Shown: positions 1 through 64,000 of the stretch, piece after piece
Position numbering within the stretch: the first letter of the stretch is position 1
Layout: each line of letters begins with the position of its first letter
Assembly: GCF_000745965.1 (NCBI RefSeq)
Contig: NZ_JQKI01000012.1
Span: 1-64,000 of the forward strand
DNA length: 64,000 nucleotides
Origin: Edaphobacter aggregans DSM 19364
GTDB taxonomy: Bacteria; Acidobacteriota; Terriglobia; Terriglobales; Acidobacteriaceae
Direction: 5' to 3'
Notes under the pieces: model-generated
Databases searched by the model: none
The model's input: only the letters and a program-made list of their open reading frames with translations
Told to the model about the DNA's origin: nothing
Position numbers and translations under genes: made by a program

Positions 1-2523
1 GTATTCAGTCCAGCGCTTATTTACAAATGTGCAGAAGCCGTTAGGCAACGCGGTGAAAGTCATCGCCGGAATCGTTTCCACAACGTCCCGCAGACGCTTT
101 TCCTGACTCTTGAGTCGATGAACGCGCCATCGATAAAGTGCCCAAAGCAGCGCACTAAAGACGGCGATGCACGACAATCGGAACCAGTAAGTTTGATAGT
201 AGGCCGGGGTGACGTTCAAAGCGATCGCAGTTTCTGGCCCGTTCCACAGCCCCTCGCTGTTGCTGGCGACTAGCCGGAATCGATAGGAGCCGGGCCCAAG
301 GTTCGTGTAAACGGCTTCTCGCGCTGCAACCGGCTGGCTCCAGCTACTGTCGAAACCTTCAAGAAAATATCGAAAGCGAATCCGCCCGGGCACCGCGAGG
401 CTCAGCCCCGTGTACTCAAATGTGATTCGCCTGGGAGATGGAGGAATTTGAACGAAGGCGGCGAGGTTTGCGGTGTTGTTATCGGCGGTGATCGCCTCGA
501 TGTGAGGCAGCGCGGGAACTGAATTGTCATTGATCTGGGATGGATTAACAACCGACAAGCCGCCGCTGAGTGAAAACCAGATCTTGCCCGCCGAATCCGA
601 GACCACCGATCGGCTCCGCTTAACTCCTTCAGTGCTCTCGAGACCATCGGCCTGGTCGTACTCGCGAACATCGACTGCTTTCACAACACCGCTTAGCAGT
701 TTGTCGCGCGGAACGCGCAAAACATGATCTTCGGTCGCGATCCACAGCCAGCCGTTTTTGTCTTCTTCAATGCCGAATATTGGTGCTTGCAGGGACTCAG
801 GTACTTCTCGGGGTACATGCACATGCCCATCACCGAGGTACGCGAGACCTTCGGCCGTTCCTATCCACAGGATTCTCGTTGAATCCTGCAGGAGGCAGTT
901 GACATCCTCGGAGGGTAATCCGTCGTTGCCGGTATAGGTTCGCCACCCCTTATGCGACATGGCACTGACGCCATTCGGGGTCCCAAACCACATCGTTCCG
1001 TCAGGGCCCTCGGCAATCGACGAAATTGTGTTCGCCGCCAACCCGTCTGTAGTCGTGTAATTTGTGAAATGGCCGTTCTTTAACTCACTTACACCACGAT
1101 TGAGGGTCCCGGACCAAACAGTACCATCACGACTACGATAGACCACGTACACCCTGTTTTGTGCGAGGCCGTCTGCCTGCGTGTAGGTCTTGGCTGTAAA
1201 CGAATTGCCGGAGTAGCGCAGATGGGTGAGTCCACCCTGTTGTCGTCCCACCCAGACATCATCCTTGCCAGTGCCGGTAATGGAGTAGACGACATCGTTG
1301 GCGATCCCATCGGCCGTGACAACCCCGCTTTTTCCTTCCTTCAGCCATCGCAAACCGCCCTGAATGGGCGCAACCCAGGTGCGGCCGCCGGAGTCAACGT
1401 GCAATGGTCCCATACTCTGCGATTTCAAATTGGGAAGAGAGTACGTAACGAAGGCGCTGTCTCGCAGTTGCTCGAGGCCGCGCGCGCTACCGATCCATAT
1501 GTTTCCCTCACGATCCTCGAAGAGCGCAGCTACCGGCCCAGTGGTTTCGTGAGCACTCACTAAAGAAACCCCGTTCGCGTTGTACCGAAACAGTCCGCGA
1601 CTCGTGCCAACCCAGATGTTCGAGTCCCGGTCGCGAAGAATGGAACGTACGTCGAGATTGCGAAGAGATGACGGTACACCTGCCGAGGTAAGCTCTTTTC
1701 CATTCCAGCGCAGCACACCCTTCGCCGTTCCGACCCACAATTCTGAGTTTTGAAGAGGAAGAAGGCAGTTAATCTTCGTATCAACACGTCCATTCAAGGC
1801 GCTCAAAACACGGCCTTCCTGGAGATAGGAGAGCCCTCGACGCTCCGTGCCAAGCCAAATCTTTCCGTCGTCAGTCTGCGCCATGGCGATCACCACCGGC
1901 GCCGCTAGACGATCAAACCAACTAAAGGGAGTTGCTCGCTGGTCAGGAGCTTCGCTGTTCGCGACTCCTGCAGCGTCGGCGGGAAGAGCTGCGGACGACA
2001 GGCTTCGAAATCGGTTGTCACTATATGCGACAGTTCCCTCAGCTAATGACGAGAGCAAAACCGCACCCGATGTCCCCCGTGCCATTGCCGTTGTGCCGTT
2101 CTCAGACCAACCGCGGATAAGCTCGAAGTTCCCATTGTGATAACGAAAGACTATGGTGTTTTGTAACAATATCCAGAGGTGATCGCTTGCGTCAACCAGG
2201 AGTGTTCGCACGGGACCAATCAGCATTGGATCAGGGTGGGCCCGCTCGAACTGGTGAAAATTCAAACCGTCGAAACGAAAAAGACCTTTATCTGTCCCAA
2301 TCCAGAGATAGCCATCGGAAGTCTGTGCGATGGCCGTTATAGATCCGCCCGGCAAACCTCTCTCAGTTCCCCACGAGTCGTGGAGATATTGCGACACGGT
2401 CCGGGTGGGATCGAGCGCAGACGCCGAAACAGCGAAGCAGACGACCGCGAGTCCGGCAATGGCACACCTGAGTAGCCAGCGCCTTCCAAAACCGTCCTCA
2501 CGGTAGATATTCAAACTTCTCAA
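1..2523 (-). CDS. Two-component-propeller sensor kinase (N-terminal part, cut by window edge)
   Basis: A continuous frame runs off the left edge, so only about the first 840 residues are present. A signal-like segment (RRWLLRCAIAGLAVVCFAV) is followed by many propeller repeats of the reg_prop kind, for example GYLWIGTDKGLFRFDG near residue 65. Then come a Y_Y_Y-type domain (LGPGSYRFRLVASNSEG), a single membrane segment, a short basic linker and the beginning of a PAS domain (VVETIPAMTFTALPNG). This order is that of hybrid or simple propeller histidine kinases that sense periplasmic glycans; the kinase core lies outside the window. There is no in-frame ATG near the N-terminus. TTG at 2523 is preferred because GAGG lies 6 nt upstream; TTG at 2514 and 2529 are alternatives. 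The start overlaps the end of the upstream lipoprotein gene, which suggests translational coupling. The ligand is unknown. Confidence 0.85.
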   Translation of the reverse strand, partial: MRSLNIYREDGFGRRWLLRCAIAGLAVVCFAVSASALDPTRTVSQYLHDSWGTERGLPGGSITAIAQTSDGYLWIGTDKGLFRFDGLNFHQFERAHPDPMLIGPVRTLLVDASDHLWILLQNTIVFRYHNGNFELIRGWSENGTTAMARGTSGAVLLSSLAEGTVAYSDNRFRSLSSAALPADAAGVANSEAPDQRATPFSWFDRLAAPVVIAMAQTDDGKIWLGTERRGLSYLQEGRVLSALNGRVDTKINCLLPLQNSELWVGTAKGVLRWNGKELTSAGVPSSLRNLDVRSILRDRDSNIWVGTSRGLFRYNANGVSLVSAHETTGPVAALFEDREGNIWIGSARGLEQLRDSAFVTYSLPNLKSQSMGPLHVDSGGRTWVAPIQGGLRWLKEGKSGVVTADGIANDVVYSITGTGKDDVWVGRQQGGLTHLRYSGNSFTAKTYTQADGLAQNRVYVVYRSRDGTVWSGTLNRGVSELKNGHFTNYTTTDGLAANTISSIAEGPDGTMWFGTPNGVSAMSHKGWRTYTGNDGLPSEDVNCLLQDSTRILWIGTAEGLAYLGDGHVHVPREVPESLQAPIFGIEEDKNGWLWIATEDHVLRVPRDKLLSGVVKAVDVREYDQADGLESTEGVKRSRSVVSDSAGKIWFSLSGGLSVVNPSQINDNSVPALPHIEAITADNNTANLAAFVQIPPSPRRITFEYTGLSLAVPGRIRFRYFLEGFDSSWSQPVAAREAVYTNLGPGSYRFRLVASNSEGLWNGPETAIALNVTPAYYQTYWFRLSCIAVFSALLWALYRWRVHRLKSQEKRLRDVVETIPAMTFTALPNGFCTFVNKRWTEY

Positions 2524-3583
2524 CCACAACCTCGCTTGGCTTCTGCATAGGATTTTTGTCGGTCGCAACGACGAAAAATATCAGACGGGGTATTGCCTTA
2601 CCCGGTGACGGTATGCCAGACGTGAACTCATGTTCAGCAACGAGTTGCGCTCCCGCACTTGCATATCTTCCGCGAAAGGTCTTGAAAGTTGCATGTCCAG
2701 ATTCCCAGCGCAGGACATACGTCAAGGTGCCTGAGGGCGCCTTAAAAGCGAACAGGTTCCCAGGAATGTAGAGCGGTTGAATTACATATTGTGCATTGTT
2801 CTTATTCGCAGCGTCACGCCGGCCACCGACCTCTACGTCCATCTCGCGAAAGTGCTGCTCGCTAGCCCGTTCGTCGAAGATAAACATACTGAAGGCCGCG
2901 GCGGGTTCTAAGTGAGAAGTATCACGCACAGTTACCGAATACGTGCCGTACCCGAGACTGCGATTTAAGAATATTTCTGCACACGACCACATGCCCGATT
3001 TCTTCTTGATCTGCATGTGGAGCGCCCCGCTCGTATCGGTCCATGCATTTTCAGGATCGTAGAGGTTGTTCATGCCTCCCTTGTCACTTTCAATCATGCG
3101 AACACCCCAATCATAGCCGCTGAATTTAAGCGATCCGGTCGGGTCAAATTGCGGCGTTCCAACGCCCTTCACAATTGTCACGAGAGCAACGGAACCGCCT
3201 TGGGTCGGAGCTAAATCCAGGATGGGCGGCGGATGATAGTCCGGCTCCACCAATAACGCAGCATACTCAAATCCGAGATGAGTTTCCGTGCTCCACGTTG
3301 AGTCTGATTTGATGGGAATGAAGGGATGATCAGGCCAGGGCTGCACCCACCACGACCCGGCGTGTGCATAAATAACAATCTGCTGTTTTGGTCGAGCATT
3401 TCTTACCCGTCCAGAGATCGTGTCGACTCTTTCTCGTCCACCTTGTGCCGCCGGCGGAATATGGGTGAACTCGATCGAAGGTCCGGAATCGGCATTATGC
3501 GACCGGCAACTGCTCAGCGCGATGCAGAAAACCAGCAGCAGCGATCGCTGGAAGGAAACTGGGACCAACAGTCGAAGTTGCAT
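2498..3583 (-). CDS. GH16-like (concanavalin-fold) lipoprotein
   Basis: About 361 residues. The N-terminus is a lipoprotein signal ending in ALSSC, with the lipidated Cys at about residue 26. The C-terminal half contains EMDVE at about residues 247-251, which matches the E-x-D-x-E catalytic signature of glycoside hydrolase family 16, and flanking stretches (HMQIKKKSGMWSCAEIF, YGTYSVTVRDTSHLEPAAAF) resemble the GH16 jelly-roll. The N-terminal ~130 residues are not recognised. ATG at 3583 has GGAG 4 nt upstream and is chosen over an upstream TTG. The stop overlaps the start of the propeller sensor kinase, so the pair is probably one transcript. An enzymatic role on beta-glucans, or a glycan-binding role feeding the sensor, is inferred from fold and context only. 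Confidence 0.7.
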   Translation of the reverse strand: MQLRLLVPVSFQRSLLLVFCIALSSCRSHNADSGPSIEFTHIPPAAQGGRERVDTISGRVRNARPKQQIVIYAHAGSWWVQPWPDHPFIPIKSDSTWSTETHLGFEYAALLVEPDYHPPPILDLAPTQGGSVALVTIVKGVGTPQFDPTGSLKFSGYDWGVRMIESDKGGMNNLYDPENAWTDTSGALHMQIKKKSGMWSCAEIFLNRSLGYGTYSVTVRDTSHLEPAAAFSMFIFDERASEQHFREMDVEVGGRRDAANKNNAQYVIQPLYIPGNLFAFKAPSGTLTYVLRWESGHATFKTFRGRYASAGAQLVAEHEFTSGIPSPGKAIPRLIFFVVATDKNPMQKPSEVVVEKFEYLP

Positions 3584-3699
3584 GTGACTCCACAATAGAC
3601 TACCGGATGCGCGAGGTGAGAGGCACCCTGCAGAGTGCTTGAACCGAAATTTTACCGCTCTGAGCCTCGGTGTGAACCCCTCAACGAGGTCCGACCACT

Positions 3700-3867
3700 G
3701 GCAAGATCATTCTTGTAGCAGACGATAACTCCCTAAGCCGTGAACTCATCAGAGAGCTGCTGGAAGGATCAGCCAGGTGGCCGAAAGTTCAGATTCCAGC
3801 AGATCTTTTTGGTATCGCACCACTCTCACTGACTTACACGCTCAGCGCCCTCCAACTTTTGGAATAA
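3700..3867 (+). pseudogene. Response-regulator receiver-domain remnant
   Basis: The frame from 3700 to the stop at 3865 encodes KIILVADDNSLSRELIRELL followed by about 30 residues with no recognisable receiver structure. The opening part is the beta1-acidic pair-alpha1 segment typical of CheY-like receivers. There is no start codon: a TGA lies in frame shortly upstream, and the phospho-accepting Asp region is absent. It is therefore read as a decayed fragment. The rest of the gap 3584-4035 shows no supportable gene. Confidence 0.5.
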
Positions 3868-4035
3868 ACGATAATGTGGCGCAAACGCCAATTTATGGTT
3901 TATTCGATACTGGAGACCGAGTCTTCGATGGCTCTGCCCACTGATTGCGAGCGAGTCCAAGGCAAACCGGTTCACAAGGAAGCTGGCACGCCTGAAACTG
4001 AACTACTCATTCAAGCGGTCACAGTACCTAGTTGG

Positions 4036-5358
4036 TTACTGATGCCAGTGGACCGACTTGACGAGGACCTGAGACGCGCTCCCTCCCGTGTTGTCACTTT
4101 CCAGAAGCATCTCGAAGTGTGGGATCTGTCCATTTGCCCGTTTTGCACTTCGGATAAGGTCCCGAATTCGATCTTTGTTAAAAAGTAGATCCGCGACACT
4201 CTCCGTACCCGCCTGAGAGGTTCCCTCTAGTATGAGGACCTCACCTTTGCTGTTCAGACCCGCTATAGATGCAAGAAGTCCGTAGATCTTATGGTCTCCA
4301 TCTTTGCGTATCAATCTTGAGTGCTCGCCCGGCTGCGGCGCACGGTTCACAATGACGAAGGCACGACCGCCGGGTTCTTTCTCAAAGGAGAAGTCCATGT
4401 TCTCTTCGAAGAGTTCGACCCAGGGATTGGACTCATGCGCTCCGATGAGAATGACATTCGCATCCTTCAGATCGTTGGGACGAATGTCGCGAGCGAATTT
4501 GATATCCAGGGCTGCAGACTTTGGCCTGACGATCGCAGAAAGCTTCGTAGCTGTATTCGAGTCTACGACCGAGGTATAGCGTCGTGTCGCGAGATCGTCG
4601 ATCGAGAAGGTATTGCTCCCAAATTGGTGCCGGTCGCGGACGTAATTACCGTTCAGGTACTCGCTTAAGGCGACCTGTCTTTCGACCGCGCGCTGGTACA
4701 TCACCAGACCGCTGTCCCCGATGACGGCAATGGTTCGTGTATCTGGCTCAAACATGCGGTCGAGCAGTGGATTGTCCGCTGCGGTCTGGCCGGCGGGAGA
4801 CTGTTCAGCGTGTAGCCGGTACAGATGGATACAGCAAGCCGCCAGTCCAAGAACAAGCACCGAAAGAGCACCGACGCTCAACCGCAGAAGGCGATTTCTA
4901 TCAGCAGTCCCGGGGGCCTGGTCACTCGCTGGCTCTTCCTGATGCGGCACAGGCCTGGCAACGCTGTCGCCAATTGACGCAGAAGGGGACGGCACGAACA
5001 CGGGCACATACCCCCCCTTGGGGATGGAAAGATGGAGCTGCTCGGCGACGCCTTCATTCAGGAAGTAATCTTCGAGCTTCGTTCGCAGGCGGACCGCGTG
5101 TGCTCGCACAATGCTGTCGGCAGATGCATCGTAATTCGGGTCTCTGTCAAAGACCTTAGCTCCGATCTCCTGCTCGCTGATCTGGTCGGCCCGGTCGGTC
5201 AGGGCCATGCGGCTGACGAACTTTAAGAACAGCACAAGCTTGGGAGAGCGAACAAATCCTGACGAGGAGGCAATCCGCAGCACAAGCTGCCATCGGGGAT
5301 CAGCAGCTAAGAGCGCCCGGACCTCCTTCTTTTCTGGGGTCATTACGCTTGCAGGCAT
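4036..5358 (-). CDS. Membrane-anchored protein with predicted N-terminal DNA-binding domain
   Basis: About 440 residues from ATG at 5358; the frame is open further upstream, but that part overlaps the TonB-receptor promoter region and looks non-coding. Residues ~35-120 contain LVLFLKFV, then VFDRDPNYDASADSIVRAH, RLRTKLEDYF and PKGGYVPVF. This block is found at the N-terminus of many acidobacterial proteins, usually before a membrane segment and a variable sensor part, and it is commonly taken as a winged-helix-like DNA-binding domain. A single transmembrane helix follows (LLRLSVGALSVLVLGLAACC), then a ~270-residue probably periplasmic domain without a recognised fold. The gene is divergent from the TonB receptor at 5548, so control of that receptor is plausible but inferred. 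Confidence 0.6.
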   Translation of the reverse strand: MPASVMTPEKKEVRALLAADPRWQLVLRIASSSGFVRSPKLVLFLKFVSRMALTDRADQISEQEIGAKVFDRDPNYDASADSIVRAHAVRLRTKLEDYFLNEGVAEQLHLSIPKGGYVPVFVPSPSASIGDSVARPVPHQEEPASDQAPGTADRNRLLRLSVGALSVLVLGLAACCIHLYRLHAEQSPAGQTAADNPLLDRMFEPDTRTIAVIGDSGLVMYQRAVERQVALSEYLNGNYVRDRHQFGSNTFSIDDLATRRYTSVVDSNTATKLSAIVRPKSAALDIKFARDIRPNDLKDANVILIGAHESNPWVELFEENMDFSFEKEPGGRAFVIVNRAPQPGEHSRLIRKDGDHKIYGLLASIAGLNSKGEVLILEGTSQAGTESVADLLFNKDRIRDLIRSAKRANGQIPHFEMLLESDNTGGSASQVLVKSVHWHQ

Positions 5359-5547
5359 AGGTGAAAAATGCTCCCCGGCGGATGCTAAATACGTTAAATG
5401 AGGCTTGTGAACTGCTAGTAAATAGCTCATTCTAAGTAACATATGCCGCCAATTTGCTAAGCATCCGTAAAACTCCGCGGTTCGGCGACGATTCGCCGCT
5501 ATGGTTGAAAGGCTTATTGACACAACTTCACACTGTGGAGCCCTCAA

Positions 5548-8500
5548 ATGCTTTTTCCTGAACCTACCGGGCCACACCCGGTCAAATGGCGAAGCGTTTT
5601 GCTGTCGCTTTATCTTCTCTTGACCTCTGCGCAAGCCTGGTGCCAGTTCGACCAGGGCGTGGTCCTCGGCACACTCCGCGATACAGGCGGCCTGCCAATT
5701 TCCGGGGCAAAGGTGACGCTGACCAATACTGCCACCGGCACCTCACAGACCGTGACGTGCAAGGACGATGGCACCTACGTCTTCCCGACCGTCCGCATCG
5801 GCTCCTACACCGTCACCGCCGAGTCAGCCGGGTTCAGCCCTTCGAAAACGGATGTTTTCAATCTTTCGATTGGCAGCCGGCAGGAGGTGAACCTGACACT
5901 GAAGGCTGGGGGCGAAAACCAGACCGTAACGGTCACCGGCGCGGCCGAACTGCTGGAGACCTCGACCAGCGACAACGGACAGGTTATTGGCTCCAAGCAG
6001 ATCGTGAACCTGCCCCTGAACGGCAGGAACTACGCCGACCTCGCTCTGCTGGTTCCGGGTGTGCGGCGGTCGTCTATTGCCGTTGCGGGTATCCTCAGCC
6101 GTGAAGGCGCCTTCGACGTGAACGGCCTCAACTCGATGGCGAATAACTTCCTCTTGGACGGCCTGGACAACAACGCCTACCAAACCGCGAACCAGGGCTA
6201 CTCCAACGAGGCCATGGTGCCCTCTCCCGACGCCGTTCAGGAGTTCAAGGTCCAGACCGACAACTACAGCGCAGAGTTCGGCCGCGCGGCCGGCAGCATC
6301 GTCAACGTGTCCACCCGAAGCGGCACCAACCAGTTCCACGGCGTCGCTTACGACTACCTCCGCAATACCGTTCTGAACGCCTATGGCCCCTTCCTTGGCA
6401 ACGGCATCAAACCGACACTGATTCAGAATCAGTTCGGCGGAACGCTGGGCGGCCCAATCAAGCACGACAAGCTCTTTTTCTTTGCAGACTATGAAGGGCT
6501 GCGCCACATCGATCGGGCGATCCAAAGCGCGGTTGTGCCCACAGCGCAACAGCGCCAGGGCATCTTCACGAACGCGGATGGAAGTCCGATCCCGCTCATC
6601 AATCCTGTCACCGGCGCCTCGTATGCGAACGGGGTTATACCTGCGAGTGATCAATCCGCCTTCGCGACGGCGGTGATGGCAGCGCTTCCTATGCCGAACG
6701 TCGCTGGCGCTACTCCAGGACAAAGCAACTACACCTCGCAACCCGCAAATACGGTGACCAGCGACAAGGGTGATATTCGTGGCGACTACTATCTGGGGCC
6801 GAAGAACACCTTCTTCGCGCGCTATAGCCAATTACATCAGCAGATCTTCAGTGCTCCCAACATTCAAGGGCTCGCCGGAGGCAACTCGAACGGAACGCTC
6901 TACAGCTACGTCAAGCAGGTCGCGGGCGGCTGGACGTACAACATTCATCCCAACAGCATTCTCGAAGTGCGACTTGGTCTCACCTGGACGCAGAGCGGTA
7001 AGAACCCTTACAACCTGGGTGCAAACAACCTGGTCGCCGGTTTCCAGAACATTCCCACTGACCCGACGATCGTTGGTGGCGTAAACACGCAGAGCGTTAC
7101 TGGATTCAGCCAGTTCGGACGGCAGGCGACGAATCCGCAGTTCACAAACCCCCACCTCTATAACCCCAAGGTGAACTACTCCACCATCCGTGGTCGGCAT
7201 AGCCTGAAGTTCGGTTATGAGTATGGATATATCGCTCAATCGATCTCGGACTTCCATCCGCAGTTCGGTGCCGACACCTATGCAGGCCAGTTCAGCCGCG
7301 CCAGTGGCGCGCAGGGCTCCACCGCCATTCTGCAACAGGCTTATAACCTTGCAGACTTCCTGGTCGGTGCACGGTCGCACTATGAGCTGAACAACCTTGC
7401 GACGATCACCTATCTACGCCGCCAGCACTTTGCCTATGCGCAGGATGATTGGCATGTCAACGATAAACTCACGCTGAACCTGGGGCTGCGCTATGAACTG
7501 GTGACGCCGTACTGGGAGAAGGATAACCACCTCGCTAACTTCGATCCCACCAGCAACTCACTCGTTCAAGCAAGCTCCGGGTCGTTGTACAAACGCGCCC
7601 TTCTCAATACCAAGACACTCAACTTCGCTCCTCGCGTCGGTTTTGCGTATCAGGTACGGCGGTCCACGGTGATCCGGGCCGGATATGCCATCAGCTACGC
7701 TCCCTTTTATCGTTTCGGTGGAGAAGGCACGCTCTCTTACAACGGTCCTTTCATCGTCGACGCTACCGTAGACCAGACGCCGCAATTCGGTCCCGGAGCT
7801 GCGAGCAAACCTTTGCCAAACTGCACAGCACAGTCTGCTCCGCTGAGCTGCTTCCGCACCACGCAACAGGGCTATGTCGATAACTTTGCAACAGCGGCGA
7901 ACTTCTCCACGCTGCAGGCGCAGACCCGCTACATCCCCAAGGACGATCCCACGGCATACGTGCAGACCACCTATGTCAACGTGCAGCAGGAGATCACGCC
8001 TACACTCTCATTGGGCATTGGCTACCTCAACAACCACGGTTCACATATCCGCGTGCTCGGCGATTTCAACCAGGCCGCGACGCAATCGCCTGCCTGCGCC
8101 AACAACCCTGCCGCGTGCCTCACGCTGCAACAACGCCGGCCGATCAACAACTTCACCAACATTCTCGAGACCTTCGGTGGAGGTTTCCTGCAGTACAACG
8201 CACTGCAGGTGAAGCTGGAGAAGCGCTACTCGCAGGGTCTTCGGATCTTGAACTCGTTCACGTGGTCGCGGGCAATCAACAACGCGTCAGCCGATCTTGA
8301 ATCGCAAAACGGTGATTCCCAAAACGTGAATATCCGAAACATCCGTGGGGATCGTGGTCCTTCTGGCTATAATCAGCCTTTGAATGACACCCTCTCGGCC
8401 TTGTGGGATCTGCCGTTCGGCACCGGAAGACGTTTCGGCAGCGATGCACCGCGGGCAGTGCGCGAGGTGCTCGGCGGATGGCAGCTCTCCGCGATCAGCA

Positions 8501-8967
8501 CCGCCACCAGTGGTCTGCCTATCAACCTCACCTATTCGCCGACATCGAATCAGACCGTGAGCTCGACGAGCGGGGTCTATAGCTATCGGCCAAATCTGAC
8601 CGGCAGTTTGCAATCCGTCTCCAACCCGCATAGCGCCTATCGAAAGACCAACACGGCTCTGTTGAACACGCTGAATGCGAGCGCTCTCAGCATCCCTACA
8701 GTCGATCAACCTTTCGGAAACGTTGGTAGAAATGCCCTGCGCGGACCGAGTTTTTACCAACTTGACCTTGGTCTGCACAAGCAATTCGGCCTCTGGTCGG
8801 ACTCGAGCAATCTTGAGTTCCGGCTCGAAGGCTTCAATGTCCTGAACAAAACCAACTTCGCGAGTCCCGATTCGAACCGCAGCGATGGTGGTAACTTCGG
8901 AGCGTACACCGCCTCGAATGTTTACCCCTCGCGGCAGGTGCAGCTCGCACTTCGGCTCTCTTTCTAG
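5548..8967 (+). CDS. TonB-dependent receptor, Oar-like, with carboxypeptidase-regulatory domain
   Basis: 1139 residues. A signal peptide ends near AQAWCQ. It is followed by a carboxypeptidase-regulatory-like beta-sandwich (GTLRDTGGLPISGAKVTLTN through EVNLTLKAGG, residues ~35-125), a plug domain (IVNLPLNGRNYADLALLVPG, NNFLLDGLDNNAYQT) and a long outer-membrane beta-barrel with alternating aromatic strands that ends in a terminal Phe (QLALRLSF), as expected for BAM-inserted barrels. This is the Oar-type receptor expanded in Acidobacteria. The substrate cannot be read from sequence. The next gene encodes a secreted PI-PLC-like enzyme, so uptake of a phospholipid- or inositol-derived product is a possible link. 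A GGAG lies just upstream of the ATG. Confidence 0.9.
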   Translation: MLFPEPTGPHPVKWRSVLLSLYLLLTSAQAWCQFDQGVVLGTLRDTGGLPISGAKVTLTNTATGTSQTVTCKDDGTYVFPTVRIGSYTVTAESAGFSPSKTDVFNLSIGSRQEVNLTLKAGGENQTVTVTGAAELLETSTSDNGQVIGSKQIVNLPLNGRNYADLALLVPGVRRSSIAVAGILSREGAFDVNGLNSMANNFLLDGLDNNAYQTANQGYSNEAMVPSPDAVQEFKVQTDNYSAEFGRAAGSIVNVSTRSGTNQFHGVAYDYLRNTVLNAYGPFLGNGIKPTLIQNQFGGTLGGPIKHDKLFFFADYEGLRHIDRAIQSAVVPTAQQRQGIFTNADGSPIPLINPVTGASYANGVIPASDQSAFATAVMAALPMPNVAGATPGQSNYTSQPANTVTSDKGDIRGDYYLGPKNTFFARYSQLHQQIFSAPNIQGLAGGNSNGTLYSYVKQVAGGWTYNIHPNSILEVRLGLTWTQSGKNPYNLGANNLVAGFQNIPTDPTIVGGVNTQSVTGFSQFGRQATNPQFTNPHLYNPKVNYSTIRGRHSLKFGYEYGYIAQSISDFHPQFGADTYAGQFSRASGAQGSTAILQQAYNLADFLVGARSHYELNNLATITYLRRQHFAYAQDDWHVNDKLTLNLGLRYELVTPYWEKDNHLANFDPTSNSLVQASSGSLYKRALLNTKTLNFAPRVGFAYQVRRSTVIRAGYAISYAPFYRFGGEGTLSYNGPFIVDATVDQTPQFGPGAASKPLPNCTAQSAPLSCFRTTQQGYVDNFATAANFSTLQAQTRYIPKDDPTAYVQTTYVNVQQEITPTLSLGIGYLNNHGSHIRVLGDFNQAATQSPACANNPAACLTLQQRRPINNFTNILETFGGGFLQYNALQVKLEKRYSQGLRILNSFTWSRAINNASADLESQNGDSQNVNIRNIRGDRGPSGYNQPLNDTLSALWDLPFGTGRRFGSDAPRAVREVLGGWQLSAISTATSGLPINLTYSPTSNQTVSSTSGVYSYRPNLTGSLQSVSNPHSAYRKTNTALLNTLNASALSIPTVDQPFGNVGRNALRGPSFYQLDLGLHKQFGLWSDSSNLEFRLEGFNVLNKTNFASPDSNRSDGGNFGAYTASNVYPSRQVQLALRLSF

Positions 8968-9042
8968 AGCCAGGACGGCCCACATGGTCTCCCAGGGTGT
9001 GCCGTCCGCCTACGTCTCTTGACCGAAATTTCAGAGGAAACA

Positions 9043-10215
9043 ATGATGCATAAGCCAATTGCTCTCGCAGCGATCATTGCTGCTGCCACACTGGGGATCC
9101 AGGCACAGGCACAGACCGCCGCTTCGCAGGACCAGCTTGTCCACTTGAATCAGATTCAAGTCATCGGAACACACAACAGCTATAACCGTGGCTTCGCTCC
9201 AAGTGAGGCAAAGTGGCTCCAGGAGAAGAATCCGAAGGCTTTTCAGGCGCTTGATTACGCACATGGACCCCTTGCCTCACAGCTGGATGGTGGCGTGCGC
9301 CAGATGGAAATAGACATCGCAGCCGATCCGCAAGGCGGCCGGTATTCTCATCCGCGAATTACAGATCTAGTGCGGGAGGCGAAACTCCCTGCAGATCCGG
9401 TATTCGATCCAACACACGAGATGGATAAGCCGGGTCTGAAGGTGATTCATATCGTCGACCTGAATGAACGCAGCAACTGTCAGCTCTTCGTTGAGTGCCT
9501 GAAGCAGGTGCATACCTGGTCGCAAGCGAATCCGCAGCACGTTCCAATCTTCTTGCTGATCGAGAACAAAGCGGGCGGCGTTGCCTCGATTCCCAACAGC
9601 GTCACAGCACCGCAGTTTACCGCAGCCGACTTCGATGAACTGGACGCTGAGATCCGATCGGTTTTCAGCCCTTCGGAGTTGATCGTGCCGGACCAGGTTC
9701 GCGGAACCTATCCAACGCTCGAGGCAGCAGTGCTGGCGGGTAATTGGCCGACGGTTGAGGCGTCGCGAGGCAAGGTTCTCTTTTTGATGGATCAGAAGCC
9801 CTCGGGGCCCATCTATACGGCGGGGCATCCCTCGCTCAAAGGCCGCATTCTGTTCACTAACTCGAGCCCGGGCCAACCGGATGCGGCGTTTGTCGAAGAG
9901 AACGAAGCGCCTGCCGATGAGATCAACTCCTTGGTCAAGCGCGGATATATTGTGCGTGCGCGCGCTGATGAAAACACGATCGCAGCTCGAACGAATGATA
10001 CAAGGCGTCGCGACGAATTGCTTAAGAGCGGTGCGCAATTCATCAGCACGGATTACCCGGCTTTTGAAATGTCTAAGTGGACAGGGTATTCCGTTGCGCT
10101 TCCCGACGGGACAATCGCTCGATGCAATCCAGTGAATGCTCCAATCGGATGCAGGGATCAGCTGCTCGAACCGGCCCTAAGACCAACAAGTGGAGGCGCA
10201 AAAACTCGTCAGTAG
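9043..10215 (+). CDS. Secreted phosphatidylinositol-specific phospholipase C1-like protein
   Basis: About 390 residues. The start at 9043 follows AGAGGA with good spacing; the 24 nt upstream in frame look non-coding. A signal peptide (ALAAIIAAATLGIQAQA) is followed by the Ca2+-dependent PI-PLC-C1 pattern: QVIGTHNSYN (catalytic His), LASQLDGGVRQMEIDI (metal-binding E and D), and a second His near EMDKPGLKVIHIVDLNE. The C-terminal part (GAQFISTDYPAF) completes the TIM-barrel-like fold. The family cleaves phosphatidylinositol-type lipids or related phosphodiesters; the true substrate here is unknown. It lies 75 nt after the TonB receptor on the same strand and is probably cotranscribed with it. 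Confidence 0.8.
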   Translation: MMHKPIALAAIIAAATLGIQAQAQTAASQDQLVHLNQIQVIGTHNSYNRGFAPSEAKWLQEKNPKAFQALDYAHGPLASQLDGGVRQMEIDIAADPQGGRYSHPRITDLVREAKLPADPVFDPTHEMDKPGLKVIHIVDLNERSNCQLFVECLKQVHTWSQANPQHVPIFLLIENKAGGVASIPNSVTAPQFTAADFDELDAEIRSVFSPSELIVPDQVRGTYPTLEAAVLAGNWPTVEASRGKVLFLMDQKPSGPIYTAGHPSLKGRILFTNSSPGQPDAAFVEENEAPADEINSLVKRGYIVRARADENTIAARTNDTRRRDELLKSGAQFISTDYPAFEMSKWTGYSVALPDGTIARCNPVNAPIGCRDQLLEPALRPTSGGAKTRQ

Positions 10216-10257
10216 TCCGCGACATATGGTCTATCATCGCACCGTGATTCTAAATAG

Positions 10258-10888
10258 ATGCGCGCCTATCTCCGTTCGCAGGCCTTCGACATCAAGGCCG
10301 GCAAGGCGGAAAAGACGCGCACCGGCGACTACTCCTTCGAGATCAAAGACCCTGACGGCGGCACTGATCGAGTTCATGCAGACACTTTCCACGGGAATGG
10401 AGGCGCAGGCGGCGGGCAAGTTTCTGGCGGAGTCACGCGTCGCTCCGCGCATCTATCACGTCGGCTTCATGGTGGGCGCAGCCAGAAGTCGATGGACTTT
10501 ACGGTAGGATCCTGGGCTTCAAGGAGACCTGGCGCGGCGGAGGCGATCCCAAGGTGCTCAGCTGGATCAACATGAAGTTCCCGACGGAGACGATTACGTC
10601 GAATTCATGCTCTATGGCGAGTTGCCAAACCCAAGCACATGGGGCGGCAAGAATCACACCTCGCTCGTCGTGCCGGACATTGCGAAGGCGATCGAAACAC
10701 TCGAATCGCGCCCAGCGTTCAAGACCTATGACAAACCTCTCAAGATCGCGATCGGCGTCAACCGCAAGCGCCAGGTTAACCTGTAGGATCCGGACGGCAC
10801 GCGCGTCGAACTGATGGAGCCCAACACGGTCACGGGTGAGCCAACGCCGCCTTCGACGGCTCCTCCGCCGACTCCGGTTCCCCGATAG
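10258..10888 (+). pseudogene. Decayed two-domain VOC (glyoxalase-fold) gene
   Basis: Translated pieces in three frames join into one VOC protein. The first domain ends YSFEIKDPDGG | LIEFMQTLSTGMEAQ. The second runs IYHVGFMVGA | QKSMDF | YGRILGFKETWRGGG, KFP | DGDDYVEFMLYGELPNPS and VNLxDPDGTRVELMEPN. Frame changes are needed at about 10365, 10482, 10499 and 10581, and the codon at 10784-10786 that is normally Tyr is TAG. The N-terminal part of the first domain is missing. With four indels and a nonsense codon it cannot make the protein, so it is a relic. The final TAG is at 10886. Confidence 0.85.
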
Positions 10889-10892
10889 TTGT

Positions 10893-11399
10893 CTAACGAT
10901 GCGTGAGTGCTGCAATCATCTCTGCGAATGCGGGCCATCGTGCAGCAAGCTCGTCGCGGCCGGCTGAGTCGTAGTCTTCGTACTCGAAGCCTGGGCTTAC
11001 GGTGCAGCCGAGCAGAGCCCATCGTCCGCCGGCAGCGAGCCGCGATCCCTGCCAGACGCCGCGCTCGACCAGAACCTGCGGGCGCTGGCCTTGGGTCAGG
11101 TCGTTTCCGATCACGATCGTTTGGCCGCTTCCGTCGGGATGCAATTGCAGCATCTCGACCGGATCTCCGGCGTAGAAGTGGAAGACCTCGTCGGAGCGAA
11201 GGCGGTGCATCTCGCTGAACGTCTCGGGCTCGAGGAGGTAGTAGATCGCCGTCGAGGTCCTGCGCGGGCTCGAGTAGCGACTGTCGCCGAATGCAGACGG
11301 TGCAACGGTCTCGGCGGCCGCGTAGGTCTGGACAAACCATCCTCCTTCGCGCGGGTGCGGCGCGAGTCCGAGGAGATGCTTCACTTCACTGGCAGTCAT
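10893..11399 (-). CDS. Cupin-fold protein of the DUF985 family
   Basis: 168 residues, start ATG at 11399 after GAGGGA; GTG at 11402 is an alternative. The sequence follows the DUF985/cupin_5 pattern: HPREGGWFVQTYA near the N-terminus, STAIYYLLEPETFSEMHRL, DEVFHFYAGDPVEMLQLHPDG, then LVERGVWQGSRLAAGGRWALLGCTVSPGFEYEDY. The cupin His and Glu residues are present (MHRLRSDEVFHFY). Family members bind small molecules or metals; no reaction is established with confidence. It is divergent from the purine permease gene. Confidence 0.85.
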   Translation of the reverse strand: MTASEVKHLLGLAPHPREGGWFVQTYAAAETVAPSAFGDSRYSSPRRTSTAIYYLLEPETFSEMHRLRSDEVFHFYAGDPVEMLQLHPDGSGQTIVIGNDLTQGQRPQVLVERGVWQGSRLAAGGRWALLGCTVSPGFEYEDYDSAGRDELAARWPAFAEMIAALTHR

Positions 11400-11478
11400 C
11401 ACTTCCCTCTCACGTATTCTGGAGATGATCCTTTTTCATTCTATGCATCAGACGATTCAACAGACTTACGAGAGGCGG

Positions 11479-12786
11479 ATGCTCTCACGACTGGAACACT
11501 ACTTTGGCTTCGCCTCGCGAGGCACGAGCTGGCGCACCGAGATTCTCGCCGGCTTCACTACGTTCATTACGATGGCGTACATCATCTTCGTCAATCCTGC
11601 GATTCTGCACGAGACAGGAATGCCGATCGCCGCTGTCACCGCCGCAACCTGTCTGTGCGCGGCGTTCGGCAGCGTTCTGATGGGAGCGTTCGCCAATTAT
11701 CCGCTGGCGCTCGCGCCGGGAATGGGCCTGAACGCTTACTTCACCTACACGGTCGTCAAAGCGATGCACGTTCCCTGGCAGACGGCGCTGGGAGCGGTCT
11801 TCCTCTCGGGCGTCATCTTCCTGGTACTGACGTTTACCGGGATTCGTCAGCTGCTGGTGAGCGCGATTCCGCATCAGCTTCATGCCGCTGTCGCAGGCGG
11901 AATCGGCCTCTTCATCGCCTTCATCGGATTCCGCAACGCGGGCATCATTGTTCCGAATCCTGCGACGACGGTCGCGCTTGGCAATCTTCGTTCTCCGGCG
12001 ACCGCGCTTGCGCTGTTCGGGCTGGTGCTGATCGCCGTGCTGCAAGTGCTCCGCGTGCGCGCGGCCATGCTGATCGGAGTGCTCGGCACGATGCTTGCGG
12101 GCATTCTCCTCGGGCAGGTTCACTGGCAGCCGGTTCCCTACCACTTCTCGGCGCTGGGCGAGACGGCATTTCACCTCGACATTCCCGGAGCGCTGCGCAT
12201 CGGCGCGGCCGAGATCGTCTTCGTCTTTCTCTTCGTCGATCTCTTCGACAACATCGGAACGCTGGTCGCAGTCTCCGAGCGCGCCGGGCTGATGACTCCG
12301 GACCATCAGATTCCGAGGCTGAACCGCATCTTCTTTGCCGATGCGACGGCGACGATCGTCGGCTCGCTCACCGGAACCAGCACCGTGACCAGCTACGTCG
12401 AATCGTCTGCGGGGGTCGCGGCGGGCGGACGAACCGGAGTGACCGCGATTGTGACCGGTCTGCTCTTTGCGCTTTCGCTGTTCATCGCTCCGCTTGTGGG
12501 AGCGATTCCGAGCTTCGCGACCTCGCCTGCGCTGATCCTCGTCGGAGGCCTGATGCTCACCGGGCTCGGGCAGATCAAGTGGAACGAGCCGGTGATCGCG
12601 ATTCCGGCGTTCCTGACGGTGACGACGATTCCGCTGACGTGGTCGATCGCCGATGGGCTGAGCTTCGGGCTTACGAGCTACGCCGCCCTGGAGGTGCTGA
12701 CCGGGCGGGCCAAGCGCTCGAACTGGATGCTGTACGTACTGGCGACGCTATTCCTGATGCGGTTTTTCTTTCTCCACCGGGGATGA
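11479..12786 (+). CDS. NCS2/AzgA-type purine permease
   Basis: 435 residues from ATG 11479. This start is chosen because MLSRLEHYFGF...SWRTEILAG matches the usual N-terminus of AzgA-like proteins and GAGAGG lies just upstream; ATGs at 11425 and 11443 are possible. It has about 12-14 hydrophobic segments, including LAGFTTFITMAYIIFVNPAIL, PGMGLNAYFTYTVV (the conserved GMGLNAYF region) and a later LFVDLFDNIGTLV with conserved Asp and Asn. Family members import adenine, guanine or hypoxanthine by proton symport in the inner membrane. A strong terminator follows about 130 nt downstream. Confidence 0.9.
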   Translation: MLSRLEHYFGFASRGTSWRTEILAGFTTFITMAYIIFVNPAILHETGMPIAAVTAATCLCAAFGSVLMGAFANYPLALAPGMGLNAYFTYTVVKAMHVPWQTALGAVFLSGVIFLVLTFTGIRQLLVSAIPHQLHAAVAGGIGLFIAFIGFRNAGIIVPNPATTVALGNLRSPATALALFGLVLIAVLQVLRVRAAMLIGVLGTMLAGILLGQVHWQPVPYHFSALGETAFHLDIPGALRIGAAEIVFVFLFVDLFDNIGTLVAVSERAGLMTPDHQIPRLNRIFFADATATIVGSLTGTSTVTSYVESSAGVAAGGRTGVTAIVTGLLFALSLFIAPLVGAIPSFATSPALILVGGLMLTGLGQIKWNEPVIAIPAFLTVTTIPLTWSIADGLSFGLTSYAALEVLTGRAKRSNWMLYVLATLFLMRFFFLHRG

Positions 12787-12826
12787 CCTCCCCCGGTGTC
12801 TTTCTTATAAGCCTATTGTTTTGTGT

Positions 12827-12855
12827 ATTTTACGTCAAAAACATTGACGTAAAAT
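12827..12855. repeat. Perfect 12-bp inverted repeat with 5-nt loop
   Basis: ATTTTACGTCAA and TTGACGTAAAAT are exact reverse complements separated by AAACA. No T-run follows, so it does not look like a terminator by itself. It lies between the purine permease stop and the GC-rich terminator. It could be a protein-binding palindrome or a transcript-end stabilising hairpin. Confidence 0.6.
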
Positions 12856-12916
12856 ATTGATTCCCGGCGGTTTATGGGTCAAAATCTTGATTCCACGGGT
12901 TACCGGAACAATATAA

Positions 12917-12947
12917 CAAAGCCCCGGAGGTGTCTCCGGGGCTTTTT
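12917..12947 (+). terminator. Rho-independent terminator after the purine permease
   Basis: The stem AAGCCCCGGAG / CTCCGGGGCTT has a 4-nt loop and is followed directly by a T-run on the + strand. It fits a terminator for the permease transcript. Confidence 0.85.
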
Positions 12948-13061
12948 CTATTCCTATAACTACTGTAGCAGGTTGAAGGTAATTAATCGGCAACGTACAT
13001 CGCTTTTATTTTCATCGTGTTACGCCAAATTTGGGCTTGACAAGACTTTTCCACAACCGCG

Positions 13062-14156
13062 TTAGTGGTTGAGCGAGGGCGGTGTCCGGCCGCTGTTGCT
13101 GGAGCTTGAAGCAGGTGCGGCTCCGGTACTGACTCCGTCTTGGACGGCCTGGAAGGAGATGACGGACTTCAGCGTCTCGTAGGGAACTCCGCTGAGCGGG
13201 ACAAGATGGCCGTTGATGGCGAGCATCGGTGTCTGCTCGACCCCGACGTCCTGGGCGAGCTTGATGGATGCGCTGACGGCCTTCTTGGTCTCCTCGGTCG
13301 CGGCACAGGCGTCGATTGCGGCGGGATCGAGGCCAGCCTTGGTCACGGCGTCCTTCAGGGTCTGGTCGCCGGTATCAGGCGTAAGGGCAGCCTGCTTGCC
13401 GAAGACGTCAGCCGCGTAGGCGAAGAAGGCATCGTTCTTCTGCTTAGTTACACAGTAGCCGTAGGTCGCCGCCTTGTAGGCGAAGGGGTGAATCTCGGGG
13501 ATGGGAAAGTTCTGGAAGACAACGCGCGCGTTGGGGAAGTCCTGAACGAGCCGGTCCATAGTGGCCTGGGCTTCCTTGCAGTGGGGGCACTGAAGGTCGG
13601 CAAACTCGACGAGCATCAGGTCCTTGTTGGAGGAACCGCGGTAGGCCCCGTCGGCGCGGTCCTGCAGGATCTTGCGGGCGTCGGCGAACGGTGTCGCTCC
13701 AAAGGGGATGACGGCAGAAGAGTCGGCGATGGCGTGCTTGCCGTCGGGAGTGACGAAGAAGGCCGTTGCGGCGACCTTGGCATTGGGGCCCTTATCGGAG
13801 ACGTATACGACAACCTTGGTGACGCCGGGAGCCTGCGTCGTCTGGATGGCCTCAACGCGCCAGATGCGATTGGGGTCGTAGCCCCACAGCGATTTGAGGA
13901 AGGCGTTCACCGTGTCGACAGTCGGCGTCGAAGCGGTGAAGAACCGGGGATTGACCGGCGGAAAGGGGTCGGGACGGCTGGAGGGATCGAGCGTCTGCAA
14001 CTGCAGGGGCTTGGGGGCGGGGGCGGCAGGCTGGGCAGGTTGGGCAGACTTGGGAGCCTGCTGCGGTGCGGGCGTGGCGGCGGCCTGCGCCAGAGCGATG
14101 CTGGCTGCACCGACGAACGGCACAAGGGCTGCCGATAGGATGTATGCTCTCTTCAA
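13062..14156 (-). CDS. DsbA-like thioredoxin-fold protein, secreted
   Basis: About 364 residues from TTG at 14156, chosen because AGGAAGG sits 7 nt upstream and a signal peptide (ILSAALVPFVGAASIALAQA) follows at once. A Pro/Ala/Gln-rich linker covers residues ~25-50. An unassigned domain (~60-165) contains YDPNRIWRVEAIQ and FFVTPDGKHAI. A DsbA/DSBA-like thioredoxin domain follows, with the active site C-P-H-C at ~190-193 and the cis-Pro region VEQTPML. Predicted role: periplasmic thiol oxidation, isomerisation or reduction. The open frame continues upstream through nadE in another phase; that extension is spurious. Confidence 0.85.
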   Translation of the reverse strand: MKRAYILSAALVPFVGAASIALAQAAATPAPQQAPKSAQPAQPAAPAPKPLQLQTLDPSSRPDPFPPVNPRFFTASTPTVDTVNAFLKSLWGYDPNRIWRVEAIQTTQAPGVTKVVVYVSDKGPNAKVAATAFFVTPDGKHAIADSSAVIPFGATPFADARKILQDRADGAYRGSSNKDLMLVEFADLQCPHCKEAQATMDRLVQDFPNARVVFQNFPIPEIHPFAYKAATYGYCVTKQKNDAFFAYAADVFGKQAALTPDTGDQTLKDAVTKAGLDPAAIDACAATEETKKAVSASIKLAQDVGVEQTPMLAINGHLVPLSGVPYETLKSVISFQAVQDGVSTGAAPASSSSNSGRTPPSLNH

Positions 14157-14203
14157 AACGAAACCTTCCTTTTGCTGCCGCGATACGCGGCTTCCTGCAG
14201 CTA

Positions 14204-15892
14204 TTAGACCTGAACCTTGACGGCAATGGGAAATCTTCGCCCGGTGCCGAATGACTTCTGCGTGACCTTGAGAACGGGAGCGGCCTGCTGGCGCTTGTAC
14301 TCGCTCTGTTCGACGAGCCTGAGAACGGATCGCACGAGAGCAACCTCGACGTTCTGCTCTTCGGCGATCTGTTCGGCAGAGAGGTAGCGCTCGACGTAGG
14401 CCTCGAGGATGGGGTCGAGGACGTCGTAAGGAGGGAGCGAATCGGTGTCGCGCTGGCCGGGGCGCAGCTCGGCCGATGGCGCCTTTTCGAGCGTTGATTG
14501 CGGGATGATCTCGCGGCCGCGATTGACGTAGTGCGAGAGCTCGTAGACGCGCGTCTTGTAGACGTCGCCGATGACGGCCAGCGCGCCGACCATATCGCCG
14601 TAGAGGGTGCAGTAGCCGACGGACATCTCGCTCTTGTTGCCGGTGGTAAGGACGAGCGCGCCGAACTTGTTGGACAGCGCCATCAGGAGCGTCCCGCGGA
14701 TACGCGGCTGCAGGTTCTCTTCCGCGAGCCCGAAGGGGGTGCCGGAGAAGAGCGGATCGAGGACCTTCTGGAACTGCGCGAAGATGTCGTGGATGGGAAA
14801 GAGCTCGAAGCGGATGCCGAGGTTCTTCGCGAGCCTGCGGGCGTCGGAGATGGAGCCGAGCGAGGAGTACTCGGTCGGCATGCCAATGCCGACGACGTTG
14901 TCGGCTCCGAGTGCGTCGACCGCGATGGCGGCGACCAGGGCGGAGTCGATGCCGCCGCTGAGGCCGACGAGTACCTTGCTGAAGCCGCACTTGCGCACGT
15001 AGTCGCGCGTGCCGAGCACGAGAGCCCGCCAGACCTGGGCTATGTCGTCGCACGGAGCCGGCGCGGAGGGCACGGAGCTCGCCACGTCGACGAGGACAAG
15101 GTCCTCGGCAAAGCAAGCGGCGCGTGCGATCACCTCGCCGCTGGGGGCGAGCATCAGCGACGAGCCGTCGAAGACTAAGCCGTCGTTGCCGCCCACCTGG
15201 TTGACCATCAGGACGAAGGCGTTGTGGCGCTCGGCGATGGCCGCAAGCATGCGCTGTCGGACCTGGGGCTTGCCCTGGTTGAAGGGCGAGGCGGAGATGT
15301 TGAGGATGAGCCGCGGGTGACCGTCGAGCGCGGCGGACTGCGCCTGCCACTGCCGCATGAGCGCGTCTACGGGATCGTCGGGGTAGAGCTGGCGTGGCCA
15401 GAAGCCCTTGTCGTTCCAGGCATCCTCGCAGACTGTGATGGCGATCGGCTGGCCCGCGATCTCTGTGAGTGACTGCGACGCGGCGGGCTCAAAGTAACGC
15501 TGCTCGTCGAAGACGTCGTAGAAGGGCAGCAGCTTCTTCTGCTGGACGAAGGCGACCTTCCCCGCGGAGAGCAGGACGGCAACGTTGCGAACGCGCTTGC
15601 CTACGGGCGAGTGATCGGGCATCACCGAGCCGACGAGAATGGCAGGACGGCCAGGGCCGGCGGGCTGGTTCGCTGTCCAGGCAGCGATCTCGTCGATGGC
15701 CTCGCAGGCGCGAGCGACGAAGGCAGATTTTTCAAGGAAGTCGGCGGGAGGGTAGCCGCAGACGGCGAGCTCGGGAAAGACGGCGAGGTCTGCGCCCTGC
15801 TCGGCAGCGCGGGCTGCGTATTCAAGGATCCTGTTCGTGTTGCCGGTGAAGTCCCCCACCGTGGGGTTGATCTGCGCCAGAGCTATCTTCAC
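14204..15892 (-). CDS. nadE: Glutamine-hydrolysing NAD+ synthase
   Basis: 562 residues with a GTG start. The N-terminal nitrilase/glutaminase domain shows the Glu-Lys-Cys triad in FPELAVCGYPP, QQKKLLPFYDVFDE and ITVCEDAW. The C-terminal synthetase domain has the ATP-pyrophosphatase loop GLSGGIDSALVAAI near residue 310 and the LLMALSNKFGALVLTTGNKSE region. It catalyses amidation of nicotinic acid adenine dinucleotide to NAD+ with ammonia channelled from glutamine. Full length for the two-domain form. The DsbA-like gene follows on the same strand after about 47 nt. Confidence 0.95.
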   Translation of the reverse strand: MKIALAQINPTVGDFTGNTNRILEYAARAAEQGADLAVFPELAVCGYPPADFLEKSAFVARACEAIDEIAAWTANQPAGPGRPAILVGSVMPDHSPVGKRVRNVAVLLSAGKVAFVQQKKLLPFYDVFDEQRYFEPAASQSLTEIAGQPIAITVCEDAWNDKGFWPRQLYPDDPVDALMRQWQAQSAALDGHPRLILNISASPFNQGKPQVRQRMLAAIAERHNAFVLMVNQVGGNDGLVFDGSSLMLAPSGEVIARAACFAEDLVLVDVASSVPSAPAPCDDIAQVWRALVLGTRDYVRKCGFSKVLVGLSGGIDSALVAAIAVDALGADNVVGIGMPTEYSSLGSISDARRLAKNLGIRFELFPIHDIFAQFQKVLDPLFSGTPFGLAEENLQPRIRGTLLMALSNKFGALVLTTGNKSEMSVGYCTLYGDMVGALAVIGDVYKTRVYELSHYVNRGREIIPQSTLEKAPSAELRPGQRDTDSLPPYDVLDPILEAYVERYLSAEQIAEEQNVEVALVRSVLRLVEQSEYKRQQAAPVLKVTQKSFGTGRRFPIAVKVQV

Positions 15893-15924
15893 AGTTCAAG
15901 TCTAACGCCCGAGCGGAGCCGTCG

Positions 15925-17439
15925 TCAGCTGCCTGTGCCGGAGACGACAACGCCGAGGGTGCGGGCGAGGATCTTCATATCCAGCCACAGGCTCCAGTTC
16001 TCGACGTAGGCCGTGTCGAGTGAGATGTAGCTGTCGAAGGATGGGTCCTGGCGGGCCTCCACCTGCCACAGGCCTGTGATGCCGGGCAGAACGTTGAGAC
16101 GGCGGAGATGCGAGAGATCGTACTGCTCGACCTCATGTGCGATGGGAGGACGTGGGCCGACGAGGCTCATGTCGCCGCGCAGGACGTTGTAGAACTGCGG
16201 CAGCTCATCGAGGGAGTACTTCCGCAGGAAGCTGCCGATGCGCGTGACGCGCGGGTCGTTTGCGATCTTGAAGAGCACGCTGTCACGCTCGTTCATGTGA
16301 GCAAGCTGGTCCTTGAGCTTGTCGGCGTTTGCGACCATGGTGCGGAACTTGTAGCAGGAGAAGGTGCGTCCCTTGCGACCAATGCGATTCGCGCGATAGA
16401 AGATCGGGCCCTCGGAGTCCATCCGGACCGCGATGGCGAGAGCCAGCATGATGGGCGACAGCACGAACAGCGCGATCGAAGAGACGGTGATGTCGAGAAC
16501 GCGCTTGAGCAGGAAGGCGCCGATGGGAAAGTCGCGGCGGTGCAGCGGAATCGTTGGGAACTGACCGATGTATTCGACTGGCGCGTTCCATGCGAGGCCG
16601 TCGTAGAGGTCGGGAACGACGCGGACGTCGATGCCCGCCAGCCGAGCCTCTTCGACCATGCTGATGACGAGCTTCTTGTCGCCGGGGACCGAGAAGAAGA
16701 TCTCATCGACGAAGAGTGAGCGGGCCAGCGAGAGGCAGTTGCGCACATCGCCGATCACGTCGGCGTCACCGCTCTCGGCTTCGCGCTCGGTGAGGGCAAC
16801 AAAGCCCTTGAACCGGAAGCCGAGGTGCTGGAGCGAATCAAGATGGTTACGTAAAGCATGAGCGACGCGTCCGGCTCCCACGATCAGAACATTGCGGGTC
16901 TCGATCCCGGCGCGGCAGCGCCGATAGACCACGCGGCGCCACACTGCGCGGCGAATCGAGAGCAGCACCGTCGAAAACGCGATCATAAGCATGACAACGA
17001 GCCGCGAAACAGCGTTGCCGTTGGAGAGATACAGCGTTCCGCAGAGAAGAAGGCCCGAGGTCAGCGATGCCTGAATCGTCATGCGCTGTTCATGCAGGCC
17101 GCTGCGGTTCTGAATGGGCCCGTAGAGCCCGTAAGACCGCGTGAAGAAGATGAGGCACACCGCAAACCAGCAGAAATAAAAGACCAGCAGGCGCGGTGAA
17201 GCGTGAAACAGATGCGGAACAACCGAATATGGAGGAACCTCAGCCGGGAGGGCAACATGCACGCGCAGGGCGAGAATGCCCGCGAGCAACACGGTCATCA
17301 GGTCAAGAGAGGCCCAGACAAGACTCGTGACCGATGGCCGGCGAAAGATGCCGAAGCTCGTTGAGTATGCCTGCCGGCTTCTGGCCGACGTCTTTCGCCC
17401 CGAGATGATTACTTGTTGTAGATAGTCCGGTGTCGCCAT
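15925..17439 (-). CDS. Undecaprenyl-phosphate sugar phosphotransferase (WbaP/EpsE type)
   Basis: 504 residues. The N-terminal half has four to five membrane helices (SLVWASLDLMTVLLAGILAL onwards), then a CoA-binding-like Rossmann segment (NVLIVGAGRVAHALRNHL). The C-terminal bacterial sugar transferase domain begins FLLKRVLDITVSSIALFVLS and continues with IFYRANRIGRKGRTFSCYKFRTM, LRKYSLDELPQFYNVLRGDMSLVGPRPP and PGITGLWQVEARQD. It starts exopolysaccharide or O-antigen repeat-unit synthesis by moving a sugar-1-phosphate onto undecaprenyl phosphate at the inner membrane. GAGAGG 8 nt upstream supports the ATG. No other polysaccharide gene is adjacent. Confidence 0.92.
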   Translation of the reverse strand: MATPDYLQQVIISGRKTSARSRQAYSTSFGIFRRPSVTSLVWASLDLMTVLLAGILALRVHVALPAEVPPYSVVPHLFHASPRLLVFYFCWFAVCLIFFTRSYGLYGPIQNRSGLHEQRMTIQASLTSGLLLCGTLYLSNGNAVSRLVVMLMIAFSTVLLSIRRAVWRRVVYRRCRAGIETRNVLIVGAGRVAHALRNHLDSLQHLGFRFKGFVALTEREAESGDADVIGDVRNCLSLARSLFVDEIFFSVPGDKKLVISMVEEARLAGIDVRVVPDLYDGLAWNAPVEYIGQFPTIPLHRRDFPIGAFLLKRVLDITVSSIALFVLSPIMLALAIAVRMDSEGPIFYRANRIGRKGRTFSCYKFRTMVANADKLKDQLAHMNERDSVLFKIANDPRVTRIGSFLRKYSLDELPQFYNVLRGDMSLVGPRPPIAHEVEQYDLSHLRRLNVLPGITGLWQVEARQDPSFDSYISLDTAYVENWSLWLDMKILARTLGVVVSGTGS

Positions 17440-17778
17440 CGCGAACGCCTCTCAACCGTTTTCCCCAGGCTTGAAAGATTGGTTGAGACGTACCGCTGCG
17501 ACGGCAGGCGCTCCCCAAACAAAAACACAGTTTTGCAATTCGCCACTATTCGCTACGCGAAGGTTGCTCGCGATTACTAATGCAGCATGTACAACCTGTT
17601 AGCTAGTTGCAGAATATCCGGTGGCATTTGAATAATGCAACCGGGGCACTCACAATCTTTATAGAGGAAACTAATCTATCTACACGATTCCACAAAGGTG
17701 TGATGGCGGCGCACTGTGGTTGCTGGTATGACTATTTAAAATGGGGAACTATGCCCCTGTAACCAAACGGATTCCCCT
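17440..17778. other. AT-richer non-coding leader upstream of the sugar transferase
   Basis: About 340 nt without a supportable gene, clearly lower in GC than its surroundings. It lies upstream of the minus-strand sugar transferase and so should hold its promoter. A weak sigma70-like pair can be drawn on the minus strand (TTGCAT, 18 nt, TATTCT), but nothing decisive is visible. No riboswitch was recognised. Confidence 0.4.
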
Positions 17779-18789
17779 TCAAACAGTCGGCATCACGAGC
17801 TCATCGAGTAAGAGGAACTCCTTGAGAACCGGGTCGTCACTGCGCTCCATCTCCTCCATGGTGCCGAAGAAGTGAGCCCTGCCGGCATGGAGAAAGACAA
17901 CGCGATCGGCCAGCTTCTTCGCGAACCGCATGTCGTGTGTTACGACGATGCTCGTCAGGTGAAGCTGCTGCTTGAGTCGCTCGATGAGGTCGCCGAGAAG
18001 GTGCGCCATCAGCGGATCCACCATCGTGGTCGGCTCATCGTAAAGAACAGCCTCGGGCTGCGCCGCCAGCGCGCGGGCGATGGCAATCGAGCGCTTCATG
18101 CCGGTCGAGAGATCGGAAGGCAGCAGGTTCTCCATTCCGGCGACGCCGACCATCTCAAGTAGTCCTTTGACTACCTGCAGGATCTGCTCCTCTACCAGGT
18201 CCCCACGCTCGCGTAGAGGAAAGGCAACGTTCTCGCCGACCGTGATGGAATCGAAGAGAGCGCCGTTCTGGAAGACCATCGTTACCTTGCGCCGGACCTC
18301 CTGCATCTGCCGTTCGTCATAACCGGTAATGTCGTCGCCGGCCACCCGGATGATTCCGCTGTCGGGCTTCAGAAAACCCATCAGCATCTGCAGCGAGACG
18401 GACTTGCCGACGCCGCTGCGTCCGAGAATGCACAGCGTTTCGCCCGGAAGCACGCAGAAGCTGACGTCCTCAAGCACGACAAGGCTGCCAAAGGACTTAG
18501 AGACATGCTCGAAGGAGATATAGGAACCGGGTTTGTCGCGGACCTCGGGCACAGCACCATTCGCTGCCTCATTCTGTTGCGCCGCCTGGTCCATAAACTC
18601 CTCGACGGCAGGCGCCACGTCGGCCGAGACATCGGCCGTAAGCGAACTCTCCTCGGGCTGGTCAAGCTGACCATCGGAGACGTGCCCGGAGGCGTCGGGG
18701 CCATTCTTCTCGACCGTGTCGCGTTTGTTGCGCCCGTCAGGATGCCTCACCGGCTCCTTCTCGTTCACGTTGTCCCGGGACTCGTCCAT
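17779..18789 (-). CDS. ABC transporter ATPase, MlaF-like
   Basis: 336 residues. Residues ~1-88 form an acidic, low-complexity extension rich in Asp, Glu, Ala and Gln. The ATPase domain follows: Walker A GRSGVGKS, Q-loop VFQNGALFDSITVGENVAFPL, signature LSTGM, Walker B AVLYDEPT with a switch His in VVTHDM. ALFDSLTV..NVAFPL is typical of the MlaF/Ttg2A branch that powers phospholipid trafficking between envelope membranes. The partner MlaE permease and MlaD protein are not in the window, so the system assignment rests on sequence alone. The extended N-terminus is not usual for MlaF. Confidence 0.85.
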   Translation of the reverse strand: MDESRDNVNEKEPVRHPDGRNKRDTVEKNGPDASGHVSDGQLDQPEESSLTADVSADVAPAVEEFMDQAAQQNEAANGAVPEVRDKPGSYISFEHVSKSFGSLVVLEDVSFCVLPGETLCILGRSGVGKSVSLQMLMGFLKPDSGIIRVAGDDITGYDERQMQEVRRKVTMVFQNGALFDSITVGENVAFPLRERGDLVEEQILQVVKGLLEMVGVAGMENLLPSDLSTGMKRSIAIARALAAQPEAVLYDEPTTMVDPLMAHLLGDLIERLKQQLHLTSIVVTHDMRFAKKLADRVVFLHAGRAHFFGTMEEMERSDDPVLKEFLLLDELVMPTV

Positions 18790-18856
18790 GCTGATCCAAT
18801 CCTTTCACCGCTATTGTCCCATCTCACGCGAAAAGAGAGTACGGCCGGTCCGCCAC

Positions 18857-19579
18857 TCAGGTATCGAGTGCGTCCACGTGCCGCTCCGCCTCGGCGAACT
18901 CCTCAGGCGTATTCAGGTTCGCAAACCAGAGATGCCGCGCGCGCTGCTGAGCCTCGCTAAGGGTCCACGGATCGCCGCCAGACTCGCCCGCGGACAGGGC
19001 GATCCCGGCTCGATCGTCCCACTCCCGGTTCAGCAGCACCTCGCGGACATGCGCGCCCTGCTTCAGCGCAAGTTCTACTGCGGCCGCTTCAAACACCGTA
19101 TAGAGCTTGAACGTCCTCTGTTCGACTGCGGTTCTCACAAACGGCGCAAGCTCCCGATGCAGAAGGCAGAGCGCCGCCTGGGCGAGACCCTCGACGGTAA
19201 ACAGCGCCGCGCGCGCCTTGGGCAGCTCCACAACGCTGCGCATCCATCGCTCCAGCAGAATGGCCGGAAGAAACGGCATGTCGACGGGAAGCACAAGCGT
19301 CCAATCGCAACGCGAATGCGCAAGCGCTGCCTCCATTCCACTCACCGGACCGCAGCCCGGATGCAGATCCGGAACGAGCGGCGCAAACTCCGCCAGCTCG
19401 GGACGGTCGCTGAGGATGTGGACCTCACCGGTTAGCCGTCTCAGCTTGCGAACAGCATGCTGCACCAGCGGCTCTCCTCCGAGTTGGAGCAGCGCCTTGT
19501 CGCGCCCCATGCGCGTGCTGCGCCCCCCCGCCAGCACATAGCCTCCAACAAGGCGCTCCTCGCGCAGCTCCGGCATCAT
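18857..19579 (-). CDS. mobA: Molybdenum cofactor guanylyltransferase
   Basis: 240 residues. The N-terminal nucleotidyltransferase motif LAGGRSTRMGRDKALLQLGG is diagnostic for the MobA/IspD fold; LVLPVDMPFL gives the metal-binding Asp. It attaches GMP from GTP to molybdopterin to form the bis-MGD precursor in the cytoplasm. Its ATG overlaps the stop of the M20 peptidase gene in ATGA, so translation is probably coupled. No other molybdenum-cofactor gene is nearby. Confidence 0.88.
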   Translation of the reverse strand: MMPELREERLVGGYVLAGGRSTRMGRDKALLQLGGEPLVQHAVRKLRRLTGEVHILSDRPELAEFAPLVPDLHPGCGPVSGMEAALAHSRCDWTLVLPVDMPFLPAILLERWMRSVVELPKARAALFTVEGLAQAALCLLHRELAPFVRTAVEQRTFKLYTVFEAAAVELALKQGAHVREVLLNREWDDRAGIALSAGESGGDPWTLSEAQQRARHLWFANLNTPEEFAEAERHVDALDT

Positions 19580-20973
19580 GCACTCACTGCGGCGAAGAAG
19601 CGCACGATCGACTCGATGCCGCGATGGAAGTTCGCGAGGTGAAACTTCTCATTGGGTGCATGCAGGTTATCGTCGGGCAGACCGAAGCCCATCATCAGCG
19701 TCGGAATCTTCAACTCGCGCACAAAATCGCCGACGATGGGAATCGAGCCGCCGCCGCGCACGAAGACCGTCTCCGTGCCGAAGACCTCGCGCATCGCTCC
19801 CGTGGCCGCCTGCACGTAAGGGTTGTCGGTCGAGACGACGATCGGGTCGCCCGAATGAATCATCCGCACCGTCACCTCAACGCCACGCGGCACAATCGAT
19901 TCGACGTAGGCCTTGTACTTCACGAACGTCTCCGCCGGGGTCTGGTCGGGCACCAGGCGCATGCTGACCTTTGCCAACGCCTTTGCCGGTATCACCGTCT
20001 TGGCGCCCGCGCCGACAAAGCCGCCCGGCATCCCATGCACATCCAGCGTAGGTCGAGCCCACGTGCGCTCGAGCACACTGTAGCCCGCCTCGCCGGTGAG
20101 TTCGCGCGATCCAACCTCAGTCTCGCGATAATGTTCCTCGTCGAACGGCAGTGCCTTCCATGCCTTGAGCTCGTCTGCTGTGGGCGTGGCGACCTTGTCG
20201 TAGAAGCCGGGGATGAGAACGCGCCCGTTGTCGTCCTTCAGCTTCGCGATGATCTGGGCAAGCGCGACAAAGGGATTCGGCGCTGCGCCGCCGTACATTC
20301 CGGAGTGCAGATCGGTCCGCGCGCCGCGCACCTCGATCTCCGTGTAGATCATGCCGCGCAATCCGACACAGAGCGTTGGAAGTTCAGGCGCAAACATCTC
20401 GGTGTCGCTAACGAGCGCGACATCGGCGCGAAGCTGATCGCCGTGCTCGCGGACGAAGCGCGCAATTCCCTCTCCGCCTACCTCCTCCTCACCTTCGATG
20501 ATCACGCGCACATTCACCGGCAGCTTGCCGTCGTTCGCTGCAAAGAGCGACTCGAGCGCCTTGACGTGCATCCACATCTGGCCCTTGTCGTCGACTGCGC
20601 CGCGAGCGTAGAGATTGCCGTTGCGCTCGGTCGGATCGAAGGGCGGCGTCGTCCACTCATTGAGCGGCTCGGCGGGCTGCACGTCGTAGTGGCCGTAGCA
20701 GAGCACCGTCGGCCTGCCCTCCGCATGAAGCCAGTCGGCATAGACGAGAGGGTGGCCGCCTGGGTGCTCCGGCGTCTTCGTCTCGATCAGCCGGACGTTC
20801 TCCATGCCGATGCGGCGAAGCTCTGCGGCCACAAACTCGGCGGCGCGGCGAACGTCTGCCGCGTGCTCGGGAAGCGTCGAGATGGATGGGATTCGCAGAA
20901 GCTCCTTCAGCTCCTCGACAAATCTCTCGCCGTTCTGTCTGCCAAACTCGATCGCCGCCTTGTTTTCTACCAT
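19576..20973 (-). CDS. M20-family dipeptidase
   Basis: 465 residues. The di-zinc motifs are visible: YGHYDVQP (first His), GAVDDKGQ (bridging Asp), EGEEEVGGEG (catalytic and ligand Glu), and a C-terminal FVRGGGSIPIVGDF / GFGLPDDNLHAPNE region carrying the last His. The RGMIYTEIEVRGARTDLHSGMYGG part belongs to the lid/dimerisation domain. Closest in layout to the carnosinase/PepV-type dipeptidases of the M20A/M20F group. ATG at 20973 has AGGAG 8 nt upstream. It forms a two-gene unit with mobA. Confidence 0.92.
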   Translation of the reverse strand: MVENKAAIEFGRQNGERFVEELKELLRIPSISTLPEHAADVRRAAEFVAAELRRIGMENVRLIETKTPEHPGGHPLVYADWLHAEGRPTVLCYGHYDVQPAEPLNEWTTPPFDPTERNGNLYARGAVDDKGQMWMHVKALESLFAANDGKLPVNVRVIIEGEEEVGGEGIARFVREHGDQLRADVALVSDTEMFAPELPTLCVGLRGMIYTEIEVRGARTDLHSGMYGGAAPNPFVALAQIIAKLKDDNGRVLIPGFYDKVATPTADELKAWKALPFDEEHYRETEVGSRELTGEAGYSVLERTWARPTLDVHGMPGGFVGAGAKTVIPAKALAKVSMRLVPDQTPAETFVKYKAYVESIVPRGVEVTVRMIHSGDPIVVSTDNPYVQAATGAMREVFGTETVFVRGGGSIPIVGDFVRELKIPTLMMGFGLPDDNLHAPNEKFHLANFHRGIESIVRFFAAVSA

Positions 20974-21112
20974 GCCTCTTGCTCCTTCTTCTCCGCGCTA
21001 TTGGTGGACGCGTGCGCGAATCCAAGTATATGCAACCGCCCGCACGCCTGCGCCGGGATGCATTCAGACGCCGGAAGGCGTACGATGTGGCGCGAACGGA
21101 GGACTGAGCCCG

Positions 21113-21520
21113 ATGACCACATCGAGAGATGACGGCAACATGATCGACGACCTCGTCCACTTCGATCTCAATCGCGAGATCGCCGACTCGGAGAGCAAGA
21201 AGCCCTGGCAGGCCGGACACTTCGCGAAGATGCTCTTCAAGAAGGCAGACTTCCGAACCGTGCTGATCACCATGGAGCCGGGCTCAAAGATGAAGGAGCA
21301 TCACGCAGACGGCACCATCTCTGTGCAGGTGCTGAAGGGACGAATTCGCTTCATCGCGCTCGGCAAGGTTCACGATCTTCCCACCGGAAGCCTTATCACG
21401 CTCGGCCCCTCCATCAAGCACGAGGTCGAGGCCGCCGAAGACTCGGCCTTTCTGTTGACGATCTCCTGGCCGAGCGCACAGGAGCTGCTGGCCATGGAGC
21501 ATCGCGGCTACGGCACCTAG
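21113..21520 (+). CDS. Small cupin-domain protein
   Basis: 135 residues from ATG 21113, which has GGAGG upstream; the longer open frame before it is antisense to the M20 gene. The cupin pattern is clear: [34 protein letters not shown].. with His-His and Glu/Gln positions, then [28 protein letters not shown] with the second-motif His. Single-domain cupins of this kind bind a metal or small ligand; the reaction is unknown. The DUF488 gene starts 2 nt after the stop, so the two are likely one operon. Confidence 0.82.
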
Positions 21521-21522
21521 GA

Positions 21523-21867
21523 ATGAAGCTGAAGATCAAGCGTGTCTACGAAGAGCCCGACGAGAATGATGGGACGCGAATCCTCGTCGACCGGCTGTGG
21601 CCGCGCGGCCTGTCGAAGGAGAAAGCCCGCGTCGACCTCTGGTTGAAAGAAGTCGCGCCCAGCGACAAGCTTCGCAAATGGTTCGCCCACGATCCTCCGA
21701 AATGGACCGAGTTCAAAGCACGCTACCGCGGCGAGCTGAAGCACAATAGCGGGGACGTGAAACGCCTGAAGGAAGCCATCGGTAAGGGCCCAGCTACCCT
21801 GCTCTACGGCGCACGGGACGAACAGCACAATGAGGCTATTGTTCTACTGGAACTTCTTACCCACTGA
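21523..21867 (+). CDS. DUF488 family protein
   Basis: 114 residues. [30 protein letters not shown] and [22 protein letters not shown] are the hallmark stretches of the YeaO-like DUF488 family. The C-terminus [20 protein letters not shown] contains the conserved D-x-x-H-N-E/A pattern. Function of the family is not established. It directly follows the cupin gene on the same strand. Confidence 0.88.
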
Positions 21868-21944
21868 GACCCATCCTGTGCGGTTGCGACGGAAACTGGA
21901 TCGCCGACTACGTCAGGCTCCGATTCCATGCACGCACGAGCGGC

Positions 21945-22394
21945 TTACGAGCGGGCAGTTCCTGGTCCTTCAGAGCCGAGGTTGGCGAGACAGCGCGCAA
22001 GCACATCGTTCAGTTGATCGAGTTCGCGGTCTGTGACCCCCTGCCACAGCTTGCGATGTAGGGGCAGCGAGCTCTTCTCGATCGACTCCGCCAGCCGCTC
22101 GCCCGCAGCCGTAAGGCTCGTGGTCACGATGCGGTCGTTGACAGGGTCCTTCCCGCGAACGATCAGCCCACGCTTCTCCAGATGTTTCAGCAGAGATTGC
22201 ACCGTCTGCGGCGTAATGTGGCAGGTACGGGCGATCTGGGCTCCCGAGCTTCGGGGCTGAGCACGCACCGCGAACAGGACTTGCAGCTGGGCCAAGGTTA
22301 CGCCCTGCGGGCGACCCGGCCTGACTCCCGCAGCATGGAGGCCCCACCACAATCCATGGGCGGTGGCGTTGACGGTGACGCTGGCGACCTTCAT
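21945..22394 (-). CDS. MarR-family regulator
   Basis: About 149 residues from ATG 22394; ATG 22439 and TTG 22352 are alternatives, none with a clear ribosome-binding site. The winged helix is clear: LAQLQVLFAV, SSGAQIARTCHITPQTVQSLLKHLEKRGLI (recognition helix), and the wing KDPVNDRIVTTSLTAAGE. The N-terminal ~25 residues do not look like the usual first MarR helix. The gene is head-to-head with the MFS exporter and their 5' ends overlap, leaving no room for a normal intergenic operator. Control of the exporter is the natural guess. Confidence 0.85.
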   Translation of the reverse strand: MKVASVTVNATAHGLWWGLHAAGVRPGRPQGVTLAQLQVLFAVRAQPRSSGAQIARTCHITPQTVQSLLKHLEKRGLIVRGKDPVNDRIVTTSLTAAGERLAESIEKSSLPLHRKLWQGVTDRELDQLNDVLARCLANLGSEGPGTARS

Positions 22395-23904
22395 GGAGGT
22401 TCTTGACACCTCGATCGCCAACGTCGCGCTGCCCCACATCGCCGGGACGCTGGGGGCGAGCCAGGAGGAGGCGACGTGGGTGCTGACCAGCTACCTGGTC
22501 TCGAGCGCCATCGTGCTGCCCATCTCCGGCTGGCTCTCCAACCGCTTCGGCCGCAAGCGCTTCTACATGACCTGCGTCGCGCTCTTCACCATATGCTCGC
22601 TGCTCTGCGGCGTTGCGCAGTCGCTTCCCTTCCTCGTCTTTGCGCGCATCCTGCAGGGCGCAGGAGGCGGAGGTCTGGCCCCCAGCGAACAGGCCATCCT
22701 TGCCGACACGTTTCCCATCGAAAAACGCGGCCAGGCCTTCGCGGTCTACGGCATGGCCGTCGTCGTCGCACCGGCCATTGGTCCTACTCTCGGCGGCTGG
22801 ATCACCGACAACTTCAACTGGCACTGGATCTTCTTCATCAATCTTCCCATCGGTCTGCTGTCGCTCTACCTCTCGAACCGCATGGTCGAAGATTTTCCGC
22901 ACCTGAAGGCCCGGATGAAGGAGGCGCGCAACGAGAAGGTCGACTTCTTCGGCCTGGGCCTCGTCGCAGTCGGCGTCGGTTTTCTCGAGTTCACCCTCGA
23001 CAAGGGGCAGCAGAAGGACTGGTTTGGTTCCTCGATGATCGTCACGTTCGCCATCCTGGCGGCGCTCACCCTGATCGTCTTCGCCGTATGGGAGTGGAAT
23101 CATTCGCACCCCATCGTCGACCTGAAGCTGCTGAAGAACCGCAACTTCGGCACAGCGATCTTCCTGCAGTTGATCCTCGGCATGGTGCTCTTCGGCTCGA
23201 CGGTGCTGATCCCGCAATATCTTCAGGTGCTGCTGGGCTACACAGCCGAGCGTGCCGGCATGGTGCTCTCGCCGGCCGGCTTCGTCATGATGATCCTGAT
23301 GGGGGTCGCCGGCCGCACGCTCGGCAAGGGCGATCCGCGCGTGATGGTCGCCCTCGGTTACGTCGCAACGGCAGCCGGAATCTACAATCTCACGCGGCTC
23401 GACCTGAATACAGCCTTCGGAACCGTGACGCTGTGGCGCGCGCTCCAGGTCATCGGCCTGCCCTTCGTCTTCATCCCGATCAGCACGTTGAATTACGTGG
23501 GCGTTCCGGCGAACAAGACCAACCAGATCTCGAGCCTGTCTAACTTCGCTCGCAATCTGGGCGGCAGCGTAGGCACTGCACTGCTGACGACCTACATCTC
23601 ACGCAGCTCGCAGGTCCATCAGGTGGCGCTGGCAGCGAATGTGATTCCGGGCAGCTTCGCGTACGAGAGCCATATCGGGCGGGTGAAGGGCCGGCTGATG
23701 GCGCACGGCATGTCGTCGGCGCAGGCATCGATACTGGCGCTCGGGCGCACCCATCAGGACATGCTGCGCCAGGCCTCGATGCTGAGCTACAAGAACGCCT
23801 TTTTCGTCCTTTCGGTGATCATCCTGTGCCTGGTCCCCCTGCCCTTCGTGATGCGCCTGCCCCAGAAGGGCGCGAAGCTCGATCCCGAGGCGATGGGTCA
23901 CTGA
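22363..23904 (+). CDS. MFS drug exporter of the DHA2 (EmrB/QacA) family
   Basis: 513 residues from GTG 22363, predicted to have 14 membrane helices. TM1 carries LATFMEVLDTSIANVALP and motif A is seen in ISGWLSNRFGRKRFYM; motif C-like GAVAP positions lie in AVVVAPAIGPTLGG. Family members are proton antiporters exporting lipophilic compounds. The in-frame codons before GTG encode PHHNPWA, which resembles the residues preceding TM1 in relatives, yet no ATG, GTG or TTG is available there before the stop at 22258. The true start is therefore uncertain and may be non-standard or lost. Confidence 0.88.
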   Translation: MALTVTLATFMEVLDTSIANVALPHIAGTLGASQEEATWVLTSYLVSSAIVLPISGWLSNRFGRKRFYMTCVALFTICSLLCGVAQSLPFLVFARILQGAGGGGLAPSEQAILADTFPIEKRGQAFAVYGMAVVVAPAIGPTLGGWITDNFNWHWIFFINLPIGLLSLYLSNRMVEDFPHLKARMKEARNEKVDFFGLGLVAVGVGFLEFTLDKGQQKDWFGSSMIVTFAILAALTLIVFAVWEWNHSHPIVDLKLLKNRNFGTAIFLQLILGMVLFGSTVLIPQYLQVLLGYTAERAGMVLSPAGFVMMILMGVAGRTLGKGDPRVMVALGYVATAAGIYNLTRLDLNTAFGTVTLWRALQVIGLPFVFIPISTLNYVGVPANKTNQISSLSNFARNLGGSVGTALLTTYISRSSQVHQVALAANVIPGSFAYESHIGRVKGRLMAHGMSSAQASILALGRTHQDMLRQASMLSYKNAFFVLSVIILCLVPLPFVMRLPQKGAKLDPEAMGH

Positions 23905-24671
23905 GCCGGCTCCTGTTTCATCGACTGCAAAGCGCGAACGAACGCTGAGGGCTCCACGGCAACTGCTCCCTGATAGGGCCGGGCGAGATCGGCGATGCCT
24001 GCCAGCGCGGTGATGATGACGAACGTAAGCGCACCTACCTGGCAGTAGTGCAGCCACTGCTTGTCATTGCCGAGAAGGCAGGACGAGACGATCGTTGCCA
24101 GGCCACCGAGAATCAGCAGCACCCAGAGCAGTGCCGGGAGCTGGTTGGTGCGCTGCTGATCGCGCATGTTGCGTCGCTCGGCGAGATTACTCATGGCGTA
24201 CTGAATGTGATCGACGCTGTTTGCCATGGCCATCGAATCGACGCGGACCGTGGCAAGGACCTTCCACATGCTGCCCAGGACCACGCTGGCGGCGCGATCT
24301 TCGATCTGGTGCTGCATCGCCGGCCACTCCTGTTCCACGACGGTAGTCTCGTATTTTCTGGCCAGTTCCTGCATGGACTCTCTTTGAGGAGACGGCAGCC
24401 CGTCGGCCAGGCGGTACACGTTCATCATTGAAGTAGCTTTCAGGTTTGCGTCGATCTGAGCCGCGCGAAAACCCTCCCATACGGTGTAGAGCATGAAGCC
24501 CAGGATGACACCGTAGGTAGTGCCGAGCACGCCGAGCTGCCATCCGGTGACGTCGTTGAGCAGCTTGCGATTGTCGCTCGGCCACAGCCGGTTCAGCACC
24601 ACTACCAGCAGCAACGCGGCAGCGACGGAAAAGAGGACCACGAGAGCACTCTGGATCGAACTCAGCATCAC
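23898..24671 (-). CDS. DUF4239 (bestrophin-like) membrane protein
   Basis: 257 residues. Two hydrophobic segments open the protein (ALVVLFSVAAALLLVVVLNRLW; GVLGTTYGVILGFMLYTVW), a long soluble or helical part follows, and two more close it (LLWVLLILGGLATIVSS; VGALTFVIITALAGIADL). YGVILGFMLYTVWEGF and the ARPYQG C-terminus are typical of DUF4239. No function is established; ion conduction has been suggested for the wider fold. It overlaps the 3' end of the MFS gene by 7 nt, convergently. Confidence 0.8.
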   Translation of the reverse strand: MMLSSIQSALVVLFSVAAALLLVVVLNRLWPSDNRKLLNDVTGWQLGVLGTTYGVILGFMLYTVWEGFRAAQIDANLKATSMMNVYRLADGLPSPQRESMQELARKYETTVVEQEWPAMQHQIEDRAASVVLGSMWKVLATVRVDSMAMANSVDHIQYAMSNLAERRNMRDQQRTNQLPALLWVLLILGGLATIVSSCLLGNDKQWLHYCQVGALTFVIITALAGIADLARPYQGAVAVEPSAFVRALQSMKQEPAQ

Positions 24672-24795
24672 GAAAGACCTGCGTTTTGAGTTGTGAGCCA
24701 GAGTACGACGGATAAGGCAGGAAGGCGAGCAGTCCTTTTACGGCTGCGAAAGACCGTTCCTTTGTCTGGAGACTAACCGACGATCTGCCGATGTG

Positions 24796-25830
24796 TCAGT
24801 ATGCGGATTGATTTGTCGAATCGCCGGGCGCCGGGGCGGCTGACGCACCATTCCTGGAGAGACGCAGGTCGATCCCAAGGCGAGCCGCAACCTGCTGTGG
24901 GGTGGATAACTCCGTTGTGACACTGAATCCCTGATCTTGCCAACCCTTCAGCCCGCCATCCAGAATCCAGACTCTCTTTGCACCCCGGCGTCGCAAAGCC
25001 ACAGCCACGCGCGCGCTGGTAAATTGGTCTCGCGACGAACAGTACAGCACCATGCTCACATCATCGGGAACCGTCATGTGCCGGGTCCCGCGCAGCCCCA
25101 CCGGGTCCAGACGGACCGCTCCCGGAATCCCGGGGGCCTGTTCTGTCCCATCCTCAAGACCCAACAGGTCGATCACCGCAATCTTCTCGCCGGCCTCTAA
25201 CCTGCGATTCAGCAGGGCTGGAGTGATGCGGTGTCGCTTCAGATACCGCATCATCTGAACCAGTACAAATGCCCGCCAAACGATATAGGAAAGCAGCGGT
25301 ACCCCAATCAGAACTCCCAGGATGGTACCAAGTCTCTGTGCCGCGTCGATCACACGGTCCAGTTGATCGGCAAATACCACTCCGAGGAGGACGTATGCTG
25401 CCGACCATAGAAAACCGCCACCAGCGTCGAATAGGAGAAATCGCTGAACCGTAACTCCTTCTGCTCCGGCCAGTGGAGGACTTACTCCATCGACGACCGG
25501 GATAAACTTCGCCACGAGGAGGACCCGAAGCCCCCACCGCTGAAAGAGTTTGTTCGCCTTTGCATAAGATCCTCGCGGGTCCGACGTCAGGCGACAGATC
25601 ATGCGGACCACCCGGTTGCCCCAGTGACGCCCCAGCCAGAACCACACGCCGTCGCCTCCCAGACATCCCAGGATGCCGGCCAGCACAACGATGGCTGGAT
25701 TCAGGTGGTTATGACCCGAAAGGGCTCCGGCCGCAATCAGAATGACAATCGCAGGCACCGGCAGACATAGCTGGCGCGCGAAAACAGCCACCCCGATTCC
25801 CGTATAGGTCAGTTCAAACGCGCCGGTCAT
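24796..25830 (-). CDS. DedA membrane protein fused to a rhodanese domain
   Basis: 344 residues. Residues 1-~200 are a DedA/SNARE-associated membrane domain: [29 protein letters not shown] and the family signature [18 protein letters not shown]. Residues ~220-310 form a rhodanese domain with a candidate catalytic Cys in [15 protein letters not shown] and [11 protein letters not shown] near its end. DedA proteins are lipid-carrier or proton-coupled flippases; the rhodanese moves sulfane sulfur or acts as a cysteine sensor. The fusion is known in related genomes, but its purpose is not. It is divergent from secA. Confidence 0.85.
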
Positions 25831-25949
25831 TCCCTACTCATATGTCCCATAATAGTGCCACTCCTCCGAGGAACTTAGAATTCCGCGCTTCACCGGAACC
25901 GTTTACACTGATAGCTGGTAGAAATGCGCTCCTACGAAGGACACCGGTT

Positions 25950-28952
<3,003 letters not shown>

Positions 28953-28973
28953 TCGATCGGAACATCAGCGACG

Positions 28974-29011
28974 AAAGAGCGGCAGAGCCCATGGGCGCTG
29001 CCGCTCTTTTC
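28974..29011 (+). terminator. Rho-independent terminator after secA
   Basis: The stem AAGAGCGGCAG / CTGCCGCTCTT encloses a GC-rich loop and ends in TTTTCTT on the + strand, 21 nt after the secA stop. Confidence 0.85.
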
Positions 29012-29042
29012 TTGCGGGTTGCTTCTGCAATCCGTTAGTCCG

Positions 29043-29636
29043 TTACTTCTCCAGGTCGTCGAGCAAGAGCTTCGCCTTGGTAGCCAGGGTCTTTGCCCCC
29101 TCAAGATCGCCCGAGGTCAGCGCCTCCTGGGCCTGCCGCTGAAAGTTCCTGACCTTGCTGATCTGCGCCTTCTCCGCCTCCGCCTTCTGCGCGGGCAGAG
29201 CGCTCAGGCGCTTGTCGATGGAACCGATCAGATCGGCCGCTTCCTGCTGAGCGTGGGAGTTCGAGTCTCCCCCGGAGGAGAGTGCACCGATCGCGGTGAC
29301 TTCAGCAGCAGTCTGGGCCGGAGCCTCCGCGGGAGGATCGGCCGCCGGAGAAGAGGCCGGTGCGCTTACAACGGCCGGGCTTCTCCTCCGCCGCGACGTC
29401 CGGGGATGCGCTCCGGTGGCAACCGGGACCGGAGGCAGCTTCACCTGCGGCGTCTCGATCATCGGCGGCGTGGCCGGGGGAGGCACCGTGGCCAGCTCCA
29501 TTGGCTGCGTAATCGGCGGCAGCGCGGGCAATACCGGCTTGTGCCGACAACCGCTCAAGCCCAGCGTAAGCGTGCCGGTCAGCCCGACCCACCACACTGC
29601 CGCCTTCGCCTTTGTTGCCCACGCACCAGTCCGCAT
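29043..29636 (-). CDS. Putative lipoprotein with C-terminal helical repeat region
   Basis: 197 residues. A lipoprotein signal ends in LGLSGC (Cys ~30). Residues ~31-110 are Pro/Ala-rich and disordered-looking, and the last ~80 residues are helical and charged (AADLIGSIDKRLSALPAQKAEAEKAQ, RNFQRQAQEALTSGDLEGAKTLATKAKLLLDDLE), reminiscent of a single TPR-like hairpin. Its ATG overlaps the stop of the histidine kinase by one base (TGATG), so it is the last gene of the regulator/kinase/lipoprotein operon. Role unknown; an accessory envelope part of the signalling system is possible. Confidence 0.75.
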   Translation of the reverse strand: MRTGAWATKAKAAVWWVGLTGTLTLGLSGCRHKPVLPALPPITQPMELATVPPPATPPMIETPQVKLPPVPVATGAHPRTSRRRRSPAVVSAPASSPAADPPAEAPAQTAAEVTAIGALSSGGDSNSHAQQEAADLIGSIDKRLSALPAQKAEAEKAQISKVRNFQRQAQEALTSGDLEGAKTLATKAKLLLDDLEK

Positions 29637-31576
29637 CAGACGTGCTCTCCTACGCTTCTGCGGCCGGCCGCGCCGGCCGCAATCTTTCTTGGTTCCCCGG
29701 CGCCTGCCGCAACGGGCAGCCGCAGAGTAAAAGTCGTGCCCCGGTCCATGGCGAGAGGATCGGCGTTCGACCGCACGTCCAGAGCACCGCCGTGCATCTG
29801 CAGAATGCGATAGGTCATCGCCAGTCCAATCCCGCTTCCCTTCGGCTTTGTGGTGAAGTACAGCTCAAAGATACGCGGAAGTACCTCGGGAGCGATACCC
29901 TCTCCTTCATCGGTCACCTCCACAACACCGAACTGGTGGTCGCGACGAATCCGGATGCGCAGCGCACCTCCCTGCGGCATGGCCTGCATTCCGTTCAGCA
30001 GCAGGTTCAGCAGCGCCTGGCGAACCAGCTCTGCGTCCACGCGCACCGCGAGAGGCTCGGCCCCGGCGTCCACGATCACCCGCACATTGTTCTCCTGCAT
30101 TTCGGCTGCGGTAAGTTCCACAACGGCGCCCACGACACTGCGCAGGTCGTGTTCCCGCAACTTCAGCTCCATTGGCCGCGAAAAATCCGCAAGCGTCTGC
30201 ACCACACGATCCAACCGCTGCATCTCGTTCGCCAGGATGTCGACGTGGCGCTGCGCCCCGCCAAAGGCCTCCGGGCCGGCGCCAGTCAGCTTGCTGCGCA
30301 GCAGCTCCAGGTGCACCACCATGGCGTTGATCGGATTCTTCACCTCGTGCCCCACGCCTGCGGTCAGCCGCCCGATCGCCGCCAGGCGGCGCGAGATCTC
30401 CAGCTCCTGGCCAAGCTGCATCATCGACTCCACGTCGCGCAGCGTCACCAGCGTTCCCATGCTGCCCCCGCCTAGCCCGTCGTCAATCGGGTCCAGAGAG
30501 ATCTGCACTTGCCGGCCGTCCTCCATCGTCACGTTCTCCGAGCTCACCTGATCACCGCTCGCAAAGGCCTCGAGCACCGCCGCACCCAGAGCCGTCTCCG
30601 GCTCGAAGATCTCCTCCAGCCGCCTGCCTACCAAGTCGCCCTCGGAGCGGTTCAGAAAGTACGCGACCGCGTCCGACACCATTACCGCGCGCTGGTCCGC
30701 CGTAAACAGCAGCACGCCATCGCGCAGCGTATCCAGCATCTGGTTCAGGTTCGCCTGCAGAGCGGTGTAGCCCGCCTCCTTCGTCCGCATCTGCTCGCCC
30801 AGCCGATCGATCGTCCGTGCCACCCGCACGACAGCGTCGCCGTCCGACTTGTTCTGCGGCGGCGGCAGAGCGGCCATCTCACCCGCCTGCAGCGTCAGCT
30901 TCTCCAGTTGCCGGCTGATCTCCTCGATCGGCCGCAGCGCGATGTTCGCCAGCAGCGCCGCCGCGATCATCGCCGCCACGGCTGCCAGCAGGGCAAACAG
31001 GATCGCCGCGCGCAGCCACGGCTGGTACGAGTTCTTCAGAAACGTCGATCGCACGCCGACGTGGACCACCAAGAACGGCTTTCCATTCCTGTCTAGCGGC
31101 TGCACCGTGTCCAGGACCTGCGGTCTGCCGAAGACCTGCCGGGTCTGATAGAGAATGCTTCCCGTCTGCATGCTCTCAAGGCTGGTGCGATGGCTCGCCG
31201 GATGGTCCACCGCGTCCGGATCGGTACTGACCAGCGTGACTCCGCGCGCGTCCGTCACGCTCACGTCCTCAACGGTTGGCGAGTAGCGCACGATCGCGTT
31301 CATCACATCGTCCAGCGGATCATTGTTGCGCAGAGCGTCCGTTACGGCGGCGTGAAGCGCCCCGTCGCTCAGATCGGAAGGAGGATTGGCCCGCAGCCCC
31401 GACTCCACCGCCTGCCGCGTCATTAACAGGACTTCGTGCGCGAGCACATCGTTGGCAGCAGCCGTCTGTTCCACCCTCTGCCGCAGCAGCTCGCCGACGA
31501 ACAACAACGAAAGAATGATGACGATCGCAAACGTTAGTCCGGTAGCCGATACCACCAGCTTCGTCTTCAAACGCAT
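29636..31576 (-). CDS. Membrane sensor histidine kinase, NtrB/ZraS-like
   Basis: 646 residues. An N-terminal helix (VVSATGLTFAIVIILSLLFV) and a second at ~185-210 (AAILFALLAAVAAMIAAALL) bracket a ~150-residue periplasmic sensor. HAMP-like and coiled linker parts follow, then a PAS domain (~275-380) containing DTLRDGVLLFTADQRAVMVSD. The phospho-accepting His lies in GRLTAGVGHEVKNPINAMVV (~405-420). The ATPase part has LLNLLLNGMQAMP, VTDEGEGI and KGSGIGLAMTYRI. It starts 3 nt downstream of the NtrC-type regulator, its evident partner. Stimulus unknown. Confidence 0.92.
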   Translation of the reverse strand: MRLKTKLVVSATGLTFAIVIILSLLFVGELLRQRVEQTAAANDVLAHEVLLMTRQAVESGLRANPPSDLSDGALHAAVTDALRNNDPLDDVMNAIVRYSPTVEDVSVTDARGVTLVSTDPDAVDHPASHRTSLESMQTGSILYQTRQVFGRPQVLDTVQPLDRNGKPFLVVHVGVRSTFLKNSYQPWLRAAILFALLAAVAAMIAAALLANIALRPIEEISRQLEKLTLQAGEMAALPPPQNKSDGDAVVRVARTIDRLGEQMRTKEAGYTALQANLNQMLDTLRDGVLLFTADQRAVMVSDAVAYFLNRSEGDLVGRRLEEIFEPETALGAAVLEAFASGDQVSSENVTMEDGRQVQISLDPIDDGLGGGSMGTLVTLRDVESMMQLGQELEISRRLAAIGRLTAGVGHEVKNPINAMVVHLELLRSKLTGAGPEAFGGAQRHVDILANEMQRLDRVVQTLADFSRPMELKLREHDLRSVVGAVVELTAAEMQENNVRVIVDAGAEPLAVRVDAELVRQALLNLLLNGMQAMPQGGALRIRIRRDHQFGVVEVTDEGEGIAPEVLPRIFELYFTTKPKGSGIGLAMTYRILQMHGGALDVRSNADPLAMDRGTTFTLRLPVAAGAGEPRKIAAGAAGRRSVGEHV

Positions 31577-31578
31577 CG

Positions 31579-33045
31579 TTAATCCACCAGGGCAGAGTTG
31601 TTCGAGTATTCCTTCAGCTTGTTCTGCAGTGTCTTTGAACTGATCCCAAGAATCTCGGCGGCTTTGGTCTTGTTGTTATGGGTCGCCATCAGCGTCTTTA
31701 AGATTAGCTGACGTTCTGCCTCATCGACCGTTGTGCCCACTTCCACGCGAACCGTGTTCTGGTCTTCGAGATACTTCTCAACCTCGCTCGGCCGCCCGCT
31801 GGACCCCTCGACCGCACTCTCGACCGCAGCCGCAAAACGCCCGCTCTTTGTCATCACCGGGGCAAACCCCGCCTCGCCGAAATGCGGCGGAAGGTGCTCG
31901 GTGCTCAGCATCCCCGAGCCCGCCATGATCGTCGCCCGCTCAATCGTGTTGCGCAGCTCGCGGACGTTCCCCGGCCACGAATACTCCTCCAGCCGCTTCA
32001 GCAGCGTGTCCTTGATTCCCGTCACCGTGCAGTTGTGCCGCTCGTTCATGTCGGCGATCATCTTCCGGGCAATCGGCTCGATGTCCTCCTTGTGCTCACG
32101 AAGCGGCGGCATCTGGATGTTGAAGACGTTCAGCCTGTAGTACAGATCGCCGCGCAGCTCGCCGGCAGCCACTGCCTCTTCGGGGTCCTTGTTCGTTGCC
32201 GCGACAACTCGCACGTCCACCGGAGTCTCCGCCTTGCTGCCCAGCCTGCGCAGCTTGCGGTCCTCGAGCACCCGCAGCAGCTTGGCCTGCGTCGCAGCAG
32301 GCATCTCGCCGATCTCGTCCAGCAGCAGCGTCCCCTCCTCGGCCAGCTCAAAGCACCCTGCCCTGCGCTCCAGCGCGCCCGTGAAGGCTCCCTTCTCATG
32401 GCCGAAGATCTCGCTCTCGATCAGCGTCTCCGGAATCGCCGCGCAGTTCACCGCGACAAATGGCTTGCTCCGCCGCGAGCTCAACTCGTGCAGCGCGCGC
32501 GCCACCAGCTCCTTGCCCGTGCCGCTCTCGCCGGTCACCAGCACGCTTACGTTGGAGGGAGCGATGCGCTCGAGCAGCGAGAAGATCGCCTTCATCTTCT
32601 GCGACATCCCCACCAGCGGACCAAGCATTCCCGTATCGCGCTGCCGCCGCCGCGTGGCCTCGAACTCCGTGTCTACATCCGTGTCGTGCTGGCGGCTCGC
32701 GTTCTGCAGAATCGTCCTAAGGCGCAGAGGATCCACCGGCTTCGGGATATAGTCGTACGCGCCCTTGCGCATCGCCTCCACGGCCGACTCGATCGAGCCC
32801 TGCGCCGTCATCATCACCACCGCCATGCGCTGGGGAAGCTCCGCGATACGGTCCAGCAATCCCATCCCATCCATGCGCGGCATCTTAAGATCAGTCACCA
32901 CGATGGCGGGGTTCCAGGCGATCGCCTTCTCCAATCCCTCTACGCCATCGGCTGCGCCCTCGGTCTTGTACCCCCAGCTCTCAATCAGCTCGGTTAACCC
33001 CGTGCGCGCGTGAATCTCATCTTCGACAATCAAAACCTTTTCCAA
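31579..33045 (-). CDS. Sigma54-dependent response regulator, NtrC family
   Basis: About 488 residues from TTG 33045, which has AGGAG 5 nt upstream; ATG 33075 lacks one and gives a non-receiver extension. The receiver domain has the acidic pair in LIVEDE and phospho-Asp in VTDLKMPRMDG (~52). The AAA+ domain carries Walker A GESGTGKE, the sigma54-contacting GAFTGA and Walker B LLLDEIGEMP. A Fis-type helix-turn-helix ends the protein (NKTKAAEILGISSKTLQNKL). It activates sigma54 promoters when phosphorylated by the kinase encoded next. No sigma54 promoter was located with confidence in the window. Confidence 0.94.
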   Translation of the reverse strand: MEKVLIVEDEIHARTGLTELIESWGYKTEGAADGVEGLEKAIAWNPAIVVTDLKMPRMDGMGLLDRIAELPQRMAVVMMTAQGSIESAVEAMRKGAYDYIPKPVDPLRLRTILQNASRQHDTDVDTEFEATRRRQRDTGMLGPLVGMSQKMKAIFSLLERIAPSNVSVLVTGESGTGKELVARALHELSSRRSKPFVAVNCAAIPETLIESEIFGHEKGAFTGALERRAGCFELAEEGTLLLDEIGEMPAATQAKLLRVLEDRKLRRLGSKAETPVDVRVVAATNKDPEEAVAAGELRGDLYYRLNVFNIQMPPLREHKEDIEPIARKMIADMNERHNCTVTGIKDTLLKRLEEYSWPGNVRELRNTIERATIMAGSGMLSTEHLPPHFGEAGFAPVMTKSGRFAAAVESAVEGSSGRPSEVEKYLEDQNTVRVEVGTTVDEAERQLILKTLMATHNNKTKAAEILGISSKTLQNKLKEYSNNSALVD

Positions 33046-33293
33046 ATTCACTCCTGCTTTCCCATTCAGGGGCATGTCAAGGCCGGATATTTAGCTTAGA
33101 CGCCTCTGAACTATCAAGTGTATCGCTTCCGAGGCCCTCCTTTGACATGGAATCGCCAACTCCGGCAATCCCATCTAACCCATTGATACCATTGCCAATA
33201 GCGCAAGTTCCCATCGCTTGCGCGAAATAAACCACATTTACCGACAGTCGAAGCAGTCTCATTTGAGCTCTACTCCACGATATTCTTGATTCC

Positions 33294-33620
33294 ATGCTTG
33301 AACCCGAAATTACGGCAGAGGTTTTTGTCCAACAGCGGCAGCAATCTAACCCTCCCTTGGTCCTGGACGTTCGCGAGCCCTGGGAGTTCAACACCGCCAG
33401 CCTACCCGGATCACTACTGATGCCGATGGGCGAGGTCGCATCGCGCGCGCACCAGGAACTGGACCCCGATCAGCCCATCGTCGTGCTCTGCCATCACGGT
33501 GCCCGTTCCCTCTCCGTAACCATGTGGCTTCGCGAGCAGGGATTCGAGCACGTCCAGTCGCTTGCTGGCGGTATCGATCGCTGGTCCCGCGTCATCGATC
33601 CCGCCGTTCCCCGCTACTGA
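33294..33620 (+). CDS. Single-domain rhodanese
   Basis: 108 residues. LVLDVREPWEFNTASLPGSLLMPM gives the CH2A-like region, and the active-site loop is VLCHHGARS with Cys about residue 66. SLAGGIDRWS closes the domain. Length and pattern match GlpE-like thiosulfate sulfurtransferases or sulfur carriers in the cytoplasm. It is divergent from the NtrC-type operon across ~250 nt. No clear Shine-Dalgarno precedes the ATG. Confidence 0.9.
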   Translation: MLEPEITAEVFVQQRQQSNPPLVLDVREPWEFNTASLPGSLLMPMGEVASRAHQELDPDQPIVVLCHHGARSLSVTMWLREQGFEHVQSLAGGIDRWSRVIDPAVPRY

Positions 33621-33781
33621 GCCTTCAGCCGCCGCTCTACCGGGCCGAGCGGCCCGGCGGGATCGGATTTGCTTACCCTTTGCCCACCTGAAGTTATCTT
33701 TTCCGGCGCAACCCGCATCCAAGTAACAGCAGGGAGTGGATTCCTGCAAGCGTGCTGTATCCGCAGCCCTGGGGGAGTTGT

Positions 33782-35164
33782 ATGTTCATCCTGGACCGAG
33801 CGAATCCTCGCGCCGCGGCGACCGCTGATGCAGGATCGCGAAATACCTCCAAAAAGGCCACAACCTTCGACGAGCCTTTGTGGCAGCTGGCCGGCGTCGT
33901 CGAATCGCCCGAAGAAGCACGCAACACCCGCGAAGCAGCCTTCGAGCGCAAAGCCGGTGAGACCCTCGCCCTTCTGGCAGCCATCGTCGAGTCCTCCGAC
34001 GACGCCATCCTCAGCAACGACCTCAACGGCACCGTCACCAGCTGGAACAAAGGCGCCCAGCACATCTTTGGATACACGCCCGAAGAGATACTTGGCCGTC
34101 CCATCTCCATGCTCGCTTCGGAAAGCTGTCAGGACGACTGGGCCCGCTGCCTCGAAAAGATTCGCCGCGGCGAGCGCGTAGATCACTACGAGACTCTCCG
34201 CCGCCACAAGGACGGCAGCGATATCGCCGTCTCCCTCACCGTCTCCCCCATTCGCGACTCGTCCGGAACCATCATTGGCTCCTCCAAGGTCGCGCGCGAC
34301 ATCACAGCAACCCGCCAGGCCGAGCAGGCCCTGCGCAACGCCGACAAGCTCGCCATGGCCGGCCGAATGGCCGCCAGCATCGCGCACGAGATCAACAACC
34401 CGCTCGAGGCCATCACGAACCTCCTCTTCCTCCTCGAGCACGAGCCCCTCCCCGAACAGGCCCGCCGCTACCTGACGCTCGCCCAGCATGAACTCACTCG
34501 CGTCTCCCATATCGCTTCCCAGACGCTCGGCTTCTTCCGCGGAGCCCCCGGCTCCACGACAACCCCCCTGTCCGACGTCGTCGACAGCGCCATCTCGCTC
34601 CACATCGGCCGCCTCTCGACCTGCAACGTCGCCGTCGAAAAGAACTATGCCCCCACTCCAGCTTTCTTCTGCAACCAGGGCGAACTCCGTCAGGTCCTCG
34701 TCAACCTCGTCGCGAATGCGCTCGACGCCATGCCCCATGGAGGCCGGCTTATCGCCCGCGTCCGACCGGCCGTGGACCCGGCCACTAGCACCCACGGCGT
34801 CCGCGTCGTCATCGCTGACACCGGCATCGGCATGAGTTCGCGAACGCAGCGTGCCCTGTTCGAGCCCTTCTACACCACCAAGGGCGCCACCGGCACCGGC
34901 CTCGGGCTCTGGGTCAGCAGTCAGATCATCGCCCGCCACCAGGGCCGAATCAGAGTCAAAAGCAGCCAGTCGCCCGACCGCCACGGCACCGTCTTCTCCA
35001 TCTTTCTGCCCAATCTCCCCGAAGCCTCGGGCAGCCCGTGTCAGGCTCCCTCACAGCAACTGCCACTGCCCATCGATGGCAGACAGGCTACTTCGCACGA
35101 GGATGAGTCTCGTCATACACCCGCTCAACCTGACCAACAGTCAACTGCGTATACCGCTGCGTAG
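33782..35164 (+). CDS. Soluble PAS histidine kinase
   Basis: 460 residues from ATG 33782, preceded by GGGGGAG; the frame could begin at GTG 33752 but that part looks like leader. A PAS domain (~60-180) contains [21 protein letters not shown] and [12 protein letters not shown]. The H-box is [20 protein letters not shown] and the ATPase has [25 protein letters not shown] and [12 protein letters not shown]. No membrane segment is seen, so it acts in the cytoplasm. No partner regulator is adjacent. Its last 77 nt overlap the 3' end of the Xer recombinase on the opposite strand. Confidence 0.9.
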
Positions 35165-36068
35165 TCGACAACCGCTCATGGCCCAGCATCTCCTGGATTG
35201 CCCGCAGGTCCGCGCCCTCCTCCAGCATGTGAGTGCCAAACGCATGCCGCAGCGTATGCGGATGCACATCGGCCGCCAGCCCCCGGCTTAGTGCAATCGC
35301 CTTCACGATCCTCCCCACGCTCCTCGTCGTCAGCCGGCAGTCTCCACGCATGCGCAGATTCGTCACCAGCGGCCCCTCATGGACCAGCGCTCCCTTGCCC
35401 GCCGCCATCAGTCTCTCCGTCCGCGCCGGAAGGTACGCCCGCAAAGCAATCGCCGCCTCATCGCCCAGCGGAACCAGCCTCTCCTTGCGCCCCTTGCCGC
35501 GCACCAGAATCGCGTCGTCACCCCACTTCACGCTGTCCATGTTCAGCCCCACCAGCTCCGAGTTGCGAATCCCGCAGCCGTACAGCAGCTCAAAGATCAC
35601 ACGATCGCGCTCCGGCCACGCCACGACGTTCTCGTTGGCGCCCTTGCCTCGCTTCGCCACCCCCTTCGCCTCTTCCAGCGAGTTCAGCACGCGATTCACC
35701 TCTTCGGCGCTCGGAACCCGCGGCAGATGCTTCGGCAGCTTCGGCGTGCTCACCAGCAGCGCAGGATTCTGCTCGACCAGCCCCTCCTTCGCCAGCCACT
35801 TAAACCAGCTCCGCACCGCGGCCAGCGCCCTCGCCACACTCGCTTTCGTCAATCCGCGCTGATACAGCACCCCGAGGTAGGCGCGAATGTGCAGATGCTC
35901 CACCGCCGCGATCCGGCCGTCCTCGCCCATAGCCTCGGCCAGGTAAGCCGCGAAGCTCCGCACCTCGCGCCTATACGCCCGCACCGTGTGCTCGGAGGCC
36001 CCGCGCTCATTGGCCAGCATCGCCAGAAACCTCTCGGCCAGCCCTGGAAACTCGCTCGCGCCTTGCAT
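35088..36068 (-). CDS. Tyrosine recombinase XerC/XerD-like (first of pair)
   Basis: 326 residues. The N-terminal SAM-like core-binding domain starts [27 protein letters not shown]. The catalytic domain shows Arg in [15 protein letters not shown], Lys in [15 protein letters not shown]-x-x-R in [14 protein letters not shown], His in [10 protein letters not shown] and the nucleophile Tyr in RYTQLT. This is the full Xer set. GGGAG precedes the ATG. Such enzymes resolve chromosome dimers at dif. It follows the second recombinase gene after 2 nt, so the two are cotranscribed. Confidence 0.92.
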
Positions 36069-36070
36069 CT

Positions 36071-37018
36071 CTACTCCCTATTCCCTACTGCCTGTCGCTT
36101 TCCCCGCGGATGATGCATCCTGTGCACCTGCTTCAGCCGCCCCAGCGCCACGTGAGTGTACACCTGCGTCGTCGCAATATCCGCGTGCCCCAACAGCGTC
36201 TGCACGGTGCGCAGGTCCGCGCCGTGATCCACCATGTGCGTCGCGCAGCTGTGCCTCAGCTTGTGCGGACTCGCCCTATTCCCCTCCGGCGAGACCGACC
36301 GTACCATCTCCCACACCCACTGCCGCGTCAGCGGCCTGCCTCGCACGCTCAGAAACAGCGCCCGCTGCATCGCTCCATTCGCCAGCTCGGGCCGTCCAAT
36401 CTTCAAATACCGCTCGAGAGCCTCCAGCGCCGCGCGCCCCAGCGGCACAATCCTCTCCTTGTCGCCCTTGCCCCGAACCTGCGCCCGCCCCGCGTCCAGA
36501 TGCAGGTCCTCGACATGCAGAGCGCATATCTCCGCCACCCTCAACCCGCCTCCGTACAGCAGCTCAAGGATCGCGTGGTCCCGCAGCGCCAATCCATCTG
36601 CATCGGCCACTCGCGCGGCAACTCCGGTCCGCTCCAGCATCCCCGCCACCTCACTCTCGGCGAGGCTCTTCGGCAGAACCTTCCAGCTCGACGGGCTCTC
36701 CACATTCACCGTCGGATCGTGCTTGATCCTCTTGTCGATCAGCAGCCAGCGATAGAACCCTCGCAGCGCGCTCAGCTTCCGCGCAATCGACCGCGACTCC
36801 ACGCCATGCCCGCGCAGCCCTTCCATGAAGCCGCGAACATCCTCCTGCGTAGCCGTCACCAGCAGCCCTTCGCGCCCTTCCACATGCTCCGCAAACTGCT
36901 CCAGGTCACACTGATACGCCTCGCACGTCGCCGGTCTCATCCCCTTCTCGACGCGCAGATACACGCCGTACTCGCGCACGCTCCGAACGTTCCCGGCAAC
37001 CTCGTCCTGCTCCCGCAT
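36071..37018 (-). CDS. Tyrosine recombinase XerC/XerD-like (second of pair)
   Basis: About 315 residues from ATG 37018; the frame opens further upstream, but those 48 residues are Gly/Arg-rich and lack homology signs. Core-binding domain: [22 protein letters not shown]. Catalytic residues: Arg in [15 protein letters not shown], Lys in [35 protein letters not shown] and Tyr in [25 protein letters not shown] is XerD-like. With the neighbouring recombinase it forms a tandem XerCD-type pair, which is less usual than separate loci. Confidence 0.92.
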
Positions 37019-37173
37019 AGCCCTGATTATCCCCGCCGCCGCCCCATGAAAACGCGCCCACCCATCGCCCGGTATCCACCTCGCTACGAACCCTCTCCCG
37101 CACCCCTCGCTGTGAGTCTTTCCACAGCAAATCCTAAGATGATCCTCAGCCCCGCCTCTCAAGGAGGTCCCTC

Positions 37174-37452
37174 ATGGCGCAGCTCGACCCCCTCCTCGCC
37201 CTCGGCGTCCTCTTCTCCACCGCCGCCACCGACGCCGTCTACGTCCTGTTCAACGCCGCCGTCTCCGCCCGCCGCCGCATCCCCGCCGCCACCTGGAGCA
37301 GCATCTGGTATCTCCTGTCCGCCTTCGCCGTCATCAGCTACACCCGGCACTGGTTCTACGTCCTCTTCGCAGCCCTCGGCTCCTGGATCGGCGCCTATCT
37401 CTCCATGACCTTCCTCGGCCGCAAGGAACTCCCCAGCCCAAAGATCAACTAA
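37174..37452 (+). CDS. Small membrane protein, unknown function
   Basis: 92 residues with a textbook AAGGAGG 6 nt before the ATG. Two or three hydrophobic helices are visible: LDPLLALGVLFSTAATDAVY, SIWYLLSAFAVISYT and YVLFAALGSWIGAYLSM. The C-terminus is short and polar. The VLFAALGSWIGAYL ending resembles the membrane part of DUF5698/DUF2179-type proteins, but this is a weak likeness. It lies between the divergent recombinases and the POTRA protein. Confidence 0.75.
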   Translation: MAQLDPLLALGVLFSTAATDAVYVLFNAAVSARRRIPAATWSSIWYLLSAFAVISYTRHWFYVLFAALGSWIGAYLSMTFLGRKELPSPKIN

Positions 37453-37510
37453 CTCTGTCCCGCAGTTTTTTCTTTTCCAGGCAAATGTCCTCGGCTATCG
37501 TTGGTCTCAC

Positions 37511-38809
37511 ATGCGTACGACGATCGGTTCCCTTGCCCTTCTGGCTCTCTGCCTTCTGCCCTCATCTACCCGCCTCTCCGCTCAGGCCGTCATCCTTCCG
37601 AAGAACATCCTTTTCACCGGCGTCCCCGCATACTCACAGGCTGAGCTGCTCGCCTTCACCGGCCTCAAGCCCGGCGCCACATCGTCGGCTGCCGAGGTCC
37701 AGGCCGCCGCGCAAAAGCTCAGCGACACCGGCCTCTTCGCCGACGTCCACTTCGCCTTAGGTCCCCAGGGACTCACCTGCGCCCTCAAGCCCATGCCCGC
37801 GGACAATCTCCTGCCCGCTCGCTTCCCCAACCTCATCTGGTGGTCGAACGACGAGCTTGCCGAAGCTCTCAAGGCTCGCGTGCCGCTCTACCGCGGCTCC
37901 ATTCCCATCTCTGGCAACATGCAGGAGGCCGTCACCGCCGCGCTCACCGTCATGCTTGCCGAAAAGAACGTCCACGCCAAAGTCGCCGTCATGCCCAGCG
38001 GCGCCGCCCCCGGAGCCCCACCCACCGCGTTCTCCTTCCTTATCGAATCCCCCGAGGTCCGCGTCCACTCCCTCACCTTCGTCGCCGCCTCGCCTGCCAT
38101 GCAGACCAAGCTCGAAAAGGTCAGCAAAGACGCCGCCAACCAGCCCTTCGACCAATACACCACCAACACGGCCGTCAGCTCCACTGTCACCGAAATCTAC
38201 CGCAACGACGGCTACCTCGATGCCGCCCTCGACATCGCCCGCACCGCCCCACAGGTCACCGCCGACGCCATCAACCTCGATCTCACCGCCACCATCCGCG
38301 AAGGCCAGCCCTACCGCATCTCCTCGCTCACCTGGCAGGGCTCCGACGTCATGAGTGCCGCCGACTTCAACAAGCAGTCCAAGCTCCACCCAGAAGACCT
38401 GGCCTCTCAGCTGACTCTCAAGCAAAGCCTCTCCATCCTCGCCCGCGCCTACTACGCCACGGGCTACCAGGACGCCAAAATTCAGGCGCCCGCCACTCTC
38501 GATTCCGCCACCCACCACGTCGCCTATACCATCCGCGTCGTCCCCGGCGATCAGTACCGCATCAAGTCCATCAACGCCGTCGGCCTCAACGACCAGCAGC
38601 GCAAAGACTTCACCGCAGCCTGGCACATGAATCCCGGCGACTTCTACGACGTCACCTACCTCACCACCTTCCTCGTCAAGAACACCACCATCCAGTCCCT
38701 CCGCGGCTACTCCGCCAACTACAAGGCCCTCTCCGACCCCGACACCCACCTCGTCGACCTCACCATCACCTTCGCCAAAGGCGGCCAGCTCGTCCAGGCC
38801 ACGGACTAA
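37511..38809 (+). CDS. Secreted POTRA-repeat protein lacking a barrel
   Basis: 432 residues. A signal peptide (LALLALCLLPSSTRLSAQA) is followed by repeats of BamA-like POTRA character: LPKNILFTGVPAYSQAELLAFTGL with LSDTGLFADVHF (first); VRVHSLTFVAAS...ITEIYRNDGYLDAAL; YRISSLTWQG...ILARAYYATGYQDAKI; and YRIKSINAVGLNDQQ. Each pairs a strand-helix with a 'Y/F-x-x-G-Y/F-x-D/A' turn. No outer-membrane barrel follows; the protein stops after the last repeat. A periplasmic chaperone or scaffold role in outer-membrane assembly is inferred. It precedes ffh by 33 nt on the same strand. Confidence 0.7.
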   Translation: MRTTIGSLALLALCLLPSSTRLSAQAVILPKNILFTGVPAYSQAELLAFTGLKPGATSSAAEVQAAAQKLSDTGLFADVHFALGPQGLTCALKPMPADNLLPARFPNLIWWSNDELAEALKARVPLYRGSIPISGNMQEAVTAALTVMLAEKNVHAKVAVMPSGAAPGAPPTAFSFLIESPEVRVHSLTFVAASPAMQTKLEKVSKDAANQPFDQYTTNTAVSSTVTEIYRNDGYLDAALDIARTAPQVTADAINLDLTATIREGQPYRISSLTWQGSDVMSAADFNKQSKLHPEDLASQLTLKQSLSILARAYYATGYQDAKIQAPATLDSATHHVAYTIRVVPGDQYRIKSINAVGLNDQQRKDFTAAWHMNPGDFYDVTYLTTFLVKNTTIQSLRGYSANYKALSDPDTHLVDLTITFAKGGQLVQATD

Positions 38810-38842
38810 CCCTCGCACCCGCTGCTAAACTTAAAGGCAGCC

Positions 38843-40228
<1,386 letters not shown>

Positions 40229-40248
40229 TTCGACACGAGAGGCCGTCG

Positions 40249-41661
40249 TTGACAATCAATGTTTTTGAAATATCGGAAGCTGAACGAAATAGAGTATTGG
40301 CGATCGAGGAAGGCCATTTTGCCGATTTGAAAGCTATTCAAATCGCACCTGGTAAGCTGACCAAGACAATAGCAGCGCTCTCTAACGCAGACGGCGGAGA
40401 GGTCTACGTAGGTATAGACGAAGACAAGAAGAATCAATTGAAGTCGTGGGCAGGGTTCGCGACTCCAGAAGCTGCAAATGGACACATTCAGATATTCGAA
40501 AAGCTTTTTCCATTAGGGGATGGCTATACATACTCGTTCCTTAAATGTGGTAGCAGCAACGGACTAGTGTTAAAGATCGAAATACAGAAGAGCCGCAATA
40601 TAAAAAAAGCGTCCGATGACATCGTTTATGTTCGAAGAGGCGCACAAAGTATGCCCTACACAACCGCCGATGATTTGGCGCGCTTAGCACGTAACTAAGG
40701 TCTTACATCGTTCGAAACAGAGACAGTGAATGCAGACCCAGTCGTCCTCACAAATTCAGCGGTCAGCCTGCAATTCATGCTTGAAATCGTTCCTACGGCA
40801 GAGCCAGATGCTTGGTTACGTAAGCAACAGGTCATTGTCGGCGATAAACCCACGGTAGCAGGTGTTGTGCTCTTCGCTGAAGAGCCGCAAGCGCTTCTCC
40901 CAAAACGCTCTGGCATAAAGATCTATCGCTACAAGACAACAGCTGACGAGGGAACAAGAGAAACGCTTGATGGTGATCCTCTCTCGATTGAAGGTCATGC
41001 GTAGCAACAGGTCATGGATTCGGTGAAAACCACTTCAGCAATTATCGAATCCGTCCGGGTCAATACGCCCGAGGGTCTTGAGCCAGTTAAATACCCAATA
41101 ACAGCACTCCACGAAGTCATCACTAACTAATGCAGTCTTGCATCGGGACTATAGCCTTGCAGATGACATCCATATTCGGACTTTCGATAACCGTGTAGAG
41201 GTAATAAGTCCCGGTTCGTTACCGGCTCATATCACCCCTGAAAATATTCTTGAAGAACGTTTTTCTAGAAACGGCGTGATTGTCAGGTTGATCAATAAGT
41301 TTCCCAATCCACCAAACAAGGATGTTGGAGAAGGATTGAATTCAGCTTTTTTGGCAATGCGCGATATGAAGCTCAAACCGCCAATCATTCAACAAGGAAA
41401 CAATTCGGTCAAAGTCGTTCTAAAACATGAACCTCTTGCCACACCAGAGGAACTCATTCTGAATTACTTACAAACGAATGACAGTATCAAAAATAGTGTC
41501 GCGCGTGAGATATGCTTCATCGGGTCCGAAATAAAATGAAAGGCATCCTGCAACGTTTAGTTGCGAAGGGGATGATCGAACTCGTGCCCGGTACGACTAG
41601 GTATTCTGCCGCATATCGGCTTGTTAGAAGAGTGGCAGCGCGCGGTCCGGTGATCCAATAG
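40249..41661 (+). pseudogene. Decayed Schlafen/AlbA_2-type ATP-binding protein gene, low GC
   Basis: Four open pieces reconstruct one protein. 40249-40698 holds the AlbA_2 domain (FADLKAIQIAPGKLTKTIAAL, NADGGEVYVGIDED). After TAA at 40696, the same frame goes on with TVNADPVVLTNSAVSLQFML and LLPKRSGIKIYRYKTTADEG to TAG at 41002, then to LHEVITN and a stop. A 4-nt surplus near 41124 shifts the frame to LHRDYSLADDIHIRTFDNRVEV, which continues to TGA at 41537. One more shift gives MKGILQRLVAKGMIELVPGT and the final TAG at 41659. At least two nonsense codons and two frameshifts make it a pseudogene. Base composition is clearly AT-richer than ffh, which suggests horizontal origin. Confidence 0.88.
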
Positions 41662-41670
41662 CCTAAGTGG

Positions 41671-41803
41671 GACGGGTGCCCCACATCTGAAAGCTAGCCA
41701 CAAAACCGGGTGGACGGGTGGCCCACATCTGACTATCCAGTCACGAATCGGGTGCCCCATATCTCGATTATGAGATGTGGGCATTCGCGCAACGCGCGAA
41801 CCG
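41671..41803. repeat. Dispersed hairpin repeat, copy A
   Basis: Two GGTGCCCCACATCT / GGTGGCCCACATCT blocks lead to a hairpin GCCCCATATCTC...GAGATGTGGGC, followed by a second hairpin TTCGCGC-AAC-GCGCGAA and CCG. The same two-hairpin layout recurs at 42639, 43763, 44669 and 45444. The stretch 41804-42019 holds only degenerate pieces of it (e.g. GGTGGCTCACATCTAG at 41889) and no supportable gene. Confidence 0.8.
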
Positions 41804-42019
41804 ATACCCTAAAAATCAACCCATGCCGCTGGGCCTCAAGCGCTACCAACAGGAAGGTGACCACCACTTCATCACCTTCAGTTGGACAGGTGGCTCACAT
41901 CTAGTGGCATGTCGCAGAAACAACGTTACTGCGGATGCGGCGGCTCGGATCGGAATATTTCCACTGGATCTGCCCGAGTTGCTCCATGATGCGGCCGACT
42001 CGGGCTAAAAGCGCAATGG

Positions 42020-42568
<549 letters not shown>

Positions 42569-42638
42569 TACGCAAGAGTACCGCCGATGGGGTAGACCAG
42601 GCCGGGTGGCGCATACATAAATTCCCTCCGACACATCA

Positions 42639-42802
42639 GGTGCCCCATTCATGCGGCTTCATCGCATGAGTGGGATCATTCGCGCAGAGCGCGAACCGCC
42701 TTGCTTAAGGGCACGGCTTCAGCCGTGCCGAAAAGTCCGCTGCAAAGCGGCGTACCGCACTGCCGTAGGCCGGAGTGAAGCCCGCAGGGCGAAACGACTG
42801 AT
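42639..42802. repeat. Dispersed hairpin repeat, copy B (long form)
   Basis: It begins GGTGCCCCATTCATGCGGC, with arms CCCATTCATGCG / CGCATGAGTGGG. The TTCGCGCAGAGCGCGAA hairpin follows, then CCTTGCTTAAGGGCACGG-CTTCAG-CCGTGCC, then CCGCTGCAAAGCGGCGTACCG and a GGCCGGAGTGAAGCCC block. Copy C repeats the whole ~165-nt arrangement with about 85-90 percent identity by eye. Confidence 0.85.
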
Positions 42803-42871
42803 CCATTCACAACTGCCTTCCACTGCCAAATCAGCGTAAGCTGGAGCACAAATTCCCAGCATGGACTCTCT

Positions 42872-43315
42872 ATGAACTCAACGATCAAGTCGTCTCTTCC
42901 AAAGAGTGCTGTCGGTGCCGAGGTCTCGCTGTTCAGGCTGTATACGCTGCGCCTCTGCTATTTGATACTTGCCGCCGGACTGGGCACGTACATCTGGCCC
43001 AACGTCATTCACCACACCAACGAGCTGGCGATAACCAAAGGTCCCCTGCTCGCATTGCTGGCCGGCCTTGGAGCAACTGCAATCCTCGGGCTTCGGTACC
43101 CCGTCCAGATGATCCCGCTACTTCTCTTTGAGCTGATCTGGAAGACCATCTATCTCATCGCCTTCGCGCTTCCGCTATGGTCAGCCCATCAGATCACCGC
43201 GGCGGCCGCTGAAGATATCAAAGCCTGCCTCATGGTGGTGATCTTCCTGCCTCTTATCCCGTGGCGTTACGTCTTTACGCATTACATCGTGCAGCGAGGC
43301 GAGCGCTGGAGATAA
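42872..43315 (+). CDS. Small integral membrane protein, unknown function
   Basis: 147 residues with four hydrophobic helices: LCYLILAAGLGTYIWPNV, GPLLALLAGLGATAILGL, MIPLLLFELIWKTIYLIAFALP and CLMVVIFLPLIPWRYVF. The N-terminus is polar and Ser-rich. No conserved domain was recognised. It stands alone between two copies of the dispersed repeat, with a third hairpin piece (TTCGCGCAAAAGCGCGAACCG) at 43332-43352 just after its stop. Confidence 0.7.
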   Translation: MNSTIKSSLPKSAVGAEVSLFRLYTLRLCYLILAAGLGTYIWPNVIHHTNELAITKGPLLALLAGLGATAILGLRYPVQMIPLLLFELIWKTIYLIAFALPLWSAHQITAAAAEDIKACLMVVIFLPLIPWRYVFTHYIVQRGERWR

Positions 43316-43368
43316 CCGATCCGTACACATGAACGGAGATTCGCGCAAAAGCGCGAACCGACACAGCC

Positions 43369-43731
43369 TCACTTACTGCGAGCCTTCTTCCGCACCGGCT
43401 TAGCCTTCCCCTCCAGGGTCGAAACAAACTCAAACCCCCGCTCGGCCCACCGTTTCACCTCTCTATCCGTCCCGCTTCCATCAGGATCCACGTAGACATA
43501 CCCCTTCATAGGCCGACCGGTGAAGTCCATCGGACGCACATGCGGCTCCCTCAGCGCATCTTCATGACGGTCCGGTCCCACCCGCACCATCAGGTCGTCC
43601 TTCACAATCCCGCAGAACATCTTCCCATCCAGCAGAAATGCGACGCCACCGAACATCTTCTTCTCGGTCACACCCACGCGGCCGCCCACCGTGCGCCGAA
43701 TCCGTTCCTGAAGCATCTCGTCGTATGCCAT
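43369..43731 (-). CDS. TfoX/Sxy N-terminal domain protein
   Basis: 120 residues from ATG 43731, which has AGGAG at the right distance; upstream residues in the longer frame come from repeat DNA. The TfoX_N pattern is seen in ERIRRTVGGRVGVTEKKMFGGVAFLLDGKMFCGIV.. and in VRVGPDRHEDALREPHVRPMDFTGRPMKGYVYV. The C-terminus is basic (KAKPVRKKARSK). Stand-alone TfoX_N proteins are not shown to control competence; role unknown. Confidence 0.88.
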   Translation of the reverse strand: MAYDEMLQERIRRTVGGRVGVTEKKMFGGVAFLLDGKMFCGIVKDDLMVRVGPDRHEDALREPHVRPMDFTGRPMKGYVYVDPDGSGTDREVKRWAERGFEFVSTLEGKAKPVRKKARSK

Positions 43732-43762
43732 ACCCACTCCTTCTGAGGAATGGTATCGAACA

Positions 43763-43986
43763 GGTGGCCCCCACATCTGATCAGTCCGACAAATGCCGCG
43801 TTCCCCATTCATGCGGTCTAATCGCATGAGTGGGCCATTCGCGCAGAGCGCGAACCGCCTTGCTTAAGGGCACCGCTTCAGAGCCTGCCCTGAGCGCAGT
43901 CGAATGGGTGCCGAAAAGTCCGCCGCAAAGCGGCGTACCGCACTACCGTGGGCCGGAGTGAAGCCCGAAGGGCGGAACGACTAATC
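43763..43986. repeat. Dispersed hairpin repeat, copy C with nested insertion
   Basis: Same order of blocks as copy B: GGTGGCCCCCACATCTGA, CCCATTCATGCGG...CGCATGAGTGGG, TTCGCGCAGAGCGCGAA, GGGCACCG...GGTGCC, CCGCCGCAAAGCGGCGTACCG, GGCCGGAGTGAAGCCC. Inside the GGCAC hairpin loop lies an extra ~28-nt block at 43881-43908 (GAGCCTGCCCTGAGCGCAGT and 8 more) absent from copy B. The region 43987-44171 after it holds no recognisable gene. Confidence 0.85.
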
Positions 43987-44171
43987 TGCTCAAGGAAGCG
44001 CATGAAGCACGAACCCCCAAAGATCCTGTCAAGCCCCCAAACCTGTGCAAAACGCCCGCTGAATCACCACATCCAAAACAAACCAAATCACTTCCCACCC
44101 AAAAACAAATCCCCTAAAGCTGCCGTTTTACCCACCTCAACTCTCTACAATAGAAGTAGGTACAAAAAAGC

Positions 44172-44204
44172 AAGCCCCGGCACCCGCCGGGGCTTCTCGT
44201 TTTA
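44172..44204. terminator. Orphan bidirectional terminator-like hairpin
   Basis: AAGCCCCGGC / GCCGGGGCTT forms a strong stem with a short loop. On the + strand it is followed by CTCGTTTT, and on the - strand by GCTTTTTTG. No gene reads into it closely from either side, so its transcript is unknown. Confidence 0.6.
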
Positions 44205-44299
44205 ACCCACAACCACAGTCTGGCAATCGAATTGCGTCCGAGGTCCAGACCTAAATTCTCTACTTTGAAGATCTTGCACAAAAACAAGGGGGTACACCC

Positions 44300-44686
44300 A
44301 TGAACGAAGCCACAACCAACTACGACCAGCCGAACAACAGCTACCAGTGCCACCACATCTTCCCCGACAACGCCCGCTGCGGCAGCCCGCGCATGCGCAA
44401 CGAGCAGTTCTGCTACTTCCACCACGACTCTCGCCGCCCCGTCGTCCGCCCCGAGCAGCGCATCGCGCGCCGCAGCACCTTCTCTCTCTTCACCCCCACC
44501 AGCCACGACTCCATCCAGGAGTCCCTCGGCGAGCTCCTCATTCGCATCGCCGCCAACGACATCGACCCGCGCCGCGCCGGCCTCCTCCTCTACTGCCTCC
44601 AGATCGCCTCCGCCAACCTACGTACCGCCCAGAAGGCGCAACAAACCCAGACTCCACCGGAGGCAGATGGCCCACATCTAGGTTGA
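44300..44686 (+). CDS. Small Cys/His-rich protein, unknown function
   Basis: 128 residues. YQCHHIFPDNARCGSPRMR and NEQFCYFHHDSRRP contain three Cys and several His residues in a pattern (C-x9-C-x11-C-x2-HH) that could bind zinc. A C-terminal helical region follows (LGELLIRIAANDIDPRRAGLL, LYCLQIASANLRTAQKAQQ). Similar small proteins occur in acidobacterial genomes, but no function is known. The last residues (DGPHLG) and the stop codon are supplied by the dispersed repeat that begins at 44669. Confidence 0.7.
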   Translation: MNEATTNYDQPNNSYQCHHIFPDNARCGSPRMRNEQFCYFHHDSRRPVVRPEQRIARRSTFSLFTPTSHDSIQESLGELLIRIAANDIDPRRAGLLLYCLQIASANLRTAQKAQQTQTPPEADGPHLG

Positions 44687-44759
44687 GTCGAAGAATCGGG
44701 TGCTCGGGTGCCCCATATCTCGATTCTGAGATGTGGGCATTCGCGCCACGCGCGAACCG
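44669..44759. repeat. Dispersed hairpin repeat, copy D
   Basis: GGCCCACATCTAGGTTGAGT and the following CGAAGAATCGGGT block are shared exactly or nearly so with copy E. They are followed by GCCCCATATCTCG...TGAGATGTGGGC and TTCGCGCCACGCGCGAACCG as in copy A. It overlaps the 3' end of the preceding small gene. Confidence 0.85.
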
Positions 44760-44839
44760 CTACCTACAACGCGTGCCCCATGTGTTGTAATGATTTGGAA
44801 ATCGAAGACCGCAAACGAACCAGCGCGGCAACTCCAACC

Positions 44840-45436
44840 ATGGCACAAACAGAACGTCCACTGAAGCAGGCCCTCCTTCTGACCTCCGGCTTCGGCGGTC
44901 TTCTTTTTATCGCTACTTTTCTGCTCCTCGGAATCCTCGCGATCCCCTACTCTCCCATACGAGAGACCATCAGCGCGCTTGAGTTCACCTCGCTCGGCAT
45001 CGCCCAGCGCATCAACTTTGCCGTCTTCGGCCTCCTACTCATCGCCTTCGCCTTCGCACTGCGCACCGAACTGCATCACGGTCGCGGCGCACGGCTAATA
45101 CCCCTCCTCCAGTTCCTCTCCGGACTCGCCGTCATCGGCGACGGCCTCTTCATTCACGAGCCCCTTCACCTCATCTGCGACCTGATCGCCTTCAACTCGA
45201 CACTGCTCATCCTTTTCCTCTTTGCCTGGCGCTTCTGGCCCGATCCTCGCTGGAAGCACTGGGCCTACTACTCCATCGTCACTGCGCTGCTGATGATGTG
45301 CTTCCTCACCGCCTTCGGACTCACCAACCATCCCGGCGGCGGACCGGCCGGAGCCATGGAAAAACTCGCTACCGTCACCCGTACACTATGGTCCGCGCTC
45401 CTCACCCTCAAACTTCTTCGAGGCGCTCGCCTGTAA
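44840..45436 (+). CDS. DUF998 family membrane protein
   Basis: 198 residues from ATG 44840 (MAQTERPLKQALLLT). The open frame before it translates the dispersed repeat and is not coding. Six helices are seen: FGGLLFIATFLLLGIL, INFAVFGLLLIAFAFAL, LIPLLQFLSGLAVIGDGLF, LIAFNSTLLILFLFAWRF, WAYYSIVTALLMMCFLTAFG and TRTLWSALLTLKLL. PYSPIRETISALE is like the conserved loop of DUF998. Function unknown. Confidence 0.78.
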   Translation: MAQTERPLKQALLLTSGFGGLLFIATFLLLGILAIPYSPIRETISALEFTSLGIAQRINFAVFGLLLIAFAFALRTELHHGRGARLIPLLQFLSGLAVIGDGLFIHEPLHLICDLIAFNSTLLILFLFAWRFWPDPRWKHWAYYSIVTALLMMCFLTAFGLTNHPGGGPAGAMEKLATVTRTLWSALLTLKLLRGARL

Positions 45437-45443
45437 CACCGCG

Positions 45444-45544
45444 GGCGGGTGGCCCACATCTAGGTTGAGTCGAAGAATCGGATGCCCCATCTTCGCGACG
45501 GCTTCATCTCGCCGAGGTGGGACATTCGCGCAAAGCGCGAACCC
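45444..45544. repeat. Dispersed hairpin repeat, copy E
   Basis: GGGTGGCCCACATCTAGGTT leads into the GAGTCGAAGAATCGG block, then ATGCCCCATCTTCGCGACGG, CCGAGGTGGGACATTCGCGC and AAAGCGCGAACC. It lies between the DUF998 gene and the haemoglobin gene. The first hairpin is altered in its loop compared with copies A and D. Confidence 0.82.
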
Positions 45545-45562
45545 CAACGCTAAACTGTATCC

Positions 45563-45943
45563 ATGGCCGACAAGATCACGGAATCCGAGATCAGCACTCT
45601 CGTCGACACCTTCTACGCCAAAGTCCGCCTCGACCCCGACATCGGCCCCATCTTCAATGCCATCGTCGGCGACTGGCCCCATCACCTCGCCACCCTCAAG
45701 GACTTCTGGTCCACCGTCCTCCTAACCACCGGCCGCTACAAAGGCGACCCCCTGATGACCCACCTCCAGCTCCCGCTCGACCCCGATCACTTCTCCCGCT
45801 GGCTCACCCTCTTCGCCGAGACCGCCAACGAAGTCCTCTCGCCCGAGCATGCCGCCACCGTCATCGAAAAGTCCCACCGCATCGCCCAGAACTTTAAAGC
45901 CGGCATCGCCTATCGACAGACCCAGCAAGCCGCGGTCAGCTAA
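45563..45943 (+). CDS. Group III truncated haemoglobin
   Basis: 126 residues. The pattern ISTLVDTFYAKVRLDPDIGPIFN, followed by WPHHLATLKDFWSTVLLTTGRYKGDPL and HLQLPLDPDHFSRWLTLFAET, matches group III (Cgb/Ctb-type) truncated globins. The proximal haem-ligand His is in THLQL or DHFSRW; PHHLATLKDFWS is the distal region. These small haem proteins handle O2, NO or peroxides in the cytoplasm. No partner reductase is adjacent. Confidence 0.88.
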   Translation: MADKITESEISTLVDTFYAKVRLDPDIGPIFNAIVGDWPHHLATLKDFWSTVLLTTGRYKGDPLMTHLQLPLDPDHFSRWLTLFAETANEVLSPEHAATVIEKSHRIAQNFKAGIAYRQTQQAAVS

Positions 45944-46022
45944 GACCCCGACCATCCACGTAGGCTTCCATTCCCCTGTACCATTTCGTCGTCATCAGAC
46001 GAACAGCTCCAGGAGAACTCCA

Positions 46023-46832
46023 TTGCCGGGAAAATCTCCAAAGGCCAGCTACGTCCTCCCCCACACCCTCGCAGGCGAGCGCCAGCGCCTCGCCCTCATG
46101 TCCCAACTCCTCGACCCCATGCACCGAGCCCTTATCGAACGACTCGGCCTGCGCCTCGGCTGGCGATGCCTCGAGATCGGCTGCGGCAACGGCTCTATCT
46201 CTAAGTGGCTCGCCTCCAATGTCGGCCCCAAAGGACACGTCACCGCCACCGACATCGACCTCAGCTACATCGACCATCTCCACGCGCCGAACCTCGAAGT
46301 ACGCCAGCTGGACATCCTGAGGCACGAGGTCGAACCCGCCACCTACGATCTCGTCACCGCCCGCGCCGTACTGCATCACGTCAAGTCGCCAAAAAAGGCA
46401 GTCCAGCACATGGTCCGCTTCCTGAAGCCTAACGGCGTGCTGCTCTCCATCGAGCCTGACTTCCTCCCCGCCACCGCCGCCACACCCGAAGCTCTGCGCG
46501 CCTTCTGGCAAGCCTGGCTCCAGTGGTCGGCGTCGGTAGGCATCGACTACTTCATCGGACGCAAGATGCCAGCCCTCCTCTCCGCATCCGGATTGAACCC
46601 AGTCAGCGCCGAAGGCACCACCGCCATCTATCCCGGACAATCCCCCTGGGCAAGGTACTGGCTCGAAACCCTTGAGGAGCTCCGTCCCCGGCTGATCGAG
46701 TCAGGCTACGTCTCCCGCACCATGCTGACACACTTCAACCGCCTGTACTCCGACCCGCGCATCTGGACCAGCGCAATCACCTTCGTTGCATCCTCGGGAA
46801 CCAAGCCGCAAGCCCCTCGCAAACTCCGCTAG
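46023..46832 (+). CDS. Class I SAM-dependent methyltransferase
   Basis: 269 residues from TTG 46023, which has AGGAG 7 nt upstream; no ATG is available before the conserved region. Motif I is CLEIGCGNGSISKWLA (~residues 44-59), motif II VTATDIDLSYID, and post-motif regions YDLVTARAVLHHV and FLKPNGVLLSIEPDF follow. A C-terminal ~90-residue part (WQAWLQWSASVGIDYFIGRK) is typical of small-molecule methyltransferases. The substrate is unknown. It is followed by the VOC gene after 29 nt. Confidence 0.87.
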   Translation: MPGKSPKASYVLPHTLAGERQRLALMSQLLDPMHRALIERLGLRLGWRCLEIGCGNGSISKWLASNVGPKGHVTATDIDLSYIDHLHAPNLEVRQLDILRHEVEPATYDLVTARAVLHHVKSPKKAVQHMVRFLKPNGVLLSIEPDFLPATAATPEALRAFWQAWLQWSASVGIDYFIGRKMPALLSASGLNPVSAEGTTAIYPGQSPWARYWLETLEELRPRLIESGYVSRTMLTHFNRLYSDPRIWTSAITFVASSGTKPQAPRKLR

Positions 46833-46861
46833 ACTTATCCACGCACCCTCAAAGGAGTTCC

Positions 46862-47257
46862 ATGAGCTCCAGCCCAAAAACCACCATCGCCCCCATGCTC
46901 TCCGTCCGAGACGGAGCCAGAGCGGTCGACTTCTACACAGCAGCCTTCGGTGCAGAAGTGGTCTTCCGCCAGGACGACCCGGACGGATCAGTCGTCGCCC
47001 AGCTCTCCGTCAACGGAGCCGAGTTCTGGCTCGCCGACGAATCGCCAGAACACCTGAACTTCAGTCCCGAGACCCTCAACGGCGGCACCGTCCGCATCAT
47101 CCTCACCACCGACGACCCCGACGCTGCCTATCGCCGAGCCGTCTCCGCAGGAGCCACCGTCGTCTGGGACATGACCAACGAATACGGCTGGCGCATCGGA
47201 AGGCTCGTCGATCCCTTCGGCCACCACTGGGAGATCGGCAAGCCGGAGAGCGCCTGA
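46862..47257 (+). CDS. VOC-family protein, PhnB-like
   Basis: 131 residues with AAAGGAG before the ATG. The glyoxalase fold is seen in IAPMLSVRDGARAVDFYTAAFGA, EFWLADESPEHLN, TVRIILTTDDPDAAYRRAVSAGA and WDMTNEYGWRIGRLVDPFGHHWEI. The metal-binding His/Glu positions near GHHWEIG are present. Likely a lyase, dioxygenase or resistance-type binding protein of the VOC superfamily; no substrate can be named. A fragment of a near copy lies at 47775-47879. Confidence 0.88.
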   Translation: MSSSPKTTIAPMLSVRDGARAVDFYTAAFGAEVVFRQDDPDGSVVAQLSVNGAEFWLADESPEHLNFSPETLNGGTVRIILTTDDPDAAYRRAVSAGATVVWDMTNEYGWRIGRLVDPFGHHWEIGKPESA

Positions 47258-47369
47258 GCACATCCGCAGTCGGCCTCTTAGCTGGTTTTAGATACCCCCT
47301 CCCCTTCTGGAGCTACAATGGCGCACCCCGGGGAAGCACCATTCCAGTCTCACGAAAGAGAGAGCAGCC

Positions 47370-47768
47370 ATGCTTGGAGAACAGATTGGCGAAACCAAAG
47401 GAAGACGACTTGTCCGACGCGTCATCTCCATCGACCCACCAACCGCAGAAGTATCCTTTGAAGACACCGGCCAGATGCTCGGCATCCCCACCACCGGCAT
47501 GGGAACCTACACCTCCGTCATCCGTCCCGACGGCTCCATCCTTGGCCACGGACAGGGCCTCAGTCTCACCCAGGATGGCGAGGCCATCACCTGGACCGGA
47601 ACCGGCGTAGGCAAATTCGGCCCCGGCGGCGCCGTCAGCTACCGCGGCATGCTCTTCCTCCAAACCCCGTCCCAGAAGCTCGCCCGCGTCAACAATGCCT
47701 GCGCGGCCTTCGAGTACGAAGTCGATGCCACCGGCAACACGAACTCCAAACTATGGGAGTGGAAGTAG
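47370..47768 (+). CDS. Conserved hypothetical protein
   Basis: 132 residues from ATG 47370. Beta-rich, with no signal peptide or membrane helix. Recurrent Gly-Thr turns are seen (GMGTYTSVIRPDGSILGHGQG, TGTGVGKFGPGGAVSYRG). The end YEVDATGNTNSKLWEWK is regular and strand-like. I do not recognise a named family; the sequence looks like a small lipocalin- or allene-oxide-cyclase-like barrel, which is only a guess. Coding is supported by consistent third-position GC and by a GAGAGAG-like site upstream. Confidence 0.65.
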   Translation: MLGEQIGETKGRRLVRRVISIDPPTAEVSFEDTGQMLGIPTTGMGTYTSVIRPDGSILGHGQGLSLTQDGEAITWTGTGVGKFGPGGAVSYRGMLFLQTPSQKLARVNNACAAFEYEVDATGNTNSKLWEWK

Positions 47769-47774
47769 GGCTGT

Positions 47775-47879
47775 GTTCTGGCTCGCCGAGGAATCTCCAG
47801 AGCACCTGAACTTCAGCCACGAGACCCTCAACAGCGGAACCGTCCGCATGATCCCACCACCGACGACCCCGACGCTGCT
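47775..47879 (+). pseudogene. Truncated duplicate fragment of the VOC gene
   Basis: About 105 nt closely match the interior of the intact VOC gene (47026-47131): FWLAEESPEHLNFSHETLNSGTVRM against FWLADESPEHLNFSPETLNGGTVRI. A one-base deletion then shifts the frame before DDPDAA. Neither end of the gene is present. The fragment runs into the 3' end of the minus-strand peroxiredoxin-like gene, whose stop codon (47878-47880) lies at its border. Confidence 0.85.
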
Positions 47880-48570
47880 ACGAGCGTTGCTTGAGTGCGG
47901 CGAGGACTTCGGCTGGCTCGGGGCGGACGCGGAAGTCGGCGTGGGCCTCGGCGAAGGTGATGACGTTTTGCTGGTTGATAACGAAGGTGCCGGGGAGCGG
48001 AAGGCGCCAACTGGCTTCGGTGGCGTTGTGGTAGCTGAGGCCGGCGTTGTTGAAGGGGATGTTGACGAGGATGGACTGGAAGTAGCGGCGCTGCTCGGGC
48101 GAGACGGTGTAAGCGAGGCCGAACTGTGCGGCAAGCTCGCAGCCGGCGTCGGCGAGGAGGGGGAGCTGCAGGCCGTGCTGGTCGATGGTGAAGTTGTTCT
48201 GGCGCGTGTTCTGCGGGGAGATGGCGACGAAGAGCGCGCCGCGGCTGCGGACTTCGGTGTAGAGGTCGCGCCAGGCCTCGAGCTCGGTGACGCAGTAGGG
48301 GTCCCAGCGGCCACGGAAGAAGTTGACGACGAGCGGACCGAGGGCGAGGAGGTCGGCGGAGTTGACGGGCTTGCCGGTGTGGGCGTCGGGCAGGGAGAAG
48401 GGTGGAGCGGGCTGACCGGGCTTGAGGACGAGGTCCTCGATGCCGGTGGCGAAGAGCTCGGCGATGGTGCGCTCGGAAAAGGCGAGGCGTTCGGGCTGCA
48501 CGAGCGCGCGGGTGTTCTGGGTGATCTGGTCGAGCTGGTCCTGGAGGGAGGTCTTGAGTGAAGAGGCCAC
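47878..48570 (-). CDS. Peroxiredoxin-like (AhpC/TSA) protein with altered active site
   Basis: 230 residues. N-terminal helices (SLKTSLQDQLDQITQNTRAL) precede a thioredoxin-fold AhpC/TSA domain: LKPGQPAPPFSLPDAHTGKPVNSADLL, PLVVNFFRGRWDPYCVTELEAW, VAISPQNTRQNNF and LPLPGTFVINQQNVITFAEAHADFRVRPEP. In relatives the active-site loop reads RGxWCPYC; here the first Cys is Asp, leaving one Cys in WDPYC. Peroxidase or thiol-disulfide activity may therefore be changed. Cytoplasmic, as no signal peptide is seen. Confidence 0.82.
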   Translation of the reverse strand: MASSLKTSLQDQLDQITQNTRALVQPERLAFSERTIAELFATGIEDLVLKPGQPAPPFSLPDAHTGKPVNSADLLALGPLVVNFFRGRWDPYCVTELEAWRDLYTEVRSRGALFVAISPQNTRQNNFTIDQHGLQLPLLADAGCELAAQFGLAYTVSPEQRRYFQSILVNIPFNNAGLSYHNATEASWRLPLPGTFVINQQNVITFAEAHADFRVRPEPAEVLAALKQRS

Positions 48571-48608
48571 GAATTAATTATCGCAGCCTCTCGGGGGTGA
48601 TTGCGGGA

Positions 48609-49496
48609 TCAGTGGCAGGGGACGGATTTTAGCATGGACTGCTTGCTGCGGTTGGAGGCCGTGGTGGTGCGTGGCGCAGCGACAGAGCTGTGAGCTGCGG
48701 GAAGGGATTTGAGCAGCGAGGTGAGGCGGGCGAAGGCCTGGTCGCGTGCGGTCTTGTTGGCGGGATTGGTGTTGCCGGGGTCTTCGCCAGCGCGCATGAA
48801 GCCATGGCCGGCTCCGTCGTAGGTGACGGGGTCATACTTCTTTCCGGCGGCCTTCATGGCCCCGGTTGTGTCGGGGATGGTGGCGTCGATGCGCGCGTCG
48901 TTGCCGGCGTAGAAGCCGTAGACGGGCGCGGTGATGGTGGAGAAGTCGGAAGGCGGCGGGCCGTAGAAGACCATAGCCGCGGCGAGGTCCTTGCGGTGGG
49001 TCGCGAAGGCGAAGGACTTGCCGCCTCCCCAGCAGAAGCCGACGGTGACGAAGGTGCCGTTGGAGGCGGGAAGCTTTTTGGCGTAATCGGCTGCGGCGTC
49101 AAGGTCGGCGAGCACCTGGTCGGGGTTGAGGCCGGAGACGGCCTTGGTGGTGGCGTCCATGCTGGTGAAGGAGTCGGAGTTGCCGCCGTTGGGGCCCATG
49201 CCGGAGAGCAGGTCGGGAGCGACGACGATGTATCCGGCGGCGGCGAGCGAGTCGGCCATCTCCTTGGGCCAGTCGGCGAGGCCGAAGATCTCGTGGATGA
49301 GGACGACGACGGGGACTTTCTTGCTGACCTCGGGGTAGACGACGAAGGCTTGCAGCGAGCGGTCGCCGTGCTTAAGCGTGACGTACTCGCGATGGCGAGG
49401 CGAGGCGTCGAGACGCTCTTTTGCCCACTGCTGGGCGGTCGCGGCGAGAGAGGTGACGAGGAGGAGAGCGAGCAGAGAGAGCGATTTGCGGCACAT
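48609..49496 (-). CDS. Secreted dienelactone-hydrolase family protein
   Basis: About 295 residues from ATG 49496, which gives a clean signal peptide (KSLSLLALLLVTSLAATAQ); upstream in-frame codons overlap the GNAT gene start. The alpha/beta-hydrolase shows the DLH set: Glu in LIHEIFGLADWP, nucleophile Cys in VGFCWGGGKSF, Asp in YAGNDARID and His in YDGAGHGFM. Relatives cleave dienelactones or other esters. Periplasmic location is inferred from the signal. The C-terminal ~25 residues are Ser/Thr/basic and variable. Confidence 0.88.
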   Translation of the reverse strand: MCRKSLSLLALLLVTSLAATAQQWAKERLDASPRHREYVTLKHGDRSLQAFVVYPEVSKKVPVVVLIHEIFGLADWPKEMADSLAAAGYIVVAPDLLSGMGPNGGNSDSFTSMDATTKAVSGLNPDQVLADLDAAADYAKKLPASNGTFVTVGFCWGGGKSFAFATHRKDLAAAMVFYGPPPSDFSTITAPVYGFYAGNDARIDATIPDTTGAMKAAGKKYDPVTYDGAGHGFMRAGEDPGNTNPANKTARDQAFARLTSLLKSLPAAHSSVAAPRTTTASNRSKQSMLKSVPCH

Positions 49497-49553
49497 GGGC
49501 CAGAGTGTAGTCGCTGGAGGGAGAGCGGGCAAGATGTTGCTTAGACTGGAGGC

Positions 49554-50099
49554 ATGAAATTTCATCTGCGGGTGGCGGCGGCTGGGGACGTAGCGGGGAT
49601 TCGCGAGGTGATCGATGCTTCAGTGCGCGGGCTGCAGGCGGAGGATTATTCCGCAGCGCAGATCGACGCTTCGCTGAAGACAGTGTTTACGATCGATCGC
49701 CAATTGATTGCGGATGGGACGTACTTTATCGAAGTGGCGGAAGACGGCTCGCTGGCTGGATGCGGCGGCTGGAGCAAGAGGAAAACTCTTTACGGGGGCG
49801 ATCACCAGGTGGAGCAGGTTGAGCCTGAGCTGCTGGACCCGGCGGCAGACGCGGCGAAGGTGCGGGCGATCTTCGTGCATCCGCGGTATGCGCGCATGGG
49901 ATTGGGGAGCACGATTCTGGCGGCTGCGGAAGAGGCTGCGATGGCGGCCGGGTTCCGGAGGTTCGAGATGGGTAGCACGCTGACCGGCGTTGCGTTGTAT
50001 GCGCTGAAGGGATATCGCGAGGTCGATCGCGTGATGGTTCCGGTGGGAGACGGCGAGCAGATTGAGGTGGTGCGCATGGTGAAGGACGCACCGTTGTAG
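49554..50099 (+). CDS. GNAT N-acetyltransferase
   Basis: 181 residues with GGAG before the ATG. The acetyl-CoA-binding core is VRAIFVHPRYARMGLGSTILAAAEEAAMAAGFRRFEMGSTL, with the Q/R-x-x-G-x-G/A loop represented by RYARMGLGS. The N-terminal part (AGDVAGIREVIDASVRGLQAEDY) and LAGCGGWSKRKTLYGG are typical of the superfamily. The acceptor is unknown. It is divergent from the DLH gene and followed by the HerA-like ATPase after 30 nt. Confidence 0.88.
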   Translation: MKFHLRVAAAGDVAGIREVIDASVRGLQAEDYSAAQIDASLKTVFTIDRQLIADGTYFIEVAEDGSLAGCGGWSKRKTLYGGDHQVEQVEPELLDPAADAAKVRAIFVHPRYARMGLGSTILAAAEEAAMAAGFRRFEMGSTLTGVALYALKGYREVDRVMVPVGDGEQIEVVRMVKDAPL

Positions 50100-50129
50100 G
50101 CTTGTAGTCGCGATGGAGGGTGTGGACGA

Positions 50130-51659
50130 ATGACAGAGATGGAGATCGCGAAGGGGAACGAGGCGCTTTGCCTTCTGGCTGGGATGTCGAACCGTCATGG
50201 ACTGGTGGCGGGTGCGACTGGCACGGGGAAGACGGTGACCCTGCAGGTGATGGCTGAGGCTCTGAGCTCGATCGGCGTACCGGTGTTTGCGGCGGACGTG
50301 AAGGGCGATCTGTCGGGGATCAGCCAGCCGGGGAAGAGCTCGCCGAAGTTCGATGAGCGCGTGAAGTCGATGGAGCTGGGGGAGTGGAGCTTTGCAGGTT
50401 GCCCGGTGGTTTTCTGGGATGTCTTCGGCGAGGAGGGGCATCCGGTGCGGGCGACGGTGAGCGAGATGGGGCCTCTGCTGATGAGCCGCATCCTGAACCT
50501 GAACGAGACACAGACGGGCGTGCTGACGCTGGTCTTCAAGATCGCCGACGACAGTGGGCTGCTGCTGCTGGACATGAAGGACCTGCAGGCGATGCTGCAG
50601 GAGGTGGCGACCCGCGCGAAGGGGTATCAGACGCAGTACGGGAATATCTCAGCTGCGAGCATTGGTGCGATTCAGCGCGGGCTGGTTGCGCTGGGAGAGC
50701 AAGGAGGCGACCAGTTCTTCGGCGAGCCGGCGCTGAATATCGATGACCTGCTGCAGACGGAGGCACATGGCAAGGGCGTGGTGAATATTCTGGCGGCGGA
50801 CAAGCTGCTCGAGTCTCCGCAGCTGTATGCGACGTTTCTGCTGTGGCTGATGAGCGAGTTGTTCGAGAAGCTGCCGGAGGTGGGCGATCCGGAGAAGCCG
50901 AAGCTGGTGTTCTTCTTCGACGAGGCGCATCTGCTGTTCAACGATCTGCCGCCGGTGCTGCAGTCGAAGATCGAGCAGGTGGTGCGGTTGATCCGGTCGA
51001 AGGGGGTGGGGATCTTCTTCGTGACGCAGAATCCGATCGATGTGCCGGAGACGGTGCTGGGCCAACTGGGGAATCGTGTGCAGCATGCGTTGCGGGCGTT
51101 CTCGCCGAAGGATCAGAAGGCGGTGAAGGCTGCGGCGCAGACGTTCCGCGCGAATCCGACGTTGGATGTGGAAGAGGTGATTACGCAGCTGGGCGTGGGT
51201 GAGGCGCTGGTCTCGTTTCTGGATGAGAAGGGGATCCCGGATGTGGTGGAGCGGGCGATGGTTTGTCCGCCGCACAGCCAGATCGGGCCGATCACGCCGG
51301 AGCAGAGAGCGGCGATCATCAAGGGCTCAGTGGTCGCGGGAGTGTATGAGACGGCGGTGGATCGCGAGTCGGCTTACGAGAAGCTTAAGGGCAAGGTTGC
51401 GGCTTCGACCACGGCGGCAGCGCCAGGGCAAAGCGGCGTTGGGTCGCCGACGCTTCCGCAGGGGTCGGAGCCGGGATGGCTGGAGTCGGCGTCGACGGCG
51501 CTGGGTGGAGTGCTTGGCGGTGGCGGCTCGCGGCGCGGAGATACGGTGGTGCAGGCGATGGTGAAGAGCGCTGCGCGTACGATGGGAAGCACCGTCGGGA
51601 GGCAGATCATTCGCGGAGTACTGGGATCGCTGCTGGGCGGGTCGTCTTCGCGGCGGTAG
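50130..51659 (+). CDS. HerA-like ATPase of the DUF853 family
   Basis: 509 residues with GGAGG 9 nt upstream. Walker A is [12 protein letters not shown] (~28-39), and [17 protein letters not shown] is the DUF853 signature. Walker B-like [16 protein letters not shown] is at ~258-273, and [26 protein letters not shown] gives the sensor/arginine region. The C-terminal ~100 residues are Gly/Ser-rich and end [10 protein letters not shown]. This is the YjgR-type family, related to HerA/FtsK motors; its biological role is not settled. It precedes the J-domain gene by 98 nt on the same strand. Confidence 0.9.
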
Positions 51660-51757
51660 AACATCGGCCTTCGGGATAGTGGAAGCTGCGGGCTACGAGC
51701 GCGTACTTATGACTGGCGGGCCAGGGAGTCCATAGATCGATCGACAGGAGCGTCTCT

Positions 51758-52735
51758 TTGCTGGTGAGTGAGGCACTTGATGTTCTGGGATTGAGGCCCG
51801 GCGCAAGCCCGGCTGAGATCAAGGAGGCGTACCGGGATCTTGTGAAGGTCTGGCACCCGGACCGCTTCGGTAATGATGCACGGTTGCGTGAAAAGGCGGA
51901 GGATAAGTTAAAGCAGATCAATGACGCGTACCGCTTGCTGCAGAATGCTGCGGGCGGCGGTTCGGTTGCTGGGTGGTCGGGTGTTTCCGGGGCGAATCCT
52001 AGTGGTGTCTCTCACGAACGACCTGTTGCCCATAAGAACCGAGCAGCGCGGATGCGAAGCCGTGTGAGTCCAGGTTGGATATACGCTGGGATGGGAATTG
52101 GTCTGGCGATTCTGGTGAGTTCTTTCTTAGTTGGGAGCGGTGGTGTGCGCCCGACGCAACCATCGTCTGCTCCGGCGCAGCCTGTTCCGAGTTCAGAGCA
52201 GAGGACTGTGCCGTCTGCGTCAAACGCGGGACCTGCCGTTGATGCAGCCGCGACCGTCGGGCGACAGCAACGCTCCGGGGAGACCCGCCGTTTGGATGAG
52301 GCCGGCTCAGCGACATTCCGCGTGAGGGCTTTGTCCGATGCGGAGAGTCGCCAGTTGGAGTCGGCGTGTTCCGTGCAGAGGCAGGTGGGTGGAGAGGCTG
52401 CGTATCAGGCCTGCGTCAAGGCTCAGCTGAACCTGATCATGAATCCGGTGGGACGACCGGATCTGAGTTCGTTGAGCGAGGGGGAGGGTGAGTCGATCGA
52501 TGCCGTTTGTTCTGAAGCAAAGCGCCTTCGAGGATTGGATCGCTATAACCGCTGTCTGACGACGCAGTTGGCGAGCCTGGCGGCGGAGACCGCGCGACCT
52601 GATCTGTCGAAGCTCGACGATGCTGATCGAGATGCGATTGAGTCGGCCTGCAGGAGTGCAAAGGTTCGTGAAGGTCCGGCTGCTTATGATCGCTGCCGGG
52701 CGAATTTTGTAAAGGCTCTCGCTCAAGCGAAGTGA
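51758..52735 (+). CDS. Membrane J-domain protein with three C-X14-C repeats
   Basis: 325 residues from TTG 51758, supported by AGGAG 7 nt upstream. The J domain (~3-63) has WHPDRFG with HPD at 33-35. A Gly/Ser linker and basic stretch lead to one membrane helix (~107-125, WIYAGMGIGLAILVSSFLV), then a Pro/Ser-rich linker. Residues ~190-325 contain three repeats of exactly 47 residues. Each holds a Cys pair 15 apart (204/219, 251/266, 298/313) around a G-x-x-x-Y/R motif, with RPDLS joining repeats. The topology would put J inside and the Cys repeats outside, where disulfides could form. A DnaK partner is inferred from HPD; the repeat part matches no family I know. Confidence 0.82.
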   Translation: MLVSEALDVLGLRPGASPAEIKEAYRDLVKVWHPDRFGNDARLREKAEDKLKQINDAYRLLQNAAGGGSVAGWSGVSGANPSGVSHERPVAHKNRAARMRSRVSPGWIYAGMGIGLAILVSSFLVGSGGVRPTQPSSAPAQPVPSSEQRTVPSASNAGPAVDAAATVGRQQRSGETRRLDEAGSATFRVRALSDAESRQLESACSVQRQVGGEAAYQACVKAQLNLIMNPVGRPDLSSLSEGEGESIDAVCSEAKRLRGLDRYNRCLTTQLASLAAETARPDLSKLDDADRDAIESACRSAKVREGPAAYDRCRANFVKALAQAK

Positions 52736-52782
52736 TGTTGGCGCACGGATGAAGAGTGCGATGGTGCTGGTGCGGCGAAGTG

Positions 52783-54192
52783 CTACTTTGGCAATGCTGA
52801 TGTTCCGTTGAAGAGCTGGAACTCGCGGATGGCGGCCGAGCCTGCGGTGGAGAGAAGGTTGAGGCGGACGCGCTCGGTGGTGACGGCGGGGAAGATGTCG
52901 ATCTTCTTGTGTCCGATGGCTTGGGCGTGGGCGAGGGTCTTCCATACGCCGTTCTGGAAGGCCTGGATGCTGTAGTCTTCGACGCGCTGGCCTTCGTTGA
53001 GCCACTCCATGGTGACGGCGCGGTCGAAGGTGATGGGTTTTTCGAAGTGGAGTTCGAGGGTGGCGCTGCGGTCGGGTGCGGACCAGAAGGTGGCGGGGTC
53101 GTTGTCGATGGCGGCTTCGGCGGGGTTGTTCGTGATGTGCTGGGCTTGGCGGGTGAGGTTGTGCTCGGGGCCGTAGAGGCGCTGGACGGCCTCGCCGAAC
53201 TCGCGGAGGCGGGCGGCGTCGGAGTCGGGGAGGCGGCCGGTGTTATCGGGTGCGAGGCCGAGCATGAGCTGGGCTCCGCGGCCTACGGTCTTGTTGTAGA
53301 TGTTGAGGAGCTCGTCGACGGAGAGGAGCGAGGACTCGTCGTTGGGGTGCCAGAACCAGTGCAGCTTGCGGAGTGGTGTATCGGCCTCGACGGGGCGCCA
53401 GCGGAGGTAGCCGGTGCGGTCGATCACGTTCCAGTTCTCGTAGGGAACGGTGCCGTCCTCGGAGCCGACCCAGCGGATGTCGGCGCTTTTGTAGAGGGCG
53501 ACGTCGGCGAAGACGAGGGTGTTGGGCTGGTAGGTGCGGAGTTCCTGGACGATCTTGTCGAAGTCGTAGGTTCGTCCGGCGGAGCCTGCGCCGTCGAGCC
53601 AGAACTCGGTGAGGGGGCCGTAGCTGCGGGCGAGCTCGCCGAGTTGCGCGAGGTAGTACTTGTCGTAGGCCGCGGCGTCGGGGTAGCGCGGGTCATGGCG
53701 GTCCCAGGGGGAGAGATAGATGCCGAAGCCGAGGCCGGCGCGATGGGCGGAGTCGGAGGCGAGGCGGACGAGGTCGCCCTTGCCGTTGAGCCAAGGGCTG
53801 GATTTGACGGAATAGTCGGTGTGGGCGGAGGGGAAGAGGGCGAAGCCGTCGTGGTGCTTGGCGACGAGGACGGCGTATTTTGCTCCGCCGGATTTTGCCG
53901 CGGCCATCCACTGATCGGTGTCGACGTGGGCGGGGTTGAAGGTAGAGGCGGGGGCGGTTCCGTCGCCCCACTCGCGGTTGAGGAAGGTGTTGGTGGAGAA
54001 GTGGAGGATGACGCCGATCTCGAGGTCCTGCCAAGAGAGCTGGGCTGGGGTGGGTTTGATGTCGGTGAAGTTCTGGGCGGAGGAGAAAACGACTGAGGCG
54101 AGGAGAAAAATAATTATGGCGAAGTAGCGTCGTGTGGTCGGAGGCATGGAGAGTTTCAGGTTACCCGAAGCGCTGCGCGGTGCTTGGTTCAT
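52783..54192 (-). CDS. Alpha-L-fucosidase, GH29, with C-terminal discoidin-like domain
   Basis: 469 residues from ATG 54192, with GGAGG close upstream; ATG 54147 is an alternative giving a shorter signal peptide. The signal ends RYFAIIIFLLASVVFSSAQ. The GH29 barrel includes LEIGVILHFSTNTF, AKYAVLVAKHHDGFALFPS, GLGFGIYLSPWDRHDPRYP and the nucleophile region TEFWLDGAGSAG; NWNVIDRTGYLRWRPVEAD follows. The last ~130 residues (NNPAEAAIDNDPATFWSAPD) look like an F5/8-type discoidin module. It releases alpha-L-fucose from glycans in the periplasm or outside. Confidence 0.92.
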   Translation of the reverse strand: MNQAPRSASGNLKLSMPPTTRRYFAIIIFLLASVVFSSAQNFTDIKPTPAQLSWQDLEIGVILHFSTNTFLNREWGDGTAPASTFNPAHVDTDQWMAAAKSGGAKYAVLVAKHHDGFALFPSAHTDYSVKSSPWLNGKGDLVRLASDSAHRAGLGFGIYLSPWDRHDPRYPDAAAYDKYYLAQLGELARSYGPLTEFWLDGAGSAGRTYDFDKIVQELRTYQPNTLVFADVALYKSADIRWVGSEDGTVPYENWNVIDRTGYLRWRPVEADTPLRKLHWFWHPNDESSLLSVDELLNIYNKTVGRGAQLMLGLAPDNTGRLPDSDAARLREFGEAVQRLYGPEHNLTRQAQHITNNPAEAAIDNDPATFWSAPDRSATLELHFEKPITFDRAVTMEWLNEGQRVEDYSIQAFQNGVWKTLAHAQAIGHKKIDIFPAVTTERVRLNLLSTAGSAAIREFQLFNGTSALPK

Positions 54193-54220
54193 GACCTCCC
54201 CGTCCCCTATTAAAGTGTGC

Positions 54221-54243
54221 AAAGTATTCGAAACAGATACTTT
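54221..54243. promoter_or_regulatory. Candidate operator palindrome upstream of the fucosidase
   Basis: AAAGTAT and ATACTTT are 7-bp inverted arms separated by 9 nt, centred about 40 nt before the fucosidase ATG. A small hairpin GGTAC-TTCG-GTACC follows at 54249-54262. A regulator-binding role is inferred only from position and symmetry. Confidence 0.35.
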
Positions 54244-54274
54244 AGGTTGGTACTTCGGTACCACTTGAGAGCAT

Positions 54275-54309
54275 GAAAAAGCCCGGCCGTTTGAGCCGGG
54301 CTTTTTCTT
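54275..54309. terminator. Bidirectional terminator between fucosidase and secreted-protein genes
   Basis: AAAAAGCCCGGC / GCCGGGCTTTTT encloses a 9-nt loop, with T-runs on both strands. It would end the minus-strand transcript of the secreted protein at 54505. Confidence 0.8.
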
Positions 54310-54408
54310 TATCTCTTAGGTTTAGTTTAACAGGCGTGTCAAGGATTTCGGTGTGGAAAACAAGGTGATCTTCACCGCAGGAGGACAAGTTCGTCAGGAT
54401 GGGATATG

Positions 54409-54440
54409 GTGCCCACGTCTCACAATCGAGATGTGGGCAC
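54409..54440. repeat. Isolated hairpin of the dispersed repeat
   Basis: GTGCCCAC-G-TCTC and GAGA-T-GTGGGCAC form a stem with one internal mismatch and loop ACAATC. It corresponds to the first hairpin of copies A and D at 41-45 kb, without the second hairpin. Confidence 0.65.
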
Positions 54441-54504
54441 TGAATTCATGATCTCAATCCCGATGTAGGTCCGCGGGCAAGGGCGATACGCAAGGCGTCG
54501 GGAT

Positions 54505-54990
54505 CTAATCAAGTTTGTTGCCTGTCGCGATGGTCGCATTTCCATCCACGACCTGGCGAATCATCTCGCCATGCTTGACGATCACAAAAAACAACACCAG
54601 AGGAGGTCCGGAAGTTCCGCCGGGGAAGAGCGTTGCTTTTCCAGTGCAATCAGGGTTGACGGTGTAGGTGCCGGTACCCGGCCGCCACTCCTCGGGTGGC
54701 ACCATACCGCCAATAACGACGTGATCGACCTGGGTGATATTACCGTTGCCATCGTAATGTTGCAGGACGACACCACGGACCTGGATGCCAGGTCCGGGAA
54801 TACCGAGGAGGCCTTCGATCGTGAAACCGTAGTCGCCATCGAGCGTGCGATTCGAACAGGCCTTTTCCTTATCCTTAAATTTGTTGTTGTTGGCGGCGGC
54901 CCACATGGAGGTGTTTACGACGGCTAAGGCGCAGGCGATTATGACGGCAATCGCCATCCTGGTTCTTTTCTGGACACATTGAGTCTGCAT
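54505..54990 (-). CDS. Small secreted protein, unknown function
   Basis: 161 residues; GAGG lies 8 nt before the ATG. A signal peptide is seen (MAIAVIIACALAVVNTSMWAA). The mature part holds CSNRTLDGDYGFTIEGLLG, VRGVVLQHYDGNGNITQVDHV and GTGTYTVNPDCTGKATLFPGG, with two Cys that may pair. The L-x-G-x-Y-G-F/Y and DGxGNxT pattern recurs in small secreted proteins of Acidobacteria. No enzymatic motif is visible. Confidence 0.75.
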   Translation of the reverse strand: MQTQCVQKRTRMAIAVIIACALAVVNTSMWAAANNNKFKDKEKACSNRTLDGDYGFTIEGLLGIPGPGIQVRGVVLQHYDGNGNITQVDHVVIGGMVPPEEWRPGTGTYTVNPDCTGKATLFPGGTSGPPLVLFFVIVKHGEMIRQVVDGNATIATGNKLD

Positions 54991-55475
54991 TTTTCGGACC
55001 TCATCTAGGCGTTTTTAGTTCCCTGGGGTCGTTGAGGACAGAACGTTCCAGTGCCCTGCAACTTTGCGCCGGAATGACTCGACAAGGTCTGTGCCGCAAG
55101 GTCCGATCTAGCGTCAGGCGTGGATCCGAACCGATGCTCTCGATGCTGAAATGGGGCCGTGGATACGGGAGGACGTGTATGAACCTCCCTGAACCATCGC
55201 GGATAGGGCCGAGGCGAGTCGCGGATACCTTACTCCAAATTGCAGGCTGGAGTCTAATTCCAGAGGTGAGGAAGGCGCTGCCGCCTTGGGCGAGTCCCAC
55301 TCATGCGATGCGGCCGTTTTGACTCAGCTTTCGAGCTTGCCGATCTCTAACATCGCTCCAAATGTGTGTCATCCTGAGCGCAGCGAAGTCGAAGAGCCTG
55401 CCCTGCGAAGCCGAATGGGATCTGCGGCTTACCCCGATCGCACCGGCACTCCACCGGCTGCTATAGTCAACTCCG
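54991..55475. other. Non-coding stretch with one dispersed repeat
   Basis: About 485 nt. Short open frames on both strands have no domain, start signal or codon bias to support them. 55366-55440 is a repeat copy and is listed separately. Promoters for the flanking divergent genes must lie here, but none is convincing. Confidence 0.5.
55366..55440. repeat. Dispersed GTGTCATCCTGAGCG repeat, copy with nested block
   Basis: GTGTCATCCTGAGCGCAGCG and AAGTCGAAG are followed by an inserted AGCCTGCCCTGCGAAGCCGA block before GGATCTGCGG resumes. The inserted block is the same kind as the one nested at 43881-43908. Confidence 0.8.
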
Positions 55476-57011
55476 ATGACCTACTCGAACTCGCGCCGCA
55501 CGTTCCTCCGTAACAGTTCTCTGGCTCTCGCCGCAACTAGCCTCTTCCCTGCCTCACTTCTCGCACAATCCGGAGCCACTCTCAAACTAGGTACCGGTGC
55601 CCCCATCGCCAAAGTCCCCGCCGACTTCATCGGTCTCTCCTACGAGGCCATGCAGCTCGAAGACCCCACCTTCTTCTCCCCCGCCAACAAGGGCCTCATC
55701 GCCGAGTTCCGCCACCTCTCCCCGCGCGGCGTCCTCCGCCTCGGCGGCAACACCAGCGAGTTTGGCTGGTGGAAGGCCACGCCCTCCGCGCAGCCGCCCG
55801 ACCGAACCCACCGCGCAGCCGTCATGGGCGAGCCGCCGCCCACCACCATCTTCGCCATCACGCCCGAGGCCGTCCGCAACCTCGAGGGCTTCCTCCGCGC
55901 CACCGGCTGGACCTGCATCTACGGCCTCAACCTCGGCTTCGCCGTCGAAGCAGCCGACGTAGCCGAGGCAGTCTTCGTCTCCCAGACCCTCGGCCCGCGC
56001 CTCCAGTACTTCCAGCTCGGCAACGAAGTCGACATCTTCAACCGACACCTGCGCGATCCCAAGACCTGGGGCGTCGACCAGTACCTCAAGGAGTGGGTCC
56101 CTCTCGCGCTCGCCGTTCAAAAGGCCGTTCCCGGCGCGAAGTTCGGTATGCCCGACGTCGCCTCCGACGTCTCCTGGCTTCCGAAGATCGCCGACCGCTG
56201 GCCCTCGCTCCCCGAGAAACCCAACGTCACCACCCTCTCGCATCACTACTACTGGGGCGGCCCGCCGAAGAGCCCCAACGCCAGCATCGAGCGCCTCATG
56301 AAGCCCGCTCCCGCCGTCGTCAGCAAGGCCGCCCTCGCGCGCGAGGCCGCGCAAAAGATGGGCCTGCCCTACCGCATGACCGAGGGCAACACCGTCTACC
56401 AGGGCGGCAAGCCCGGCCTCAGCGACGTCTACGCCGCCGCGCTCTGGGGAGCCGACTATCTCTTCGAGCTCATGTCGCTCGGCTACTCCGGGGTCAACCT
56501 CCACGGAGGCAGCGGCCACGCCCAGGCCGTCTCGGTCGGCGGCTCGCTTCCCGGCGAGCAGCTCATGAAGGATCCCAACGTCCCGCACCCCAAGCCCTTC
56601 TACACTCCCATCGCCAACGAGGGCACCCTCGCCGGCTCCGGCGTCGACGGCAAGCTCAACGATAAGTACCTCCTCGAGCCCGCAGGCTACGGCATGAAGT
56701 TCGCCTCACGCTTCGCCGGAACCACGCTGCTCCCCATCGACTTCAACCCCGGCCAGGTCAACGCCGTTGCCTACGCAGCCCGCCGAGCCGACAACAAAGT
56801 CATCGTCGCCATCCTCAACAAAGACGCCACCCAGGACCTCACCCTCACCGCACCCGCCGCCGAGATCCTCGAAACCCTCACTGGCTCCGCACTCGACCAG
56901 CCAGAGACCCATCTCACCCCCGGCGGTAAATCCATCAAGACCAGCAAAGCTGCAGACGGCCAGACCATCACCATCCCCGCCCACACCGCAGTCATGCTGC
57001 AACTACGCTGA
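55476..57011 (+). CDS. Secreted glycoside hydrolase, GH79-like
   Basis: 511 residues. A Tat-like signal SRRTFLRNSSLALAATSLFP opens the protein. The barrel shows LGTGAPIAKVPADFIGLSYEA, GVLRLGGNTSEFGWW, the likely acid/base Glu in YFQLGNEVDIFNRH (~188) and the likely nucleophile Glu in YRMTEGNTVYQGG (~305). A C-terminal beta-domain (LLPIDFNPGQVNAVAYAARR, VIVAILNKDATQDLTL) follows. This fits family GH79 (beta-glucuronidase/heparanase type), so glucuronic acid-containing glycans are likely substrates; the exact linkage is unknown. Confidence 0.78.
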   Translation: MTYSNSRRTFLRNSSLALAATSLFPASLLAQSGATLKLGTGAPIAKVPADFIGLSYEAMQLEDPTFFSPANKGLIAEFRHLSPRGVLRLGGNTSEFGWWKATPSAQPPDRTHRAAVMGEPPPTTIFAITPEAVRNLEGFLRATGWTCIYGLNLGFAVEAADVAEAVFVSQTLGPRLQYFQLGNEVDIFNRHLRDPKTWGVDQYLKEWVPLALAVQKAVPGAKFGMPDVASDVSWLPKIADRWPSLPEKPNVTTLSHHYYWGGPPKSPNASIERLMKPAPAVVSKAALAREAAQKMGLPYRMTEGNTVYQGGKPGLSDVYAAALWGADYLFELMSLGYSGVNLHGGSGHAQAVSVGGSLPGEQLMKDPNVPHPKPFYTPIANEGTLAGSGVDGKLNDKYLLEPAGYGMKFASRFAGTTLLPIDFNPGQVNAVAYAARRADNKVIVAILNKDATQDLTLTAPAAEILETLTGSALDQPETHLTPGGKSIKTSKAADGQTITIPAHTAVMLQLR

Positions 57012-57043
57012 GGTAGATCCAACCCAGAGCCTCCCCACTAAGG

Positions 57044-57089
57044 TGTCATCCTGAGCGGAGCGCAGCGGAGTCGAAGGATCTGCGGTTTG
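57044..57089. repeat. Dispersed GTGTCATCCTGAGCG repeat copy
   Basis: Intergenic copy just after the GH79-like gene. Its first 42 nt (57044-57085) are identical to the copy inside the coding region at 62468-62509. Confidence 0.9.
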
Positions 57090-57129
57090 CTCGAGCAACC
57101 ACAAATTCAAGCTATGAGCAAAAACAAAA

Positions 57130-57162
57130 ACCGCCGCGGACAATAGCAGTCCGCGGCGGTTC
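57130..57162 (-). terminator. Terminator of the glucose-6-phosphate isomerase gene
   Basis: AACCGCCGCGGA / TCCGCGGCGGTT is a perfect stem with a 9-nt loop. On the minus strand it is followed by TTTTTGTTTTTG, just after the pgi stop. Confidence 0.85.
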
Positions 57163-57172
57163 TTCCTGCCAC

Positions 57173-58804
<1,632 letters not shown>

Positions 58805-58840
58805 GTCTCTCACTTCTCCTCTGCTTGTTGCTGGTTGATT

Positions 58841-58970
58841 GTTTATCGTTTAAACGAGAAGCTTTCCCACTTTAATCTTCTCACAGCAACAACCACAGCT
58901 GCATGACAGCAAAGCGAGGTGCGCGGATGCCACCAGAACTTGCGAAAGAGTTCGTTGTGCGTTTATCGTT
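58841..58970. promoter_or_regulatory. Candidate IclR operator repeats between pgi and the regulator
   Basis: The 10-mer GTTTATCGTT occurs at 58841-58850 and again at 58961-58970. The first copy runs into the perfect palindrome TCGTTTAAACGA (58846-58857). IclR/PobR-type regulators bind palindromes and 10-bp direct repeats, so these are candidate sites; evidence is positional only. Confidence 0.35.
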
Positions 58971-59033
58971 AGTAGAGTCCGGCTATCGCCCCCCCGTTCG
59001 ATCACTCGCGACAACGCCGGCTGGAAGGGATCC

Positions 59034-59891
59034 ATGAGCCTCACCCAGCGTCAACCGCTCTCCCCCGCCGTTCCTCCTCCCGCACTTGCACCCACCGCGA
59101 AGGCCACGCCGGCCGCCTCACTCGACGCCTTCACCGGCGACCCCAACTTCATGACCTCCCTCGCCCGCGGGCTCATCGTCATCCAGGCCTTCACCCAGCA
59201 GAACCCCCAGATGACCATCTCGCAGCTCAGCGTTCGCACCGGCCTCTCCCGCGCCGCCGTTCGCCGCTGCCTCTACACCCTCACCAAGCTCGGCTTCGCC
59301 GGCGCCGAGGACGGCTCCCGCTACTCCCTCCGCCCGCGCATGCTCACCCTCTCCCACTCCTACACCACGTCGAACACACTCTCCTCCGCCGCGCAGCCCA
59401 TCCTCGAGCGCATGTCCGCGCAGTTCCGCGAGTCCTTCTCAGTCGCCACCCTCGACGGCGACGACATCGTCTACGTCGCCCGCTCCACCGTCAACCGCGT
59501 CATGGCCGTCGACCTGCACATCGGCAGCCGCCTTCCCGCCTACTGCACCAGCATGGGACGCATCCTGCTCGCCTACCTTCCACCCGAGCAACTCGAGACC
59601 TACCTCGCCCGCGTCGTCCTCACCCCGCACACCAGCCGTACCGTGGTCTCCGTCGATAAGCTCCGCATGCTCCTGCGCAACATCCGCCGCAACGGTTACG
59701 CCATCTGCGACCAGGAGTACGAGGTCGGCCTCCGCTCCCTCGCCGTCCCCGTCTTCGCCGCCAACGGACGCGCAGTCGCCACCATCAACCTCAGCGGCAA
59801 CGCCCCCCGCATCTCCGCGCTCGAGATGCAGACGCGCTTCCTCCCCCACCTGCGCAACGCCGCCAACGAGCTAGCCGTCTTCCTCCGCTAA
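59034..59891 (+). CDS. IclR-family regulator, PcaR/PobR-like
   Basis: 285 residues with AAGGGA before the ATG. A Pro/Ala-rich N-terminal ~35 residues precede the helix-turn-helix: FMTSLARGLIVIQAF, MTISQLSVRTGLSRAAVRRCLYTLTKLGF. The effector domain has SVATLDGDDIVYVARS, RLPAYCTSMGRILLAYLP and YAICDQEYEVGLRSLAVPVF, as in PcaR/PcaU/PobR of aromatic degradation. No aromatic-degradation gene lies nearby, so its ligand and targets are open; the divergent pgi gene is a possible target. Confidence 0.9.
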   Translation: MSLTQRQPLSPAVPPPALAPTAKATPAASLDAFTGDPNFMTSLARGLIVIQAFTQQNPQMTISQLSVRTGLSRAAVRRCLYTLTKLGFAGAEDGSRYSLRPRMLTLSHSYTTSNTLSSAAQPILERMSAQFRESFSVATLDGDDIVYVARSTVNRVMAVDLHIGSRLPAYCTSMGRILLAYLPPEQLETYLARVVLTPHTSRTVVSVDKLRMLLRNIRRNGYAICDQEYEVGLRSLAVPVFAANGRAVATINLSGNAPRISALEMQTRFLPHLRNAANELAVFLR

Positions 59892-59947
59892 GAGAATCGT
59901 GTACCGCGAAATGATCGTATTTAAGCGAAAGGATCGTATTTAAAAGG

Positions 59948-60000
59948 GTGTCATCCTGAGCGAAGCGGCGCAGCCGCGAAGTCGAAGGATCTGCGGTTCG
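59948..60000. repeat. Dispersed GTGTCATCCTGAGCG repeat copy with extra hairpin
   Basis: GTGTCATCCTGAGCGAAGCG, then GCGCAGCCGC, then GAAGTCGAAGGATCTGCGGT. It lies between the IclR and manA 3' ends, in the same orientation as the copies at 57044 and 60960. Confidence 0.88.
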
Positions 60001-60010
60001 CCCGTCGCGG

Positions 60011-60928
60011 CTAAGACGCTTGTGCCACTGCCGGAGCTACGCACCGCACAAACCGAGCCCCCAGCTCCGCCTCCACCATCACCTCGCCGGTCCCCGCCGG
60101 AACCACCACGGCCTTCCCCGGCTCCAACTCCACCTCATCCCCCGGCGTAGTCACCCAGACCTTCCCTTCGATCCCCACCAGGCACCCGGCTCCGTCCATC
60201 GCAACGCGCCGCTCCTCCATCTCGCCCAGATCGAACCGGTCCACGACAAAGTACCTCTGCTCGATCAGCCGTGTGAACCCATCCATCTGCTGCGGCGCAA
60301 CCTTGCCCGCCTGCGTCTTCGGCTTGATCACCTTCAGCCCCTGCTCCAGGTGCAGCTCTCTCGGACGCCCGTAGTCGTACAGCCTGTACGTCACATCGCT
60401 CGTCTGCTGCGTCTCCAGCAGCACCACGCCCGGCCCGATCGCGTGCACCGTGCCTGCGTCGACAAACAGCATATCGCCCACCGACACCGGAACCCACTCC
60501 ATCAGTTCCTCCATCGTGCCGTCCGCAATCGCCGCCTTCACCTTTGCGACATCCACACCGTCCTTCAGTCCCAGCGCAACCGCAGCCCCCGGCTCGGCTT
60601 CGAGCACATACCAGCACTCCGTCTTGCCGCGAGCCTCGCCTGCCGCCTGCGCCTGCGCATCGTCCGGATGCACCTGTACCGACAGCTTCTCGTTCGGAAA
60701 CAGCAGCTTCACCAGTAGCGGAAACTCGCCCCCCAGCTCCGGCGTAAGCGAAGCCAGCGTCTTTCCCGCCAGCTCATCACCCTCTTCGACGACGCACTGC
60801 GGCCCCGTCAGCCACGCCTCACCAACCAGCTCCGTCGTACCCGTGTCCTCGTACCACGGCTCCAAACTCTTCCTACCCCACGGCCGCGGGCTAAACCACG
60901 GCTTCAAACGAAACGGCGCCAAACTCAT
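60011..60928 (-). CDS. manA: Mannose-6-phosphate isomerase, class I (short form)
   Basis: About 305 residues from ATG 60928, which has GGGAGG upstream. FSPRPWGRKSLEPWYED opens the family pattern; zinc ligands lie in KLSVQVHPDD (His) and DAGTVHAIGPGVVLLETQQTSD (His, Glu), with the catalytic Arg region VTYRLYDYGR. This is the ~300-residue bacterial type. It links fructose-6-phosphate to mannose-6-phosphate, the entry to GDP-sugars. Close to pgi, so hexose-phosphate genes cluster here. Confidence 0.92.
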   Translation of the reverse strand: MSLAPFRLKPWFSPRPWGRKSLEPWYEDTGTTELVGEAWLTGPQCVVEEGDELAGKTLASLTPELGGEFPLLVKLLFPNEKLSVQVHPDDAQAQAAGEARGKTECWYVLEAEPGAAVALGLKDGVDVAKVKAAIADGTMEELMEWVPVSVGDMLFVDAGTVHAIGPGVVLLETQQTSDVTYRLYDYGRPRELHLEQGLKVIKPKTQAGKVAPQQMDGFTRLIEQRYFVVDRFDLGEMEERRVAMDGAGCLVGIEGKVWVTTPGDEVELEPGKAVVVPAGTGEVMVEAELGARFVRCVAPAVAQAS

Positions 60929-60959
60929 CCTTCCTCCCAAATCTTCTGTTTAAACAATA

Positions 60960-61005
60960 GTGTCATCCTGAGCGAAGCGTAGTGAAGTCGAAGGATCTGC
61001 GGTTT
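60960..61005. repeat. Dispersed GTGTCATCCTGAGCG repeat copy
   Basis: GTGTCATCCTGAGCGAAGCG, then TAGTGAAGTCGAAGGATCTG and CGGTTTA. It lies upstream of manA and downstream of the phosphoesterase gene. A TGTTTAAACA palindrome precedes it at 60947-60956. Confidence 0.9.
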
Positions 61006-61049
61006 AATCTGCATGATCGACTCATACTTCCACTGAAGCAACTAGTCAT

Positions 61050-64000
61050 CTAGTCGTCGTCATCATCCTTCTTCGCCTTCTTCCGCTTCTCCAGCAGCAT
61101 CGGCGGCACGGCCTTCTCGCCCATCGCGTCCTTCCACAGAATAACGTTCAGCTTCTGCGCGTCCGCCCTGTCTGCGTGCTGAAAGTCCATCTTCATCGAC
61201 TCCTCCGCCCCCACCGCCGTCGCCCCATTCGCCGTATAGATCAGCCCATTCTTCTCATTCGAGTAGTCCGCCGCATACGGCTCGTGGTCTCCCGGCCCCC
61301 TAAACAGCGAGCCGATCATCGAGCTGAACGCATCGTTGTTGTTCATCGGCGGCAGCCCCAGCAGCGTCTCCATCGTCCGGATCACGCTCACCGTCGAATA
61401 GAACCTGCTGTCCACAAACGCGCTCCCATCCTTCGCCCGCGGCGAATACTTGCTCACCACCAGCGCAATGCTCCTGTGCGCGTCCACATGGTCCGCGCCA
61501 TTCTGCGCATCATCCTCCAGGATGAAGAACGCCGTATCGTCCCAGTACGGCGAGTGCGAAATAGCCTCGACCACGCGCCCCACCGCCAGGTCGTTGTCCG
61601 CCACCGACGACTTCGGCGTCGGCCCTCCCGGAGTCGTCCCTGCCGTGTGGTCGTTCCCCATTCGCAGCATCACGAAGTTCGGCATCGTGTCCTTGCCGTT
61701 CGCGCGGTCCTTCACCCACCCGCTCAGGTGCCGCATAAAGATCTCCGCGCGAATCTGCTCCGGAATCCGCAGATTGAAGTCCGGAGCCTCCGTAGCAAAG
61801 TGCCCCACCAGCTCCGGCTTCGTCGGAATGTTCTTCGCAACCCGCGGAATCGCCCACGGCCACTTGTTCACCCCGCCGCCCCACTCCGCTGGAATCTCCT
61901 CACCCGGATGGATCGCCGGCTTCGCGCAGCTCTCCCCCTCCACCATCGGCCCCTGCTGCGGATTCGCCACCATCTTCGAATCGCAGAACTTCGACGAGAT
62001 GTACTCGCCAAAGTGGTAGTAAGTCTTCCCATGCCTCGCCAGGTTGCCCCACAGATACCCGCTCCACGGCTCGTTCACATCGGGAATGTTCTGCAGCAGC
62101 GGATAACCCTCCGCAACTACGCCCTCGAAGTCATACGTCCTCTGCGACCCGCGATACGACTGCTGCCACGTCCTCTCCAGATAGTCCGTGCCAATCGCCG
62201 CCGTCGACCACACATGCCCGTCGCCCGACACCTCGCCCGAGTCGTAAAAGTTATCCAGCACGCCAAACTTGAGCGCCAGCTTGTGCTCGTTCGGAGTAAT
62301 CTCCTTGCCGTACATCGCCAGGCTCGCATCGCCATTGCCCACGCGCTTGCCGCCCTGCTCCAGATCGCCCAGCACCTGGTCGTAGGTCCGGTTCTCCTTG
62401 ATGATGTAGATCACATGCTTGATCGGCCCACTCCAGTTCGAGTTGGCAGCGCTGGAATCTTTCCCAGTGTCATCCTGAGCGGAGCGCAGCGGAGTCGAAG
62501 GATCTGCGCTTCTACCGCCTCCCTGCCCCGCCCTCCGCATTACCTCCGGAGCAAACTGAATCTTCTCCTCCGCCGCCTTCATGCGGTTCTGCTCCACCAC
62601 CTCCGCCGTCCACCGCTTCAACTCCTTCTCCATCGCCGCCGCATCCAGCACCGCAACCGACCCGTAGAGCAACGTGCCGATGTACGTCGACTTCGACTTC
62701 CCATACCGAGCCTGCGTCTCCGGAGTCACCCGCTGCGGCATATTGTTCGGCCCCGTGCCCTTACCCTTGCCCGTCGCGACGTACAACTTGCCGTTCACCA
62801 TCGCCATCGCCGTCGGCAGCCACTCCGTCGGCAGAAACCCGATCGGCTCAACCATGCCCTTCGCCGCATGCGCCGCCGTCAACTTCGTTACATCCAGCAC
62901 CGCCACCGCGTCCGAAGCCTGGTTCCCCACATACACCCTCTTGCTGTCCGCCGAGACCGCCAGCGCATCCGGCTCCGCGCCAAAGTAGCTCTGCCCCGGC
63001 AGCCTCGTGTCGAAGTACCCCTTCGCCGCAAACTGCCCCTTATCGATGTTCACCGCCACCACCGCATCGCGGTTCGCCAGCGCCACGTACATCGTCTTTC
63101 CATCCGGAGCGATCTCGAGCACGATCGGATGCGTCCCCGCAGCCGTCGGCGAGCTAGGCTTCAGCAGCGCAACCTTCCTCCCCACCGTGCCCGTCTTCAG
63201 ATCCAGCTCCACGACCTCGCTCGCGTTCCACAACGCCACAAACGCGCGCGACTCATCCTTCGTCACCGCCAGCCCCACCGGATACACCGAAGGCACCGCA
63301 TTCGACTCCGCCAGATCGAACCTCTTCTCGATCGCTCCCGTCCCCGCATCCATCAGCCAAACATCATCAGTCAGGTTCCCCGCGACCAGCAGCTTCTCCG
63401 CCCCACCCTTCCCAATCGTCGCAATCGCCGCAGGAAACGGAACCCCCAGGTCCCCCTCCACGCCGCCCACCAGCAGCGTCTTCCGCCCCGCAGCCAGCTG
63501 CTGCATCGGAATCTTCAACAGCTTTTCGCGCGTAATCTTCCCCGCGTCAAAGCTGTACACGATCACACCGCTGCCCACGTCCTTCGCGCCGCCATTCCCC
63601 TTCGGGTCCGTCTCCGATCCCAGGCTCGCGTAGATCCTCTTCCCGTCCCCGCTGAACGCCAGCCCCGAGTACAGCGTCTGCTTCGCCCCCACCAGCGTCC
63701 AGTCGTCCGGAAAATCCGCGACCTTGCCCGTCTGCGTATCCAGCACAGCCAGCGACTGCATGTACCTGGACTCGTACGTCCCGTACCCCGCATTCACCGT
63801 CACCACATAACGCCCATCCGGCGAAACCCCCATCGACATCGGCAGACTGTTCAGCCGCTCCGGCCCACCCGGAACCGGTCGCAAAAGCTTGCTCGTCGGC
63901 AGATCAATCCCCTGCCCGATCGCCTGTCCCGCTACCGTCTGGCCCGTGCCAGCAACCACCACCAAACCAACGATCGCCACCGCTCCCGCCAGACTCCGTA
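61050..64000 (-). CDS. YncE-type propeller / phosphoesterase fusion protein (5' end beyond window)
   Basis: At least 980 residues; the frame is open to the right edge, so the true start lies outside. A signal peptide is visible (AGAVAIVGLVVVAGTGQTVAG). Residues ~40-480 form a YVTN/YncE-like beta-propeller (MSMGVSPDGRYVVTVNAGYG, RVYVGNQASDAVAVLDVT, PTAMAMVNGKLYVATGKG). From ~515 a phosphoesterase domain (PF04185-like) follows: HVIYIIKENRTYDQVLGDLE, NFYDSGEVSGDGHVWSTAA, HLSGWVKDRANGKDTMPNFV and DDTAFFILEDDAQNGADHVDAH. Both are periplasmic. The short linker between them (SADPSTPLRSAQDDTG) is encoded by a dispersed repeat. The C-terminus is Lys/Asp-rich (KKRKKAKKDDDDD region). Confidence 0.88.
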   Translation of the reverse strand, partial: RSLAGAVAIVGLVVVAGTGQTVAGQAIGQGIDLPTSKLLRPVPGGPERLNSLPMSMGVSPDGRYVVTVNAGYGTYESRYMQSLAVLDTQTGKVADFPDDWTLVGAKQTLYSGLAFSGDGKRIYASLGSETDPKGNGGAKDVGSGVIVYSFDAGKITREKLLKIPMQQLAAGRKTLLVGGVEGDLGVPFPAAIATIGKGGAEKLLVAGNLTDDVWLMDAGTGAIEKRFDLAESNAVPSVYPVGLAVTKDESRAFVALWNASEVVELDLKTGTVGRKVALLKPSSPTAAGTHPIVLEIAPDGKTMYVALANRDAVVAVNIDKGQFAAKGYFDTRLPGQSYFGAEPDALAVSADSKRVYVGNQASDAVAVLDVTKLTAAHAAKGMVEPIGFLPTEWLPTAMAMVNGKLYVATGKGKGTGPNNMPQRVTPETQARYGKSKSTYIGTLLYGSVAVLDAAAMEKELKRWTAEVVEQNRMKAAEEKIQFAPEVMRRAGQGGGRSADPSTPLRSAQDDTGKDSSAANSNWSGPIKHVIYIIKENRTYDQVLGDLEQGGKRVGNGDASLAMYGKEITPNEHKLALKFGVLDNFYDSGEVSGDGHVWSTAAIGTDYLERTWQQSYRGSQRTYDFEGVVAEGYPLLQNIPDVNEPWSGYLWGNLARHGKTYYHFGEYISSKFCDSKMVANPQQGPMVEGESCAKPAIHPGEEIPAEWGGGVNKWPWAIPRVAKNIPTKPELVGHFATEAPDFNLRIPEQIRAEIFMRHLSGWVKDRANGKDTMPNFVMLRMGNDHTAGTTPGGPTPKSSVADNDLAVGRVVEAISHSPYWDDTAFFILEDDAQNGADHVDAHRSIALVVSKYSPRAKDGSAFVDSRFYSTVSVIRTMETLLGLPPMNNNDAFSSMIGSLFRGPGDHEPYAADYSNEKNGLIYTANGATAVGAEESMKMDFQHADRADAQKLNVILWKDAMGEKAVPPMLLEKRKKAKKDDDDD
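62468..62509. repeat. Dispersed repeat embedded in frame in a coding region
   Basis: These 42 nt are identical to the intergenic copy at 57044-57085. Read on the minus strand they supply 14 codons (about ADPSTPLRSAQDDT) of the phosphoesterase protein without breaking its frame. Confidence 0.95.

Follow-up and report, generated by a model that had tools for sequence, protein, structure and literature searches.

A palindromic, REP-like repeat of variant form lies in frame in a propeller/phosphoesterase gene and in several housekeeping genes of an acidobacterial genus

The palindromic elements of Rickettsia prompted the question of whether, away from reduced parasitic genomes, short palindromes can also give rise to new protein segments. 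The same question is raised by a locus of Edaphobacter aggregans DSM 19364, in the 64,000-nt stretch of DNA analyzed here (the window). A short repeat with intergenic copies also occurs there within a minus-strand gene (61050..63998; the frame leaves the window, and in the genome the open frame has 999 aa) that encodes an N-terminal beta-propeller and a C-terminal phosphoesterase part. How did this DNA become protein-coding, and what spreads it? The repeat is a variant of the CGTC kind of REP-like element, and both this gene and several housekeeping genes of the genus carry it in frame. In our best explanation, to which we give a probability of about 0.7, it is a short, non-autonomous mobile element that spreads as single-stranded DNA, whose insertions into linkers survive when they keep the frame and whose copies are refreshed later.

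In the window, TCATCCTGAGCG occurs five times with at most one mismatch, against 0.54 occurrences expected; five is reached by 0 of 100 shuffles. The coding copy (62467..62511, plus strand), whose minus-strand reading is ADPSTPLRSAQDDT, shares 42 bases with an intergenic plus-strand copy at 57043..57087. An earlier note on this DNA had placed the identity at 62468-62509 and 57044-57085, an interval that is one base off and matches at 41 of 42 positions, with the mismatch at the last base; over 62467-62508 and 57043-57084, all 42 of 42 bases agree. The near copies it listed at 55366, 59948 and 60960 are present, all intergenic and on the plus strand: 55366..55410 has a variant right half, 59948..59997 has an inner palindrome of 5 bp (GCGGC-GCA-GCCGC), and the third spans 60960..61004. 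This last site lacks the repeat in three relatives (G213, G206 and G233), in which the aligned parts of the flanking genes lie no more than 8 bases apart. In an Rfam search of 55000-64000, only two matches had E values of 1 or less (0.96 and 0.97), and both fell short of the gathering score. Folding energies computed for seven single DNA strands, taken from the five copies in the window, were mostly unremarkable and showed no consistent sign of stability, the exception being the plus strand of 57038-57092 (z about -2).

The matches of the host protein are of phosphoesterase and propeller type. Between the two parts lies an extra linker of about 39 residues (about 62430..62549, minus strand), at a position where most orthologues read have 3-5 residues only. 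The repeat keeps the frame of the minus-strand gene open, as had been claimed, and lies within this linker, but it does not make up the linker exactly: only about 14-16 of the about 39 extra residues are repeat-derived. Comparison with orthologues, which the earlier note had proposed, supports an insertion. Among genus orthologues (41 with a match, 30 read, four of the 30 also in the family sample), 26 of 30 lack any repeat at the site, and none of the 27 relatives read in the family sample (29 loci fetched, two without a frame) has the repeat at the propeller linker; one of these, L034, has a long linker unrelated to it. G213 and G206 share the gene neighborhood, reach 83-84% identity in the C-terminal half, and lack the segment. 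In the sequences read, no orthologue from a distant genus holds the segment, and the repeat does occur elsewhere in the genome.

Repeat-derived segments are found at the propeller site in the remaining four of the 30 genus orthologues, namely those of G220, G233, G238 and one of two G222 loci. G220, a close relative, has two such segments, one of which equals the copy of the genome studied (G000) save one base in 41-44, so the G000 copy may predate the split of G000 and G220; one event or two may lie behind the copies of these two genomes, both being compatible with the sequences. In G233, G222 and G238 the stem is of a third type (GTCATTCC..GGAAT, by eye), its right half decayed in G238; this different subtype marks the site as one of recurrent insertion and not of one lucky event. 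Judged from the sequences compared, the propeller-linker segment is thus an insertion at a hotspot.

Across G000 (8.18 Mb, 345 contigs, 7.2% contamination), the exact 12-base head GTCATCCTGAGC occurs 109 times (66 forward, 43 reverse) and the reversed control twice. We read 101 of the 109 copies, comprising 100 listed places and one on contig C83. A 39-base core is identical in six of the 101, three of the six in genes, so identity with an intergenic copy, from which a recent or ongoing jump had been suggested, is no proof of a recent one. A typical copy consists of T-GTCATCCTGAGCG-[A/G]AG, a variable inner palindrome, and then NAGTCGAAGGATCTGCGGTT or the tail variant GGACCTGCATTT; a second subfamily has the layout CGTCATTCTGAGC...GAAGAATCC. 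The right half was parsed in 93 of the 101 copies. The two subfamilies, TGTC-ATCCT..AGGAT and CGTC-ATTCT..AGAAT, have stem ends that covary around a hypervariable inner palindrome. Outer-stem positions in G000 are C-G in 78 copies, T-A in 28, C-A in two and T-G in one, giving 106 of 109 scored with 34 copies without a found partner left aside (Fisher p 1.5e-22). The tag goes with the stem type, CCT copies having T in 99 of 101 cases and TTCT copies C in 30 of 31; in stretches from relatives the association is less clean (72 of 80 and 7 of 10). AT-start stems (ATCCT/AGGAT, ATTCT/AGAAT) are present, and common AGGAC tail variants lose one AT pair. The 3' tails are CTGCGG or CTGCAT in the CCT type and CCCTGTATTT in the TTCT type (by eye, G229).

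The outer stem, of about 5 bp, is followed by mismatched bases and then by a separate inner hairpin of 2-12 bp. For 71 distinct inner segments, a few of which cover two tandem heads, the longest perfect stems sum to 344, whereas 100 shuffles gave 192 on average and never more than 208. Inner stems of at least 4 bp number 44, with 26 distinct left arms. It is on these statistics and on stem covariation that the structural argument rests, because folding energy gave no consistent signal. In the copies inspected, four of the six reading frames are open.

Placement relative to genes was scored with a two-model gene caller, which called 72% of the sequence coding and recovered the known genes at the right end of the window. 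A first caller based on codon usage was dropped; it called antisense genes and missed known ones because of strong strand skew. By the crude two-model calls, 86 of the 101 copies are intergenic, nine lie across a gene end and six lie within genes, and coding sequence tolerates the repeat at several sites in the genome. The six host genes are the propeller gene (host of 62467..62511) and genes for leucyl-tRNA synthetase (LeuRS; TIGR00396, 948 bits, over the cut-off), a UvrD/PcrA-type helicase (Pfam UvrD_C; partial, under equivalog cut-offs), asparaginyl-tRNA synthetase (AsnRS; NF003037, 540 bits, over the cut-off), B12-dependent ribonucleotide reductase (partial, under the cut-off) and an RcgR-like hydrolase (under the cut-off), this last outside the comparison with relatives. 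Two frames are in use in these genes, ADPSTPLRSAQDDT where the gene runs opposite to the repeat and VILSEGAAEVEGPA where both share a strand.

In five recognizable proteins, as delimited by the crude caller, an open-frame copy lies in a linker, and relatives have the same copy, another or none; sites are empty, filled or doubly filled according to species. By eye, repeat-like peptides occupy the LeuRS linker in 5 of 16 relatives, the AsnRS linker in at least 6 of 14 aligned relatives, the reductase linker in about 10 of 15 aligned relatives and the UvrD linker in 7 of 16, with the UvrD linker of G246 left unclassified. The LeuRS linker measures 168 bases when filled (G000) versus 120 when empty (G233), a difference of 48 bases that is near the element length. 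On a tree built from four genes (branch supports between 54 and 100; three genomes represented without AsnRS), the LeuRS copy is found in G000, G213, G220, G219, G034 and G246. It is absent from G229, G233 and G206 of the same clade, whose short linkers resemble those of the outgroup with no remnant visible, and losses, several gains or exchange are therefore needed. Some filled intergenic sites, like the propeller linker, exceed the size of the element. No target duplication or clean junction was definable at these divergences, because the species with filled and those with empty sites are about 15-20% apart in DNA and the intergenic sites have grown beyond the element.

In two genes, copies common to several species stay near the family consensus at silent sites. 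Over nine conserved repeat codons, third positions differ in 0.111 of comparisons in uvrD (seven genomes, 21 pairs) and in 0.037 in leuS (six genomes, 15 pairs), the pairs not being independent. At identical residues, the third-position difference is 0.077 in the repeat versus 0.417 in the flanks for uvrD, and 0.017 versus 0.294 for leuS. Random sets of nine upstream codons were equally low in 0 of 5000 draws for uvrD and 23 of 5000 for leuS, under a copy filter (at most three mismatches per half) that favors conserved copies and that excluded the uvrD row of G220, which seems one codon short. Silent sites so much more alike than the flanks suggest DNA that was re-inserted, converted or selected, beyond mere inheritance.

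Orientation adds a further regularity. In G000 the GTCAT strand of the repeat falls on the C-rich strand for 100 of 101 copies, each tandem head being counted singly; skew averages -0.24, and 94 copies have C-rich flanks on both sides. Along contigs C1 and C7, 40 of 41 copies, from two subfamilies, agree with the sign of skew in 5-kb bins, the exception being C1:601635. By hand count, a consensus copy of 40 bases contains more G (16) than C (10), so composition does not explain placement on the C-rich strand, which is the lagging-sense strand. All 67 copies fetched from G203, of which two array stretches contribute 47, likewise lie on the C-rich strand. On contig 1 of that genome, 10 of 11 listed copies below 609 kb are minus, and the other 89 of the first-listed 100 (of 244) are plus, many of them clustered. 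Small samples gave 4 of 4 copies on the C-rich strand in G220, 3 of 3 in G150, 1 of 1 in G213 and 1 of 2 in G233. In G229, whose skew is weak (at most 0.17 in 21 sampled stretches), 9 of the 13 copies fetched are on the C-rich strand and the listed strands are mixed; the first 100 of 160 copies include 16 plus/minus pairs no more than 200 bases apart. Two high-copy genomes, G000 and G203, thus follow the strand rule clearly and a third does not; the expectation that it holds in every genome is contradicted by G229.

The strand dependence of those two genomes would also be compatible with slippage or template switching at replication forks that, rather than transposition, creates and spreads copies. 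Head-only partial tandems, made of the 12-base head plus flank, on contigs C8, C12, C13 and C15, and in-frame duplications of the head, spaced by about 21 bases, in the LeuRS of G213 (by eye), also speak for such a process. Full-length copies are, however, dispersed at unrelated loci and need long-distance transfer, and we regard slippage as a doubtful source of the family as a whole.

Copy number varies widely. Among 62 genomes of the genus, GTCATCCTGAGCG is present in 59, with 0 to 274 copies per genome. GTCATYCTGAGCG occurs at least once in 143 of 297 Acidobacteriota genomes, with high counts mainly in the host's family and few elsewhere. Of 26 genomes reached via loci of the gene's relatives, mostly from other phyla, 14 have at least one match, and the sole high count (203) is that of a Hymenobacter genome, listed largely as plus/minus pairs. 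A range from 0 to 274 within one genus, together with empty sites in relatives, implies that no single copy is needed. This weighs against a functional DNA or RNA element whose hairpin is selected, for example as a transcript stabilizer or protein-binding site, and serves the same role within genes. Stem covariation, inner palindromes that stay perfect despite changing sequence, in-gene silent-site conservation and the intergenic position of 86 of 101 copies (crude caller) all speak for such selection. Against it, five of the six in-gene copies have inner stems of just 2-3 bp and the sixth one of 5 bp, and the window copies fold with mostly unremarkable energies. On balance a selected hairpin appears unlikely.

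Less likely again is mobilization by the RAYT (Y1) transposases of the genus, as is thought for GTAG REPs. Y1_Tnp matches occur in 51 of the 62 genus genomes, copy number correlates weakly with Y1 transposase count (Spearman 0.27, p 0.03, 62 genomes), and the strand bias is compatible with single-strand transposition. G000 has two Y1 genes, one on C83 (flanks read), with a repeat copy about 260-300 bases downstream, and one on C19 (flanks checked by exact head). Yet every one of the 11 genus genomes that lack a Y1_Tnp match, some of them incomplete, carries copies (1 to 137, the maximum in G034), whereas G228 has two Y1 genes and no copy. The C83 gene, moreover, is flanked by its own hairpin with a GTAG end (by eye), on what may be a contaminating contig. 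No transposase tied to the repeat was found among the Y1_Tnp matches of the 62 genomes or in the flanks of the one Y1 gene read, and RAYT mobilization was set aside as unsupported.

Purely vertical descent, with each in-gene copy inserted once long ago and then inherited and its likeness to the consensus due to peptide selection, is the least probable account: the clade that holds all the UvrD copies also includes the host, and inheritance explains that insertion at least in part, but the uvrD and leuS repeats differ far less than their flanks at silent sites, and different proteins use two frames on opposite repeat strands, so no single peptide is selected.

We therefore favor the short mobile REP-like element. 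From orientation and silent sites we infer single-strand mobility and homogenization. The element would spread via a single-stranded DNA intermediate at replication forks, moved by a putative enzyme acting in trans. In-gene insertions would survive if the frame is kept and a linker is hit, and copies may later be refreshed through conversion or re-insertion at the same hotspots. The inserted peptide is probably tolerated and not used. A bolder proposal, which we advance only tentatively, is that the repeat family keeps rewriting linker codons of essential proteins by DNA-driven concerted evolution, copies being homogenized or replaced on one replication strand and inner palindromes swapped as cassettes within a constant outer frame. 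The mixed strands of G229, the weak Y1 link, the want of a definable target duplication, the oversized filled sites and the lack of the LeuRS copy in three clade members count against the favored explanation.

Enzymes such as the tRNA synthetases hit here are generally essential. Palindrome insertion into enzymes is displayed by a free-living soil genus, in which small repeat DNA repeatedly adds new peptide linkers to working proteins. Because different species hold empty, filled and doubly filled sites, gain, loss and homogenization become measurable. The strand rule, if true of other strongly skewed genomes, would offer a handle on the movement of REPs with no known transposase.

Comparison with known systems draws on the available parts of the papers cited. 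GTAG REPs, REPINs and their RAYTs (PMC3116915, PMC3733652) are similar in being short, many-copy hairpins, with inverted pairs as in G229 and Hymenobacter; unlike them, the present element has no GTAG tag and occurs in genus genomes without a RAYT gene. Enterobacterial RU elements (PMC2759123), compared by description, are also small mobile open-frame sequences inside annotated genes, but are MITE-like and 103-168 bp long. IS200/IS605 transposons (PMC6006769) offer an analogy only, in replication-linked strand preference and hairpin recognition; here there is no encoded enzyme and no shown excision. RepRanger tabulates numbers for Granulicella aggregans (PMC12306157). A literature search by DNA motif, judged by title and with subscription papers mostly beyond reach, found no description of this element; no paper on the encoded peptides was found, nor any description of the nested variable palindrome, the in-gene silent-site conservation or the strand rule.

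By its sequence features, the element most resembles the CGTC-tagged REP superfamily, as a variant form. In the accessible text of Di Nocera et al. (2013; PMC3733652), these REPs come from five phyla, with Acidobacteria absent from the list, and have an unpaired 5' CGTC tag (changed to TGTC or CCTC in many), a stem that runs unbroken for 8-9 bp from complementary AT residues, a loop of 4-5 bases and, at the 3' end, a tail (mostly CCA) about 3 bases long. The present element shares the CGTC/TGTC tag and the AT-start stem, and perhaps the short 3' tail. It differs in having, instead of the continuous stem, an outer stem of about 5 bp with a nested variable palindrome; CGTC REPs, furthermore, occur as inverted dimers, whereas the G000 copies read are single or head-tandem. 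A strand rule and silent-site conservation are not described for CGTC REPs in the accessible text. That text reports in-gene copies, including some in repair and synthetase genes, with no transposase found, and in-frame REP insertion is thus a known kind of event; the present element likewise combines intergenic spread with in-frame copies in repair and tRNA synthetase genes. It also assigns Neisseria dRS3 and the Rickettsia elements RPE-4 and RPE-6 to CGTC-tagged REPs, which makes the likeness to Rickettsia palindromic elements drawn in the earlier note, here compared by description, an apt one. Like those elements, the repeat has entered unrelated genes in frame, those for the propeller protein, LeuRS, AsnRS, the UvrD/PcrA-type helicase and the B12-dependent reductase.

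At one intergenic site, the window element (59948-59997) and its counterpart in the genus relative G220 (stretch L245, 5500-5720) share the outer part of the repeat and have entirely different inner palindromes. Tandem arrays in a second relative, G203 (stretch L255, 4600-5400 and 11340-11900, one array being broken by a run of N), consist of units of about 80–118 bases; every unit contains a single copy of the repeat and has a tail resembling TTTGCCGTTGC. The inner palindrome is present in some of these units and absent from others, as if it were gained or lost as a cassette.

In the host genome, three tandem copies comprising only the repeat head lie on contig C15 (stretch L174, 1287-2585), within what may be an N-terminal extension of a protein whose start codon is uncertain and whose matches to intramembrane proteases are weak. 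Contig C83 carries a Y1 transposase gene with nearby repeats (stretch L195, 600-1600 and 2440-2470), one of TGTC type and two of TTCT type; by eye, the gene is flanked by its own hairpin with a GTAG end. C83 and contig C77 may be contaminants; C77 holds a second phosphoglucose isomerase gene, 71% identical. Regional GC skew is very strong at 32000-64000 of the window and in contigs C1 and C7, reaching about 0.3 per 5 kb; its sign reverses at intervals of tens to hundreds of kilobases, and it influences codon usage in both gene directions.

Outside the genus, a Hymenobacter genome (G533, stretch L385) contained 203 matches to the 13-base head, mostly inverted pairs among the matches listed, and the single pair examined forms a long hairpin. 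Either horizontal transfer or convergence may account for these Hymenobacter repeats.
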